A stretch of 64,000 bases of DNA from Sipunculus nudus (lineage: Eukaryota > Annelida > Sipuncula > Golfingiida > Sipunculidae): contig CM049311.1 in NCBI GenBank assembly GCA_026874595.1, forward strand, positions 70,290,453 to 70,354,452, given 5' to 3'. The position numbers and the translations under genes are program-made. Of the stretch, positions 1-64,000 are shown one piece after another (the first letter of the stretch is position 1; each line of letters starts with the position of its first letter). Below the pieces are notes generated by a model. The model did no database searches. It was not told the origin of the DNA and was given only the letters and a program-made list of their open reading frames with translations.

Positions 1-260
1 TAATCCGCCCTAATGACAGTGCTTGAAATAGCCAAGAAATGAGTATGCAGGCCAAGATGAAAAGTTAAAATAAAAAGTCCGCTGAGACAATTAACATGTG
101 ACCATATAGCATTTAGTCAAGTGGATGTCATGTGGTTGACACAATTTATACAGATTTGATTTACCAAATAATTGAGAATAATAAATATTACTGACACAAA
201 TGTTATTAACATTATTTTTTTTTAATTTTTAATATTATTATTATCACTATATTATTTTCA

Positions 261-291
<31 letters not shown>

Positions 292-642
292 TCAATTAAT
301 GTTGTGCTTTGCAAGACCGTACAGACACTTCAGATACACTACTCCACTCATATATACAACAATAAATCTGTGGAATAAGTTAAAAAATTGCAAAATTGGC
401 ACCATATGGATTAGTTTATCGGTAGCAATCTGCCCATGTCAATATACTAGTGAAAAAAAATCTTAGAAGTAGTGGCGTCTGTGTGGTGAAGCGAGTCATA
501 TCAATAATATACAGCATTAAGTGTATGTGATGCAGCTCCGCGAACATTGATGAGTACTGACCTGATGGCAACAACCAGACTATTTTTCGTTAAACCAATC
601 ACCGAGAGCGGTGCATCTGTGGCGGAAATTGCCGTGAAAGGT
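1..642. other. AT-rich sequence upstream of RPL24
   Basis: No ORF or RNA gene is recognisable here. The first half is very AT-rich and contains an ATT/TTA microsatellite at about 255-288. The last 150 bases are more GC-balanced and should contain the RPL24 core promoter, but no clear TATA box is visible close to the presumed start. Confidence 0.5.
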
Positions 643-662
643 CCTCTTCTACTTCCGGCACC
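643..662 (+). promoter_or_regulatory. Pyrimidine-rich 5' leader (TOP-like) of RPL24
   Basis: The bases CCTCTTCTACTTCC lie directly upstream of the RPL24 start codon at 663. Ribosomal protein mRNAs of animals normally begin with a C followed by a pyrimidine tract (5' TOP), which couples their translation to mTOR signalling. The position and composition fit, giving a leader of about 20 bases. The exact transcription start is inferred. Confidence 0.6.
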
Positions 663-3600
663 ATGAAGTGAGTGTCGAAATCATGTAACCCCTGTCGAAA
701 ATCCACATTAATCCTATCAGAAGATCACAAAATTACAAAGTTACATCGAAGATATGGAACTTAAAAATGTATTGAAAGTTGATAGTTATTCTTTTCTTTT
801 ATTCCAGGCTCGAGCTGTGCTCCTACAGCGGGATCAAAATCTATCCCGGCCATGGGAAACGAATGGTCAGAACCGATGGCAGGGTACGTCAATATTTGAT
901 TATATACAACACGTGGAAATCTCTGAAAAAAAATCAGTTGTGAATGAAATCAATTGAAATGCAGAAAATGCATTTCTTTTAGTGGTTAACACAGCAACCG
1001 TTTTGCCCATCCAACCGGTATATATATTATCGGAACTAGTGGCATGTTTTGGCAACTGACGGTATCAGTGCAATGCTGTTTAAAAGGGGTCCGCCTAGCT
1101 CGATTGAATCGGACTCAATATTATAAGGCCTGCCATATATTGAGTCCGATAGCCATACAATGAGAGTTTCTACAATATAAGCCACGGAAGATGCAACGGA
1201 TCCGTTGCATCTTCTTTGACTGCTTGTTTACTGCCAAACAACAGGACACAGGATTATACCATTTTAACACCAATAAGTATGTGTTTCATGGTTTCGATAG
1301 CAACTAAAATCAAACTTGGATCATCATTTTTAAACATTTACTAACCATTCAACCAGAGGCATGTCAGCGAGTTTAGTAGGGACAGAGAAGAACAGTCAAA
1401 CAGGTGCACTTGATGACCTCGCTGATAGCCTCGCTCACTCGAGTGATTGACAGCTAAAATGATGTTACATTTTGTTTCAACGGGCCCGGTGCTGAAGAAT
1501 GACTGCCGATCGGGGTAATAAACACCTGTTGATACTGGTTACAAGGGCATTGGGTGGCATGTAGTCTGAGGCTTATATTGTAGAAACTCACTGTATGGCT
1601 ATAGGACTCAATATATGGCAGTGCCTAATAATATTTACGCTCCCGAGGCAGCGGAAATCTTGCGCTTCTAAAGAAGCAACCGATTTTCACGGTGCCAGCT
1701 TTGACCTTTTATGATATATTTAGACACCAGATGGCGGTTCGTTTTCCACTGAAATAAACGTGCGTATGATGTGACAAGCAGCCAATCAGATGCCAATAAA
1801 CAAACACTCGATAGGCATCCTGGCTCCGCCCATAGCTGCGCTTCAAGCGCCTTTTGAAGACAGATAACGGTCGAATTTTAATTGCTCCCTCTGCATTCTC
1901 GCTTCATCGACCGATTCTGATGGTATGACTGTGTTAGTGTAGCCATGTATCTGTTGTCTGCAGAACTGAAACCAGCAAGCGAGGTGTGCACGCAGCCTTT
2001 GTTGTTACGTTTTGTTTGAATTACAGCTCACCGGCCGAGCATCATATGTGCCCAAGGCCCTAAGCAAACCACGTCAGGGGCAATTCTCTCTGAGCCTGTG
2101 GCCTGTTCAGACGGTTACGCTGGGGGATGAGCTGTCACTCAAAAAGAAATTAATATGATTGGCTCTGTGTATTCCTCGCTTGGCCGTGTCTTCCAGCACA
2201 AGGTCTCATCTGATTGGACAAAAATACAGTGCTCCTCTCTGGTGTTGCAATTCAGGATACGAGGTCATAACAAACAGCGCCTTACGATATAGGTAGTAGC
2301 CCTATAGGTAAAGCGCTGTGTAAAGAGCGTAAATAATATTGAGTCCGATTAAATTGGGCTAGGGTCCTCCTTAACACCCAAAACACCAGTGTTTTGGATA
2401 GTGTGACGAAACACCACGAAACGCCCTTTTAAATTCGAACTTGAAACAAAATACTGGAATCAGTTAATAAATTATCATCTGTTGCATATGTTAATGCGGA
2501 ATTGTGCCACTATTCTGTAAAAGAAAAGAAAGCAATGGTGTTTTGTACAACTGACAAGTGCGCTGCTTGATTGCGACTTGGCCACTAGGGAGCAGGGTCA
2601 TAGCTGGCATAAATGGCTGCAGTGGGCGCCGGTGAACCAACCACGGCCCGAAACACTCATTTTTGTCATTATGTCATAAATTTATGAAACAAAATTGCAG
2701 ATTTATATCCATATGATGATTATTTATCGATTGGTGTTACGTTTTGGGTTCAGGTTTGTAGTTAAGTGGGTTTTTCGTGGTGTTTCGTCACAGAAACCCA
2801 AAACACTGGTGTTTAGGGGGACCCGTTTAAAAGTGTTTTGCAGCTTGATGTGCTGTGCTTAGTAATAAAGTACATATTCTTTTTTTGTTTTCTGTCAAGG
2901 GGTGCCCATCCGTCTATGGAGCATTTTTTTTTAATTTGATGAAACGAAAATTGTTGGCTACTGACTCTACATGATTCTGGTTGGTTAATAAATGAAACCA
3001 GCACCACACGCCACTAACATGTTCCAATTTTTTAAAGTGATTTAACAAAACGTATCTTATGAAAATTTATTTAGCAGCATGCCAACTGAAGTGACTAGAA
3101 GACTAACTGTCATTATTTAAATAATCTTTGAATTAGGGGTCACTTACGATTCACCTGTGTAGGTGCGGTGTCACATTTATGAGGGTTTTATGTTTGCCAT
3201 AATAGTCCATTGCAATATTGAAAGAGAGACTCGGCAATTCGTTTTTCAGGAGATTAAATTCTTGACCCAACTGGTAGCAGCCAGATCCCATGATGAAAAT
3301 CTTGGAATTACCGTTTGATTTATATTATGAAACAACAATTGCGGCTTTCTTTTCTGAGGATCTAGCTGGGAATGCACTCCACATGACTTAAATCATGTGC
3401 CTCATTAGTGAATAGTGTTTAACACAGAATTCTCACCTTTTAAAGAAAAATGTCTTTGTTCAAGTCCATAGTATTTTACATTTGAATGACAGTTCTTGAA
3501 ACTTTTATTTCAGACATTCATATTTTTGAGTGCAAAATGTGAGGCGTCACACATGATGAAGCGCAACCCCCGTAAAATCAGCTGGACTGTGTTGTACAGA

Positions 3601-6600
3601 CGTAAACACAAAAAGGGGGTGCAAGAAGAGGCCGCCAAGAAAAGGACAAGACGTACACAAAAGTTCCAGCGTGCCATTACTGGTGCTTCTCTCAGTGACA
3701 TCATGGCCAAGCGTAACCAGAAACCTGAGGTCAGGAAGGCACAGCGTGAACAGGCCATCAGGTACAAATGTCCGCAAGACTGTGGCTAATCGCACAAACT
3801 GAAACAATGTGTACTTCTTTGCAAAGCACAGAAATAGTTTTCCACATTTTCACATATAAACAGCTTGATTTCAGTCAATTATTATGATTTGAATTTTGCA
3901 GCACAAAAAAATTGCATCCTTTTATTCAACCTTTAAGCATTTCCATTTGTAAATCTAAGTAACTTCACTCACAGTTGTGTAAACGCGAAAGACCAATGTT
4001 GTCAACAGATCTGTGATTGGACACATGAATCTTTAATTTGTCATCCAATGTTTGCAAGACCAGTGGTCAGCAGATCCGTGATGGGACACGTGAACCTTAA
4101 ATTGTCATCCAAGTTAATACTAAACAAGACTTCATATATTGTACAATACAAATTCATTAGACTAGGACCCCAAAGTTCAATCATCTTTTCAGTATTCTAG
4201 CATTACCATGCATTTGATATCTCAAGCTGCAAATTTATCTAGTTCTCTGGGCTAAATATTACCTCAGAAGCAATATACAAGTACTTATCAAAAGCCTTTG
4301 CCACCAGGCATCCACAAGAGTGAAATTATTAGCAAAAAATTTCAAAAGGAAAGATTCCTATCTTGAAATTATTTTGTTGAAGTATACAACTTGCTCTTAA
4401 ATCTTCTCAAACGGGGGTGTCCAGAATGATGTATACACTTCATGTGCATGATGTATGCTGATTGTACAAATCAAGCTCAACAGATCTGATTGGACACAAA
4501 TAAGTATGGCTTAATGTAAAATAATAAACTTCTAGAATTCCAAGAGCATCCTGGGATATATTGTACAGCATTGTGCTGATAAATACCCTTTGATCTGCCT
4601 AAATAGAATCTTTTCACTGTTCATCTGTATACCGTGGTTGGCTTCATATTCCCAAGTTTAAATAATTGTAATTTTCACTTCTTCATTATATCAAAAGGGT
4701 TTCATTTTCACGATTTATCATACAGTAACTTGCACAATGTACATAACAATTAATATAAGTTACCTGATATATTTGCAAAATTTTAACAATCTTACCATGG
4801 AATGGGGGGATATTCTTCATGCAATAGAGGCAGATAAACACTACATATTGCAATAATTTATATTATCAATCATTGAATTATCGGTAACATTAAATGTACG
4901 CTAATATTGATGCTACCGGCACAATATATGTGAGATGTCATTGAAGCTACAGATTAAAATACTTTTTACCTGTACAGATGTGGGGTCTTATTGACATAGG
5001 TTTTATTTTTGTGATAATTTCCCCTTTGTGAATAATGAAAATTTGAAACCCTCATGAACAAAAGGGAACCCACAGTTTTCCTTACACTGAAGATGTAGTT
5101 TAAATCGGAAAAATGTGTTGAAGATGTGAAACCCGTGCCATCTTTCCTACTAAGGAGAGGTACCTTGCCTATTGGAATAACATGTCTGTTGGGGGGGGGG
5201 GTCAACTTGTGTTGTACAAGGTTTCTGACACTCAAATCAAACCTTGACAGAGTTTTCTATGACAGTCATTGCAGCAATGAAATGCATTTCTGTAACCTGT
5301 ATGATCATATATTGATTGTTGTGTTAATGCTTCAATGTAACCTGTATGATCATATTTTGATTGTTGTTTTAATGCCTTTCTGTAACCTGTATGATCATAT
5401 ATTGATTGTTGTGTTAATGCCTCTATGTAACCTCTATGATCATATATTGATTGTTGTGTTAATGTTTTTGCAGGGCAGCCAAAGAGAAGCAGAAGGCTAA
5501 GAACGCTCTCAAAAAACAGGTGAGCATATTGGCTATCCCCATGTGTAGTCATCATCACACAGTGGTTTTGTTATATAAACAGTGTTGATTGGACTTAACG
5601 TCTTCCAGTTGGCTTATATAAGTTGCAACTGTTGGTCTTGTATAGCTTGACATCCAGACAGGTCTTGATAAAATCGCTGGGGGAAAAAACTGGGAATTGA
5701 GGCCACCTAAGTGACCTACGTTCTGCCTGACAGAATAAAAACACTGTTTTGTGTTCCTTTGATGTTCAGTTTGTTTGTTGCTGAATGCATGTGCATAGAA
5801 TCATAAGGTAAAAATGTTTCTCTTTGAGATTCAAATCAACCATCTCACAGGTTTGGTGGGAAATCTACCAAACCACTTCTGGGAAATAATTAACAGTTCT
5901 AAAAACAAATATCTTACAAAAGATCAAATTTCTCAGGAATGGCTCCACAGTTTTTCCTTTAATTAAGGTGCATTTAACATTCTTCAATTACTTTTATAGT
6001 GGTTTGGGGATATTTCGAATTTTCATTAGAAGTGAAATTTTCTAATTACAATTTGAAAGCATATGTCCAAGTTTTGGAAGACTATCAGATAAGAAAAGAT
6101 CCTGCAATTGGGAAAAGTTCTTAAATAATATTGAAGTAGTATTGCTCATATCTTTTTATTTCAAATTATTTATTTTTATTACTTTATTTATCTGATAGCA
6201 TCCTAAACATGCTTGCTTATTTGCTGATAAACAAAGCCCATAGCCTCTGAATGCATCAATCCATAACAGCCAGATCCCATGATGAAAATCTTGGAATTAC
6301 CGTTTGATAATTATGAAACAATCTTCTGCGGCTTTATTTTCTGAGGTTCTGGCTGTGCACAACATATGTTCTTAAACAAACTTCCTTTGATTCTTGGGAT
6401 CGTTACATTGGTTTGCTGAATTATCTTAGATAGTTTGAACTTTGCATAAATGGCAAGTTGGAGTGGAATGTGCTGAAATTTAGTTGACATTAACAGATAA
6501 TACAACCACTGATCAATGCATAATACATTTCAGACCTCTGGCAAACCTGCTCAGCCCAAGGTTAAGGCTACCAAGAAGGTCATTACTGCCAAACCCAGGG

Positions 6601-6617
6601 TCGGTGGAAAGCGATAA
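663..6617 (+). CDS. RPL24: 60S ribosomal protein L24 (eL24), six-exon gene
   Basis: Coding exons are 663-667, 808-883, 3514-3761, 5474-5519 and 6534-6617; all introns are GT-AG and the frame stays open. Exon 1 supplies only ATGAA and exon 2 completes the Lys codon. The product is 152 residues, close to the roughly 157 of vertebrate eL24. It starts [20 protein letters not shown], contains the family core [12 protein letters not shown] followed by [11 protein letters not shown] and [20 protein letters not shown], and ends PRVGGKR. The L24e domain is roughly residues 1-65, followed by a long basic helix. In known ribosomes eL24 sits on the 60S surface and its C-terminal part forms a bridge to the 40S subunit. 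Introns 2-5 each carry a C/D snoRNA gene. An in-frame ATG extends the ORF upstream of exon 2 (754), but this is intron; the splice-supported start at 663 follows the pyrimidine leader. Confidence 0.95.
1187..1214. repeat. Perfect 28-base palindrome
   Basis: The half-site GAAGATGCAACGGA is followed immediately by its exact reverse complement, with no loop. It sits just inside the left arm of the intron 2 transposon and could extrude as a cruciform or be a transposase or host protein site. Confidence 0.85.
1636..2331 (+). mobile_element. 0.7-kb MITE, copy 1 (nested)
   Basis: The ends TACGCTC and GAGCGTA are flanked by a perfect 9-base duplication AATAATATT (1627-1635 and 2332-2340). The terminal repeat continues imperfectly as a CAGCG block six bases in. 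The interior has no long ORF. The same sequence recurs inverted at 21508-22185 and, rearranged, at 40517-40815. Insertion is into the right arm of the larger intron 2 element, so it is younger than that element. The 9-base duplication points to a Mutator-like helper. Confidence 0.85.
2376..2823. repeat. Inverted-repeat segment with CACCAGTGTTTTGG arms
   Basis: Arms of about 47 bases (2376-2425 and 2768-2820) share the blocks AAACACCAGTGTTTTGG and GACGAAACACCACGAAA in opposite orientation. They form the right end of the composite element. This could be a separate MITE captured by the larger unit. The centre is AT-rich without coding signs. Confidence 0.6.
3282..3364 (+). ncRNA. C/D-box snoRNA type A, copy 1 (RPL24 intron 2)
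   Basis: C box ATGATGA at 3290-3296, D' box TTGA at 3315-3318 and D box CTGA at 3354-3357 are closed by a terminal stem AGATCC/GGATCT. The guide TGGAATTACCG before D' is an 11-base perfect match to the universally conserved 18S segment CGGUAAUUCCA. The fifth base upstream of D' pairs with the U of CGGU. By my memory of rRNA maps this is the site methylated as yeast Um578 (snR77) and human Um627 (SNORD65). It is intronic in a ribosomal protein gene, the usual animal snoRNA location. Confidence 0.85.
3985..4115 (+). pseudogene. Two degenerate type B snoRNA copies
   Basis: Two tandem blocks in RPL24 intron 3 contain CAACAGATCTGTGATTGGAC (near 4000) and CAGCAGATCCGTGATGGGAC (near 4070). These resemble the 3' half of the intact snoRNA at 4417-4497, but two extra bases split the CTGA D box. 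They also share a downstream block near TTGTCATCCAA. They lack a convincing C box, so they look like relics of local duplication. Confidence 0.5.
4417..4497 (+). ncRNA. C/D-box snoRNA type B, copy 1 (RPL24 intron 3)
   Basis: C box ATGATGT at 4426-4432, an internal CTGA at 4458-4461 (possible D') and D box CTGA at 4486-4489 are closed by a perfect 7-base stem GTGTCCA/TGGACAC. The guide TCAAGCTCAACAG two bases before the D box is complementary over 13 bases to the conserved 28S segment CUGUUGAGCUUGA near the peptidyl-transferase region. The fifth-base rule places the methyl group on the G of CUG. I do not recall a standard yeast or human guide for that base, so no name is given. Confidence 0.8.
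5289..5470 (+). repeat. 45-bp tandem repeat before RPL24 exon 4
   Basis: Four copies with a 45-base period (starting near 5291, 5336, 5381 and 5426) share TGTAACCTGTATGATCATAT and TTGATTGTTGTGTTAATG. The array ends at the acceptor of exon 4 (AG at 5472-5473), so the repeat unit itself provides the branch-point region and the T-rich stretch used for splicing. The open frame across it is a consequence of the period being a multiple of three. Confidence 0.85.
6270..6352 (+). ncRNA. C/D-box snoRNA type A, copy 2 (RPL24 intron 4)
   Basis: A diverged duplicate of the intron 2 snoRNA. C box ATGATGA at 6279-6285, guide TGGAATTACCG, D' TTGA at 6304-6307 and D box CTGA at 6341-6344. The terminal stem is CCAGATCC/GGTTCTGG with one mismatch. 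The guide and boxes are unchanged while the rest has drifted, which argues that both copies are functional. The predicted target is the same 18S uridine as copy 1. Confidence 0.85.
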
Positions 6618-7540
6618 TTCTTGGATGAAAGTGAGTACACAAGTTGACCTGTTTTTAAATATTTTCCTGTTTTGTGTTTTCCTTGCCATGTGAAGGGTCC
6701 AGGATGATGTATTCTTATCATATTCATGATAAACACTGATTGTACAAATCAAGCTCAACAGATCTGACTGGACTGACCCATGATCAGTAGTATTTAATAT
6801 AACATAATAGAACCCAAACATCTTGGATCTAAGCCTGTAATTTCATGTGTAGGTTATAATATCTTGAGTTATCACAGGGTTTGGAAGACCCCTTTAAACA
6901 GTGCTGCCTTTTCTGGTTCTCATCTAAGGCTAAAATTGTACCAGATGCTAACTTGTTAAGTTTACTACAAATTTGATTTACCTTAAGAAAATGCATGCGA
7001 TTGTCATGCAAAATTCTTTGAAAAAAATTATTTTGAGTTTGGGTTATCGATTAAACTGGTCTGTCAAACTATGGCAGAGGCAGCAATTGATTTGAGTTGT
7101 GAGTCACAAAGACCATTTCATTGAGAAAGTGGTTCAGTTTAAATAATAAGTAAAGTCTTTTTAAAGCACATTCGAAACAGTGCCGTTACTTAAAGAGCCC
7201 CCCATGAGTGCGTTACACTCGCGACAAGAATATAACCTAATGTTTTGCACTCACAACACGTGAAAGGTCCATGGGGACATATCTACCTGACCTTGTTGTA
7301 TGAAAGTTGTAAACCTTGCAGTACTAGATGAGTGAAACACAAGACCTTTGATTTTACAAGTAAAAAACTGATAAATGTATTTTTTTTTAAATTCCCCATG
7401 ACTTAAATGTTACTGATACATTTTGTTCTTTTCCAGATTGCCGGGTCCTGTCCATCGAGTTGTAACATCATCTCTTTTCCTGTACATAGACCAATAAATA
7501 TGGTCACGTGGGTCTGTGTTAGTGTTTTATTTGTCTTTAT
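6618..7540 (+). terminator. RPL24: RPL24 3' UTR with intron, and poly(A) signal
   Basis: After the stop codon, 13 bases of exon 5 are followed by a consensus donor (GTGAGT at 6631). The acceptor TTCCAG ends at 7436, so the last exon (from 7437) is entirely non-coding. AATAAA at 7493-7498 is followed by a GT-rich stretch (GGGTCTGTGTTAGTG), giving cleavage near 7515-7530. The intron in the 3' UTR lies only 13 bases after the stop, so nonsense-mediated decay should not be triggered. This intron hosts a type B snoRNA. Confidence 0.8.
6697..6773 (+). ncRNA. C/D-box snoRNA type B, copy 2 (RPL24 3'-UTR intron)
   Basis: C box ATGATGT at 6704-6710, an internal CTGA at 6736-6739 and D box CTGA at 6764-6767, with a perfect terminal stem GTCCAG/CTGGAC. 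The block from TGTACAAATCAAGCTCAAC to the D box is identical to the intron 3 copy, while the 5' half differs. Conservation is concentrated on the 28S-complementary guide, as expected for a working methylation guide. Confidence 0.8.
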
Positions 7541-7659
7541 GTGATACCTTTGTCAGCAGTTTGTCATTGTGTGATACAAAAGGATAATCCCAGTAGATCT
7601 GTTATACTATTGACTAAAAGGAATTAGTGGTGTTTGTATTTGGCGTGTCAAGATAATAC

Positions 7660-8750
7660 TCGGGGTTGGCAGTTTTATCCGCTGCCGGTTTAATCCACTG
7701 GATTTATCCAGATTTATCCGGGGCTCAGATAAAACAGGTTTTATCAAGTTTTATCCGAAGTTAAGGTGTATACTGTCTGTGAAGTACAGACATTTCATAT
7801 TAAATTGACCTTTCCACTGTAAAATAATAAAGTTCTAATAAGAAACATTTTTCTAGTTGACTGAATGATTGTTACTATATAGTCAATTATTTATACATAA
7901 AACAAACATTTCTTGTCACAGATCTCTACTGAAAGTGATGCCATGATCATAATAATAAGTCTGAGACTTTAAATTATTTCTCTTCTTTAGAGTGACTTTT
8001 TTAAAACACATATTCTGTTCATTATACTATAAAAAAAGCTAAACAAATGCAGTTAATACATGTTTAACTCCACAATCTTTGGTACCAAATAATGTATGAC
8101 ATGTACTCACAGATAAACATGATCATCTTTCTTACATCTGAGAGAGATGTACATAATAAGGTCATCTATTACATAAATGACTTAAAAAAACAGTGAAATA
8201 ATAATTTTATGAGGGTTCCCCCTGACATGCCAACAATAAAATGCTTAATAAGTTATCTTGCTCCAGTTTGTTTCTCTGAATGTGGGCAAGTCGCAACAGT
8301 CTGGGAGAAGAAACCTCAAAAGGATCACACTCATTCAGGCATCCTTCTCCACTGGACTCTTTTTAAGTTTCCCCATAAGTTGTTGATGATGGGTTGAAAA
8401 TGTCACCCTGTTGCCTGCCCTTGACTATATGTAAATTTTGGTTCCTTAGGAAGATTCTATAAAGATGATACATCCTAATGAGAAACTGACATCCAGCCAG
8501 AAAAGTAGCATAGCATAAGCTACAGTGGCTGCTGCCAACAGTGAAACCTGAACCTTGAGAAACTTGCCAATTGGATATCACTCTTATATTGTTAATATAT
8601 TAATAAACATTCTGAACTTGATTATCCTGATTAATATAAATGTTAATTTAATTAAAGTATACATGATGATTTCCTGTATAATTGGATTAAAGCGGATAAA
8701 ACCCAGTTTTATCCATTGTCCTGGATTATCCGGATAAAACCCAACCCTGT
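7660..8750. mobile_element. 1.1-kb terminal-inverted-repeat element
   Basis: The left end GGGGTTGGCAGTTTTATCCG and the right end CGGATAAAACCCAACCC are inverted relatives, followed inward by several TTTATCC/GGATAAA motifs. TAATAC occurs directly outside both ends (7654-7659 and 8751-8756), a plausible 6-base target duplication. The interior is AT-rich with no transposase. It lies directly downstream of RPL24. Confidence 0.55.
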
Positions 8751-8886
8751 TAATACCATTAAATGGCATTTATAAGAAAATCTAACCAACCTCTGATAAT
8801 ATAAAAATCAGATTTTATAGGCCATCAAAGGTAGATAACGGCACTAAGTTTGTTATCAAGCCAAAAGCTGTGTATTGGATGTATTT

Positions 8887-9297
8887 GTGTGTGTATCCAG
8901 CCGGAAGCTCTGTGTATCCAGCCGAAAGGGCCGTGTATAAGAAGTGTGTGTATCCAGCCGAAAGGGCTGTGTATAAGAAGTGTGTGTATCCAGCCGAAAG
9001 GGCTGTGTATAAGAAGTCTGTGTATCCAGCCAAAAGGGCCGTGTATAAGAAGTCTGTGTATCCAGCCGAAAGGGCTGTGTATAAGAAGTCTCTGTATCCA
9101 GCCAAAAGGGCTGTGTATAAGAAGTCTCTGTATCCAGCCAAAAGGGCTGTGTATAAGAAGTCTGTGTACCCAGCCGAAAGGGCTGTGTATAAGAAGTCTG
9201 TGTATCCAGCCGAAAGGGCTGTGTATAAGAAGTGTATGTATCCAGCCAATAGCTCTGTATTAGTATTGTGTATCCAGCCAAAAGCTCTGTATTTGAA
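8887..9297. repeat. 36-bp minisatellite
   Basis: About nine to ten copies with an exact 36-base period (starts at 8911, 8947, 8983 ... 9235) of a unit built on TGTGTATCCAGCCGAAAGGG followed by CTGTGTATAAGAAG. Edge copies are degenerate. Because 36 is divisible by three, several frames on both strands stay open. I see no start context, signal peptide or splice signals, so coding is unlikely. Confidence 0.85.
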
Positions 9298-11339
9298 AGT
9301 TTGATTGTGATTCTAAGGCTGTTGTCGACGAAATTGACCAAAGAATATATAAAAAATTGTTTAGTACACTATTTCCCAACTTTTTTAATCAGATTATTAG
9401 TATTGTGTACTCGAGTGCATCCAAAATGATGGGGAATAAAAACAAGTGACCCATGGGTCATGACGCTCAGCTGACTGGGAAGAGATTCACAAAAGGAAAT
9501 TTTATCATCAGAATGGTAGATACTCATTCAACTGAAGCATCAAACAGAGTAACCAACAGGCCAAGATTTAGTCTGTATTTATATATCTGAAAAATAGAGA
9601 AAAAATGTGTAAACTTTAAAAACTAGAATACGGGTAGCCGACAAGTGACTACGTGTATCTGCCAAAATCAGGAGTGGAACGGGTGAAGTGAGGCATGGAT
9701 TGAGTGGCAAGGGGAAACAGAGTGAGGTATGTTGCATATTAGCATGGATGTCTGCAGCCTAAATGTGTATGTAGGTTGTGCAACCTACCACAAATCCAGA
9801 AAGCTGTCCAAGTTGAATACATATGCAAAATTTTAGGCAGAAAAGTCAAACCACTACATGAATATGAGTGATTTTAGCCCACGGCAGACAAACAGACAGA
9901 CGCTGTGGAAAAATGGTTGCAGTTTTGTGTATGATAAAGACCTATGTGAGATCTAAACACAAGCACAATTTTGGCCCAATCGGTCAAATGGTTCCTGAGA
10001 TATTAGCTTGGAAGTGTGCATCGTTAACTAGAATGTAGGTGGCGCCACCTGTCATAAAATCAAGAAAGCTATCCAGGATGTATAAACCTGCAAAATTTTA
10101 GGCAGTTATGTCAAACCACTACAGAGAAATGAGTGATTTTAGGCCACGGCAGACAAACAGACAGACGCTGTGCAAAATGTGCAAAAATGGTTGCAGGTGG
10201 CCCCTCCAGTTTTGTGTATGATAAAGACCTATGTGAGATCTATACACATGCAAAATTTTGGCCCAAGCGTTCAAAAGGTTCCCGAGATATGAGCTTGGAT
10301 GTCTGCAGCATAAACTAGAATAAAGGTGGCGCCACCTGTCATAAAATCAAGAAAGCTATCCAGGATGTATAAAACTGCAAAATTTTAGGCAGATATGTCA
10401 AACCTCTGCCAAGATGTGACTTTATTGCACGGCAGACAAACAGACAGACGCTGTGCAAAAATGGTTGCAGGTGGTGCCACCAGTTTTGCGTATGATAAAG
10501 AGCTATGTTAGATCTATACACGTGCAAAATTTTGGCCCGATCGGTCAAACGGTTCCCGAGATATGAGCTTGGATGTCATCAGCGTGAACGTGAATGTAGG
10601 TGGTGCCACCTGTCATAAAATCAAGAAAGCTATCCAGGATGTATAAAACTGCAAAATTTTAGGCAGATATGTCAAACCACTGCCGAGATATGAGTGACAT
10701 TATCGCACGGCAGACAAACAGACAGACGCTGTGCAAAAATGGTTGCAGGTGGCGCCACCAGTTTAGCGTATGATAAAGAGCTATGTTAGATCTATACACA
10801 TGCAAAATTTTGGTCCGATCGGTCAAACGGTTCCCGAAATATGAGCTTGGATGTCATCAGCGTGAATGAGAATGTAGGTGGCGCCACCTGTCATAAAATG
10901 AAGAAAGCTATCAAGAATGTATACGCATGCCGAATTTCAGGTGAATTAGTCAATTCACTGCAGAGATATGAGTGATTTTAACCAAAGCCAGATGAACAGA
11001 TGGACACTGTGCAAACATGGTTACAGGTGGCGCCACCATTTTTAGCTCACCTGACTTTCAGTCATGCTGGGCTATAGCGATGGGTCTTTGTCCGCCGTCC
11101 TTCCGTCTGTCTGTCCGGCCATCCGGTCGGCCGTCCGGCCGTTAGCAGGGCACAAATCATAACTGTAGGGGCTAGGACCATGAACCCTATGCAGTCTTAG
11201 AGGTTATAAAAAGATCTCCTTGCAAACCTGAAATTAGGTCACTGCGACCTATATTCTCGAAGTTATGGGGTGTGTTTGCACCCCCCAGAAATAACTCTTT
11301 GAGACAAAATTTTCACCCCAAACCTTCCATCTTTCACAT

Positions 11340-12150
11340 ACAGCTCACCTACCAACAGGGGAAGAACCGTAATTTTTTTAGGTCAAAAGGTCAAAGGTCA
11401 AGGTCACAGGAGCCTCTTCTTTGAAAAGCCTGTGGATGCATTCTAAGCCGAGCCTTTCATCCCAATTCTTTGATATTTCACATATAGCTCACCCACTAAG
11501 TTGGAGAAGAATCCTATAGATTTTGAGGTCACAAGGTCGAAGGTCAGGGTCACAGGATCCACTTCTTTGAAAAGGTTGTGGACACATTTCAAGCTAGACT
11601 TTTCATTCCAAACCTTCCAGTGCTGATATCGCTTCTCTGCAAACAGGGGAAAAGACCTGTTGATTTTGAGGTCAAAGGTCAAGTTCACAGCACCCACTTC
11701 CTGTGTGGAGTCATTTTCAGGCAAACTTTTCAATCTGTACCTTCCATCTGTCATATATGGCTAACCTACTAATAAGGGAAGAAACCTATTGATGTTGAGG
11801 TCAAAAAGTCAAAGGTCAAGGTCACAATATTTAATTGTTCTAAATGCTTGTGAGCATATTTCAAGTGTAACTGTTCAACCCAAACCTTCAGTCATTCACA
11901 TATGCCACATCTATGCATCACTCAGTTTGACTCAAACTTCATATTTATGGGTCTTTTTGCTTGAATAAATAACTTATTGATTTTGGGGTCAGCAGGTTAA
12001 AGGTTGCAGGTCAAAGTTATTCACCCATTGGTTGCCAAGTAATTACACCAGATTTAAGTGGTTAGTAGTTACCCATCATTTAGAAAGAATCCAGTTGATA
12101 TATGGGCAAAAGGCCAAGGTCATAGGTCAGGGATGTTCACAATTACTTAT
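11340..12150 (+). repeat. AGGTCA-rich repeat block
   Basis: Blocks near 11388, 11527, 11670 and 11798 each contain two to four AGGTCA-like hexamers in direct orientation with spacings of 0-2 bases, for example AAAGGTCAAGGTCACAGG. They recur at roughly 130-140 base intervals. AGGTCA is the half-site of nuclear receptors; whether these are bound is unknown. Confidence 0.6.
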
Positions 12151-12783
12151 TTTATAGACCATCTCTATTTTTCTTGTATATATAACCATCCCACTCCAGC
12201 TGGTACATCTCCCTGTGTGGCTGTAATTGTGAGTGACACTGGTGACATATGACTCCCTTTTGTATCAGCCTATTAAGTGATAAGGCTGAGTGATAAGTAG
12301 CTCGTTACTTCATAACAAAAACACTGTTGTCAGAATGCTTCAGCCAGGCATTAAGACTATGAGAGTATAGTATTAAGGTTTAGCTACTGATTTATAAGAT
12401 GATGGGAACATTTTGCAGTTTATTTTATGGAATCCTAGCAATAAACTTAGTTTCCTAGATATCTGAATATTTTAATATATATCACCACATATAAAAGCAA
12501 GTGTTTGTTCTCATAATATGTGGATGTGTACCTTGATTTAGGATGGCTTTTTGTTTTATTTCAAGACTCTTAGTCATGCTTTCTGCATTTCTTTTCTTTC
12601 AGGTTTGGCAGTTTACCTACCCTGCTGACCCCATTGAAAAGCTGAGTGATAATAAAAAATATTGGACTTACACTTTTTACAATTGCATATCTATAAATCT
12701 GATATGAGGGCCTGGACATGCCTTTTGAATTATTTTGGGCATTTATTACTGGATAATTTGCCCCAAGTTTGGTCTCTTATTGG

Positions 12784-14109
12784 AGAATGTGGGATATCAA
12801 ATGTCATACTTGTCAGAAATCCATTATGTCTGCCAGTTAGCCACCTTAGAAATTCTTTCTTCAGTGCAGTTTCAGTTATTTTTCTTTAATGTTTGGTCCG
12901 ATTTAGAGAATGTTTGTTGTCTGATTTCAGACTTGTCAGAAGTCCAATATGGCCACCAGGCAACCATCTTTTAATTCCTTTTGATCATATTATCTCAAGA
13001 ACAGTTAAAGTGAATGCAGTTGGATGTATATTTATGTAATCTTGTAAAGGATTGGGTCAAATATTTCTGAATAAAAATTACCATCATTTATAAAAGTGCA
13101 CAACAGTTGGCTTGTATTGAATAAAAATTCATACAGAAGCACCTGTTTCTCAATAATTCATGCATGTATTTCCTTGATTTTTGCTATATATTTTGATCTT
13201 ATATTTACCCTTTGTGGTGTTCCTTTTGAAACTGACAGGTTTCAAGCAAGCTGTTGGAATAGTTCCTGATAGCTTAACAATCATGCATTTTCCTCAGACC
13301 ATCAATTCTCTGTGTTTTAACCAGACATAGGTGATATATATTTCTGTTGTCATAGAAAATTTTCAACAAATTGGCAAATTGGTTCTTCAAAATTTGACTG
13401 GAAGTTGTGAATCTCAGTCCATGATGTCACAGGTCATGCTTGTTAGAGAATGTGGGATATTAAATGTCATACCTGTCAGAAATCCATTATGTCTGCCAGT
13501 TAGCCACCTTAGAAATTCTTTCTTCAGTGCAGTTTCAGTAATTTTTCTTTAATGTTTGGTCCGATTTAGAGAATGTTTGTTGTCTGATTTCAGACTTGTC
13601 AGAAGTCCAATATGGCCACCAGGCAACCATCTTTTAATTCCTTTTGATCATATAATCTCAAGAACAGTTAAAGTGAATGCAGTTGGATGTATATTTATGT
13701 AAACTTGTAAAGGATTGGGTCAAATATTTTTGAATAAATATTACCATCATTTATAAAAGTGCAGTACAGTTGGCTTGTATTGAATAAAAATTCATACAGA
13801 AGCACCTGTTTCTCAATAATTCTTGCATGTATTTCCTTGATTTTTTCTATATATTTTGATCTTATATTTGCTCTTTGTGGTGTTCCTTTTGAGACTACAG
13901 GTTTCAAGCAAGCTGTTGGAATAGTTCCTGATAGCTTAACAATCATGCATTTTCCTCAGACCATCAATTCACTGTGTTTTAACCAGACATAGGTGATATA
14001 TATTTCTGTTGTCATAGAAAATTTTCAACAAATTGGCAAATTGGTTCTTCAAAATTTGACTGGAAGTTGTGAATCTCAGTCCATGATGTCACAGGTCATG
14101 CTTGGCAGC
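12784..14109 (+). repeat. 663-bp tandem duplication
   Basis: 12784-13446 and 13447-14109 are near-identical direct repeats, both beginning AGAATGTGGGATAT and including CCATTATGTCTGCCAGTTAG. Divergence is only scattered substitutions, so the duplication looks recent. It lies inside the hairpin-ended element. Confidence 0.85.
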
Positions 14110-14147
14110 TGAGCGTCATGACCCATGGGTCACTTGTTTCAATTTTT

Positions 14148-15169
14148 AGCTCAGCTGACTGAAAGTCATCTGAGCTGTAGGGATCACCTTTTGCCCGTCG
14201 TCCGTCCGGCCATCCAGGTGTCTGTCTGTTAACAGGGCACAAATCGTAACCGCTAGACCGGGAATCTTCTTACTTGAAATCCTGGGAGGTCTATGGAAAT
14301 TCTCCTTGTAAACCTGAAATTAGGTCACTGTGACCTATATTCTTCGAGCTATGGGGTTCTGAAGTACCCCCCAGAATAATGCAAAATTTAATACAAAAGC
14401 TCAAGTATCTGAACAACTAATGCATTAATCACCATGATTCTTTGCATGATCATGGAGTGTTTCATCAATTTCTGGAGATTGGTGGCGCCACCTATATTTT
14501 TTTTATTTTTTACGATTTTTTTTCTCTACTTTTGTGATCTTTAAACATTTGGTCATCTGTAAACAGGGCACAAATCATAATGACTGGACCTAGAATCTTC
14601 TGTCCTCACCTCCACGGAAGCCCATAAAAGGTCTACATGGAAACCCGAAATAAGGTCCCTGTTACCCATATCCTTCATGCTCTGGGGCTCCGAAGTACTC
14701 CCCAGAATAAAGATTTGGTCATCTGTTAACAGAGCACAAATTATAATGACGACCTAGAATCTTCTTTCTTGATATGCTGGGAGGCCCCTGAAAAGTCTCC
14801 TTGTGCACCTGAAATTACATCTCTGTTACCCATATCCTTCATCCTATGCGGCTTTGAAATACCCCCCAGAATAAACATTTGGATTTGTTAACAGGGCACA
14901 AATCATAATAACTGGACCTAGAATTTTATTTTTTGACATGCTGGGAGACCCCTGAAAAGTCATCTTGTAAACCTTGAAAATAGGTGTCTGTTACCCATAT
15001 CCTTCATGCGACAGAGCTCCATAGTACCCCAATGAATATTGGATGATTTTATACAAAAGGTCAAGTTTGGAAAAAGTATTTCATTCAAATTTGACATTCA
15101 GATGATAAAATTACTTTTGTCAATGTCCTCCTGGTCAGCTGAGCGTCATGACCCCTGGGTCACTTGTTT
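14148..15169 (+). mobile_element. Hairpin-ended element, inner copy 2
   Basis: A complete short copy with 5' hairpin AGCTCAGCTGACTGAAAGTC then ATCTGAGCT and a CGTCCGTCC tract, and 3' end CAGCTGAGCGTCATGACCCC plus GGGTCACTTGTTT. It lies head-to-tail with the previous element, separated by eight bases. The interior repeats a motif around GGGCACAAATCATAA several times. Confidence 0.6.
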
Positions 15170-15350
15170 GTTTATGTTATAGAGCTATCCAAGGGCTACA
15201 TTAGTATAAATTTTATTTCCTGATCAGTCAAACGGTTCCCGAGATATGAGCTTGGAAAGCTGATCATTTCAAGTCCCAGAGGAGCTCTCTGGAAACGAAC
15301 GCGGCAACGGCGGAGGAACCCGGTCAAAAACATAGTATCCACAAAACTTA

Positions 15351-17330
15351 CAGGTGGCTCCACCAGTCTGCAGAAACTAATAAAAACACTTACAAACATC
15401 AATATCCATACAAAGAATCATGTTGATCTCCCCATTAGTTGTTCAGATACTTCAGCTTTTGTATCAAATTGTCCATTATTCTGAGGGATACTTCGGAGTC
15501 CTATAGCTTGAAGGATATGGGTAACAGAGACCTAATTTTAAGTTTCCACAGGCACTTTTCATGGGCCTCCTTGCATGACAAGAATGAAGATTCTAGGTCC
15601 AGTTGTTGCGATTTGTACCCTGTTGACAGATAACCACATCTTTAAAGGTATCAAAAAAAAGAGAAAAAAAATCGTAAAAATTTGAAAAAATAGAGGTGGC
15701 GCACCCAGTCTGCAGAAACTGATGGAACAGGTCATGATCAATATGTATGCCGAAAACCATGACCATCAGTGTTGTAGTTATTGAGATACTGCAGTTTTTG
15801 TATCAAATTTTCCATTATTCTGGGAGGTAATTTGGAGCCATACAGCTTAAAGAATATGGGTAACAGTGACCTAATTTCAGGTTTCCATGGAGACTTTTCA
15901 TGGGTCTCCCTGTGTGTCAAGAATGAAGATTCTAGGTCCAGTTTTAAGGATTTGTGCCCTGTTAACAGATGTTCATAACTTTAAAGGTCTCAAAAATAGA
16001 GAAAAAATTCGTAAAAAAACCCGAACAAATACAGGTGGTGCCACCAGTCTGCAGAAACTGATGAAACACTCCATGATCAATATCCATGAAAAAAATTATG
16101 GTGATCTCTGCATTAGTTGTTCAGATACTTCAGCTTTTGTGTCAAATGTTCCATTATTCTGAGCTGTACTTTGGAGTGCCATAGCTCAAAGGATATAGGT
16201 AACAGAGACCTAATTTCAGGTGTCCATGGAGACTTATCATGGGTCTCCCTGTGTGTCAACAATGAAGATTCTAGGTCCAGTCCTTATGATTTGTACCCTG
16301 TTGACAGATAACTACATCCTGAAAGGTCTCAAAAATAGAGAATAAAAAATTGTGAAAATTTGAAAAAATACAGGTGGCACCACCAGTCTGCAGGTACTGA
16401 TGAAACACCTCTTGATCAATATGTATGCCAAAAATCATGACCATCAGTGTTGTAGTTATTGAGATGTTGCAGTTTGTTTTTATCAAATTTTCCATTATTC
16501 TGGGGGGTTATTGGGAGCCCCCCATAGCTCAAAGGATATGGGTAACAGAGACCTTATTTCAGGTTTCCATGGAGACTTTTTATGGACCTCTCAGTGTGTC
16601 AAGAATGAAGATTCTAGGTCCAGTCTTTATGATTTGTGCCCTGTTAACAGCTGTTCACATTTTTAAATTCGTTAAAAATCGAAAAATTCAGGTGGCGCCA
16701 CCAGTCTGCAGGAAGTGATGGAACATCTCATGATCAATACGTATGCCAAAAATCATGACCATCAGTCAAGTAGTTAATGAGATATTGAAGTTTTTGTATG
16801 GAATTTTTTACTTTTCTGGGGGGTAATTTGGGGCCCCATAGCTCGAAGGATATGGGTAACAGAGATCTAATTTATGGTTTCCATGGAGACTTTTAATAGG
16901 TTTCTCAGTGTGTCGAGAATGAAGATTCTAGGTCCAGCGGTTACGATTTTTGCCACGTTAACAGATGACAGCATCTTTAAACGTCTCAAAAATAGAGGAA
17001 AAAATTGTAAAAAAATCGAAAAATACAGGTGGCGCCATCAGTCTGCAGGAAGTGATGGAACATCTCATGATCAATATGTATGCCAAAAATCATGACCATC
17101 AGTCAAGTAGTTAATGAGATATTGAAGTTTTTGTATGAAATTTTTTACTTTTCTTGGGGGTACTTTGGGGCCCCATAGCTCGAAGGATATGGGTAACAGA
17201 GACATGGACCTCTCAGAATCCCAAGTTACAAGGTTCTAGGTTCAGCGGTTACGATTTGTGCCTGGTTAACGGACGGACAGACGGACGACGGACAAAGAGT
17301 GATCGCTATAGCTCAGATGACTTTCAGTCA
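15351..17330 (-). repeat. ~340-bp tandem satellite
   Basis: Six units start at GGTGGC-palindrome blocks near 15351, 15692, 16031, 16371, 16689 and 17026. Each unit includes CAGTCTGCAG, GATCAATATGTATGCC, GGATATGGGTAACAGAGACC and GAATGAAGATTCTAGGTCC. It is internal to the outer hairpin-ended element. Short ORFs across it are broken and not conserved between units. Confidence 0.8.
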
Positions 17331-17340
17331 GCTGTGCTAA

Positions 17341-19425
17341 AAACTGAATCCATGAATTAGACTGTTGTCATAATTAGTTTGCATCCGAGGTTGTAAAATC
17401 TGAAAATATCTTGGGCCGTAGTTACAATATCTTATTGGAAGTCGGTTTTTTTGTTGAATCTAAGGTATCTGAAAAATCTAAGCGTGATGATGGATCCAAC
17501 ATGATGTTGTTTGGAAATGGTGATTGAGCCGCAAGTCCCATACGCGAACAGTGTATGTTCATTGTTGATAATTGTATTTCACAGTCGAATCAGAAATGGT
17601 AGTGTATAAAAGAATCGGTGGTAAGAAAGGGGTTGTTAACCCTTTTCGCTAACCTCTTGTTTATTGAATATTGTGGAATTTGTTCATCCAGACGCGGCAG
17701 TGTTTGTGCCTTGTGCCTCCTGTTTGGGCAGTTGATTTAGTGCAGATTTTTCCCGCCAGAGGGCAGCAATTAATTGATTTGCCTGTTCTGCAAACGGCCA
17801 AACTCCGTCAAACGCCATTCTCAAAGCCAACAACCCTTTATTCCCCTGAATAAATACTAGTGCCTATGCTTTAATGACAAGCGTCTGCTCGTATAACAAA
17901 CATGTGCTCACTTAAACATCTATTACACATATACTTGATGGACCAGCCTGAAACCGCTGAGAAACGCAACTGCTAGGCGTGATATTGAGGAGTCGCGATC
18001 CGCGAATGATTTGCTTCGTGTTAGCCGCCGACGGCGACGCAAAAGGTTTCAGGTTTCTGTTGCGTCGTCAGCCCATCAAAGGGCTAACTGGGGTTATAGC
18101 ACGATACGATCTGTTACTCTTAGAAAGGAAATTAAATAAAAATATTTTCTATGGTTTTAGCAAACCAATGTTCACATAATGTTGTATGTCGAAAGGCCTG
18201 TAATAAAAAATAACCATTCTGGAAAGCATGAAGCACCTGTAACATCAGCAACTGATAGTATTTGTCCAGAGAGAATTGAAGCATTTACAGCCCCGTAGAC
18301 ATCTTGCATTTGGTGGCAGTCCTGTATAAGGCTTTAGGCCTGTGTACAATTATGTTCATATTTTAACTTCCTTGGTGCAAAATAGGGCTGAGAACAGAAC
18401 AGTAATGTTTTCTAGTGGTCAAATATACAATACACATAGATGTACTGAACATTAATCAATGGATATATGTTAAATCTCACAGTTGTGTATGGAGTGTTAT
18501 AATCACAGTTAACTGCAGGTGCAATCTATGGACTCCACAATGCGTCAGTCACTGAAACAAAGCAATTGAGGAGTTCATTCTTATGGGCTAGCTTCATGTA
18601 TGTGTTGATCTCGTTCAAATATCATTTGAAAGACGTAAGCAATTGAGTTAGGCATAAAATACATTTTATTTTGTGTTTTTTAATTGGGTATTTATCAAAT
18701 ATAATCCGATATAGGGTATTCCTTGACATAGATGACGATCCTTTATCTCCGAATCCGATCTGAATAGTTTCACTATGCCGTGAAATGAATGGTATATTTT
18801 TCAAGTTCAGCATAATGTTTTAGTGGAGATATATAATCTGTTCATCTTGGCTTTTTTCAGGGTTACTGAATAAACCACAAGACCTATAATAATTTCAACC
18901 AAAAGAATCGTGATAGTCCAAAATGATGATGACACAAACTAAAATGAGTAATTATGGGTCCAATTCAAAACAGGCAGACCGCTAATCTCCGGCGTCGCCT
19001 GTGTCAGCAACTGTTAACAACCGACCGCCTTCTCTTCCAGGATATGTCTATCGACCATCTTTTCACAAAAGTTCAATGGAATTTATTAAGAACAGAGTTT
19101 TGATGAGTATAACATCCACGTATGGCCAATGGTTTCGCTGAGGCTGTGACTTGAAATTAATTGAGTAGGTGGCCGAGCCAGGTTTTTTGAAAGGTGGGGA
19201 TACTTGGGGGAGGGTGGGGGGGGGGATGAGTTCTGCAAACCACCAGCAAGTCCGTCAATCTGAAGGGGGCACATTAAAACTAATAAAAGAATTTCACCTG
19301 GTGAAAGCTCTTTGCAAACTCTTAAAAAGTTACATGTATTCTAATATTCTGATAATATGTATGACGAAATGCGATTTCGAGCACAACGAGTGAAACTTCA
19401 TATATTTATATTTTTAGCTCAGCTG
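17341..19425. other. Spacer without recognisable genes
   Basis: No repeat family or convincing ORF is seen. A TATAAAAG motif occurs at about 17606, and a hairpin with GACGGCGACGCAA/TTGCGTCGTC arms lies near 18026-18073. A pyrimidine tract ending TTCCAG occurs near 19040, but no supported exon follows. Confidence 0.4.
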
Positions 19426-20990
19426 ACTATAAGTCATCTGAGCTATAGTCGTGGTGCTTTGTCCGTCGACTGTCCGTCTGTCCGTTAAACTGGGACGTTT
19501 TGAAACCGTTGGATCTACAAATCTGAAATTCAGCATACCTTTAGATGTCCCCAAAATCTCCGACCATACAGAAAATTGGGTCATTAGGACTTCGTTCCTT
19601 CGAATTATAAAGGAAAACCCTCTGTTTTCCATTTAAAACTTATTGTTACACTTCGAGACTGCCTAATATCAAAACCACTGACCTGATATTGACCATTTTT
19701 AATATATTAATTCCTCTATATATTTCCTATGTACATACCAGAAATTATTTCAATATTTTTTAAATTCTTGAAGAAATGGGCCAAAACATAATGCACTTTG
19801 AAAAATTCAGGAAATATATTTACTCCCTTAACTTGAGAATTGCTGAGACTTTCTTTCAGGTATATAACTATATTTAATCAAGATTCAATTGTATATCCAA
19901 AATTAGATATGAATTTTTAAAATTTTATAAGTCATTAGCATAAATATAAAATCAGTAACTTAAATTTTGCCCAGATTTGACCATGGCACATTTTGTTCCT
20001 GTTTCTGCTGTGGATTTAATTTTCACAGCATGTTACCATAAGCATTTCATCTCTAAACATCTAAAATTTTAAACCAGTTGATCAAAAACTAGATTTTATT
20101 CAAGTTTTCAAGCACCATGTAAAGTATTGTTTAGATCAAGCAAATGTTATGCAGTTTGCTAGAGCTCAGCTCTCCAGCTTCCCAGGCCAGCTCTTAGCTC
20201 CCAAAATTTGGCATATAGTTAGATGTCCCCCAAACCCAACCCCCCCCCCCCCCACCATACCAAACGTTCAGTCACTAGAACTTCATTCCTTCAAGGTATT
20301 TTCAATTAAAAACCCATTGTTACACTTCAGGACTGCCTAATATCAAAACCACTGGTCTGACTTATAAAGTCAGATCATATAAAATATACATGTTTTTCTA
20401 TTTATACTCTATGCACATGCCAGAAATAATGTGAGTATTGTGAAATTGTTTTAAGTTATTGGCCCCAACATAATGCACTTTTGTAAACAAGAAATATATT
20501 TACTCCCTTAACATGAAAATTGCTGAACTTAGAGATTTTTTTTTGTCAGGGATATAACATTATTTAATCAAGATGCCATTGTATACACAAAATAAGTTCT
20601 GAATCTTTCAAATTTTATATGTTATTACTATAAATATAAAATCAGTGCCTTAAATTTTGCCTAATTTTGATCATGGCATGTTTGTTTCCGGAAAGCACTG
20701 TTGATATGATTTTCATATCATGCAGGAACAAGGATTTCAGTTTGTTAGTTTTGAAAGTTGAAAGAATTTGGCCAAAAAACTGTAGCTTTTATCAAAGTTT
20801 TAATGAGACCATGTAAGACCCAGGCTCTACCCAGCCCCTCTTCACTCACCTGTATGTCCTCTAGTTGACCTTTCCTACCAATTATGCACGCTTGATGCGG
20901 GGCATATACTTGCAGCTGGGCAGCTTATTGCTGGCTACAGCTGATCCAGGTGTCCAACCCAGCTCATCTATTAGTTGTTAAGACCAACAG
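19426..20990 (+). mobile_element. Hairpin-ended element copy (5' end intact)
   Basis: It starts after TTTTT with AGCTCAGCTGAC TATAA GTCATCTGAGCT, a 12-base stem with one mismatch, then a GTCCGTC tract. The body is an internally duplicated segment (from about 19500 and again from about 20210) sharing GACTGCCTAATATCAAAACC and ACATAATGCACTTT. The 3' end is not clear. A poly-C run lies at about 20240-20253. Confidence 0.5.
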
Positions 20991-21214
20991 CATAACAATA
21001 AACAATGAATAAATAAATTTTTATAGGCCTATAATAACAACTTTAAAAATAATAAATATAAAAGGAATATGACAGTTGATGAGTAACATGGAATTACCTT
21101 GCAGTTACTGATGTTTTATGGATTTTGTATGGATGGATGAAAATGTATTCCATGTAACACCATGGAGTCACGTATGGTATTTTCTTTTCAGTTTTAATAA
21201 CGAAAAAAAAATAA

Positions 21215-22807
21215 TTGTATCCGCCAAAACGAAGTTTTGCGGATACTATGTTTTTGACCGGGTTCCGCCTCCGCCGCCGCCGCGTTCGTTTCCGGAGAAC
21301 TCCTCTGAGACTACTGGACGGATTTTTCCAAAACTTATACAAATTATTGGGTCACATGTGAACTGGTGCCTAACCAAGTGACCTTGACCTCTGACCTTTC
21401 CTCTCTGCGCAGGGTCTGTTTGTGCGTTTGTTTCCACACATAAACCCACATATCTCGGGAACCGTTTGACCGATCAGGAAAAAAATTACACAAATGTAGC
21501 CCTGGGATACGCTCTTTACACAGCGTTTTACCTATAGGACTACTACCTATTTCGTAAGGCGCTGTTTGTTATGACAAAGAGGGGAGCACTGTATTTTTAT
21601 CCAATCAGATGAGACCTTGTGCTGGAAGACAAAGCCAAGCGAGGAATACACGGAGCCAACCATGATTATTTCGTTTTGAGTGACAGCTCATCGCCCCGCG
21701 TAACCGTCTGAACAGGCCACAGGCTCAGAGAGAATTGCCCCTGACGTGGTTTGCTTTGGGCCTTGGGCACATAGGATGCTCGGCCGGTGAGCTGTAATTC
21801 AAACGAAACGTAACAACAAAGGCTGCGTGCACACCTCGCTGGCTTGTTTCAGTTCTGCAGACAACAGAAACATGGCTACGCTAACACAGTCATAATGTCA
21901 TAATCGAATCGGTCGATGATGCGAGAATGCAGAGGGAGCAATTTACATTCGACCGGAAACTCATCAAGCGGCGCTTGAAGCGCAGCAATGGGCGGAGCTA
22001 GGATGCCTGTCGAGTGTTTGTTTATTGGCATCTGATTGGCTGCTTGTCACATCATACGCACGTTTATTTCAGCGGACAACGAACCGCCAACTGGTGTCTA
22101 AATATATCATAAACGGTCAAAGCTGGCAGCGTGAAAATCAGTTGCTTCTTTAGAAGCGCAAGATTTCCGCTGCCTCGGGAGCGTAGCCCTGGGATAGCTT
22201 TATAACATACACAAAAAAAGGTAGCACCACCTGCAACCATGTTTGCACAGTGTCCATCTGTTCATCTGCCTTGGGTTAAAATCACTCATATCTCTGCAGT
22301 GGTTGACTAATTCACCTAAAGTTCGGCATGTGTATACATCCTAGATAGCTTTCTTGATTTTATGACAGGTGGCGCCACCTTCATTCATGTTCACGCTGCA
22401 GACATTAGTGCTTATATCTCCGGACTCGTTTGACCAATCAGGAAAAAAAAATTACACAAATGTAGCCCTGGGATAGCTTTATAACATACACAAAAATGGT
22501 GGTTCCACATGCAGCCATTTTTGCACAGCATCCATCTGTTTGTCTGCTGTGGGATAAAATCACTCGTATCTCTGCAGTGGTTTGACTTTTCCGCATGAAA
22601 TTTTGCATGTGTATACATCTTGGATAGTTTCTCGTTCAAATAACAGATGGCACCACCTACAATCATGTTTATGTGGCAGAGAGCCATTCTAATATGTAAC
22701 ACATGTAACTCTATTTCCCCTTGCCACTCAATCCATGCCTCACTTCACCCGTCCTTCTCTGATTTTGGCGGATACACGTAGTCGCTTGTCAACTACCCGT
22801 ATTCTAG
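21215..22807 (+). mobile_element. Helitron-like element, full-length, with nested MITE
   Basis: The 5' hairpin GTATCCGCCAAAAC/GTTTTGCGGATAC is at 21217. The 3' hairpin GTAGTCG...CAACTAC is followed by CCGTATTCTAG ending at 22807. Flanks are A on the left and T on the right, the usual Helitron target. The interior has GGTGGCGCCACC units and CTCGGGAACCGTTTGACCG. A 678-bp MITE interrupts it at 21508. It is non-autonomous. Confidence 0.65.
21508..22185 (-). mobile_element. 0.7-kb MITE, copy 2
   Basis: Inverted relative to copy 1 in RPL24 intron 2. The ends TACGCTC and GAGCGTA are flanked by a perfect 9-base duplication GCCCTGGGA (21499-21507 and 22186-22194). The Helitron-like host sequence, GTAGCCCTGGGATAGCTTT, is seen uninterrupted further on near 22462, confirming the insertion. 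Confidence 0.88.
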
Positions 22808-23380
22808 TTAAATTATATTGTTTTATACTTTTAGGGATTATATGAAGGAAATTAATGATTGACAAAGATGTAGTTAATAATATAAATCTAAATTCCCAGG
22901 TCGTTTCCAAGTGTTTCAGCTTGTTAATTTATATTTGTTTCAAAATTTAATAAAAAAAAGTTAAAATGTCAAAATTTTTTAATTTTACTCAGACAAGTCC
23001 TGATTAAAGATGTTTCACTAATGACATTCAGACACGTGGCTGTAACAGCTGTCACAAGACTATGTAAATGATCAAAATTTATATTACTGGTTCCTATATT
23101 TCAGTTAATAAAATTAAACTTGTCGATCTCTAGTTTTCTCCTTGTATAATTTACAGGGTGTTCTTATCCTTAGGTTATTTTTTATACATATAATGGTTTC
23201 ATAGCTGAGATACTTCAAATTTTTTAAATTAAAAAAATTTGAATATGATAAAAAATCTGATCTTAGACAAGTTCTCATTATGATTTCTGTAATGTTAATA
23301 ATTGTCAGAAGACTCTTGCTATGTCTAGTGTGTAGATTGATGTGAAGGTAGTCCAAAGTGAATATTACAGTTTAATTTTT
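22808..23380. other. AT-rich spacer
   Basis: Strongly AT-rich with no repeat family, ORF or RNA gene that I can support. It separates the Helitron-like element from the next hairpin-ended element. Confidence 0.4.
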
Positions 23381-26300
23381 AGCGAACCTGTGAGCTTATG
23401 CGATGGTGCGGCGTCGTCCGTCGTGCGTCGTGTGTCGGGCGTTGTACGTCTGCGTCTGTAGGTTAACCATAGCTATCTCAAAAACGGCAGGAGCTAGCAT
23501 CACCAATTTTTTTGCAAATAATCATTCATCCAAAAAACTTGGATTTTGTTTATTTTTTTCTAACTGCATTTTCTTAGATTTTAAAGGGAAAAAGCTAAAA
23601 AAGCTTTAAAAATCTTCTTCTCCGAATTCGTCCAGCCAAATTGTCCATTATTTCACAGAAATGATCCCTGGATTAATCTTTCTCAAATTTGTTCGAATGG
23701 TTCCAGTTCGGAGATTTTTGGCCGAGTTACAGGAGGTTACACTTTGTTAACTTTGCGAAAAAGCATATTAAAATTTAAATCTCAGAAAAGGCTGGAGCTA
23801 TCATCACCAAATTTTATGCCAATGTGGTTCACATAGGTCATATCTGAAATTGAGGTATTGGTGGCGCCACCTGCATTGGCTTTTTTTGTACGGGGTCATC
23901 AGTGCCTTTATTACACTGAGGGCTACAAAAAAACTTCTTCTCTGAAACCATATGGCCAAAATGTGTAATATTGCATAGAAATGATCCTAGGGTAGTGTTT
24001 TCTGAGTTTTGTACAAATGGTCTCTTTTCAGTGACTTTTGGCTAAGTTATGGGAAGCTGAATTTAGTCATATGCCATAACAGCCCATTTTAGCTCAGTGG
24101 CTACAAAGATCTTCTTCTCAAAAACCACTGGGCCAAATTCTTAAATCTCACACATTAATTATCCTCAGATGCTGATGATTCAAGTTTGTTCAAATGGTTT
24201 TGGTTCAGTGCTTTTTGACTGAGTTACGTGAAGCTGAACTTAGCCAGTTTGCTGTATCTTCCTATATGAGTTATAAACTTGCGAAACTGATGCCACTGAA
24301 GCCAGTTTGTTTAAAATTTTACAAGTATAATTCCTACAATAATTCTTATAATAATTGTCATTAATGGTTCTACATTAATGATTTTTGGCTGAATTATGGA
24401 AATTGAATTGAGTCATTTTACCAAATATGTTAGCTGTGTGATGCTGTTACATCTAGCCTGGCACCAGTTTATCAGCATCTATTACATCCTGCCACTAGAC
24501 ATTTAGATTTCAGGTTATATTTGGTTAATATTGACAAGAAAGTTTTTTTCAAAGCTTTTAAAAAATTAAGATTTATGATTTAAGTTATTCATCATACCAG
24601 GCAATGTTACAATCATGGATATTCAGCTCTCTGTGGCTATATAAAGACAACTGTACGTGGATAATAAATGATTCGTATCCCTACTCAACTTAATTCAAGA
24701 ATTTGCCATCAGTGATATATATCTATTTTAATTTTGCATTCAGTATGCATCCGTAATAAATTTACATATATTCCTAATTTCTTTTTTATAAAAAGTCAGC
24801 TGAAATCATTTTGTATTGGAAAAATAAATTTAAAAGTTATTTCAAGTAGGGACCACTTTTGTGTACAGATGGCAGCACTTGGCAGATGTTGGCCATTAGC
24901 CAAGATGATGTCAGCTCTATAAATAGTTTTGGCACAGTGCCAGGATTTGAAGAAGTGCAGCTAGGTATAGGTCAAGAGTTCACTCAGTGCAGTAGCTGCA
25001 TTCTATTTATAGCTTTGGCAGACTGCTCACTGCATCATATTTGGCACCAAAGTTCAGCCTGGATCTATTTATAGCTTTGGCAGACTGCCAACTGTGTCAG
25101 ATTATGCAACAGGTCATGAGTTCACTCAGTCTAGCCAGGTGCAGGTCAAGAGTTCACTCAGTGCAGTAGCTTGAGGTAGCAATTTGTCACAGGTCACTCG
25201 GGGACAACTGCCTTACTCACCTGAGCCTTGTCAGCCCAGTGCATCAAACTCTGGGGAAGTTTGATGTATTGGACTGATACCTGTCTATGCGTCTTTGATG
25301 GTATTCTTATTTACAAGACAGGTGGTGCCACCTACATTGACTTTTGCAGTGTATGCGCCTGCTTATTTCTACAGAGGAATTTGATACATCAGCCTAAAAT
25401 TGGGTATGTTTATACATATCAGGTAGCTTTATAATGTACAAGACTGGTGGCGCCACCTACAATAATTTTTGCACAGTGTATGTCCCTGCTTATTTCAAAG
25501 GAGGGGTTTGACATATCAGTCTGATATTGGGCATATGAATATATCTCTTCGTTGTATATAAGACTTGTGGTGCCAGCTACAATCATTGTATCCGCCAAAA
25601 CAGAGTTTTTCGGATACTATGTTTTCAGTCGGACGCCGACGCTTCTGCCATCGCTGCATAGGTTTCCGGAGAACTCCTCCATAACCACTGGGCAGAATTT
25701 TTTAAAATTTGGAATAATGATCGGTCAAATGTGAACTGCTGCGCCCTCATTTTTGGTTTACTTCTGACCTTTCCTCTCTGCCCAGCGTCCATTTGTGCGT
25801 CTGTTTCCACACATAAACCTACATATCTCGGGAACCATTTACCGATAAGGCTAAAGTTTTTGCACAAATGTAGCCCTTTGAAAGCTTTATAACATACACT
25901 AAAAATGGTGGCACCAACCTGCAACCATTTTTGCACAGCGTCCATCTGTTCATCTGCCTTTGGATAAAAACACTCATATCTTTGCATTGGTTGGACTTAT
26001 CCACCTGAAATTTTGCATGTGTATACATCCTGGACAGCTTTCTTGATTTTATGTCAGGGGGCGCCACCTACATTCACGTTTAAGCTGCAGGCATCCAAGC
26101 TCATATCTCGGGAACCGTTCGACCAGTTGGGCCAAAATTTTGCATTTGTATAGATCTCCCATAGCTCTTTATTATACGCAAAACTTGTGGTGCCACCTGC
26201 AACCATTTTTGCACAGCCTGCATCTGTTCACCTGCCTTGGGATAAAATCACTCATATCTCTTTCATATCTCATATAGCTTTCTTGTTTTATGACAGGTGG

Positions 26301-27883
26301 CGCCACCTACTTTCAAAATTTCGCTGCAGACATCCAAGCTCATATCTCAGGAACCATTTGACCGATTTGGCAAAAATTGTGCATGTTTATAGATCTCAAA
26401 TAGCTCTTTATCATACGCAAAACTGGTGGTGCCACCTGCAAACATTTTTGCACAGCATCCGTCTGTTTGTTTGCCATTGCATAAAATCACTCATATCTCG
26501 GCAGTGGTTTGACTTATCCACCTGATATTTTGCAGGTTTATACATCTTGGATAGCTTTCTGGATTTTGTGGCAGGTGGCGCCACCTACATTTATGTATAA
26601 GCTGCAGACATTCAGGCTTATATGTCAGGAATGGTTTGACGTATCCCCCTGAAATTTTGCATGTGTATAGATCCCATATAGCTCTTTATCATACACAAAA
26701 TTGGTGGCGCCACCTGCCACCATTTTTGCACAGCGTCCGTCTGTTTTTCTGCCATTGGCTAAAATCACTCATATCTCAGTAGTGGTTTGACTTATCTGCC
26801 TAAAATTTTGCATGTTTATACATCTTGGACAGCTTTCTGGATTTTGTGATAGGTGGCACAACCTACATACACATGTCGGCTGCAGACATCCAGGCTATTA
26901 TGCAACACACCTCACTCTATTTCCCCTTGCCACTCAATCCATGCCTCACTTCACCTTTCCTACTCTGTTTTTGGTGGATACACGTAGTCGCTTTTTGACT
27001 ACCCATATTCTAGTTTTTGTGTTGTGTGCGCCCATGCCAGAATTGCAGCAGTAATGTTTGTTTAATTGTTTCTTGTTCTAAGTGTTAAGTACTTGTATTG
27101 TTCATATACATGTTACATATGATCTTGAAAAGTAATGGTCCAGCATTGAAGCATTATACCTGGTGTAATCTCATTGCACATGTTCGCATTAGGCCTGTAG
27201 GCCTTGTTTGAATATAAATAAAATTCATAAAACCAGGTACTTATGATCATTATTTAAATTTGTTATATTTGTTTATTCTGGATTATCAAGAACTTTTTTT
27301 TGGCTGAAACTCAATAAATACCAGACATGGTGCAGTACTTTGCAAATGTATTTGAATGCAAATATGAATATGTACTCCATAATTGCATGTATAAGGATAG
27401 GAATACAGGTAAAAATGTAATTATTTGAATACAAATGCATTCATGAATATATTCTTAATATTATAATAATATTACATTAATAATCATTTATTTCGACAAT
27501 ATTATTATAAAATCTTAAAAAAAACAGGTGATACTGTTATTATTGTTAATTTAAATTATACTTGACACAATACTTGTTATTAATTTTTAATAGTTTAACT
27601 TTTCAAATAATTCTGCTGCAATTTAGGTAAAGTTTTATGGCTAAGTCAACACCTGTGTGGTGTAAGGACACCATTTCCAACTGTAAATAATATTATTGAC
27701 ATCAATCCTCTTCCCTGTCTCAACGGGTATTATCAAAATCTTACATAACTTGAGTTAAACATCATCAGCTCATAATTGAGCTTATATTACCTCACAAAGC
27801 AGCCTTTGCCTACCTCCTCTATCAAATCATATTTTGTGATCATATATAACAGCTGAGCGCCGTGACCCATGGGTCCCTTGTTT
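23381..27883 (+). mobile_element. Hairpin-ended element (AGCGAACCTGTGAGC type) split by a Helitron
   Basis: It starts after TTTTT with AGCGAACCTGTGAGCTTATG and a CGTCGTCCGTCGTGCGTCG tract, and ends with CAGCTGAGCGCCGTGACCCA plus TGGGTCCCTTGTTT. Without the nested Helitron (25586-27013) it is about 3.1 kb. It contains CTCAGTGCAGTAGC and TAGCTTTGGCAGACTGCC direct repeats near 24900-25200. A related copy covers 44500-47560. Confidence 0.5.
25586..27013 (+). mobile_element. Helitron-like element, full-length
   Basis: 5' hairpin TTGTATCCGCCAAAAC with a matching GTTTTTCGGATAC-type arm; 3' end GTAGTCGCTTTTTGACTAC, then CCATATTCTAG and host T-run. Left flank AATCA, right flank TTTT. It contains about five GGTGGCGCCACC blocks (near 26040, 26297, 26574 and 26704) spaced about 130-280 bases, as in the other copies. 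Confidence 0.65.
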
Positions 27884-28319
27884 TATATTGCCAAGCCAAG
27901 CCAAAAGAGGTATACGCTCATAGAGCAGCTACAGGTTCCTGCGGTCAAGACCTCAGCCCTGTGCACTCCTTAAGCATGTTCTCTGAGCCAACAGTCGCAG
28001 TGCCACGCCAAGCCAAGCAGGGAGCTGTAGAGGGCGCCACCGTCCATCCCGAGCCGTTGTCCCATTTTATAAAGCTACAGCATCCACAGCCACAAAGCCA
28101 GAAGCAACCCACATTCCCTCCATGGATCCCAGCAGCAGAGACCCAGCCATGTCATTCGAGAGCCGAACTCGATCCTGTGAACGACACTACTTCGAGACCC
28201 ATAGCCCTTGTACTTGCGGTTTCGGCCATTTGGACCGTATTAACCAGGTTTCCCGGTTATGCAAGTTTTTAGCAAGTTTTTTTCGTCATTGGCTTAACAA
28301 ATATTTTCGGGGATTTTTT
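27884..28319 (+). other. GC-richer segment with a 136-codon open frame
   Basis: The frame 27862-28272 begins inside the end of the upstream transposon and has no resemblance to a known domain. Its composition (CCAAGCCAAGCC, CAGCCACAAAGCC) is distinctly richer in GC than its surroundings. It may be a separate repeat or transposon remnant. I would not call it a gene. Confidence 0.3.
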
Positions 28320-29401
28320 AGCGAACCTGTGAGCTTATGCAATGGTGTGGCGTCGTACGTTATGCGTCATGCGTCGTCTGTACGTTAACCATAGCTATAA
28401 AATAAAACGGCAGGAGCTAGCATCACCAATTTTTTTGCAAATAATCAGCCCTTTTGAAAAACTTGGATTTTGTTTATTTTTTACTAACTGCCTTTTCTTA
28501 GATTTTATAGGGAAAAAGCTAAAAAAGCTTTAAAAATCTTCTTCTCCGAAACTGTCCAGCCAAATTGTCCAGTATTTCACGGGATGATCCCTGGAACAAT
28601 CTCTCTCAAGTTTGTTCGAATGGTTCTAGTTCGGAGATTTTTGGCCGAGTTACAGGAGGTTGAACTTAGTCATCTGTCTAAAAAAGCACACTAAAATTAA
28701 AATCTCAGAAACGGCTAGAGCTATAATCACCAAATTTTATACCAATGTTTTTCACATATGTCATATCTGATTTTAACTCTTCTAGCTTATACACTGATTT
28801 ATGATGAAACTGTTAAGCTGATTGGTTTAAACTTTACAAGAATTATTCTATGGTAGGGTTCTGCCAGTTTTAAAAAAGCATCGTAGCCAAAAATATAACA
28901 GATTTGACAACATGCTGAGTTTCAGCAGCCAAGTCAAGAGATCACTCAGTACAATCAGGTGGGGTCCAGACATCACCGTGGCAACTGACCTGGCTCTGGC
29001 GGGTGTCTAGACAATGTGTCTAGACGTCTAGACGCAGAATTCCCAGATTATTGGAACTATATCTTTCAGCTGTTTGAAAAAAAAACTTGTTTCGCATTTT
29101 TAGCAAATCTGTGAGCTTATGCAATGGTGTGCCGTCGTCCGTCTTCCGTCGTCCGTCATGCGTCATAGCTATCTCAAAAAGGGCAGGAGCTAGCATCACC
29201 AATGTTTTTGCAAAAGATTTGTAATCTAAAACATTATCGGATTTTTAGCGAACCTGTGAGCTTATGCAATGTTGCTGCATCGTCCATCGTGCGTCAGTGC
29301 GTCGTGCGTCGTCTCTAGTTAACCATACCTATCTCAAAAATGGCAGGAGCTAGCATCACCAAATTGTTTGCAAATAATCAGTCATCATTTGTTTATTTTT
29401 A
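28320..29401 (+). mobile_element. Three truncated starts of the AGCGAACCTGTGAGC family
   Basis: The same 5' end (TTTTTAGC then AACCTGTGAGCTTATGCAATG) appears at about 28320, 29100 and 29247, each followed by a CGTCGTCCGT tract and AACGGCAGGAGCTAGCATC. None has a recognisable 3' end here, so they are fragments or nested inserts. Confidence 0.5.
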
Positions 29402-30969
29402 TGCCCCCGCCACAAAGTGGCCGGGGCATATAGTTTTACCCATGTCCGTCCTTCCGTCATTCCGAAATCAAACAGTTGTACGGACTTTTTTCGCAATGCC
29501 TGCAGATATTGGCCTGATTTTTGGTGTGTTGGCAGATAATGACCAGTTACAGATCGAGTTCGCGTTTCGTCCAGGTTGACCTACTTTTGACCGTTTTATG
29601 GCTCCTAAACTTAGAAAATTTCATGAAAAATAGAAATTTTAATGACAAATACACATGTACGGACTTTTTTCGCCATGCCTGCATATATTGGCCTGATTTT
29701 TGTTGTATGGGCAGATAATGACCAGTTACAGATCGAGTTCGCGTTTCGTCCAGGTTGACCGACTTTTTACCGTTTTACGGATCCTAAACTTTAAAAATTT
29801 CATGAAAATAGAAATTTTCATGACAAATACACATGTACGGACTTTTTTTCGCAATGTCTGCAGATATTGGCCTGATTTTAGGTGTGTGGGCAGATAATGA
29901 CCAGTTACAAATCGAGTTCGCGTTTCATCCCAGTTGACCTTCTTTTGACCGTTTTACGGCTCCTTAACTTAGAAAATTTCATGAAAAATAGAAATTTTCA
30001 TGAAAAATACACATGTACGGACTTTTCTTCGCAATGCCTGCAGATATTGGCCTGATTTTTTGTATGTGGGCAGATATAGGCCAGTTACAGATCGAGTTTG
30101 CGTTTCCTCCCAGTTGACCTTCTTTTGGTTTTTTTTACGGCTCCTAAACATAGAAATTTTCAAGAAAATTTATAAATTTTCATGACAAATGTACATGTAC
30201 AGCCGTTTTAGCCCTCAGCTCATAGGCTGATGGGCTATTGTCGTCACCCAAGCTGTCCATCTGTCCGTCCGTCTGTCTGTCTGTCCTGAGTCTGTCCATC
30301 CTGCGTCTGTTAACTTTTACCTTGTGAGCGGGATATATATATATCTAAAAGTATTCTTCGTTGCAATTTTATTTCATCAGTGAATATGTATATCGATAAA
30401 ATCTCGGTCAAGTTCGAAGATGGGTGACCTTGACCCATTTTTCTACATTTTAGAGCTGATTATACAAAAACACTCAAAAGCTTATATCTCAGGAACCATA
30501 TATGGTGGATTGTTATGAAACATGGTACATACCTCTCCAATTTAAATTTATAACTGACTATCAGCTTTTGCTAATATCCTAGTTTCGCAATGCAGTGCTT
30601 ACAGATACTGGCCTAATGTTTGGTCTGTGGGCGCATAATGACCACTTACAGATCAAGTTCGCGTTTCGTCCCAGTTGACCTATTTTTGACCATATGACAG
30701 ATCCTGAACATAGAAAATTTCATGAAGGACAGAAATTTTTATGAAAAATGCACATGTATGGACTTTTTTTTCTCAATGCCTGTAGATACTGGCCTGATTT
30801 TAGGTGTGTTGCTTGATAATGACCCGTTACAGATCATGTTTGCATTTTGCCCTTGTTGACCTACTTTTGACCATATGACACCTCCTGAACTTAAAAAAAT
30901 TTACAAAATTTAACAAATGTTTCTAATTTGCCCCAGGCGGGGGCATTCGTGTCGTTCCGACACATCTAG
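29402..30969 (+). mobile_element. Second Helitron-like family, complete copy
   Basis: The 5' end forms a hairpin TGCCCCCGCCAC/GTGGCCGGGGCA. The 3' end has a perfect hairpin GTGTCG TTC CGACAC followed by ATCTAG and host T; the left host base is A, so insertion is between A and T. The interior has four direct repeats with a 179-base period (near 29479, 29658, 29837 and 30016) plus two partial ones (30590, 30757), containing TACGGACTTTTTTCGCAATG. A different hairpin-ended fragment interrupts it near 30205-30590. Confidence 0.7.
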
Positions 30970-32698
30970 TGTGAGTAAACTTCATGCAAATACTTTAATG
31001 TCTCACCAATGAATGCTTTGCACATTCAGCTTTGATGGATTGGATAATATAACATCCAAAGCCGTGTCGCGTCGCCAGCAATATGATTATATTTACACAA
31101 GTTTGTGTATTTGGAGACTGCAGGTCAGTGAGCCCGACAAGGGATTTAATATAAATCAGCATGAATAGAATATGGAAGTCTCGTTTTTTTGTTGTTTTTT
31201 TTTTAAGCTTATATAAATTTTAGTTCGGAGGGTCTGAGAGTTTAAGGGGTCGGCCAGGAGCGTCCTTTATGGCACAAGAAATGCTCGAAAATGCGTAAGT
31301 TTCGTTAATATTTTGTCATTTGAGAAGCATGCCCCATGAAATGTTTGAAAATGTAGAAGTCAAATTTAGTTTTCATCTAGCTTAGGAGTGTCCACTCTCC
31401 ACTAAGGCACAAGAAAATGCTCGGAAATGCGGGAGTCACAATGTCTTTTGCCAAGCATAAATATAGTTTTCAATAGCCCAGGGGTGATCTAAAGGAGGCC
31501 GGACCCGTCAGTATACCAGATAATGCTTTTTGAGTCTCCTATACGCACCATTTAACTGCTATATTAATTAATTTCTTGTTTGTTTCTTGGCCTGTGAATT
31601 GTGAATTCCCCTAGAATCGATTCTAAATCTAGAATCGATTCAATTTTCAATTCAATTCTTATTTAAGTAGTAAATTTAAGAATTAAAAAAAAAAATAAAC
31701 GGAATTTCACCAAAACGGATGTTAGGAAATTACAGCAAATAGAAGAAAAATGTTGCTACCCCTCTGTTTGCCGCGGCCATAAATGTTTTTTCTATAAGAG
31801 TGGAGTGGTCCACCAGCGATCGTTCAAAGTAGATTTAGGGCATATACTCGATAAACAGCTTCGACATCAAAAACTTCTGCGTCAAATTTAAGAGCTCAAA
31901 GAAGACTTCGGGATGGCACATGTATGCAAATAATAATTATAATCGAAATTAATCGATTCAGCGGTTAATAATCAATTATATTTTAATCAAAGGCTTGTAA
32001 TCCAATGCATTGACTCTTCAATGCATAGTATACATCCCTATTTGTTACCTTAAAGAGTCTTTAATAGGATGTAATAGGACGATTGAGCCCCTTTTGCTAG
32101 TTTATATATATGTTTTAACCCGTTGGGTCCATAGGAGATAATTTTAATGCTTGTCAGTGAATATACTAATAGTATAATGACAGGCAGGCGTTATATGTAT
32201 TTTTGTATGGTATCACCCTACAGGCCGACACGTATAGGCCCTAGCCGTAGCTAGTATATTAAGAATTTAATATTTAACAAAAATCATTTATTTTAATTCA
32301 TCATATAACAAGTAATTACAACTTCTATGATAATGAATTATAATAAATGAATAAACGAGTATGTCACTGCAATTCAATCCATATATTCGCACCCATATAT
32401 GCCTATATTATGATTTATAACAGCAGGATATATTATAAATTTTCAAGCCTTTTTTAGAGTATGAAAGATATCGTTTATTGGTTGAGGCAAGATTCGCATT
32501 CCTTTAAGTGTTCCGAATTTGTTTTAGTAAACACTGTTAGGCCTGGGTTACTTTAATTGGTATTGAACTAGATTTACTTAGGCCGTCAAGAGATTTGCTC
32601 GCATACAAAATGAGTGAAAATTAGACACTGTAAGGGCATGCTCACTCATTTCTCAATTGGGACAATTGAATTTTTTATTGTCATTCCATGCTCAAAGT
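30970..32698. other. Spacer without genes
   Basis: No supported ORF. It contains two near copies of CTAGAATCGATTC (about 31612-31640) and AT-rich stretches rich in AATCGATT. Nothing resembling a known gene or RNA was seen. Confidence 0.4.
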
Positions 32699-34208
32699 TA
32701 CGGAAGCGTATTGCTGCCACCTGGTAAAAGAAAAATAAATTATTTATCTCGTACGTACGACATACTTTCTCGTACGTACGACATAGTATCTCGTACGTAC
32801 GACATAATAAATCTCACGGATTTGATTCATAGACTAGATAACATGCCAACAGATATATGTTTAAGCAATATGTATATGTTAAATAATGTATGTTTTCACA
32901 TTAACTATATACAACATCTCCACCTCCTTGCAAACCGCTGGACCACCATTGAAAGCAACACACACAATCACATATATCTATTTATTTATAGTATATATTT
33001 AAATGCTATTCAATTCACATTTTTGTGTGTGTCCAGGTTTCTGTAATATTTCAAGCAAGCGAAATATACATCAAATCGTTGTCTGACAATCATATAAAGC
33101 ATTCATTTTACAACAGGTGATTAAATAATGTTTTTAACAGTATATGAGAGTATAATAGTGAGCCTGTCATAATGTTAATAAGAACAAAATCTTGCCTTTG
33201 CAAAACTGATACTACTTTTTTTTAAGGAGGGTTCGGACAAGAGGTACAGCTCCCAAATAGCCTGATTTTAAGAAACTGAGAATGATCATTTGTACGGCAG
33301 GTTTCTAATATTCTAAACTGATCTTTCTAAGAACTAGATTTATACATAACACATCGTGTAGTTGACCTTTTAAACTATTTAATGCATATACAGCCATTGA
33401 TATGATTGTTGGGTAGCTGAATAGAAAACAATACATTTAATGGGGTACGTATAATTTTTATTTTGAACTAAATTATAAATAAAAATATATTAAAAACTAT
33501 CACTCATGGGCGTGCGATTAATCTGTGACAGAAGAATACGAAATTAAAAAAAAAAGTCTTAACCGCATATGTCAGGCTGAAGTGTTGGTAAAATCTACAC
33601 TTCAGATTTGTCTCATTTGCGGATTGATAAAAGATAATGTATGTGGTACATGTACGTGTAACTCGCCCTTTTTTAAACGGCATGAAGTTCAACTTATGAG
33701 ATCAAGCACTTCGTTTAATTAAATATGAATCATGAACCTCTCCTAATGGGCATCTCTGTATTACAGAACCTGTATAAGTGTCTGTTACGTGTTTACATAA
33801 GAAGGCCCGGTGACCACAGGGAAGATCTTGGTCGCGCATTTGCGACAATTATAAAAAAATAAAAGAAACATAAAAAGAGAAACACCTAGAAAAGCTTGAA
33901 AACCCTTGAATTGTGAATTTATGTTGTACCACCACCAGGTGGCGTGAGCGCTGTGTTTGTCTCGTTTCTAAACGATTGGTCTCGTTTCTAAATTTTATTT
34001 CCATTTCAAATTTGCCATATAAGCATAGGACTCCCCCGCAAGTAACAATAACTAATTGTGTCTCTTGTATATGTCGGGATATCTTATCTGGTCAAACAAG
34101 AACCTCTGATAGACGTTACATGTATTACTAATGACATTAATAGTATTCACCGGCTGAGCCATTCTAACACAGCGCTGGTATTATATTTCAAGGCTCTCAG
34201 TCTTTTCA

Positions 34209-34209
34209 T

Positions 34210-34268
<59 letters not shown>
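34209..34268. repeat. (CA)n(TA)n microsatellite
   Basis: An uninterrupted CA run passes directly into a TA run inside the centre of the foldback-like element. Confidence 0.9.
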
Positions 34269-34271
<3 letters not shown>

Positions 34272-35586
34272 GTGCACTGTGTTTACTCACACACAGAACC
34301 ATAATAACGTATAAAACCGGTAAACAGGTGATATTAAGCCCGTGTCGACATGGATTTGCTGAACAACTTTCGTATTCAGCCAAAATGAGTTAATAATGTG
34401 AGACAAAACACATATTATTATACAAGAATATGAACCTTGAGTGTCGATATATAGGTGTCTGTAATACAGAGAGTAATACAAGATTTATGACATAATGCAC
34501 AGTGTCACTCGCCCTACTGTAAACGGCATTTCGTTTCATAATATATGAATCAGGAATCTCCCCTTACGGGCATCTCTGTAAGATCTTATGTAAACACTTA
34601 ACAGACACTAATAGAGGTTCTGTAATACAGAGATGCCCATTAGGAGAGGTTCATGATTCATATATTATGAAACGAAGTGCTTGATCCAATAAGTTGAACT
34701 TCATGCCGTTTACAGAAGGGCGAGTTACACGTACATGTGCCAAATACAATATCTTGTACCAATCCGCAAATGAGACAAATCTGAGATGTAGATTTTACCA
34801 CCACTTCAGCCTGACATATGAGGTCAAGACTTATTTTAGAATTTCGTATTCTTCTGTCACAGATTAATCGCACTTCCATGAGTGATAGTTTTTAATATTT
34901 TTTTTTTTATAATTTGGTTCAAAATAAAAATTATACATACCCCATTAAATGGATTGTTGTCTGTTCAGCTACCTACCAATCATATCAATGGCTGTATATG
35001 CATTAAATAGTCAAAAAGATCAACTACATGATACGTTATAAGAAAGACCAGTTTAGAATATTATAAACCTGCCCCACAAATATCCGTTCTCAATTACTTT
35101 AAATCAGGCTCTTTGGGAGCTGTACCTCTTGTCCGAACCCTTCCTTCTCAAAAAGGTAGTTTCAATTTGGCAAAGGCAAAATTTTTTTATAATCAAAATT
35201 ATGAAAATTGTTTCTTATTAACATTATGACTGGCTCACTATTATAACATCATATACTGCTAACATTATTCAATCATCTGTCTTAAAATGAGAGTTCTGTA
35301 TTACTGTCAGACAACGATTTGATGTATATTTCGCTTGCTTGAAATTTTACAGAAACCTGGACACACAAAAATGTGAATCGATTAGCATTTAAATATATAC
35401 TGTAAATATATAGACATATGTGAGTGTGTGTGTTGGTTTCAACGTTGGTCCAGCGGTTTGCAAGGAGGTGGAGATGTTGTATATATAGTAAATGTGAAAA
35501 CATACATTATTTAACATATACATATTGCTTATACATATATCTGTTTGCATGTTGTCTAGTTTATGAATCAGATCCGTAAGATTTAT

Positions 35587-35926
35587 TATGTCGTACGTAC
35601 GAGATAATATGTCGTACGTACGAGATAATATGTCGTACGTACGAGATAATGTGTCGTACGTACGAGATAATATGTCGTACGTACGAGATAATATGTCGTA
35701 CGTACGAGATAGTATGTCGTACGTACGAGATAATATGTCGTACGTACGGGATAGTATGTCGTACGTACGAGATAATATGTCGTACGTACGAGATAGTATG
35801 TCGTACGTACGAGATAATATGTCGCACGTACGGGATAGTATGTCGTACGTACGAGATAATATGTCGTACGTACGAGATAATATGTCGTACGTACGAGATA
35901 GTATGTCGTACGTACGAGATAAATAA
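35587..35926. repeat. 21-bp minisatellite with CGTACGTACG palindrome
   Basis: Sixteen copies with an exact 21-base period of TATGTCGTACGTACGAGATA plus one base; the variable positions are few. The opposite arm of the same element has only three copies (32749-32806). Open frames on both strands arise from the period of 21 and are not evidence of coding. Confidence 0.92.
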
Positions 35927-35973
35927 TTTATTTTTCTTTTACCAGGTGGCAGCAATACGCTTCCGTACAAAGT

Positions 35974-36216
35974 ATTGATTCTGAAATGTGAAAATGGAAA
36001 CATTAATTAGTCAGTCCCAACGCATGAATACATTCAAACCATCGACTAAAATTAAAAATAAAACCGTGAAGTCAGCAGTGTCTATGCACTGATATAAATA
36101 TATATGTATGAGCTTCTATCATGTGTAATGTCAGCTCTAATCAGCGCGAAAATTCAGACACGCCAAATTAAAACCTTCCATAGTATATGTCTCTGTTATC
36201 AGCAGCACCTATTCAG

Positions 36217-36282
<66 letters not shown>

Positions 36283-38783
36283 TGTTGAAAATCATATAGA
36301 TTAAAATTAAATGTACACTATACCGATGTGAAAAATACTGTTTATACTCCCTGAATGGAAACCGACCATGCATGCATGCTCTGATGGTTAAGTTTAATTT
36401 ATGAACTTAACCAGCTATTGGCTGGCCGTATATACATATAATACGCATATGCTGCTGGAAGGTATTCTTGAATTTACATATATGAGATCTATAGTCTGTT
36501 ATTACTTCAATGAAAAATTTATATCGGATCATTGATTACTATTATACACATATACTGCTGGAAAGTATACCTATATAATTTATATATGAGATCTATAGTC
36601 TGTTATTACTTCAATGAAAAATTTATATTGGATCATTGATTGTGTCTAATTAAAAATAATCTGATATTCAAGGTATAAATGTTCAATAATATATATAGAT
36701 AATATATAATACTGCTTTGTTTCTGTGTTGAATGTGATATTCAGTTTAGAAAATTAACATATAACGTGACAACAAGGAAGGACACTTTATTTAATTTACA
36801 GGGTTCCCCTGATAAAACTATCATTAACAGGCATCACTTGTGCTGTCAGCCCTAATAGCCCTTCATCTAGTACTCCCTGGAGGCATAAAAACTCATTAGA
36901 CTATCCATCTGATACACACGGTGACAATCCGTGCATGCACGTAATGACAGAACCGATAAGGGACGCTTCTGGAATCCATCGTTTGTATCTGCGCACCATC
37001 TACCCCTCTTTGTGCCAAACCACTGTCCAGAATTATATAATTGCCAAGTTATTAACACATGCAAGACCCACAGAAAACTTTGATTTTGAATATTTCTTTG
37101 GGCCCAGTTAAAAGTACGTTAATATGGTAAGTATAATATTGACAAATTGTATACGTCTTTGAAATAAACCGATGCGCATAAACTTTTATTTTGTCATTAT
37201 ATTTAAAATTATAAAGAAGTATCAAAATACAAATATTGTAAAAGCAATCGGTTACAGGATTAAATGACTAAATTAAAACATGCACATATCACTAGACCTG
37301 CAACAGGTCGAGGAATATTTTCTTTCTCATTTTTTGTATCATGTTTATTAATGTTCAGCGATCATTTTATAATTCATGTATTGGCCCCTTCTGTGGGGTG
37401 CAAATAGTTAACTTTCTTACTCCAGGGGGCCCCACTATCACTAAGGGGTAAGGACTACATGAGAATCCTCATAATTGAGCACACAGACTCCACCTGTAGT
37501 TATAATTGTAAATTAATGGAACTTGTCATGGCAGCAACAGGGCAGCTGGACATAGGGTCAACAGAGTAACAGAATAGGGGTTGCTTTCACTTTGGGTATA
37601 TTTATGTAAAATCAGAAACAGACAAAATTATAGGGACCTATGCAGGTATAACATATCACGCACGATTCCACACAGTGCGCAATCTGCAAGTATCGCCACC
37701 TGTCTGTTGCTACACAAACTATATAGTATGACCGCTGGTGGATGGTCCAGACCCATGTGGCTCACGTGCCTTTATTACTGCCAGTAGCATCGTCTATCAG
37801 AACTTCATCGAGGTTTCTTTATCATACACAGTCATACAGATTTATTGTTAATCGTGACAAGAACTACATGGCACTATTTGAACGGTGCTCCCATAAAGAT
37901 TTAATACCCCCCCCCCCCAAAAAAAAAAAGTAACAGTAGGCCTAACAATGATCAAGCTCATTAGTGAATAAGTCTGCTTTATTTTCTTCCCTTTTTATTT
38001 ATACACCTCTTTATTTATATACCTGTGACACGGTATGTTGAATTTACACGTGCCCCCCCCCCCCCCCCCCAACACACACACACACACACTTTCCCTCTAC
38101 CAAGGTGCCCTATTTAAAAGAAAGCTGACAATTGTCTTATACATACATAAAAGATACATGTATCAACTCATGTACGTATAAAGAAAGAGCAGGGAGGCAG
38201 AGTCAGTGATTCCTACATTAGAGTGAGACAAGTAGAAAAAGACCACCCGTGGGACTTGCCGTAAGAGGTCTTAATTCACAGGTGGTCTTAAATGACAGGT
38301 CAGTTATAACCAGTGTGGATGCTTTCAGTTCACTCAAGGGTGGTCTTAAAAGATACGTTGTCTTTCAGACAGGTTCTACAGTATATCATAACCCTATCAT
38401 ACCGTAATACAAGCCATGGGGACTATATTAAATTTATCAGTGTCACTGGTCAAGGAAGGGCTGAGGACCTGGGACCTGACACCACTTTATGACATGTGAG
38501 ACTGTCCAGACCATGCTATTCTTGAACTGGCTTGCTGGTCAAACATGGCCAGTCACGGTCATATTTGCTGTCTAGACAGCATGTTCCTGTGAGCGTGTGT
38601 GTATCGTGAGCATGTGAAGAGAACGTGTGTTTGGGAAATGACAGCCAAAAAAAATCCAATCATTTCTATTTTTCTTTGCCAAGTCTTCGGATTTCACCTT
38701 TGGCTCAGGAATGTGAAATGATACTTTGTTCTTTTAAGTCTTTATGTTCCTTAAAGTCTGACTCTAGGTCATCTGAGGATAGG
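35974..38783. other. AT-rich spacer with simple repeats
   Basis: Contains a long (AT)n run at about 36211-36278, an imperfect tandem duplication of about 106 bases at 36440-36640 (sharing GAGATCTATAGTCTGTTATT), poly-C runs near 37907 and 38044, and GACCACCCGTG-type fragments near 38240. No supported gene. Confidence 0.45.
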
Positions 38784-39033
38784 GATGACAGTTATGTCCG
38801 TCCTATGTCTATCTGTATGTCCATCCAAATTAAAAACAAGGGACCCATGGGTCACTGTGCTCAGCTGAAGTTGACCTTGAAGGTAAAAATCTAAATTAAT
38901 ATCAAATGGATGACAGTTATGTCCGTCCTATGTCTATCTGTATGTCCATCCAAATTAAAAACAAGGGACCCATGGGTCACTGTGCTCAGCTGAAGTTGAC
39001 CTTGAAGGTAAAAATCTAAATTAATATCAAATG
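38784..39033. repeat. 125-bp tandem duplication carrying a transposon terminus
   Basis: Two almost identical units start at 38784 and 38909. Each contains the minus-strand 3' end of the hairpin family (AACAAGGGACCCATGGGTCA then CTGTGCTCAGCTG), so a transposon end was duplicated after insertion or decay. Confidence 0.8.
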
Positions 39034-40516
39034 GAGATAAAGTCTAAATGGAAAAGGTAGTAAAGGCCATGGCTGGTTGACATGATTGGTTTGTATTTAT
39101 GAGTAAGAAATTTTTGCAAATAAAATTTTGTGACCAAACCAATTTTTTCTAATGTTAAATTGAAGCATGTGAGCAGTTTGTGAACATAAGATATATATTA
39201 ATACCATGATCATTGGTTGGCTTTTTGATAAATTGTTGATAGTTCAGTAGTTTACACATTTGTTCAGTTGGATCTATTTTATAAAATGTATATTATTAAA
39301 TATATGTATTTTTTTATTTTATAAAATCTATACAGCAGAAATATAACTAATGTCCCCAGTCCACAGATGCAAGGACTTGGTGGTGGTGGTGGGGGGGGGG
39401 GGGGGGGGGGTTAATCAAGTTACAACATATCTGTATTATTATAGTGTATATAAGTAGGATTTTCACTTAATGAAACAATGCTTACAGGAAAAAAAGTTCA
39501 TTCACAATTACTTAATATTAAAAAAGGACAGACTGGTTGACAAACAAAGCTGATAATATATGAAGTTTCAATTATTATTTTATTATATCATTTTTTTTAC
39601 AGTTTAACATCTGCAATAATACAGAAATGAATATATAATTTGCTTTCAAATTTCAGACTTTAATAGCATAAATCCATACACATACAGCATATGAAAGTTA
39701 TTTCAACGGTGCTTAAAGAAAAAATGTCATAATTAATCTATATTTAATGATAACAGAGAGATGTTTATAGACAGAGCTGATCTCTTTATGTTCCATTCTC
39801 CTGTGGTAAGAACATGTTTCAATTAGATCTTATTTTTTTCTAATCCAATTGTTTTTTAAATTAAATAAATTTAACACATTTGCAATGAGAAATAATGTCC
39901 CAGTGCACAGGTGCAAAGAAATCAATGGCAGCGGGGGGGGGGGGGGGGGGGAGGGTGATGGTGGGATTAACACTTCTTCTGCATTTACATGCATACAGGG
40001 CAAACAAAGCCTGATCTCCATTTCTGCTGAGGCAGGAAAATAATGAACAAATGTTTGTATTAGATCCTCCTATTTTATCACATCATTTTTTTAAAGTTAT
40101 ATATATATACATTTCCATTACAAGATATATATCTGAATGCAAAAGTTGATTCATAATTCTAAATTGCATCATCATAAATCTCAGTCTTGTCAGATAACAC
40201 CACATCATTCATACACGTTTTTGTTTATTTTTAACCACATAAACATATCATAAATTTGCTAAACAATAAATACCTAGAAATAATACTTGATTCCGATTTC
40301 ACAATTTTAAATTGTAACTTAAATTATCTAAAATTCGTTTCATTTTTTTTTTATAGATTTATGCATACTGATGTGTTTAATTATATTTTAAATTGGTGAA
40401 ATAATTTAAAAGAAAATTTATTTCTTTTAAAATGTTACATTAACACAACATGGCATCTTCTGGATTACTCCTTAAATTACTTTTTTCAAGGAAAGTTTTT
40501 TATATTGGAGTGGAAA
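39034..40516. other. AT-rich spacer with poly-G runs
   Basis: Two long G runs (about 39390-39411 and 39932-39951) lie in otherwise AT-rich sequence, each preceded by similar sequence (AATGTCCCAGT and CACAGGTGCAA-like), suggesting two copies of one repeat. No gene seen. Confidence 0.45.
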
Positions 40517-40815
40517 TACGCTCTTTACACAGCGCATTACCCATAGGCCTATTATCGTAAGCGCTGTTTGCTATGACCTTGTATCCTGAATTTCTACACC
40601 AGAGGGGAGCGCTGTATTTTGGTCCAATCAGATGAGACCTTGTGCTGGAAGCAAAACGGTTTACCAGCCAAGCGAGAAATACACGAAGCCAATGTTGTTC
40701 ATTTCGTTTTGAGTGACAGCTCATCGCCCCGGCGACCATTTGAACAGGCCACAGGCTCAGAGAGAATTGGCCTAAACGTGGTTTCTGGGCGGAGCCTGAT
40801 GCCTGTCGAGCCTCA
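40517..40815 (-). mobile_element. 0.7-kb MITE, copy 3 (internally deleted)
   Basis: It starts with the family end TACGCTCTTTACACAGCG and follows copy 2 for about 270 bases. It then jumps across an internal deletion to GGGCGGAGC...GATGCCTGTCGAG and stops; the other terminus is missing. A relic. Confidence 0.8.
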
Positions 40816-40829
40816 AGAAAAAAATTAAT

Positions 40830-41398
40830 AACTAGCCTAATTTTCAACCTTTTATTTTCAAATTTAAACAAATTAAATACTTACGTTTACATGCTGTGAA
40901 AATTAAATCAACAGTACTAACAGGATAGTAGCGTGCCATGGTCAAAGTTGGAAATTCAGTTCCAATTTTGGTTATACAATTGAATCTTAATTGTACAAAG
41001 TTATATAGTTGGAAAAATTATCTAGCTTCAAACATTTTCATGTAAAGTGAGTAAATATTTTTCCTGATTTTTTATAAAATATATTTTGTTCGGACCCATA
41101 AAATAAAGATTTGGCACTTAACAGACTAAATTTTGGCATGTATATAGGAAATAAATATGAGAACACTTCTGATAAATATTGAGAAAAACAGATAAGTGGT
41201 TTTGATGTAGGCAGTCCTGAAGTGGGATAATAGGTTTTTAATTGAAATTTGAGGTTTTTCTTTAATTTTGGATTCGTAGGTCTAACGGTTTGAAAACGTG
41301 CCAGTCTAACGAACAGACGGACAGACGTTAAGACGGACAGACGTATGACAGACAATGAACCATGGCTATAGCTCAGGTGACTTACAGTCAGCTCAGCT
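40830..41398 (-). mobile_element. Hairpin-ended element, 5' fragment
   Basis: On the minus strand it begins at 41398 with AGCTGAGCTGACTGTAAGTC then ACCTGAGCT, followed by a GTCTGTCCGTCTTAACGTC tract and the family body (GACTGCC...ATCAAAACCACT). It abuts MITE copy 3. Confidence 0.6.
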
Positions 41399-42062
41399 AA
41401 AAATACCAATAAAAACCTATGATTACATTTACACTTATTGGCAGCTTATATCATGAACACGGCATGTGTAAGTAACTTATTAGAATTACAGCTCACAATT
41501 TTTTTAAATCATCTAATTAAGCCACAAATTATTTCTTTTAAAATTTTAACATCACCCCCTCCGTACACACACACGCATACGATTTTAATTAAGTATCTTG
41601 CTGTAGTATGCATTAGTGACCTTAAACATGCCTAGTTATTTATATTCCACTTATAAACCGTGTTTTTAATATACAGCATATTGACATTTTCAAGGCGTGT
41701 CTGGCTTCTGATTCATGGATAATGAACAATCAAGCAAGTGTCCGGGTGGAAATCAATAATGACAATTAAATCCAACGAACAAAATGCAAATAATGCACTG
41801 TTCACACTCCGTCTGTACAAGAACAAATATTTATCAGAAATGGAACAGGTTTATATGGCTTTATCTGATTGGTTAGATTCTCGATACCTACTCGGCAATA
41901 CTAAATGATCGATCGAAACATCTGACCAGACGTCCTGTAGAACAAGAGTACGCATATCATTTGATTGGTTTAATTCCCTTGTTCAATATTCATGAAATAC
42001 ACACCAGAGCGCCTCGCTGAATAAAGGTCTGTGAAAGCGTACCCACAGACCTGAGAGTGTAA

Positions 42063-42063
<1 letters not shown>

Positions 42064-42124
<61 letters not shown>
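42064..42124. repeat. (TA)n microsatellite
   Basis: About 60 bases of uninterrupted TA dinucleotide upstream of the candidate promoter at 42.3 kb. Confidence 0.9.
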
Positions 42125-42128
<4 letters not shown>

Positions 42129-42285
42129 TCGCTCGTAAATATATATTTATTTCATTTTTCTTTTTTTTTTATTCAATTAACACACATTTAGTCTAAAGTT
42201 TGTGTAATTGTGTAAAGTCTATATGCTGTCCTTTTTGTTTCATAAAAGGGGTGCGTTTTCACAATATATAGCATGTAGACCTAGA

Positions 42286-42640
42286 TTCAAGCGCCAGTGA
42301 CATCTTGCGGGGAACAGAAAATTGCACGTGAGGTCTGGCGCCAAATTGGCGAGCTGCCGAAAAGTAGTTTCTTCGTCACACACCTATTGTATTTTGTAGG
42401 TTTTCCTGTTTATTTGAAAACGTGGGTGCACAAGATCAAATTCGATGTGTATCCTAAAGTTAAAACCTGCCCCCCCCCCCCCCCCCCCCGATTTTTTGGT
42501 AACATTACGGTCATTGTGCCTGGACCAATGTGTGGGTGCACAGAAGAAATGGAACCAGAGCTTGACGACAGTGTGTATTGCGAGTTCCTGCATCCTGTGT
42601 TATCACAGCTTTATAATCATGAAGTGTGAGAGATTTGAAG
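42286..42640 (+). CDS. Candidate promoter and first coding exon of an unknown gene
   Basis: CpG-containing sequence here includes TTTGGCGCC (reverse strand, near 42340), an E2F-like motif. From 42551 a frame reads MEPELDDSVYCEFLHPVLSQ, then LYNHEV, reaching a strong donor GTGTGAG near 42626-42631. A poly-C run of about 20 lies just upstream. This might be the first exon of the gene ending at 49191, but the exon phases do not match directly, so at least one further exon would be needed between them. I found none; treat this as a suggestion only. Confidence 0.25.
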
Positions 42641-44500
42641 TTAGTTGAATAAGGTATTGTGAAGTTATTAATGTAAGAGAGGTAACATTTGCACAATGAT
42701 ACAGAGTTATTGGTCTGGCGCGCAGGCCCTAGCGGCAGCCTGCCACCCGAACGTCGATCTTGTATTCTGGTCATTGTGGGGACGTTCAGGTGGCAACGCA
42801 GGCTATTGAGTTCGGATCAGTTCTATTTTAAGTAGATGTATTCACCATTTCCGACCCAACTTCGTCATGTCTTTCTGTCTGTCAGATTTGTTTATTTCAC
42901 AGTATTGAGTAAACAAGTTGCCTCATTATGTATCAACTAAAAATTATCGCATCTCATCTTCAAGAAAACTTGCACATATCTTCACGCAGTGATATTATAT
43001 AATAAAGGCCTTTTTCATCACCAAATTGCCCAAATTTCACTCCATTAAACAAATCCTCTTAAAAAAAGCATGCAAGACTGCAACTGGACTTACAACCAGT
43101 GTAGATATACCCCCAATCCGCCACGTACGGACTCCATTTATCTATGATATGGAGTCCGACCGTCTGGCGGTGAGAGTTTACCCTGAGGTACATGGAGGGA
43201 CCTGTAACATGATATACCACTGCATGTTGTGCGATAGGGAAGCAATCTTGTATTTATGTGCGCCTGTAAATGTTTTTTATCCTTTGAACTGCCGGGGTTC
43301 AGTTGTTGCATGCGCAACAAGACTCCGCCGGAAAGGGAATCCCATGCAAATTAGGTGGGCAATCTGTGCAAAAGAGGAATTCAGGGGGGGTTTTCCCAGG
43401 AATGCCAATGCCGTGCACTAGGATAGACCATATTTACATAAGCATCCTTCCCATCACACATCGCGTGTTGTCAATCATGCTAATTACCTATTGGATGTGT
43501 TCAAACTTGAAGGCTCCAGTGGCCCGATGGAGATGAAGTAATATCTAACTTCATTCAGAGTAAGTGCACATACTTTATTATATAGTGATCATTCAGCAAA
43601 AGTTTTGGTCCCAACAGAGTCCAAGCATCTGTAACATTAATAATATGTTGGGTTTGACTGGTGTCCTCACGTTACACAAGGCATATTCATATCTTAGGGG
43701 TTGTACGGATCCGTACAACATTGGATAGTATGGAATCTCCCGCCAGAGGCTGCAGCGCTTGATCAGTGTTTTCTATATTTGTCAGCGCTGCAAGACTGAA
43801 GCAATTATATTACATGACCGAGTTGTGGCTCTGTAGACAGTGTAGCACAGGCCACTGACTTCATTTATATAGTGGATGGAGCACATACAAATTGTTGGCT
43901 AAGACACTGCATTTGAGTACTTCTGGCTTTGTATGTTGGGTGCCTATCTTAGTGAGCTGGCATGATTGTTAAGCTAACTGTGTGCTTATTTTACATCATC
44001 ACTGCTGTGAGTGTCCTACATCTAATACATAATTTCAACTGGGTGCATTGGGTAGAAGGCGAGCAGTGTCTGCACTCACCCACTAGATAAGTGCAGGCAG
44101 TGGTTCTGCATATATGACAGAGCCACAACTGGTTCTTACCCACTGTATGGCCGATGAAGAATGAATTATCCATAATAGCTCCAGGGACAAGTCTGCATCA
44201 TTAAAACAATGAATGTGTGGGAAAGAATAAGCCTTTTCCTACATGAATATATAGACACACATGCTACTAAAATAACATGAAACCCCTCCATGGGGACCAG
44301 CCTCAGATACCTCCATGGGGGCAGTTGAACCAGGAATTCCCTTTTTTCACAATAATTGGTGTTGAGGAAAAGAGAGTAGATATTTTGCACAACCTGACTC
44401 TGTATTTTAGTATATGGTATACTTTAAATTGTAGGACAAGTAAAACACAAAGTTCTATTTAATGTTTTCATTTGAAAAAACTTCACCCTGCCAATATTTT
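42641..44500. other. Spacer with a strong hairpin
   Basis: An inverted repeat at about 43118-43171 pairs CCGCCA and CGGACTCCA with TGGAGTCCG and TGGCGG around a short loop. Open frames here (43026-43421, 43303-43536) show no domain similarity and no splice support. 43820-43836 and 44121-44137 contain an inverted GTTGTGGCTCTG/CAGAGCCACAAC pair, possibly ends of a small element. Confidence 0.4.
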
Positions 44501-45259
44501 GGTACCTATGAGGTTTTGCCATTGCTAGGCATTATCCATCAACCATTGTCCATATATTAAACCATTATTTCTCAAGAATGGCAGAGCTATAATCACTTAA
44601 TTTTTTTGCAAAAAAATTCAGTCATTTAGAAAATCTGATGGAGCTCATGTTTTGGCTATCTGCATTAACTTAGATTTTACAGGGATAGCTAGAAGAAAAA
44701 TTTTAAAATCTTCTTCTATGAAACTGTCCAACCAAATTGATCAGTATTTTAAAGAAATAATCCCCTAAACAATCTCTCTCAAGTTTGTTCGAACAAATGG
44801 TTCCAGTCCAGTGATTTTTGGCTGAGTTACAGGAAGCTGATCTTAGTAATTTGGCCAAATAAGTTTGCTTAAATTACAATTTCAGAAAAAGCAGGAGCTA
44901 GCATCTCTGAATTTTATACAAATGTTGGTCACATGAGTCATATTTGAAATTAAGGTTTTGGTGGTGCCACCTGCATCGACCTTTTTTGTTTGAGGGTCAT
45001 TGGTCATCACTACATCAACCCATAATATCCAAGAAATAGCAGGAACTACCATCACTAAATTGTATGCAAAAATTGCATGGTCATATATCAAATGTTAAGG
45101 GATTGACCTTTGTGTGGCACCATCTGCATGGACACCTACATATTTTGGGAAAGAGCTAGAAAATCTGAGAAAATCTTCTTCTCTGAAATCATTCAACCAA
45201 ATTGTTCAGTATTTCACAGAAATAATCCCAGAGATAAGCTCCCTCAAGTTTGTTCAAAT
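44500..45259 (+). repeat. Copy of the 23.4-27.9 kb repeat family, left part
   Basis: Shares ATTTCTCAAGAATGGCAGAG, TTTTGGCTGAGTTACAGGAAG and CAAGTTTGTTC-type blocks with 23.4-24.3 kb and 28.4-28.8 kb. Interrupted by a SINE at 45260. No coding content. Confidence 0.5.
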
Positions 45260-45653
45260 GGACCAGCTTCAGTGGCTCAAGGGCTAAGCACAAAGCCGGG
45301 AGATTGTGAGTTCGAATCTTAGCCGAGATGGTGAAATTTTTCAAGGTCGGCCCCCACCCAGGGTTAGCATTCTACAGGCTTAATGGGAAGGTCGTGCCCC
45401 ACGGCTGCTTATCACTCACAAACCTATGGTCCTTTCAGGGGTTCTTCAGCAAAAGGGACGGTTACGCACCCATTGCCCGCAGGTGCAGTTGTCACCAGCC
45501 TTGTTAATGCCAGGATAAAAATGAGAATATAATACTGCCCAGTCACGTAGTCCAAAACCAAAATGGAATTCTGCAGATGTACATATATGTAGTTAAGTAA
45601 GCATTAAAAAATGGAGGCGGTTACCTCCACCCAAAAAAAAAAAAGGAAAAAAA
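45260..45653 (+). mobile_element. tRNA-derived SINE with target duplications
   Basis: The head resembles a tRNA promoter: an A-box-like AGTGGCTCAAGGGCTAAG and a B-box-like GAGTTCGAATCTTAG (45309-45322). A body of about 300 bases is followed by an A-rich tail (CCCAAAAAAAAAAAAGG). AAGTTTGTTCAAAT occurs on both sides (45246-45259 and 45654-45667), a 14-base target duplication typical of LINE-driven insertion. Pol III transcription is inferred from the boxes. Confidence 0.85.
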
Positions 45654-45667
45654 AAGTTTGTTCAAAT

Positions 45668-47565
45668 TGTTTGGGTTTGATGAATTTTGAATGGCTGATT
45701 ACTCTTCTTTGCCCTGTGCCCACCCTGTAGGTCGATCCTGGAGAATCTTCATATACAGATTACCAGTAGTGTCTACATGAAAAGAGATTTGAGATGACTG
45801 CAGGATATAACCACTGCATGAAGAGCATTAATTAATATTGTCCTGCAAAGTTTGAACAAAATTGGCAATCATAAATGTTACTATCAGTTGTGAATGAATC
45901 TTAGGCTGTTATGTCTTGCTAATCAGTGTAGCATCACAGTTTGTTGGCCAAATGTTCATTAACACTACATTTTGCTTAATGTACACCATAATTTTATATA
46001 TCCTAGGACCAGCTTAAAGCCTAAAAACACATGTGGGGACCAATTATGATGTTGTTATATAACAAGTTTTGAAGGCTCTATCCTAATTTAATTATTTTCT
46101 TAGCAAGCCTATCAAGAATCTATCGAACCTGTATTAAAAATTACTTTTAAGTAGCCTTGTTCAAGTTAAACCATTTTGGCTGAATGATTGGACCTTTTTC
46201 TTTGGACCACATTATATTAGATTGTTAGATATTTTGATAAACAAAGTTAGTAGATTTATTTTATAACAGACTGAGCTCTCTGAGTATATAAGCAGAGCTG
46301 GACAAGCAACATAAATAATTGGTCTCCATATCCAACTTAAGTGTAAGATAAATCCATGAATAAAATATATCTGTATTCTGATTTACCTTTCAATAGGTAT
46401 ATGTTATTATCCTGAACCTTTTGATAAAAAAATCTATGAATATGTCAGCTTGGAAAATGCATTGTAGCCTAAGTCTTTCAGTATGTTTAAACAGATTTAC
46501 CAACAGGCCAAGACTGCCAGCTATTTCAATTTAGTGACAGGCCAATTTTCTGTTTGTATCTATTTAAAGCTTTGGTAGAGTGCCAACTGTATCAGATTAA
46601 GCAACAGGTCAAGAGTTCAGACAGTACAGCCAAATGCAAGTCAAGAATTCACTCAGTGCAGTAGCTGCAGCTGGCAATCTGTTCTGGTTCACTCAGGGCA
46701 CCTCCCTGCATCAGTCAAGCTTGGTCAGCCAGTGCACCTGACTCAAAAGAAGTTTGATGTATCTGCCTGTAATTTTGGCCTGTCCAAGCATTTGATGACT
46801 TTGTCATACACAAAACTGGTGGTGCAACCTACAATGATTTTACACAGTGTATGTACCTGCTTATTTTTCAGGAGGGATCTGATATATCAGCCTGAAATTG
46901 TGCAAATTTATACATATTGGATAGCATTGTTGCATACAAGACCGGTGGCTCCACCTACAATAATATTTGCAGTGTATGTCCCTGTTTATTTTCAGGAGGA
47001 ATTTAGTATATCAGCCTGAAATGGGGCATATGTATGCATCTCTGATAATTTTGTGGTATACAAGACTAGTGGCACCACCTACAATAATTTCTGCACAGTG
47101 TATGCTCATGCTTATTTCTCTGGAGTGAATTGATATATCAGCCTGAAATTATGCATGTCCATACATCTTGGATAGTTATGTTGTATACAAGACCTGTTGC
47201 CCTACCTACTATTGTTTTTTGGTTTCATGCATCTGCGCACATATCCCAAGAGTGGTTTGAAGTATCTGCCTGGAATTTTGCATGTCCATACATCTTTGAT
47301 GGCTTTCTCATACACAAGACTGGTGGTGCGACCTACATTCATTTTGTATTACAAGTGTACATCCATGCCACTATTTCAGGAGTGATGTTTGTGTAATTGG
47401 TTCTTATAAGTTACTCAAGTTCAAGTTATTCAAGTTCACTCAAAATGAGTACTTGCATTGTACATGTGCATGTCACACATGTATTTGAAAAATAATGGTC
47501 CAGCATGGAAGCATTATACCTGATGTATATCCCATGGTCATGTTTGCATTACCCCTGTAGGCCTT
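45668..47565 (+). repeat. Copy of the 23.4-27.9 kb repeat family, right part
   Basis: Contains TAGCTTTGG-type repeats near 46565, several GGTGG-GCNACC blocks (46820, 46945, 47070, 47325) and ends with AATGGTCCAGCATGGAAGC through CTGTAGGCCTTGTTG, matching 27138-27210. It runs to within about 15 bases of the splice acceptor at 47580-47581. Confidence 0.6.
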
Positions 47566-47581
47566 GTTGTTTTAATTTCAG

Positions 47582-49191
47582 AAGTTGAAGATTCAGACAA
47601 TATGGATGAGTTTTCAGAAGATATTGATGAGTTTGTATTTGATGAACAAGAGATATTCCACACTAACCTCGACGAGTCACAGGAATCTAGCAGTGCTGTC
47701 CAGGAGACACCAGAGAAACTCAAAAGTCAGAAGGGTCTATCAGCTCCCAAAAGAACCCTTGAAGTTCATGAACAGTGTACCAGTGAGATACCTCGTAAAA
47801 GAAATGTAACAGAAAACAGCAATGTTAAAGAAGGCAGGATTAGAAATTCTGTATGGAGTTCAAGGAGTAGTTCACGTGATATGTTCAACTCAAATGTGCT
47901 GGAAGAAAAAAGGACACTGCAGCAGTCACTGGAGAGTTCCTGCAAAGTTCAAAATAACCGGAATCAGAAAAATTATGGAGAATATGAGTGCAACCAGAAT
48001 GTTGCTTTTACATTTTATGGAACAGAAGAAAATGCTAGATATACTGAGGGCGTAAATAGTGATCGATTCTCTTGCAACAGAACCAGGGAGACTGAAGTAA
48101 ATTGTGATGTAGAGGATAATTACAGAACAAAGGAGAGGTCTATGCTGGATAACAGAGCCACTGAATACTGTGGCAAGGTTGCAGAAACAGAAGACGGTGT
48201 GGGTATGAATGACTTTCTATTGAGAACAGATACTGAAACTGGTCTCGCCTCCAAAGCTTCCAGCAGGGCCGCAAGCCCCCATCTGATAGACATATCAAAC
48301 TATAAAATCAAACGTAAAAAGAACCCCTCATATCCAGCTTCTGCAAGCTCAAGCTTGTCACAAGATCAGAGTTTAATTGACTCCAGAAGAGAACTAGCAG
48401 ATCGCAATATAGACCAAGGGAGGTTTAGACACTGTAAACCATACGACAGGAAGGTTCAGTTTTATAATAAGGATAAACAAGCAACAAAAACAAGAGACAC
48501 AGGCCCTGATGCTGAAGTTAAATACAGATGGGCTGTTACCAGGTTGCACACAGACCAAGTGGACACCAACTTGTCATATTCTTCATTACGTCACCGCCGT
48601 TTGGTGAAGGAGTGCATGGCTGGTATCATAAAAGGTGTTAATATGCAGCATGAAGCCGGAGAAGAAACCAGCGACAGAAGACGTCATCAGTCATCATCAT
48701 CAGAGGAGGAGCATTCAAAAACAGCGATGTTACGGAATCTTTACGACAGCATCCTGGAGTCTATCACTTTGGAGGTGGAGGACACAGACAAGGATAACAA
48801 CAACCATGACAGAAGTGATGACATCAATTATGACACAGAGGCCGCTCGTGTGTTCACTGATACAATAAAAAGGAAACGAGCAGAGCTGAGAACAATTATG
48901 GACGGTCACAAACATCAGACAGAATCATTACTGCGTTGCCACGAGGTGGAGTTACTGTCTTACAACTCATCTGACCTTGACCCCATCTCTTATGCAAACC
49001 TTCTCCAGCAGATCAAGGTCAGACAGAATCATGAGATGCAGACTCTTTTGAGACGACACACCCAGGAGTTGAGCAAGTTTAGTCTCAAAATGAGCTCTGA
49101 AGTGGAAAAAGCAAGAGAAGATTATTTATATCAGTTGAAAAGTAAAGACTTCAATGATCAAGTATATAATGTGGTCTATGCAACTCTTTGA
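47582..49191 (+). CDS. 3'-terminal exon of an unrecognised gene
   Basis: An acceptor (TTGTTTTAATTTCAG) precedes an uninterrupted frame of 1610 bases to a TGA at 49189-49191. The frame is open before the first ATG (47602), reading VEDSDN-MDEFSEDIDEF, so the exon continues an upstream coding exon that leaves one base of a codon. The roughly 535 residues are hydrophilic. An acidic start (DEFSEDIDEFVFDEQE) is followed by Ser/Arg-rich low-complexity sequence, a basic KIKRKKNP patch near residue 235 that could be a nuclear signal, SSSSEEE near 362, and a charged helical C-terminus (about 413-529) with coiled-coil-like segments such as IKRKRAELRTIM and NHEMQTLLRRHTQELSKF. Codon use and length make it clearly coding. 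I recognise no family. It could be a scaffold, centrosomal or chromatin protein, but the sequence does not decide. Confidence 0.8.
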
Positions 49192-51800
49192 ATATTCCAA
49201 CTTGTTTTGCCACCCCATTTCCACATCTTTTTGGGGGTGGGGGGGGGGGGGGTTAAAGAGTTGATCATCACTGCATTTTATTCTAGACTGTTCCCTTAGG
49301 CCTGAAAGACTTTCCTATGCTTGAGCAGCCATCTCTCTGTCAACTGCTGTGTTATTTTGATTTTGCTTCATGTTCAGAGTATCACACCCAGCTCAGCTCT
49401 GTTTAAAGAGATCTGTCAAGTGTTCCTAGAAATACAGCTGACTTAGGTGATGAAATCGTGAGTGTAGACATTTTTACTCGTAGAAACTTGATTAAGATAT
49501 TGTATGGTAATATCTGAAATACATCAGTATTTGCTTATATATATTTATTTTTAATATGCATACACTGAATGTCAGTGCATATGCCATGGTTCAATGAATA
49601 GCAGCTATATAAAACACAGAATGAAATTTTTGTAAGGAGAATTCAAATATGGTTGATAAATCATAATGCTGAATGTAGAAATGTCAAAAATGGATATGTC
49701 AAAGGTAAAATTTTTATCTTTGACAGTGTTTACATTATGACCTTATTCACGTCACCACTTCACTTGCCAGATTAAATTACAGTAGCAATACCAGTATTCT
49801 GTTTATTCTGTCTTACGTGATAATTGAATACATGCAGTCATCTAATTTTTAATATCTATATGAGCCATTATTTGTGCTGCCATTTTTTAGACTGCAATGC
49901 ATTGCAATTTAGGTCAATATATTTTGTGTTCAGTGGTATATTATACCATACCAGCCTTATTTGACCTCAATCTTTCCTGTATTGATACCCTTGCTTATAC
50001 ACCTCCCTTGCCTCCTGCAGATAGGCTGATATCAAAGTGTTTAATGAGGTTATATTATACTGTGGCATAGAGAATGTTTTCCTAAGAAAATATATAGCTA
50101 GGAGATTACTGAACTTATGCTATAGGATATCTACAATATACCAGCAGTGTTAAGTAGGTATATCTCTTGTGAGAGGTCTGTAATGATTGGATATGTAATG
50201 TTTGGATATTTTAAATGTTTTAATCTGAAATGCTGGGTTGTTTTGGTAGTGTTAGTTATATGGTAGAATTTTTAGAAATTACCATTGAAGTGCTTGTAAT
50301 TTATGTAGAGTGTACATGAAGTGCTGCAACCACATCTCCTAGTGTGGATTGGGGTGTTTGCTGTAGGTGTCATCATTATTTATTTGTATTAATTTATTTG
50401 CTCATTTTCTTTTTTTTTTTAATTACTAGAAAGTCATGTTTTTTACTATGAAGTATTAATCTTTGTATATATGTAACTCATTTTTACTACTTAAATTATA
50501 GGTAGTGTCTTATTTTGCATATTTCTTACCAGTGTTTAGTGAAAATGTTTTATGTAAGCACATCAGTTCTATTCAGTTAAGTTCTATTTAGTGTTTCATC
50601 AGTAATTTACAAGCATTTTGAGCTATTTAAATCAACACAAAAAGTTCATGGTTCTGAGAATCAGAAACGTCAGTTATTCCTTTTATTCAGTTTTATTAAA
50701 TTGGAAAAAAATCATGAAAAAGACAGCAGTATTTAGAATAGATTAATTTGATGGGTTTTCTTTGGAATATCTATTGGTAAATAAATAAGTCCTTTTATGT
50801 TGTCATATTATTTTTAAATTGATGAAAATAGACTTTCCATGGCATGTGGGTTTTTATCTGGTCTCCCTTTAATTTTCCTTAGATGAATGATAAGTTTACT
50901 GAAGACAATGATTCACTGCTTCTGTTACTCCAGCTTGAAATATGTAATGTTCATTGCAAATTTTCTTTAAATTAGCTTGGTATTAGCTGGTGATATAATG
51001 GAAGCTTGTGCCTGATGTAGAAAAGAAAACTGATCACATATGGCCATTTTTATATCACTTAGGAGCCTAATACTATGAAAATAAATACATGACATGAATT
51101 TTGGTGCAGATTGGTTTGCTTTGCATACTTGGTTGAAATCTGTCATAGAGTTGCCTATTAATACTCATGATTTAGCTCTTTTTGAAACGGTATTTACTAT
51201 GTAGTACCTTTATTTTCAGTTCAGACACCAAGCCACTTAAATCCAGCCCTAGGTTCCCATGTTAGACCTTGACATTTCCCTCCTGCTCAGGGACTCCACA
51301 GTCCTGGCGGCTCCTGCCTCGTACTCCTTATACAGCTTCCAGCCAGGCTGTGCACAGGGTCTCAATCCTTAAAAATTATTTTTAATTTTGAAGAGAAGTA
51401 GTGAATGTCATGATTTGTTGAGTAATATCAAAAAGTTCTGAAAAAGTCTTCTTGAAGTGTCTGAAATCTGACATATTTAATTGCCTTGGATGATCTTAAT
51501 TATGGAAAAAAGTGTTTTTTTTTTTCATAGTTGTCATGAAATTAATATGCTGGGATAAGTGTGGGAACATTGTGTGCAAATGGTGCACAAGCATGTAGGA
51601 AATGTGCTGTCACACTTTTGGACACATCGAGAAATGTATGGACAGAAAAACTAGTCAGTTTCATTCCCATCTATTTTTTGCCAGGAAAATATTAATTACT
51701 TGTAGTTGCATTTCCAGGGAAAAAATGATAATAAAGGATAAAAAGATTAATGGACCTAATTTTCAACAAGGGAAAAAAATAACCACCTGACACAGTATTT
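49192..51800 (+). other. 3' UTR and downstream AT-rich spacer
   Basis: Follows the stop of the unknown gene. A poly-G run lies at about 49238-49253. AATAAA-like signals occur near 50780 and 51078, but I cannot choose the real cleavage site. No further ORF is supported. Confidence 0.45.
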
Positions 51801-52432
51801 TTGTATCCGCCAAAATGAAGTTTTGCGGATACTATGTTTTTGACCGGGTTCCGCTGCCGCCGCCACATTTGTTTCCAGAAAACTCCTCTGAGACCACTGG
51901 ACAGATTTTTCCAAAACTTACAATAATTATCAGGTCAAATGTGAAAAGGTGCCCAACCAATTGCCGTTGGCCTCTGACCTTTCCTCTCTGCCCAGCGTGC
52001 CCAGCATATCATATGTGAAACGGGTGGCGCCACCTGCAGCCATTTTTGCACAGCATCAATGTGTTTATCTACCATGGGATAAAATCACTCATATCTCGGC
52101 AGTGGTTTGAAATATCTGCCTAAAATTTTACAGGTTTATATATCCTGCGCAGCTCTCTTTTTTTTAACAGGTGGCGCCACCTACATTCTAGTTCATGCTG
52201 CAGACATCCAAGCTCATATCTCGAGAACAGTTTGACTGATTGGGCCCTGTGTATAGATCTCCGTAGCTCTTTATTATACGCAAAACTGGTGGCGCCACCT
52301 GCAACCATTTTTGCACAGCGTTCGTCTTTTTTTCTGCCACGGGCTAAAATCAATCCTATACATATAGTGGTTTGATTTATCTGCCTTAAATTTTGCATAT
52401 GTATACAACTTGGACAGCTTTCTGGACACAAG
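51801..52432 (+). mobile_element. Helitron-like element, 3'-truncated
   Basis: The 5' hairpin TTGTATCCGCCAAAATGAAG then TTTTGCGGATAC starts the copy. GGTGGCGCCACC units occur near 52021, 52170 and 52289. The 3' hairpin and CTAG are absent; similarity ends near TCTGGACACAAG. Confidence 0.6.
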
Positions 52433-53025
52433 TTGGTGGAATAGAGTATAATTTGGGGGCAAGGGTAAAAACATCCAAACACAAAGCTGAGTCATGATTT
52501 TATTTTAACAATCAATGCCATATAGCATCCGTGTCTCCAGTACACGTGAACATGTATACTCCACTAAAACATTAAATCTACACATGGTATAGCAACGGCA
52601 GTTCCACAAAATAACTTGCTCAATGTGTCCGATTACTTGGAGATGAAATCAGAATGAGATTGACACAAAATATGGATGGATTCTTAGGGATAATAAAGTA
52701 TAAACAATTGCACAATTGGTGGAAATTTTCTTCTCTCTTGGACACAAAATATTTCCATAATGAAATGTGACTATTTTGGTATGAATTTAACCGAAACAGT
52801 ACTAACAATACATTAAAATTTGTATATTAGTCATAGACATGTAAAAATCATCACAAAAACTAAAGGTTCAGTCCATAGAAACACCATGACATTATGGCAG
52901 GGGGTCTACAGTAACAAAACCTGTGATTTAAAAAAGATTTAGACAAATACATGACATCACTAAATCAACACTAGACTGTAATTACCTGACAAATATAAAC
53001 AAACTGGATTGATGATCAGCAGCCA
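52433..53025. other. Spacer without genes
   Basis: AT-rich, no supported ORF or repeat family. Confidence 0.4.
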
Positions 53026-53640
53026 GTATCTGCTGGACGAAATGTACATAATTACATGACGACAATATCTGGTATGTATTGATATTACATGGAAGGAATA
53101 TCCTAGATCACATGACAGAGGTATTTGTTATATTGTAATGGACGGATTATACTGGCTCACCAGACATAGGTACCCAGTATATATCTTATTAATTTATCAT
53201 ATTGGGTCGCAATACTGGGTGAAAAGACACTGGTGTCTATTATGTATAACACTGACAGAATATATAGGTATTTATCAAACTGATGGATTATACTGGGTCA
53301 CATAACATAGGTATCTATTATCTAATGGACCTATTATACTGGGTCACATAATATGGGTATTTGGTATGAATCTAAAGACCAGATTTTTCTGGGTAGCAAG
53401 ACATTAGTATCTGGTATAATTCTAATGGACGGATTATACTGGGTCACATGACATTAGTATCTGGTAAATATCTAATGGACGGATAATACTGAGTCACCTG
53501 ACATTATTGTCTGGTATATACCTAATGACCAGATTATTCTGGGTAGCAAGACATTAGTATCTGGTATAATTCTAATGGACAGATGATACTGGGTCACATG
53601 ACATTAGCATCTGGTAAATATCTGCTGGACGGAATTTGCA
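53026..53640. repeat. ~50-bp minisatellite
   Basis: About a dozen imperfect copies with a period close to 50 bases (for example starts at 53427, 53477, 53527, 53577) of CTAATGGACGGATTATACTG then GGTCACATGACATTAGTATC. Two subtypes alternate in the right half (GGTCACATGAC versus GGTAGCAAGAC), hinting at a higher-order 100-base unit. No coding. Confidence 0.85.
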
Positions 53641-54134
53641 TATGGAATCGCAATATAATTAGTAAATGAAAATTTCATTCTAGCTTTAATATATAAAAAG
53701 TCAATCAACCAATGACATTAAGTGGACATCCATGAATATAAAAGGATGCCTATCTGTAATATAAAGAGAAAACATTCCTTCAAGCCATATGGAATAAATG
53801 CTATCAATGCAGTTTTTTAAACAAAATATAATGTCATTCTCAGCTCCTAAATTTTGTCATAATATATTTAACCTTATAGAGATAGCAGGTCCACAGGACC
53901 ATTAAACTGATATTGATATCGCAATAATAGACAGAATGCCATTTCTTCAAAATACAGTAGTTCCCAGTGTATAAAAAGTGTTAGGCGTGTTTGGAGTATT
54001 TTTGTAATAATCGCAGTACACACACACTGATATATCACAGTTACTGCTGGAATGTCAATTTTTCAATTATCTTATTTCATTTAATAAATTAAGTTTATTG
54101 GGCATTGTGCAGTTTTTTCTTTATATTAAAACAA

Positions 54135-54308
54135 AGTGGAACCCCACCATAACAATCACCTTTGGGACTGACCAAAGTGGTCGTAATTTGGGGGTGGGTG
54201 TATTTGTGAAACTCTAGTTACCTGGATCATATATTTGGGACCAAGAAAAGTGGTCGTAATTAAAGGGGTGGTCAAAAATGCGGGGTGGTCTCAAGGCAGG
54301 GTTCCACT
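54135..54308. mobile_element. Short terminal-inverted-repeat element
   Basis: AGTGGAACCC and GGGTTCCACT form perfect 10-base inverted ends around about 150 bases with repeated AGTGGTCGTAATT. The size and ends fit a MITE. No clear target duplication was found. Confidence 0.55.
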
Positions 54309-54810
54309 GTATAACCCTATCTGAGGATTTAGCAAATTTCTTGTAATTAGTAATTTAATTGTAATTTATGAAATTTTACTGGTAAAAAAGTATAGCAAAA
54401 CTTCTGTATAAAGACAGGTAAAATTCCACTACTATTAAAATACCCTATTTTGCCTTTTATAAAATCTCCAATACCTTTTAGTGCAAAACAAGCGAAACAA
54501 ATCAGAGACTATATTAAAAGAGTATAAAAAATCTTCAGCTTAATGTAATAAGACCGAAACAAATTATCTCTCTTGATTTGCGCTAGTAAAGTGATGCAGA
54601 AAAACTGTGAATATAAGTTTAAAATCTCTAAAATGTATATAATTATGTGTAGAAATACCTAAAATCTCTATGTAGATCATTTTGTAAAATACAGATTCAC
54701 GACTTTACATATAACAGATTTTGATCAGGGATTAGACTAGTTCTGTACTGATCACTCTCCCCTCTGTTTTCCTAACATGCGATATTTGTTTGTGTGTGTA
54801 TGTGTGTGTG

Positions 54811-57800
54811 TTATCGTTTAGACTTTTGAGCCTTTGTTCTTAGATGCAGGGCTGCATTTGGAACCAGTCCACACTCCTGCAGGGTGGAATTGTTGTCACT
54901 GAACACGCGGTGAGGAAATGCTGACAAAATCTCATATTCTCCAGAACCCCTGAAAATAAATATGTACTCATGAACAAAGGTATAAGCAACATTAGACTGC
55001 AAAATTTAATTAAACTTTTACCAACTGCAAATGTGAAAACATCAGATGGGTCAAAGTTCATGCAAGTGCTACAGGTACGTGTGTGTATTTGAGTATAACA
55101 CATCTGGTAGTCCATATAAAGATTTTGTGGTATTCAACTAGAATAGGGGTAGTCGACAAGCGACTACGTGTATCCGCCTAAATCAGAGTGGAACGGGTGA
55201 AGTGAGGCATGGATTAAGTGGCAAGGGGAAATAGAGTGAAGTGTTGCATATTAGCATGGATGTCTGCAGCCAAATTGTGTATGAAGGTTGCCCCCCCCCC
55301 CCCCCCCTACCACAAAATCCGGAAAGCCGTCCCAGTTGTATACATATGCAAAATTTAAGGCAGATAAGTCAAACCACTACATGTATATTAGTGATTTTAG
55401 CCTGTGGCAGACAATCAGATGGACGCTGAGCAAAAATGGTTGCAGGTGACGGCACCAGTTTTGCATATGATAAAGAGCTATGTGAGAACTATACACATGC
55501 AAAACTTTGGCCCAATCGGTCAAATGGTTCCCAAGATATGAGCTTGGATGTCTGCTACATAAACTAGAATGCAGGTAGCTCCACCTGTCATAAAATCAAG
55601 AGAGCTGTCGGGGATGTATAAACCTGCAAAATTTTAGCCAGATATGTCAAACCACTGCCGAGATATGAGTGATTTTATCCCATGGCAGACAAACAGACAG
55701 GAGCTGTGCAAAAATGGCTGTAGGTGGCGCCTGCAGTTTTGCGTATGTTATAAAGCTCTCCAAGGGCTACATTTGTGCAAAAAAATTTTCCTGATCGGTC
55801 AAACGGTTCCCGAGATATGAGCTTGGATGTCTGCAGCGTAAACGTGAATGTAGGTGGCGCCACCTGTCATAAAATCAGAAAAGCTATCCAGGATGTATAC
55901 ACATGCCAAATTTCAGGTGAATTAGTCAAGTCACTGCAGAGATATGAGTGATTTTAACCCAAGGCAGACGAACAGATGGACACTGTGCAAACATGGTTGC
56001 AGGTGGCGCCACCATTTTTGTGTATGTTAGAAAGCTCTCCAAGGGCTACATTTGTGGAAAAAAATTTTCCTGATCGGTCAAACGGTTCCCGAGATATGAG
56101 CTTGGATGTCTGCAGCGTAACGTGAATGTAGGTGGCGCCACCTGTCACAAAATCAGAAAAGCTATCCAGGATGTATACGCATGCCAAATTTCAGGTGAAT
56201 TAGTCAAGTCACTGCAGAGATATGAGTGATTTTAACCCAAGGCAGACGAACAGATGGACACTGTGCAAACATGGTTGCAGGTGGCGCCACCATTTTTTGT
56301 GTATGTTATAAAGCTCTCCAAGGGCTACATTTGTGCAAAAAAATTTTCCTGATCCGTCAAACGGTTCCCGAGATATGAGCTTGGATGTCTGCAGCGTAAA
56401 CGTGAATGTAGGTGGCGCCACCTGTCACAAAATCAGAAAAGCTATCCAGGATGTATACACATGCCAAATTTCAGGTGAATTAGTCAAGTCACTGCAGAGA
56501 TATGAGTGATTTTAACCCAAGGCAGACGAACAGATGGACACTGTGCAAACATGGTTGCAGGTGGCGCCACCATTTTTTGTGTATGTTATAAAGCTCTCCA
56601 AGGGCTACATTTGTGCAAAAAAATTTTCCTGATCTGTCAAACGGTTCCCGAGATATGTGGGTTTATGTGTTGAAACAGACGCACGAACAGACGCAGAGGA
56701 AAGGTCAGAGGTCAAAACAAAATCGGGGCGCAGCAGTTCACATGTGACCCGAACATAATCCCGGCTTTCGTAAAATTCCGCCCAGCGGTTATGGAGGAGT
56801 TCTCCAGAAACCTACGCGGCCGCCGCAGCGGCCACGTGCAGCTGAAAACATAGTATCCGCAAAACTCTGTTTTGGCGGATACAATAACAAGAGTACACGT
56901 TAGAGATTAAGTGTAGGTGAATGTGTGTGAGTGAATGACAAGTAATTTGACAAATGCAGGGCTTACATTTCAGTTGTGCATTAAAGTCCGCAAAAAGCGT
57001 TAAATTTATCTAGAACTCCATATGGCTGATACACAGCTTCAACATAAAATAAATGTCATCTGGGATTTTCTTACCTCTGCTGGTCTAGGTAAGACCTGAG
57101 ATCCCCTATTGTTTCTGTAAATTTCATTTTAACAATGTACGTCTGATCGCCTTGCTCAGATTTTATTCTCAATGTTGTTAAATTCCTTGAACTTGGTGGT
57201 CTGTCATCCTCTGCCATCTCAAGTCTGGAAAATCAATAATTACCAATAATTAATAAAATATCAAGTATTCATTATATCACTAATTTTGTATGTATTCATC
57301 ACAGAAGATTAATAACCGATCTTGTGGATAGACAAAAATCCATATACATGCACATAATCATGTAACATTATTATACTAAATGTTTGTCAGACAAAAACTG
57401 ATTTAAAATGACATAACTGGAATTGATCAGATTCTGTGGATCTATGACTAGAGTTCGGTTTATCTTGATAAAAGTAAATAAATGGTTTCTACAGCCCAAA
57501 AATATGGAATGAGCAGGCAGTTTTTTATAACTTTTTTCTTTGAAAAATTATTGTTTTGACAAAATATGCACAATACTGACAAATTGCACAAAGCAATCAA
57601 AACTGCAACACTTCTTGAAATGGTGAATATGAAAAACACAAAATTTAATCCTTTTCAATTAAATTTCTGTATTTTTGACACATGTAAAGATTTATTTTGA
57701 AAACAAAAATTGAAGAAAAAGGCAGCAGTCAGCAAAATTAACATGGAGGATTTTGGTGCTGTTTCAATAAAAATTAGAAATAAAAATCCATGAAAAATTG

Positions 57801-57913
57801 GTGCAATTATTCTGCAGAACAATTTCTTTTGCTGGTCTTGCCTACCTGTCTTTGATTTCTTGTACAGCAGCTGTCTTGACAACTGTAATACCTCCACCAG
57901 CACCTGTCTGACC
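54811..57913 (-). CDS. UBXN11: UBX-domain protein, C-terminal three exons (UBXN11-like)
   Basis: Minus-strand exons 57846-57913, 57075-57224 and 54811-54949 join in frame with GT-AG introns and end at TAA (54811-54813), giving the last 118 residues. They contain a UBX fold: LRIKSEQGDQTYIVKMKF, TIGDLRSYLDQ, then GEYEILSAFPHRVFS, LQECGLVPNAALHLRTK. The FP-x-R turn is the loop that UBX domains use to bind the p97/VCP ATPase. Of the UBX proteins, the LRIKSE, TIGD.R and GLVPNAAL segments are closest to my memory of UBXN11 (Socius), which is linked to Rnd GTPases. The upstream exons (coiled coil and SEP domain expected) were not found and may lie beyond 58 kb or outside the window. The 2.1-kb last intron holds a Helitron-like element. 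The UBX assignment is firm; the UBXN11 orthology is moderate. Confidence 0.8.
55138..56884 (-). mobile_element. Helitron-like element, full-length, in UBX gene intron
   Basis: Same orientation as the host gene. The minus-strand 5' end TTGTATCCGCCAAAACAGAG is at 56884 and the 3' end (hairpin GTAGTCGCTTGTCGACTAC, then CCCTATTCTAG) at 55138; the host bases are A and T. It contains at least five GGTGGCGCCACC palindromes (near 55855, 56003, 56132, 56281, 56411 and 56561) in units of about 280 bases, three of them nearly identical, so the internal array expanded recently. A poly-C run lies at about 55290. Confidence 0.7.
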
Positions 57914-58439
57914 CTGAAAACACACAAGATTTGTATGAGTTATACAGTAATATTTTGTCTTTATGGTAATATATATATTTTTTTAATGGTTTTTTTTTTG
58001 TCCTTTTTCATGAAGTATTTGTGGTAGTTTTTACAAAGTATCCACTTTGATGGTTTGTGAGAGAACTTAATGGGAAACCTGTTTCCATGCAGGAAATCAA
58101 CTGACTTATTTGAGATAAAATTAAAAAGGCATACACACAGTTCATGGAATTCTATGAATGCCCAAAAGTATCTCATATCAATACTTGTTAATGCTATTCT
58201 ATTCAAATAATCAATATAAAATAAATTTGTTATTAGAAACATATAAAAACTGGTTTGTACTAGAGATCTATTCAAAATTCATTGTTAAAACCACTAACTC
58301 CTACCCCTGACTGTTAATTTCCCATTTATTGGAATCTCTATTTAGGTTTGACTCAGACACTATTTGTATTTTTATATGTTATATCCTATGTTGTTGCTAT
58401 TCATATGTTTATGTGTTATGTACTATGTTTGGCATTTTT
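57914..58439. other. UBXN11: Presumed intron of the UBX gene, no exon seen
   Basis: AT-rich sequence upstream of the first visible UBX exon on the minus strand. No further exon with a compatible phase was recognised. Confidence 0.35.
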
Positions 58440-59526
58440 AGCTCAGCTGACTATAAGTCATCTGAGCTATAGTCGTGGTCCATTGTCCGTCATCCGTCTG
58501 TCCATCCGTCCGGATGTCCGTCCGTAAGACTGGCACGTTTCGACACCGTTGGACCTACGAATCTGAAATTTGGCATACTGTTGGATGTCCCCAAAATCTC
58601 CTACCATGCCGAAAATTGGGTCAAAAGGACTTCGTTCCTTCGAGATATTAAGGAAAAACTTAAATTTTTTATTAGAAATCTATTTTCACACTTCAGGACT
58701 GCCTAATATCAAAACCACTCATCTGGTTCTCTTCATATTTACCATAAATATTCCTCTATATAGTTCCTATGTACATGCCAGATATTAAGTCAGTATTATA
58801 TAATTTAAAAAAGTTATGGGCCCAAACATAATGGACTTTGTAAAAAAATCAGGAAGATATTTGGTCACTTAAGACCAAAAGTGTTAAAGGTAGGGACTTT
58901 TTTCCAGTAATACAACTTTAATTAATCAAATTTTAATTGTATACCAAAAATTAGATCAAAATCTGTTAAAATTTTTTAAATATTGGCAAAAAAATATAAA
59001 ATTGGTACCTTAAATTTTGCCCAACTTTGGCCATGGCACGTTTTGTTCCTGTAAGTACTGTGGATTTAATTTTCACAGCATGTATACATAAGGATTTAAT
59101 CTGTTAAAATCTGAAATTTGAAAATAAAAGCTGCAAAATTAGGCTAGTTATTGAATTTTTTTGGAGGCTCTTGTTGTATTCCCTTACATTGTCAAGCAGT
59201 CCACTTTGATGACTGTAGGTCATTAAGTGCACATCTCTATGCTCCCCAAGCTGTTGGCATAATTTTATATGTCCCCAAAATCTCTACCATACCGAAAATT
59301 GGGTCATTAGGACTTCGTTCCTTCGAGTTATTAAGGAAAAAAACTCTGTTTTCCATAAAAAAAGCCATTGTTACACATCAAGGGTGCCTAATATCAAAGC
59401 CACTGATCTGTTTTTGATCGTATTTAGTATTCATATTCTTTCATACATTTTCTATGAACATACCAAAAATTAGGTCAGTATTGGGTATTATTTTGAAGTT
59501 ATGGGCCAAAACATAATGCAATTTTT

Positions 59527-61834
59527 AAACAAGAGACCCAGGGGTCTAATGTTCCTTCTGTGAATTACTGTGCAATTTGGCAAGTGATTAAAAAAATGAA
59601 TGTGAAAATACCATTCATTCCTTTCCAAGTAGACATTGTCCTATTGCACAAGGTAGGTGGCGCCACCTAGCTGGTTTATGAGAAAACTTTCCAAGATGAC
59701 TGCACATGCCAAATTTCAGACCAATACTCCTGAGATATGAGCAATTTTCACCCAAAGCAAATGTATGAATGGACACCACAGGAAAATTATTGCAGATGGC
59801 GCCACCAGTCTTGTTTATGAGATGGAGGTGACGAAGATCTATGGACATGCACAATTTCAACCCAATACACTGAACAAACACTAAGACGATCAGATGGCAA
59901 ATGCAAAGTTGGACACTCTGCAAAAAGTATTGTAGATGGCGCCACCTGTCTGGTTAACGAGAAAACTTTCCTAGATGGATAGACATGACAAATTTCAGAT
60001 CAATACATTGAACCACTTTTGAGATATGAGCATTTTTCACCCACAGCAAATGTACCAGGGATGCCATGGGAAAACGATTGCAGATGGCATCAACAGTCTT
60101 GAGTGTAAGTCTGAGGAGTCCAAGATCTATGAATATGCAAAATTTCAGGAACCACTCCTGAGATTGAGGGTTCTTATGTAAAAGAAACCCAGGTTTGTAC
60201 TGCACAGAAAGGTTCTCCATCATTGTTACCTACAACTACATAGGTGAGGGAACAAGTATGCCAGGTTTTGGAAAGATCAGAAAGATTTGTGGATTATAAC
60301 AAATAAATACTTAATGACATATTTTGGATAAAAGCAGAAAACACCATTACAGCCTGCTGAAAGTAGCTAAACAGGTGGCACCACCTGGAGGTCTAAATCA
60401 TTAAGCAGTCACATGATCAATATTCCTGTGAAATTTGAAACTAAAGGCTGCAGCAGTTCCTAAGATATTTGGCAACAGACAATACATCATGTATAGAAAC
60501 ACATCAACATCCGTAGATATGCCATCTTGAAAATCACTTGACTGAATTTATGCTCAAATTATTCCTCTTCCTCTTATTACTTTATGACTTATCTTGAAAG
60601 AAGTGGAAAGGAACATTTTGTCCCACAGAAAGTAGGTCAACACAGCTGGCGCCACCTGGAGGTCAAAATCATCTGGCAGTCACATGATCAATATTCCTGT
60701 GAAATTTGAAACTGAAGGCTGCAGCAGTTCCTAAAATATTTGGTAACAGACAATACATCCTGTATGGAAACACATCAAGTTGCTAAATTTTGCAACCCAC
60801 ACAATTTGAAGTTCTGTAGAGATGCCATCTTGAAAATGATTTGACTGAATTTACACACAAATTATTCCCCTTCCTCTAAGGAACTGCTGACTATGATATG
60901 AAGGCCAAATTATTAATATTTTGTGACTTATCTTGAAAGAAGTGGAAAAGATCATTTCTTCCCGCAGAAAGTAGGTTAACACAGATGGCGCCACCTGGAG
61001 GTCAAAATCATTTAGCAGTCACATGATCAATATTCCTGTGAAATTTGAAACTGAAGGCTGCAGCAGTTCCTAAGATATTTGGTAACAGACAATATATCAT
61101 GTATAGAAACACATCAAGCTGTCATATTTTGCGATCAACAGAATCTGAAGTTACGTAGGGACGCCATCTTGAAAATGACTTGACTGAATTTATACTCATA
61201 TTATTCCCCTTCCTCTAAGGAACTGTTGGCTATGATATGAAGGCTTAAATATCAATACTTTGTGACTTATCTTGGAAGAAGTGGAAAAGACCATTTTTTC
61301 CCGCAGAAAGTAGGTCAACACAGGTGGCGCCACCTGGAGGTCAAAATCATTTAGCAGTCACATGATTAATATTCCTGTGAAATTTGAAACTGAAGGCTGC
61401 AGCAGTTCCTAAGATATTTGGTAACGGACAATACATCATGTATACATAGAAACACATCAAGCTGTCATATTTTACGATCGACAGAATTTGAAGTTCCGTA
61501 GAGACGCCATCTTGAATATGACTTGACTGAATTTATACTCAAATTATTCCCCTTCCTCTAAGGAACTGTTGACTATGATATGCAGGCCAAAATATTAATA
61601 CTTTATGACTTATCTTGAAAGAAGTTGAAAAGACCATTTAATCCCGCAGAAAGTAGGTCAACATAGGTGGCGCCACCAAAACCTTATTTTTGCATGTCCA
61701 TCCCATGATCAGTAATCCTGCAAAGTTTCATGAAGGTAGCTGATGTGGCTGTTGAGATATTTGGTAACAGACGGTGGACAGTGGACGGTGGACGGCGGAC
61801 GCTGCGCCATGGCATAAGTTCACAGAGTGAACTA
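59527..61834 (-). mobile_element. Hairpin-ended element nested at 59.5-61.8 kb
   Basis: The minus-strand 5' end AGTTCACTCTGTGAACTTAT is followed by a GTCCGCCGTCCACCGTCC tract; the 3' end is AGACCCCTGGGTCTCTTGTTT-like (59527-59548). It is bounded by T/A runs of the host element, like other members. The interior is mostly a tandem satellite. Confidence 0.65.
60370..61700 (-). repeat. ~335-bp tandem satellite with GGTGGCGCCACC
   Basis: Five units start at palindrome blocks near 60374, 60649, 60984, 61322 and 61664. Each carries GCAGTCACATGATCAATATT, CTGCAGCAGTTCCTAAGATA and GACGCCATCTTGAA. Internal to the nested element. No conserved ORF. Confidence 0.8.
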
Positions 61835-62160
61835 AAAAATCAGGAAATATATTTACTCACCTAACATGAGAATGGCTGAACCTAGAGACTTTTTTTCAGG
61901 AATATAACTTTATATAATCAAGATTCAATTGTTTACCCAAAATTAGATCTGAATTTTGCAAATTTTTCAAGTTATTAGCATAAATAAAAAATCAATACCT
62001 TAAATTTTGTCCAAATTTGGCACTGTTGATTTAATTTTCACAGCATATATACATAAGGATATAATCTTTTAAAATCTTAAATTTCAAAGAAATTGATTGG
62101 AAAAAATAGCTTTTATTCATGTTTTCATACACCATGTCAAGTGTTGTTTACATCTAGCCC

Positions 62161-63937
62161 ACCTAGTAGTACAGCCTTCACTTGCATTATGTAACCCACC
62201 CCAGGCAGCTTGCCTTGCATGGGTCAGCTTGGCCCCTACCAGCAGGCTTCCCCTCTGCCCTGCACTCCCCCCCCCCCCCCCCCCCCGATGGTGCATAAAC
62301 TAGATGAATGTTATTATTTTCTGTATTTGATTCAATCTTATTCTAGGCTATGCTACATTTTAGATTTTGTATTGTACCACCAGGGTTACAATGTTTAAAG
62401 TGCACATTTAATTGTGTCCACAAAGTGGTGTATTGCTATGAAAGTGTGGATGTTCATGAGATAAGTAATTCCTTACTTCAGAAGAGTAAAAACTTCACCA
62501 TGTGTGAAATTGACTATTAATTCCAGTAATAAATTAAAACTGGGATAGTAATTAGCACAATGATATTGTTTGTCTGTCATTCAACCAACAGTGTGTATAC
62601 TTTATTTGAAAAGATGTTTTATTTTATCATATTTACTGAATCTTTTATTTTATTTGGTGAATAAAATTAAGCATGTACTGAAAACTCCAATGTGCAAAAC
62701 TTTTTAACAGTGATTCAAGGAATATTCTTGTAGATGCCATGTTGTGGCATTATTTTCTTTTAAATTCAGTTTAAACATTTATGATTTAAAAATAATAAAA
62801 TATATTTGTATGCATAATATGACCCAATATGAGCTACACTCTGGATATATGATGATTGCAACTTTTGCAACAATTCTAATATTTTAACTTATAGTTTCAG
62901 TTTTTTACTCTGTATATATAATGATTGCAACTCTTGCAACAATTCTAATATTTTAACTTATATTTTCAGGTTTTTTATTAAAAATTTATAAAACCTGTAA
63001 ATAAAAAATAATTCAGATAAAAACTTCTTAATGGAAAAAGTGAATATGCTTAAAAAAAATAGGATTATATGTAAACTTGAATGCATTATTCCCTTGAAAG
63101 TGAAATAAAGGTATTAGTCCATTCTGTCCACTTGCCTGTCCTTCTGTAAATTTTCATATGCATCACAGTATCTCAAAACTTTTACTGTTTTCCTTCATGA
63201 CAGTCTTGTCAGAGTATTAGTTTGCAGTCATATATTTAGAACCTTACTATAACCAAGTAGGAGGGCCCCTTTCCTCTTTGCTTTTCTTATCCTTATATAA
63301 ATCAAAAACATTACAATAGAATATTTCTACATCCACCTTCATGCTGCCCTCACTTTTCCCTTCTCCGAACCCCATCCTAAAGTCAGCCTCAGTAAGCAAG
63401 AACAGGATGAATCAGATATAATCATACTTTAATATTTTGTATAACTATTCGTCCATAGGTATCTATGTACATGCCAGAAATTATGTCAATATTGTGTAAT
63501 ATGTAGACATAGTGGGCATCACAATAATGTACCTTGTCAAGACTAAAGAGATATTGTGTCATACAGTCACAAATTCATAAATCACTTCATCAGCATAGTT
63601 AATTATAACATCATATCTGTCAAATTGAAAGCTTGCAGACTACCATACACTTTAGATCCTTCAACAAATAGCCTTATCATCATGCTACTACTGCTTATTA
63701 CTGCTGTCATTGCATTCATATTTGCTCAAATATATCACAATTTTCAACCCCTCCTAAAAAAATAAAAAATAAACCACTATATTTGACTATTAATCCATCA
63801 GTCAGGTAATTTCATTTATCATTTACTCACATATTACATTACATTCCTTTATAATAGCCCAACATGTCCATGATATTCATAAGCTTTATCGACTCAGTAA
63901 AGTATCACAGTGGAGAAACATTTAGTCCAATCACGAT
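62161..63937. other. AT-rich spacer and family fragments
   Basis: A poly-C run lies at about 62267-62286. A tandem duplication of about 65 bases near 62845-62975 shares ATGATTGCAACT and GCAACAATTCTAATATTTTA. From about 63430 the sequence resembles the hairpin-element body (ATGTACATGCCAGAAATTAT). No gene supported. Confidence 0.4.
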
Positions 63938-63971
63938 CAGCTGAGCGCCGTGACCCATGGGTCCCTTGTTT
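63938..63971 (+). mobile_element. 3' end of a hairpin-ended element
   Basis: CAGCTGAGCGCCGTGACCCA then TGGGTCCCTTGTTT is the family 3' end. It is followed by CATGTAAGTACC...ATTTAATTTTCAC, the body of a related element, so this copy is itself inserted in one. Confidence 0.6.
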
Positions 63972-64000
63972 CATGTAAGTACCATTGATTTAATTTTCAC

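Follow-up and report, generated by a model that had tools for sequence, protein, structure and literature searches.

A single ribosomal protein gene whose introns carry two types of small nucleolar RNA, each present twice and in strict alternation, raises the question of what these RNAs guide and how such an order came about. The gene, RPL24, encodes eL24 and runs from its ATG to an AATAAA signal at 663..7498 on the forward strand of the window, a 64,000-nt stretch of DNA from Sipunculus nudus. Its coding exons (663-667, 808-883, 3514-3761, 5474-5519, and 6534-6617) join into a 152-residue protein with an intact frame, pieces of which match the Pfam family Ribosomal_L24e (PF01246) and eL24 in the PDB at an E value of 1.7e-47, and all five introns have GT..AG ends. 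The stop codon occupies 6615-6617 and exon 5 ends at 6630, and intron 5 (6631-7436), which precedes a 3'UTR exon 6 starting at 7437, therefore lies within the 3'UTR. As judged from sequence, the guide RNAs housed in this gene very probably direct chemical marking of ribosomal RNA.

The snoRNAs of the RPL24 introns

The four box C/D snoRNAs that the earlier note had recognized in RPL24 are indeed present, in A-B-A-B order and on the strand of their host, with type A in introns 2 and 4 and type B in introns 3 and 5, as had been proposed. The first type A element, A1 (3275-3369, plus strand, intron 2), consists of a box C ATGATGA (3290-3296), a D' guide TTGGAATTACCG (3302-3313), a D' box TTGA, a degenerate C' box TGAAA, and a box D CTGA (3354-3357), enclosed by a terminal stem CAGCCAGATCC/GGATCTAGCTG with one mismatch; A2 (6264-6356, plus strand, intron 4) has the same layout and a stem CAGCCAGATCC/GGTTCTGGCTG, also with one mismatch. 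The first type B element, B1 (4417-4497, plus strand, intron 3), carries a box C ATGATG, the guide TCAAGCTCAACAG, a box D CTGA (4486-4489), and a terminal stem GTGTCCA/TGGACAC, and B2 (6695-6774, plus strand, intron 5, in the 3'UTR) combines the same guide with a stem GTCCAG/CTGGAC. The next exon lies 978 nt from B1 and 663 nt from B2; mammals favor a shorter distance between snoRNA and exon, and this point counts against the snoRNA reading.

Within each pair, differences are unevenly distributed. The two A elements differ in 13 of 96 alignment columns and share a clean run of 42 columns (permutation p 0.003), and the two B elements are 84% identical, with 12 differences over 77 ungapped positions and a clean run of 32 nt (permutation p 0.009). 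Intron 3 also contains a partial B-like fragment on the plus strand (4002-4025), possibly a decayed copy, which aligns with the box D and stem end of B1 through 22 matches and a 2-nt insertion; its local score of 37 was reached by none of 500 shuffles, whose maximum was 29. Other repeated sequences are present in these introns as well.

The support from Rfam is partial. Both A1 (45.0 bits, E 3.9e-6) and A2 (34.1 bits, E 0.0024) match the snoR77Y model, which aligns with them end to end, but below its gathering score, and the window as a whole has no match to Rfam at the gathering level; type B gave nothing significant, its best match being snoZ196 (E 7.1 and 3.6).

Copies in three host genes and what they conserve

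Searches of the 1.43-Gb genome from which the window derives retrieved only the two RPL24 copies of each type when whole elements were used as DNA queries. Shorter cores extended this set. The 17-nt core of type A, with up to one mismatch, gave nine matches (12 for the reversed control), of which six are exact: A1, A2, and a group of four minus-strand copies at C6:67520213-67525495. For the 22-nt core of type B, 16 matches were obtained when up to three mismatches were tolerated (six for the reversed control); 12 of these differ at three positions and none at one or two, and the remaining four are exact, corresponding to B1, B2, and a pair of copies around 29.98 Mb on C1. These copy counts are lower bounds, parts of the searched assembly being recorded as N. 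Three one-mismatch matches to the A core were rejected: those at C1:98810594 and C1:98812490 belong to a single repeat, that at C9:5806127 is an unrelated sequence, and there is no CTGA in the stretch examined at any of them. The guide of type A as a pattern returned 43 rows, corresponding to 40 places, three of which appear twice (64 for the reversed control), and the 34 that are not A copies were discarded, with TTTGA behind the guide in 0/34 and GCGGCTT downstream in 0/34; the context script covered 39 places, and counted one NONO/SFPQ-like copy twice, since it lies in two loci. For the guide of type B, two of six pattern matches (on C8 and C10) were rejected for want of a box D behind the guide.

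The additional hosts are both protein-coding genes. The four A copies on C6 occupy separate introns of a NONO/SFPQ-like (DBHS) gene, with an exon between each neighboring pair; in the PDB, NONO (E 2.5e-16) and SFPQ (8.6e-15) are matched by the coiled-coil exons of this gene, and two RRM pieces match RRM_1, while the coiled-coil piece has no match in Pfam. The two B copies on C1 lie in two introns of an SR-protein gene with an RRM, whose best PDB match is SRSF2 (8e-17), and RS-rich exons; the 22-residue N-terminal piece of this gene has no Pfam match, and its N-terminal motif presumably resembles that of SRSF10. For both genes the queries were joined exon translations with guessed junctions. 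All ten copies are thus intronic and in the sense of their host (four in RPL24, four in the NONO/SFPQ-like gene, two in the SR gene). The earlier proposal of dosage redundancy for two rRNA modifications in one host gene is consistent with two predicted rRNA targets, but its restriction to one host was incomplete, since two other genes contribute a further four copies of A and two of B.

The C/D boxes and terminal stem claimed for the RPL24 elements are found in all ten copies. RTGATG and CTGA are common to the whole set, the full RTGATGA to the six A copies, while the four B copies read ATGATGT or ATGATGC, and the span from box C to box D is 63-73 nt throughout. Terminal stems comprise 7-10 pairs in every copy, with a mean of 8.5, as scored with G-U pairs allowed, one mismatch, and an arm offset of up to 3. 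In a control of 82 arm combinations across lineages the mean was 4.2, the 95th percentile 7, and the maximum 9, and in 2000 shuffles the best mean was 5.7, so that the observed value was never attained. Stem arms vary in sequence between lineages and nevertheless pair, and it is therefore complementarity, not sequence, that has been kept. The remaining claim, that guides are conserved whereas the rest has drifted, is likewise confirmed: the guides are invariant in all copies, and the outer flanks of the RPL24 pairs are dissimilar. Over 250 nt of outer flank, no similarity was detected for the RPL24 A pair (29/200 shuffles as good on the 5' side, 122/200 on the 3' side), the RPL24 B pair (81/200 and 21/200), or the B pair of the SR gene (63/200 and 45/200), the last being 82% alike over 104 nt, a stretch that passes slightly beyond the snoRNA ends.

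Predicted targets in ribosomal RNA

The D' guide of type A, TTGGAATTACCG, forms 11 Watson-Crick pairs and one G-U pair with CGGTAATTCCAG of the small subunit RNA (counted by hand), and the guide nucleotide five positions upstream of the D' box TTGA faces the U of CGGU in 18S rRNA, in the context CGGUAAUUCC. This context was read from the sole partial 18S match, which lies on a 52.5-kb contig of uncertain origin. The known guides for the predicted site form the family snR77/SNORD65/snoR77Y (Rfam clan CL00057), which has in common with type A both the D' guide core GGAAUUACCG and the target nucleotide; the human guide HBII-135 we take to be identical to SNORD65. The site is listed in Table 1 of PMC8817022 as Um578 in yeast (snR77), Um627 in human (HBII-135), Um580 in Arabidopsis, and Um571 in Dictyostelium, and Neurospora too has a guide assigned to it (PMC2780460); SNORD65 is given as RF00571 in PMC3511168, and the chicken counterpart, GGgCD16, is entered as single-copy in Table 1 of PMC2653536. 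Type A differs from this family in having six copies in two hosts and in its scores against snoR77Y (45.0, 38.8, 35.1, 34.1, 29.3, and 28.5 bits), all below the 52 bits required at the gathering level. With the vertebrate SNORD65 model, for which 60 of 335,945 candidates were scored, the 36 matches listed include no A copy. Since all A copies score below the snoR77Y threshold, type A is regarded here as a predicted functional counterpart of snR77/SNORD65/snoR77Y, directed at 18S Um578 (yeast) or Um627 (human), and is not filed as a member.

The guide of type B, which starts 2 nt before box D, makes 13 Watson-Crick pairs with the eukaryotic large subunit stretch CTGTTGAGCTTGA (counted by hand). 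The stretch is present in three LSU sequences that are eukaryotic although contained in MAG records of bacteria, and which were fetched by a pattern containing it and so identify the molecule and say nothing on frequency. No LSU of the organism itself was found in the genome with zero or up to three mismatches, and two exact rRNA patterns had no match in viral contigs. The fifth nucleotide before box D, derived by hand, points to the G that closes CCCUG ahead of UUGAGCUUGA, in the LSU context CUGUUGAGC. The yeast sites Um2417 and Um2421, both listed in PMC8817022, fit this stretch in one register only (by hand), and the predicted Gm therefore corresponds to yeast-equivalent G2409. The same spacing to Um2417 and Um2421 excludes two other candidate targets, that of SNORD102 (Gm4020/4042) and that of snR190/HBII-99 (yeast Gm2395). 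By its numbering, G2409 is assumed to be near the peptidyl-transferase region.

The predicted Gm lies 12 nt before yeast Um2421, which makes it Arabidopsis Gm2410, 12 nt before Um2422. In Arabidopsis 25S rRNA, Gm2410 has been assigned to SnoR29 (Gm2410/Um2411; PMC8053127). Table 2 of PMC11542601 enters the equivalent for three plants (including tomato and tobacco) and, as a snoRNA-based prediction, for O. tauri; its human and yeast entries are blank, and the Arabidopsis site is starred there as guide-less, contrary to PMC8053127. The site is also absent from the Dictyostelium, yeast, human, and older Arabidopsis columns of PMC8817022. SnoR29 targets the same LSU stretch as type B and the very nucleotide predicted for it, but reaches Gm2410 through a D' guide, whereas B would use its D guide, and has further targets, including a second guide for the G2392 site. 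Neurospora Nc CD20 (26S Um2372, listed with snR88 and snoR58 in PMC2780460) involves the same rRNA stretch as well, its target being, in the numbering used here, the U that neighbors the G of type B.

Type A carries one more conserved element. The sequence TGCGGCTT (3340-3347 in A1 and 6327-6334 in A2, plus strand), taken up in the rRNA pairing test, precedes box D in all six A copies and is, in their alignment, the sole invariant 8-mer besides boxes and guide. Its GCGGCT complements AGCCGC of 18S rRNA, directly 5' of the guide duplex, with one base shared, and we read it as a candidate accessory guide. When the interval between D' and D was shuffled, P ranged from 0.0045 to 0.025 per copy, the copies being related and the values not independent; 0.5% of 8434 rRNA windows equaled or bettered the pairing. 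The gap between GCGGCTT and CTGA varies from 4 to 6 nt, and at such variable distance from box D the element is therefore not itself a methylation guide. The snoR77Y consensus has CUGGCU before box D, for which a similar pairing is possible with one G-U. Accessory guides are a well-founded feature of C/D snoRNAs, and the extra elements of yeast snR13, U18, and others pair with rRNA beside the guide duplex, sometimes overlapping it, as TGCGGCTT would, the extra element of U18 having been without effect in an artificial construct (PMC5389607); unlike the role of those elements, that of TGCGGCTT is here deduced from sequence alone. It is quite possible, if not the reading favored here, that TGCGGCTT has been kept for another reason, such as protein contact, internal folding, or shared ancestry. 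Its unfixed distance from box D would agree with this, as would the pairing scores elsewhere: its score of 17 is equaled at another SSU stretch and on LSU contig L055, and LSU contig L054, from another organism, pairs better (18-20). An accessory role is favored by the invariance of this single 8-mer outside boxes and guide in six copies and by the position of its pairing, exactly beside the guide duplex.

Joint reading and origin of the alternating order

Taken jointly, we hold with strong confidence that these elements are intronic C/D snoRNAs guiding methylation of the 18S Um578 and LSU G2409 equivalents, with TGCGGCTT as a probable accessory element of type A, and that they most likely became multi-copy through copying of the snoRNAs alone; from the observed anatomy, copies, conservation, and complementarity we infer expression, RNP assembly, methylation, the accessory role, and the duplication route. 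In line with established snoRNA biology, spliced RPL24 introns would release the snoRNAs, which core C/D proteins would then package. The D' guide of type A would pair with CGGUAAUUCCAG of 18S rRNA, leading to 2'-O-methylation of the U in CGGU (Um578 in yeast, Um627 in human), with TGCGGCTT possibly pairing with the AGCCGC that adjoins this duplex on its upstream side, and the D guide of type B would pair with CUGUUGAGCUUGA of the LSU, leading to methylation of the G in CUG (G2409 by yeast equivalence, Gm2410 in Arabidopsis). Each task would fall to several copies with identical guides, two in RPL24 and four in the NONO/SFPQ-like gene for A, and two in RPL24 and two in the SR gene for B.

Two other accounts of the repeats have to be weighed against functional multi-copy guides. 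One copy of each RPL24 pair could be a decaying, silent relic, with one A and one B functional; the single stem mismatch in both A1 and A2 could be taken as a sign of decay, and the B-like fragment of intron 3 indicates that relics may occur, yet guides, boxes, and stem pairing have been kept in all ten copies even though similarity is no longer detectable in the outer flanks of either RPL24 pair, which makes this account improbable. That the repeats are parts of transposable or repetitive elements which resemble snoRNAs by chance has a negligible probability: further repeated sequences do occur in the RPL24 introns, but exact cores amount to at least six for A and at least four for B, found only in introns of three genes in 1.43 Gb, whole-element DNA searches yield two RPL24 copies of each type and nothing more, and the conserved parts are those of the C/D boxes and the rRNA guides.

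The arrangement clearly belongs to a known kind, and is not a new kind of system. What appears to be added here is a set of copies in three hosts, a predicted plant-type LSU target for type B, and a candidate accessory guide in type A. With six SSU-guide and four LSU-guide copies whose bodies have drifted, the system offers a natural case in which to ask why some rRNA marks have many guides; in addition, B predicts an LSU methylation left blank for human and yeast in the tables cited above, and A predicts an accessory guide at the old Um578/Um627 site. A broader proposal, which we consider doubtful, is that this animal has kept a plant-type methylation at the G2409 equivalent through four guide copies in two hosts, that RPL24 co-doses one SSU and one LSU mark, and that rRNA methylation is tied to the expression of ribosomal-protein and splicing-factor genes. 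The last point, if true, would follow from the guidance of the same marks from NONO/SFPQ-like and SR genes as well.

As to the A-B-A-B order, the earlier note had suggested duplication of an intron-pair block, that is, of one unit consisting of intron A, an exon, and intron B. Such an event would leave the two types ordered and paired as they are, but the rest of the gene bears no trace of it. Exons 3 and 5 are dissimilar (44/100 shuffles score as well), each encoding its normal part of eL24, and with the snoRNAs masked neither introns 2 and 4 (23/60 shuffles as good) nor introns 3 and 5 (41/60) have any similarity beyond that of shuffles, as is also the case for the 250-nt outer flanks. An old block duplication with fully decayed introns would, furthermore, require replacement of the enclosed exon. 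Two A and two B elements alternate in two of their six possible orders, a chance of 1 in 3, and the A-B-A-B order therefore needs no special cause. We consider duplication of a block very improbable. Most likely, snoRNAs A and B were copied alone, within and between genes, and then drifted outside boxes, guides, and stem complementarity, a scenario derived from the comparisons above.

That single snoRNAs can be copied, both inside a gene and from one gene to another, has been described in chicken (PMC2653536), and snoRNA mobility across eukaryotes is the subject of PMC3511168. Among the matches listed for literature titles and abstract openings on RPL24 snoRNA introns, duplication, and mollusc snoRNAs, none dealt with such an arrangement. 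Chicken RPL4 is a direct precedent, since U16 occupies its introns 1 and 3 while U18 is found in introns 2, 5, and 6 (Table 1 of PMC2653536), so that types are interleaved as in RPL24; it differs in its snoRNAs, in its host gene, and in having no strict one-to-one alternation. In the NONO/SFPQ-like gene, the first and fourth A copies are 91% identical and have similar flanks (0/200 shuffles as good on each side), which points to recent separation or to conversion.

Placement of the B copies in the SR-protein gene

Besides RPL24, the box C/D snoRNA type B occurs in two copies at L015, the locus of an SR-protein gene in which two short exons (reverse-strand offsets 4245 and 6228) each encode the peptide YRSRSRSPR. 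One copy precedes the first of these exons and the other follows the second. Since both lie outside the exon pair, a simple block duplication fits this gene no better than it fits RPL24.

Repeats and flanking features of RPL24

Intron 3 of RPL24, which hosts the copy B1, also carries at window 4002-4025 a fragment that matches B1 at its box D/stem end, with 22 identical positions and a 2-nt insertion. By eye, a degenerate, weaker second unit follows near 4067-4091. The two units may be remnants of B, or else form a small palindromic repeat. The same intron holds a 45-bp tandem repeat (5291-5464; 3.9 copies, 91% matches) that ends 9 nt short of the intron end, and downstream of the gene lie tandem arrays of 36 bp (8904-9284), 278 bp (9920-11043) and 146 bp (11311-11619).

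A 5'TOP sequence is an expected feature of ribosomal-protein genes, and the pyrimidine-rich tract CCTCTTCTACTTCC (643-656), shortly before the RPL24 start codon, resembles one and is a candidate for it.

Look-alikes and rRNA matches

Two copies of one repeat, 1.9 kb apart (G000:C1, 98.81 Mb), contain the 17-nt A core with one mismatch, and box D is absent from the stretch of them that was read. A weak match to plant snoR25 at window 131-199 (25.7 bits against a gathering threshold of 50, E 2.3) is probably due to chance.

Among the rRNA matches on other contigs, a eukaryotic SSU match on a 52.5-kb contig (L006, G000:C18:43500-52500; 7670-8717, minus strand) covers all 1831 model positions in 1048 nt, and the sequence must therefore be much shortened; it may be other than the host's own 18S. 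The eukaryotic LSU rRNA used for the target of the B guide lies inside three contigs (L054, L055 and L056) filed as bacterial MAGs (Tissierellia, Gammaproteobacteria, Thermodesulfobacteriota), an apparent binning contamination.
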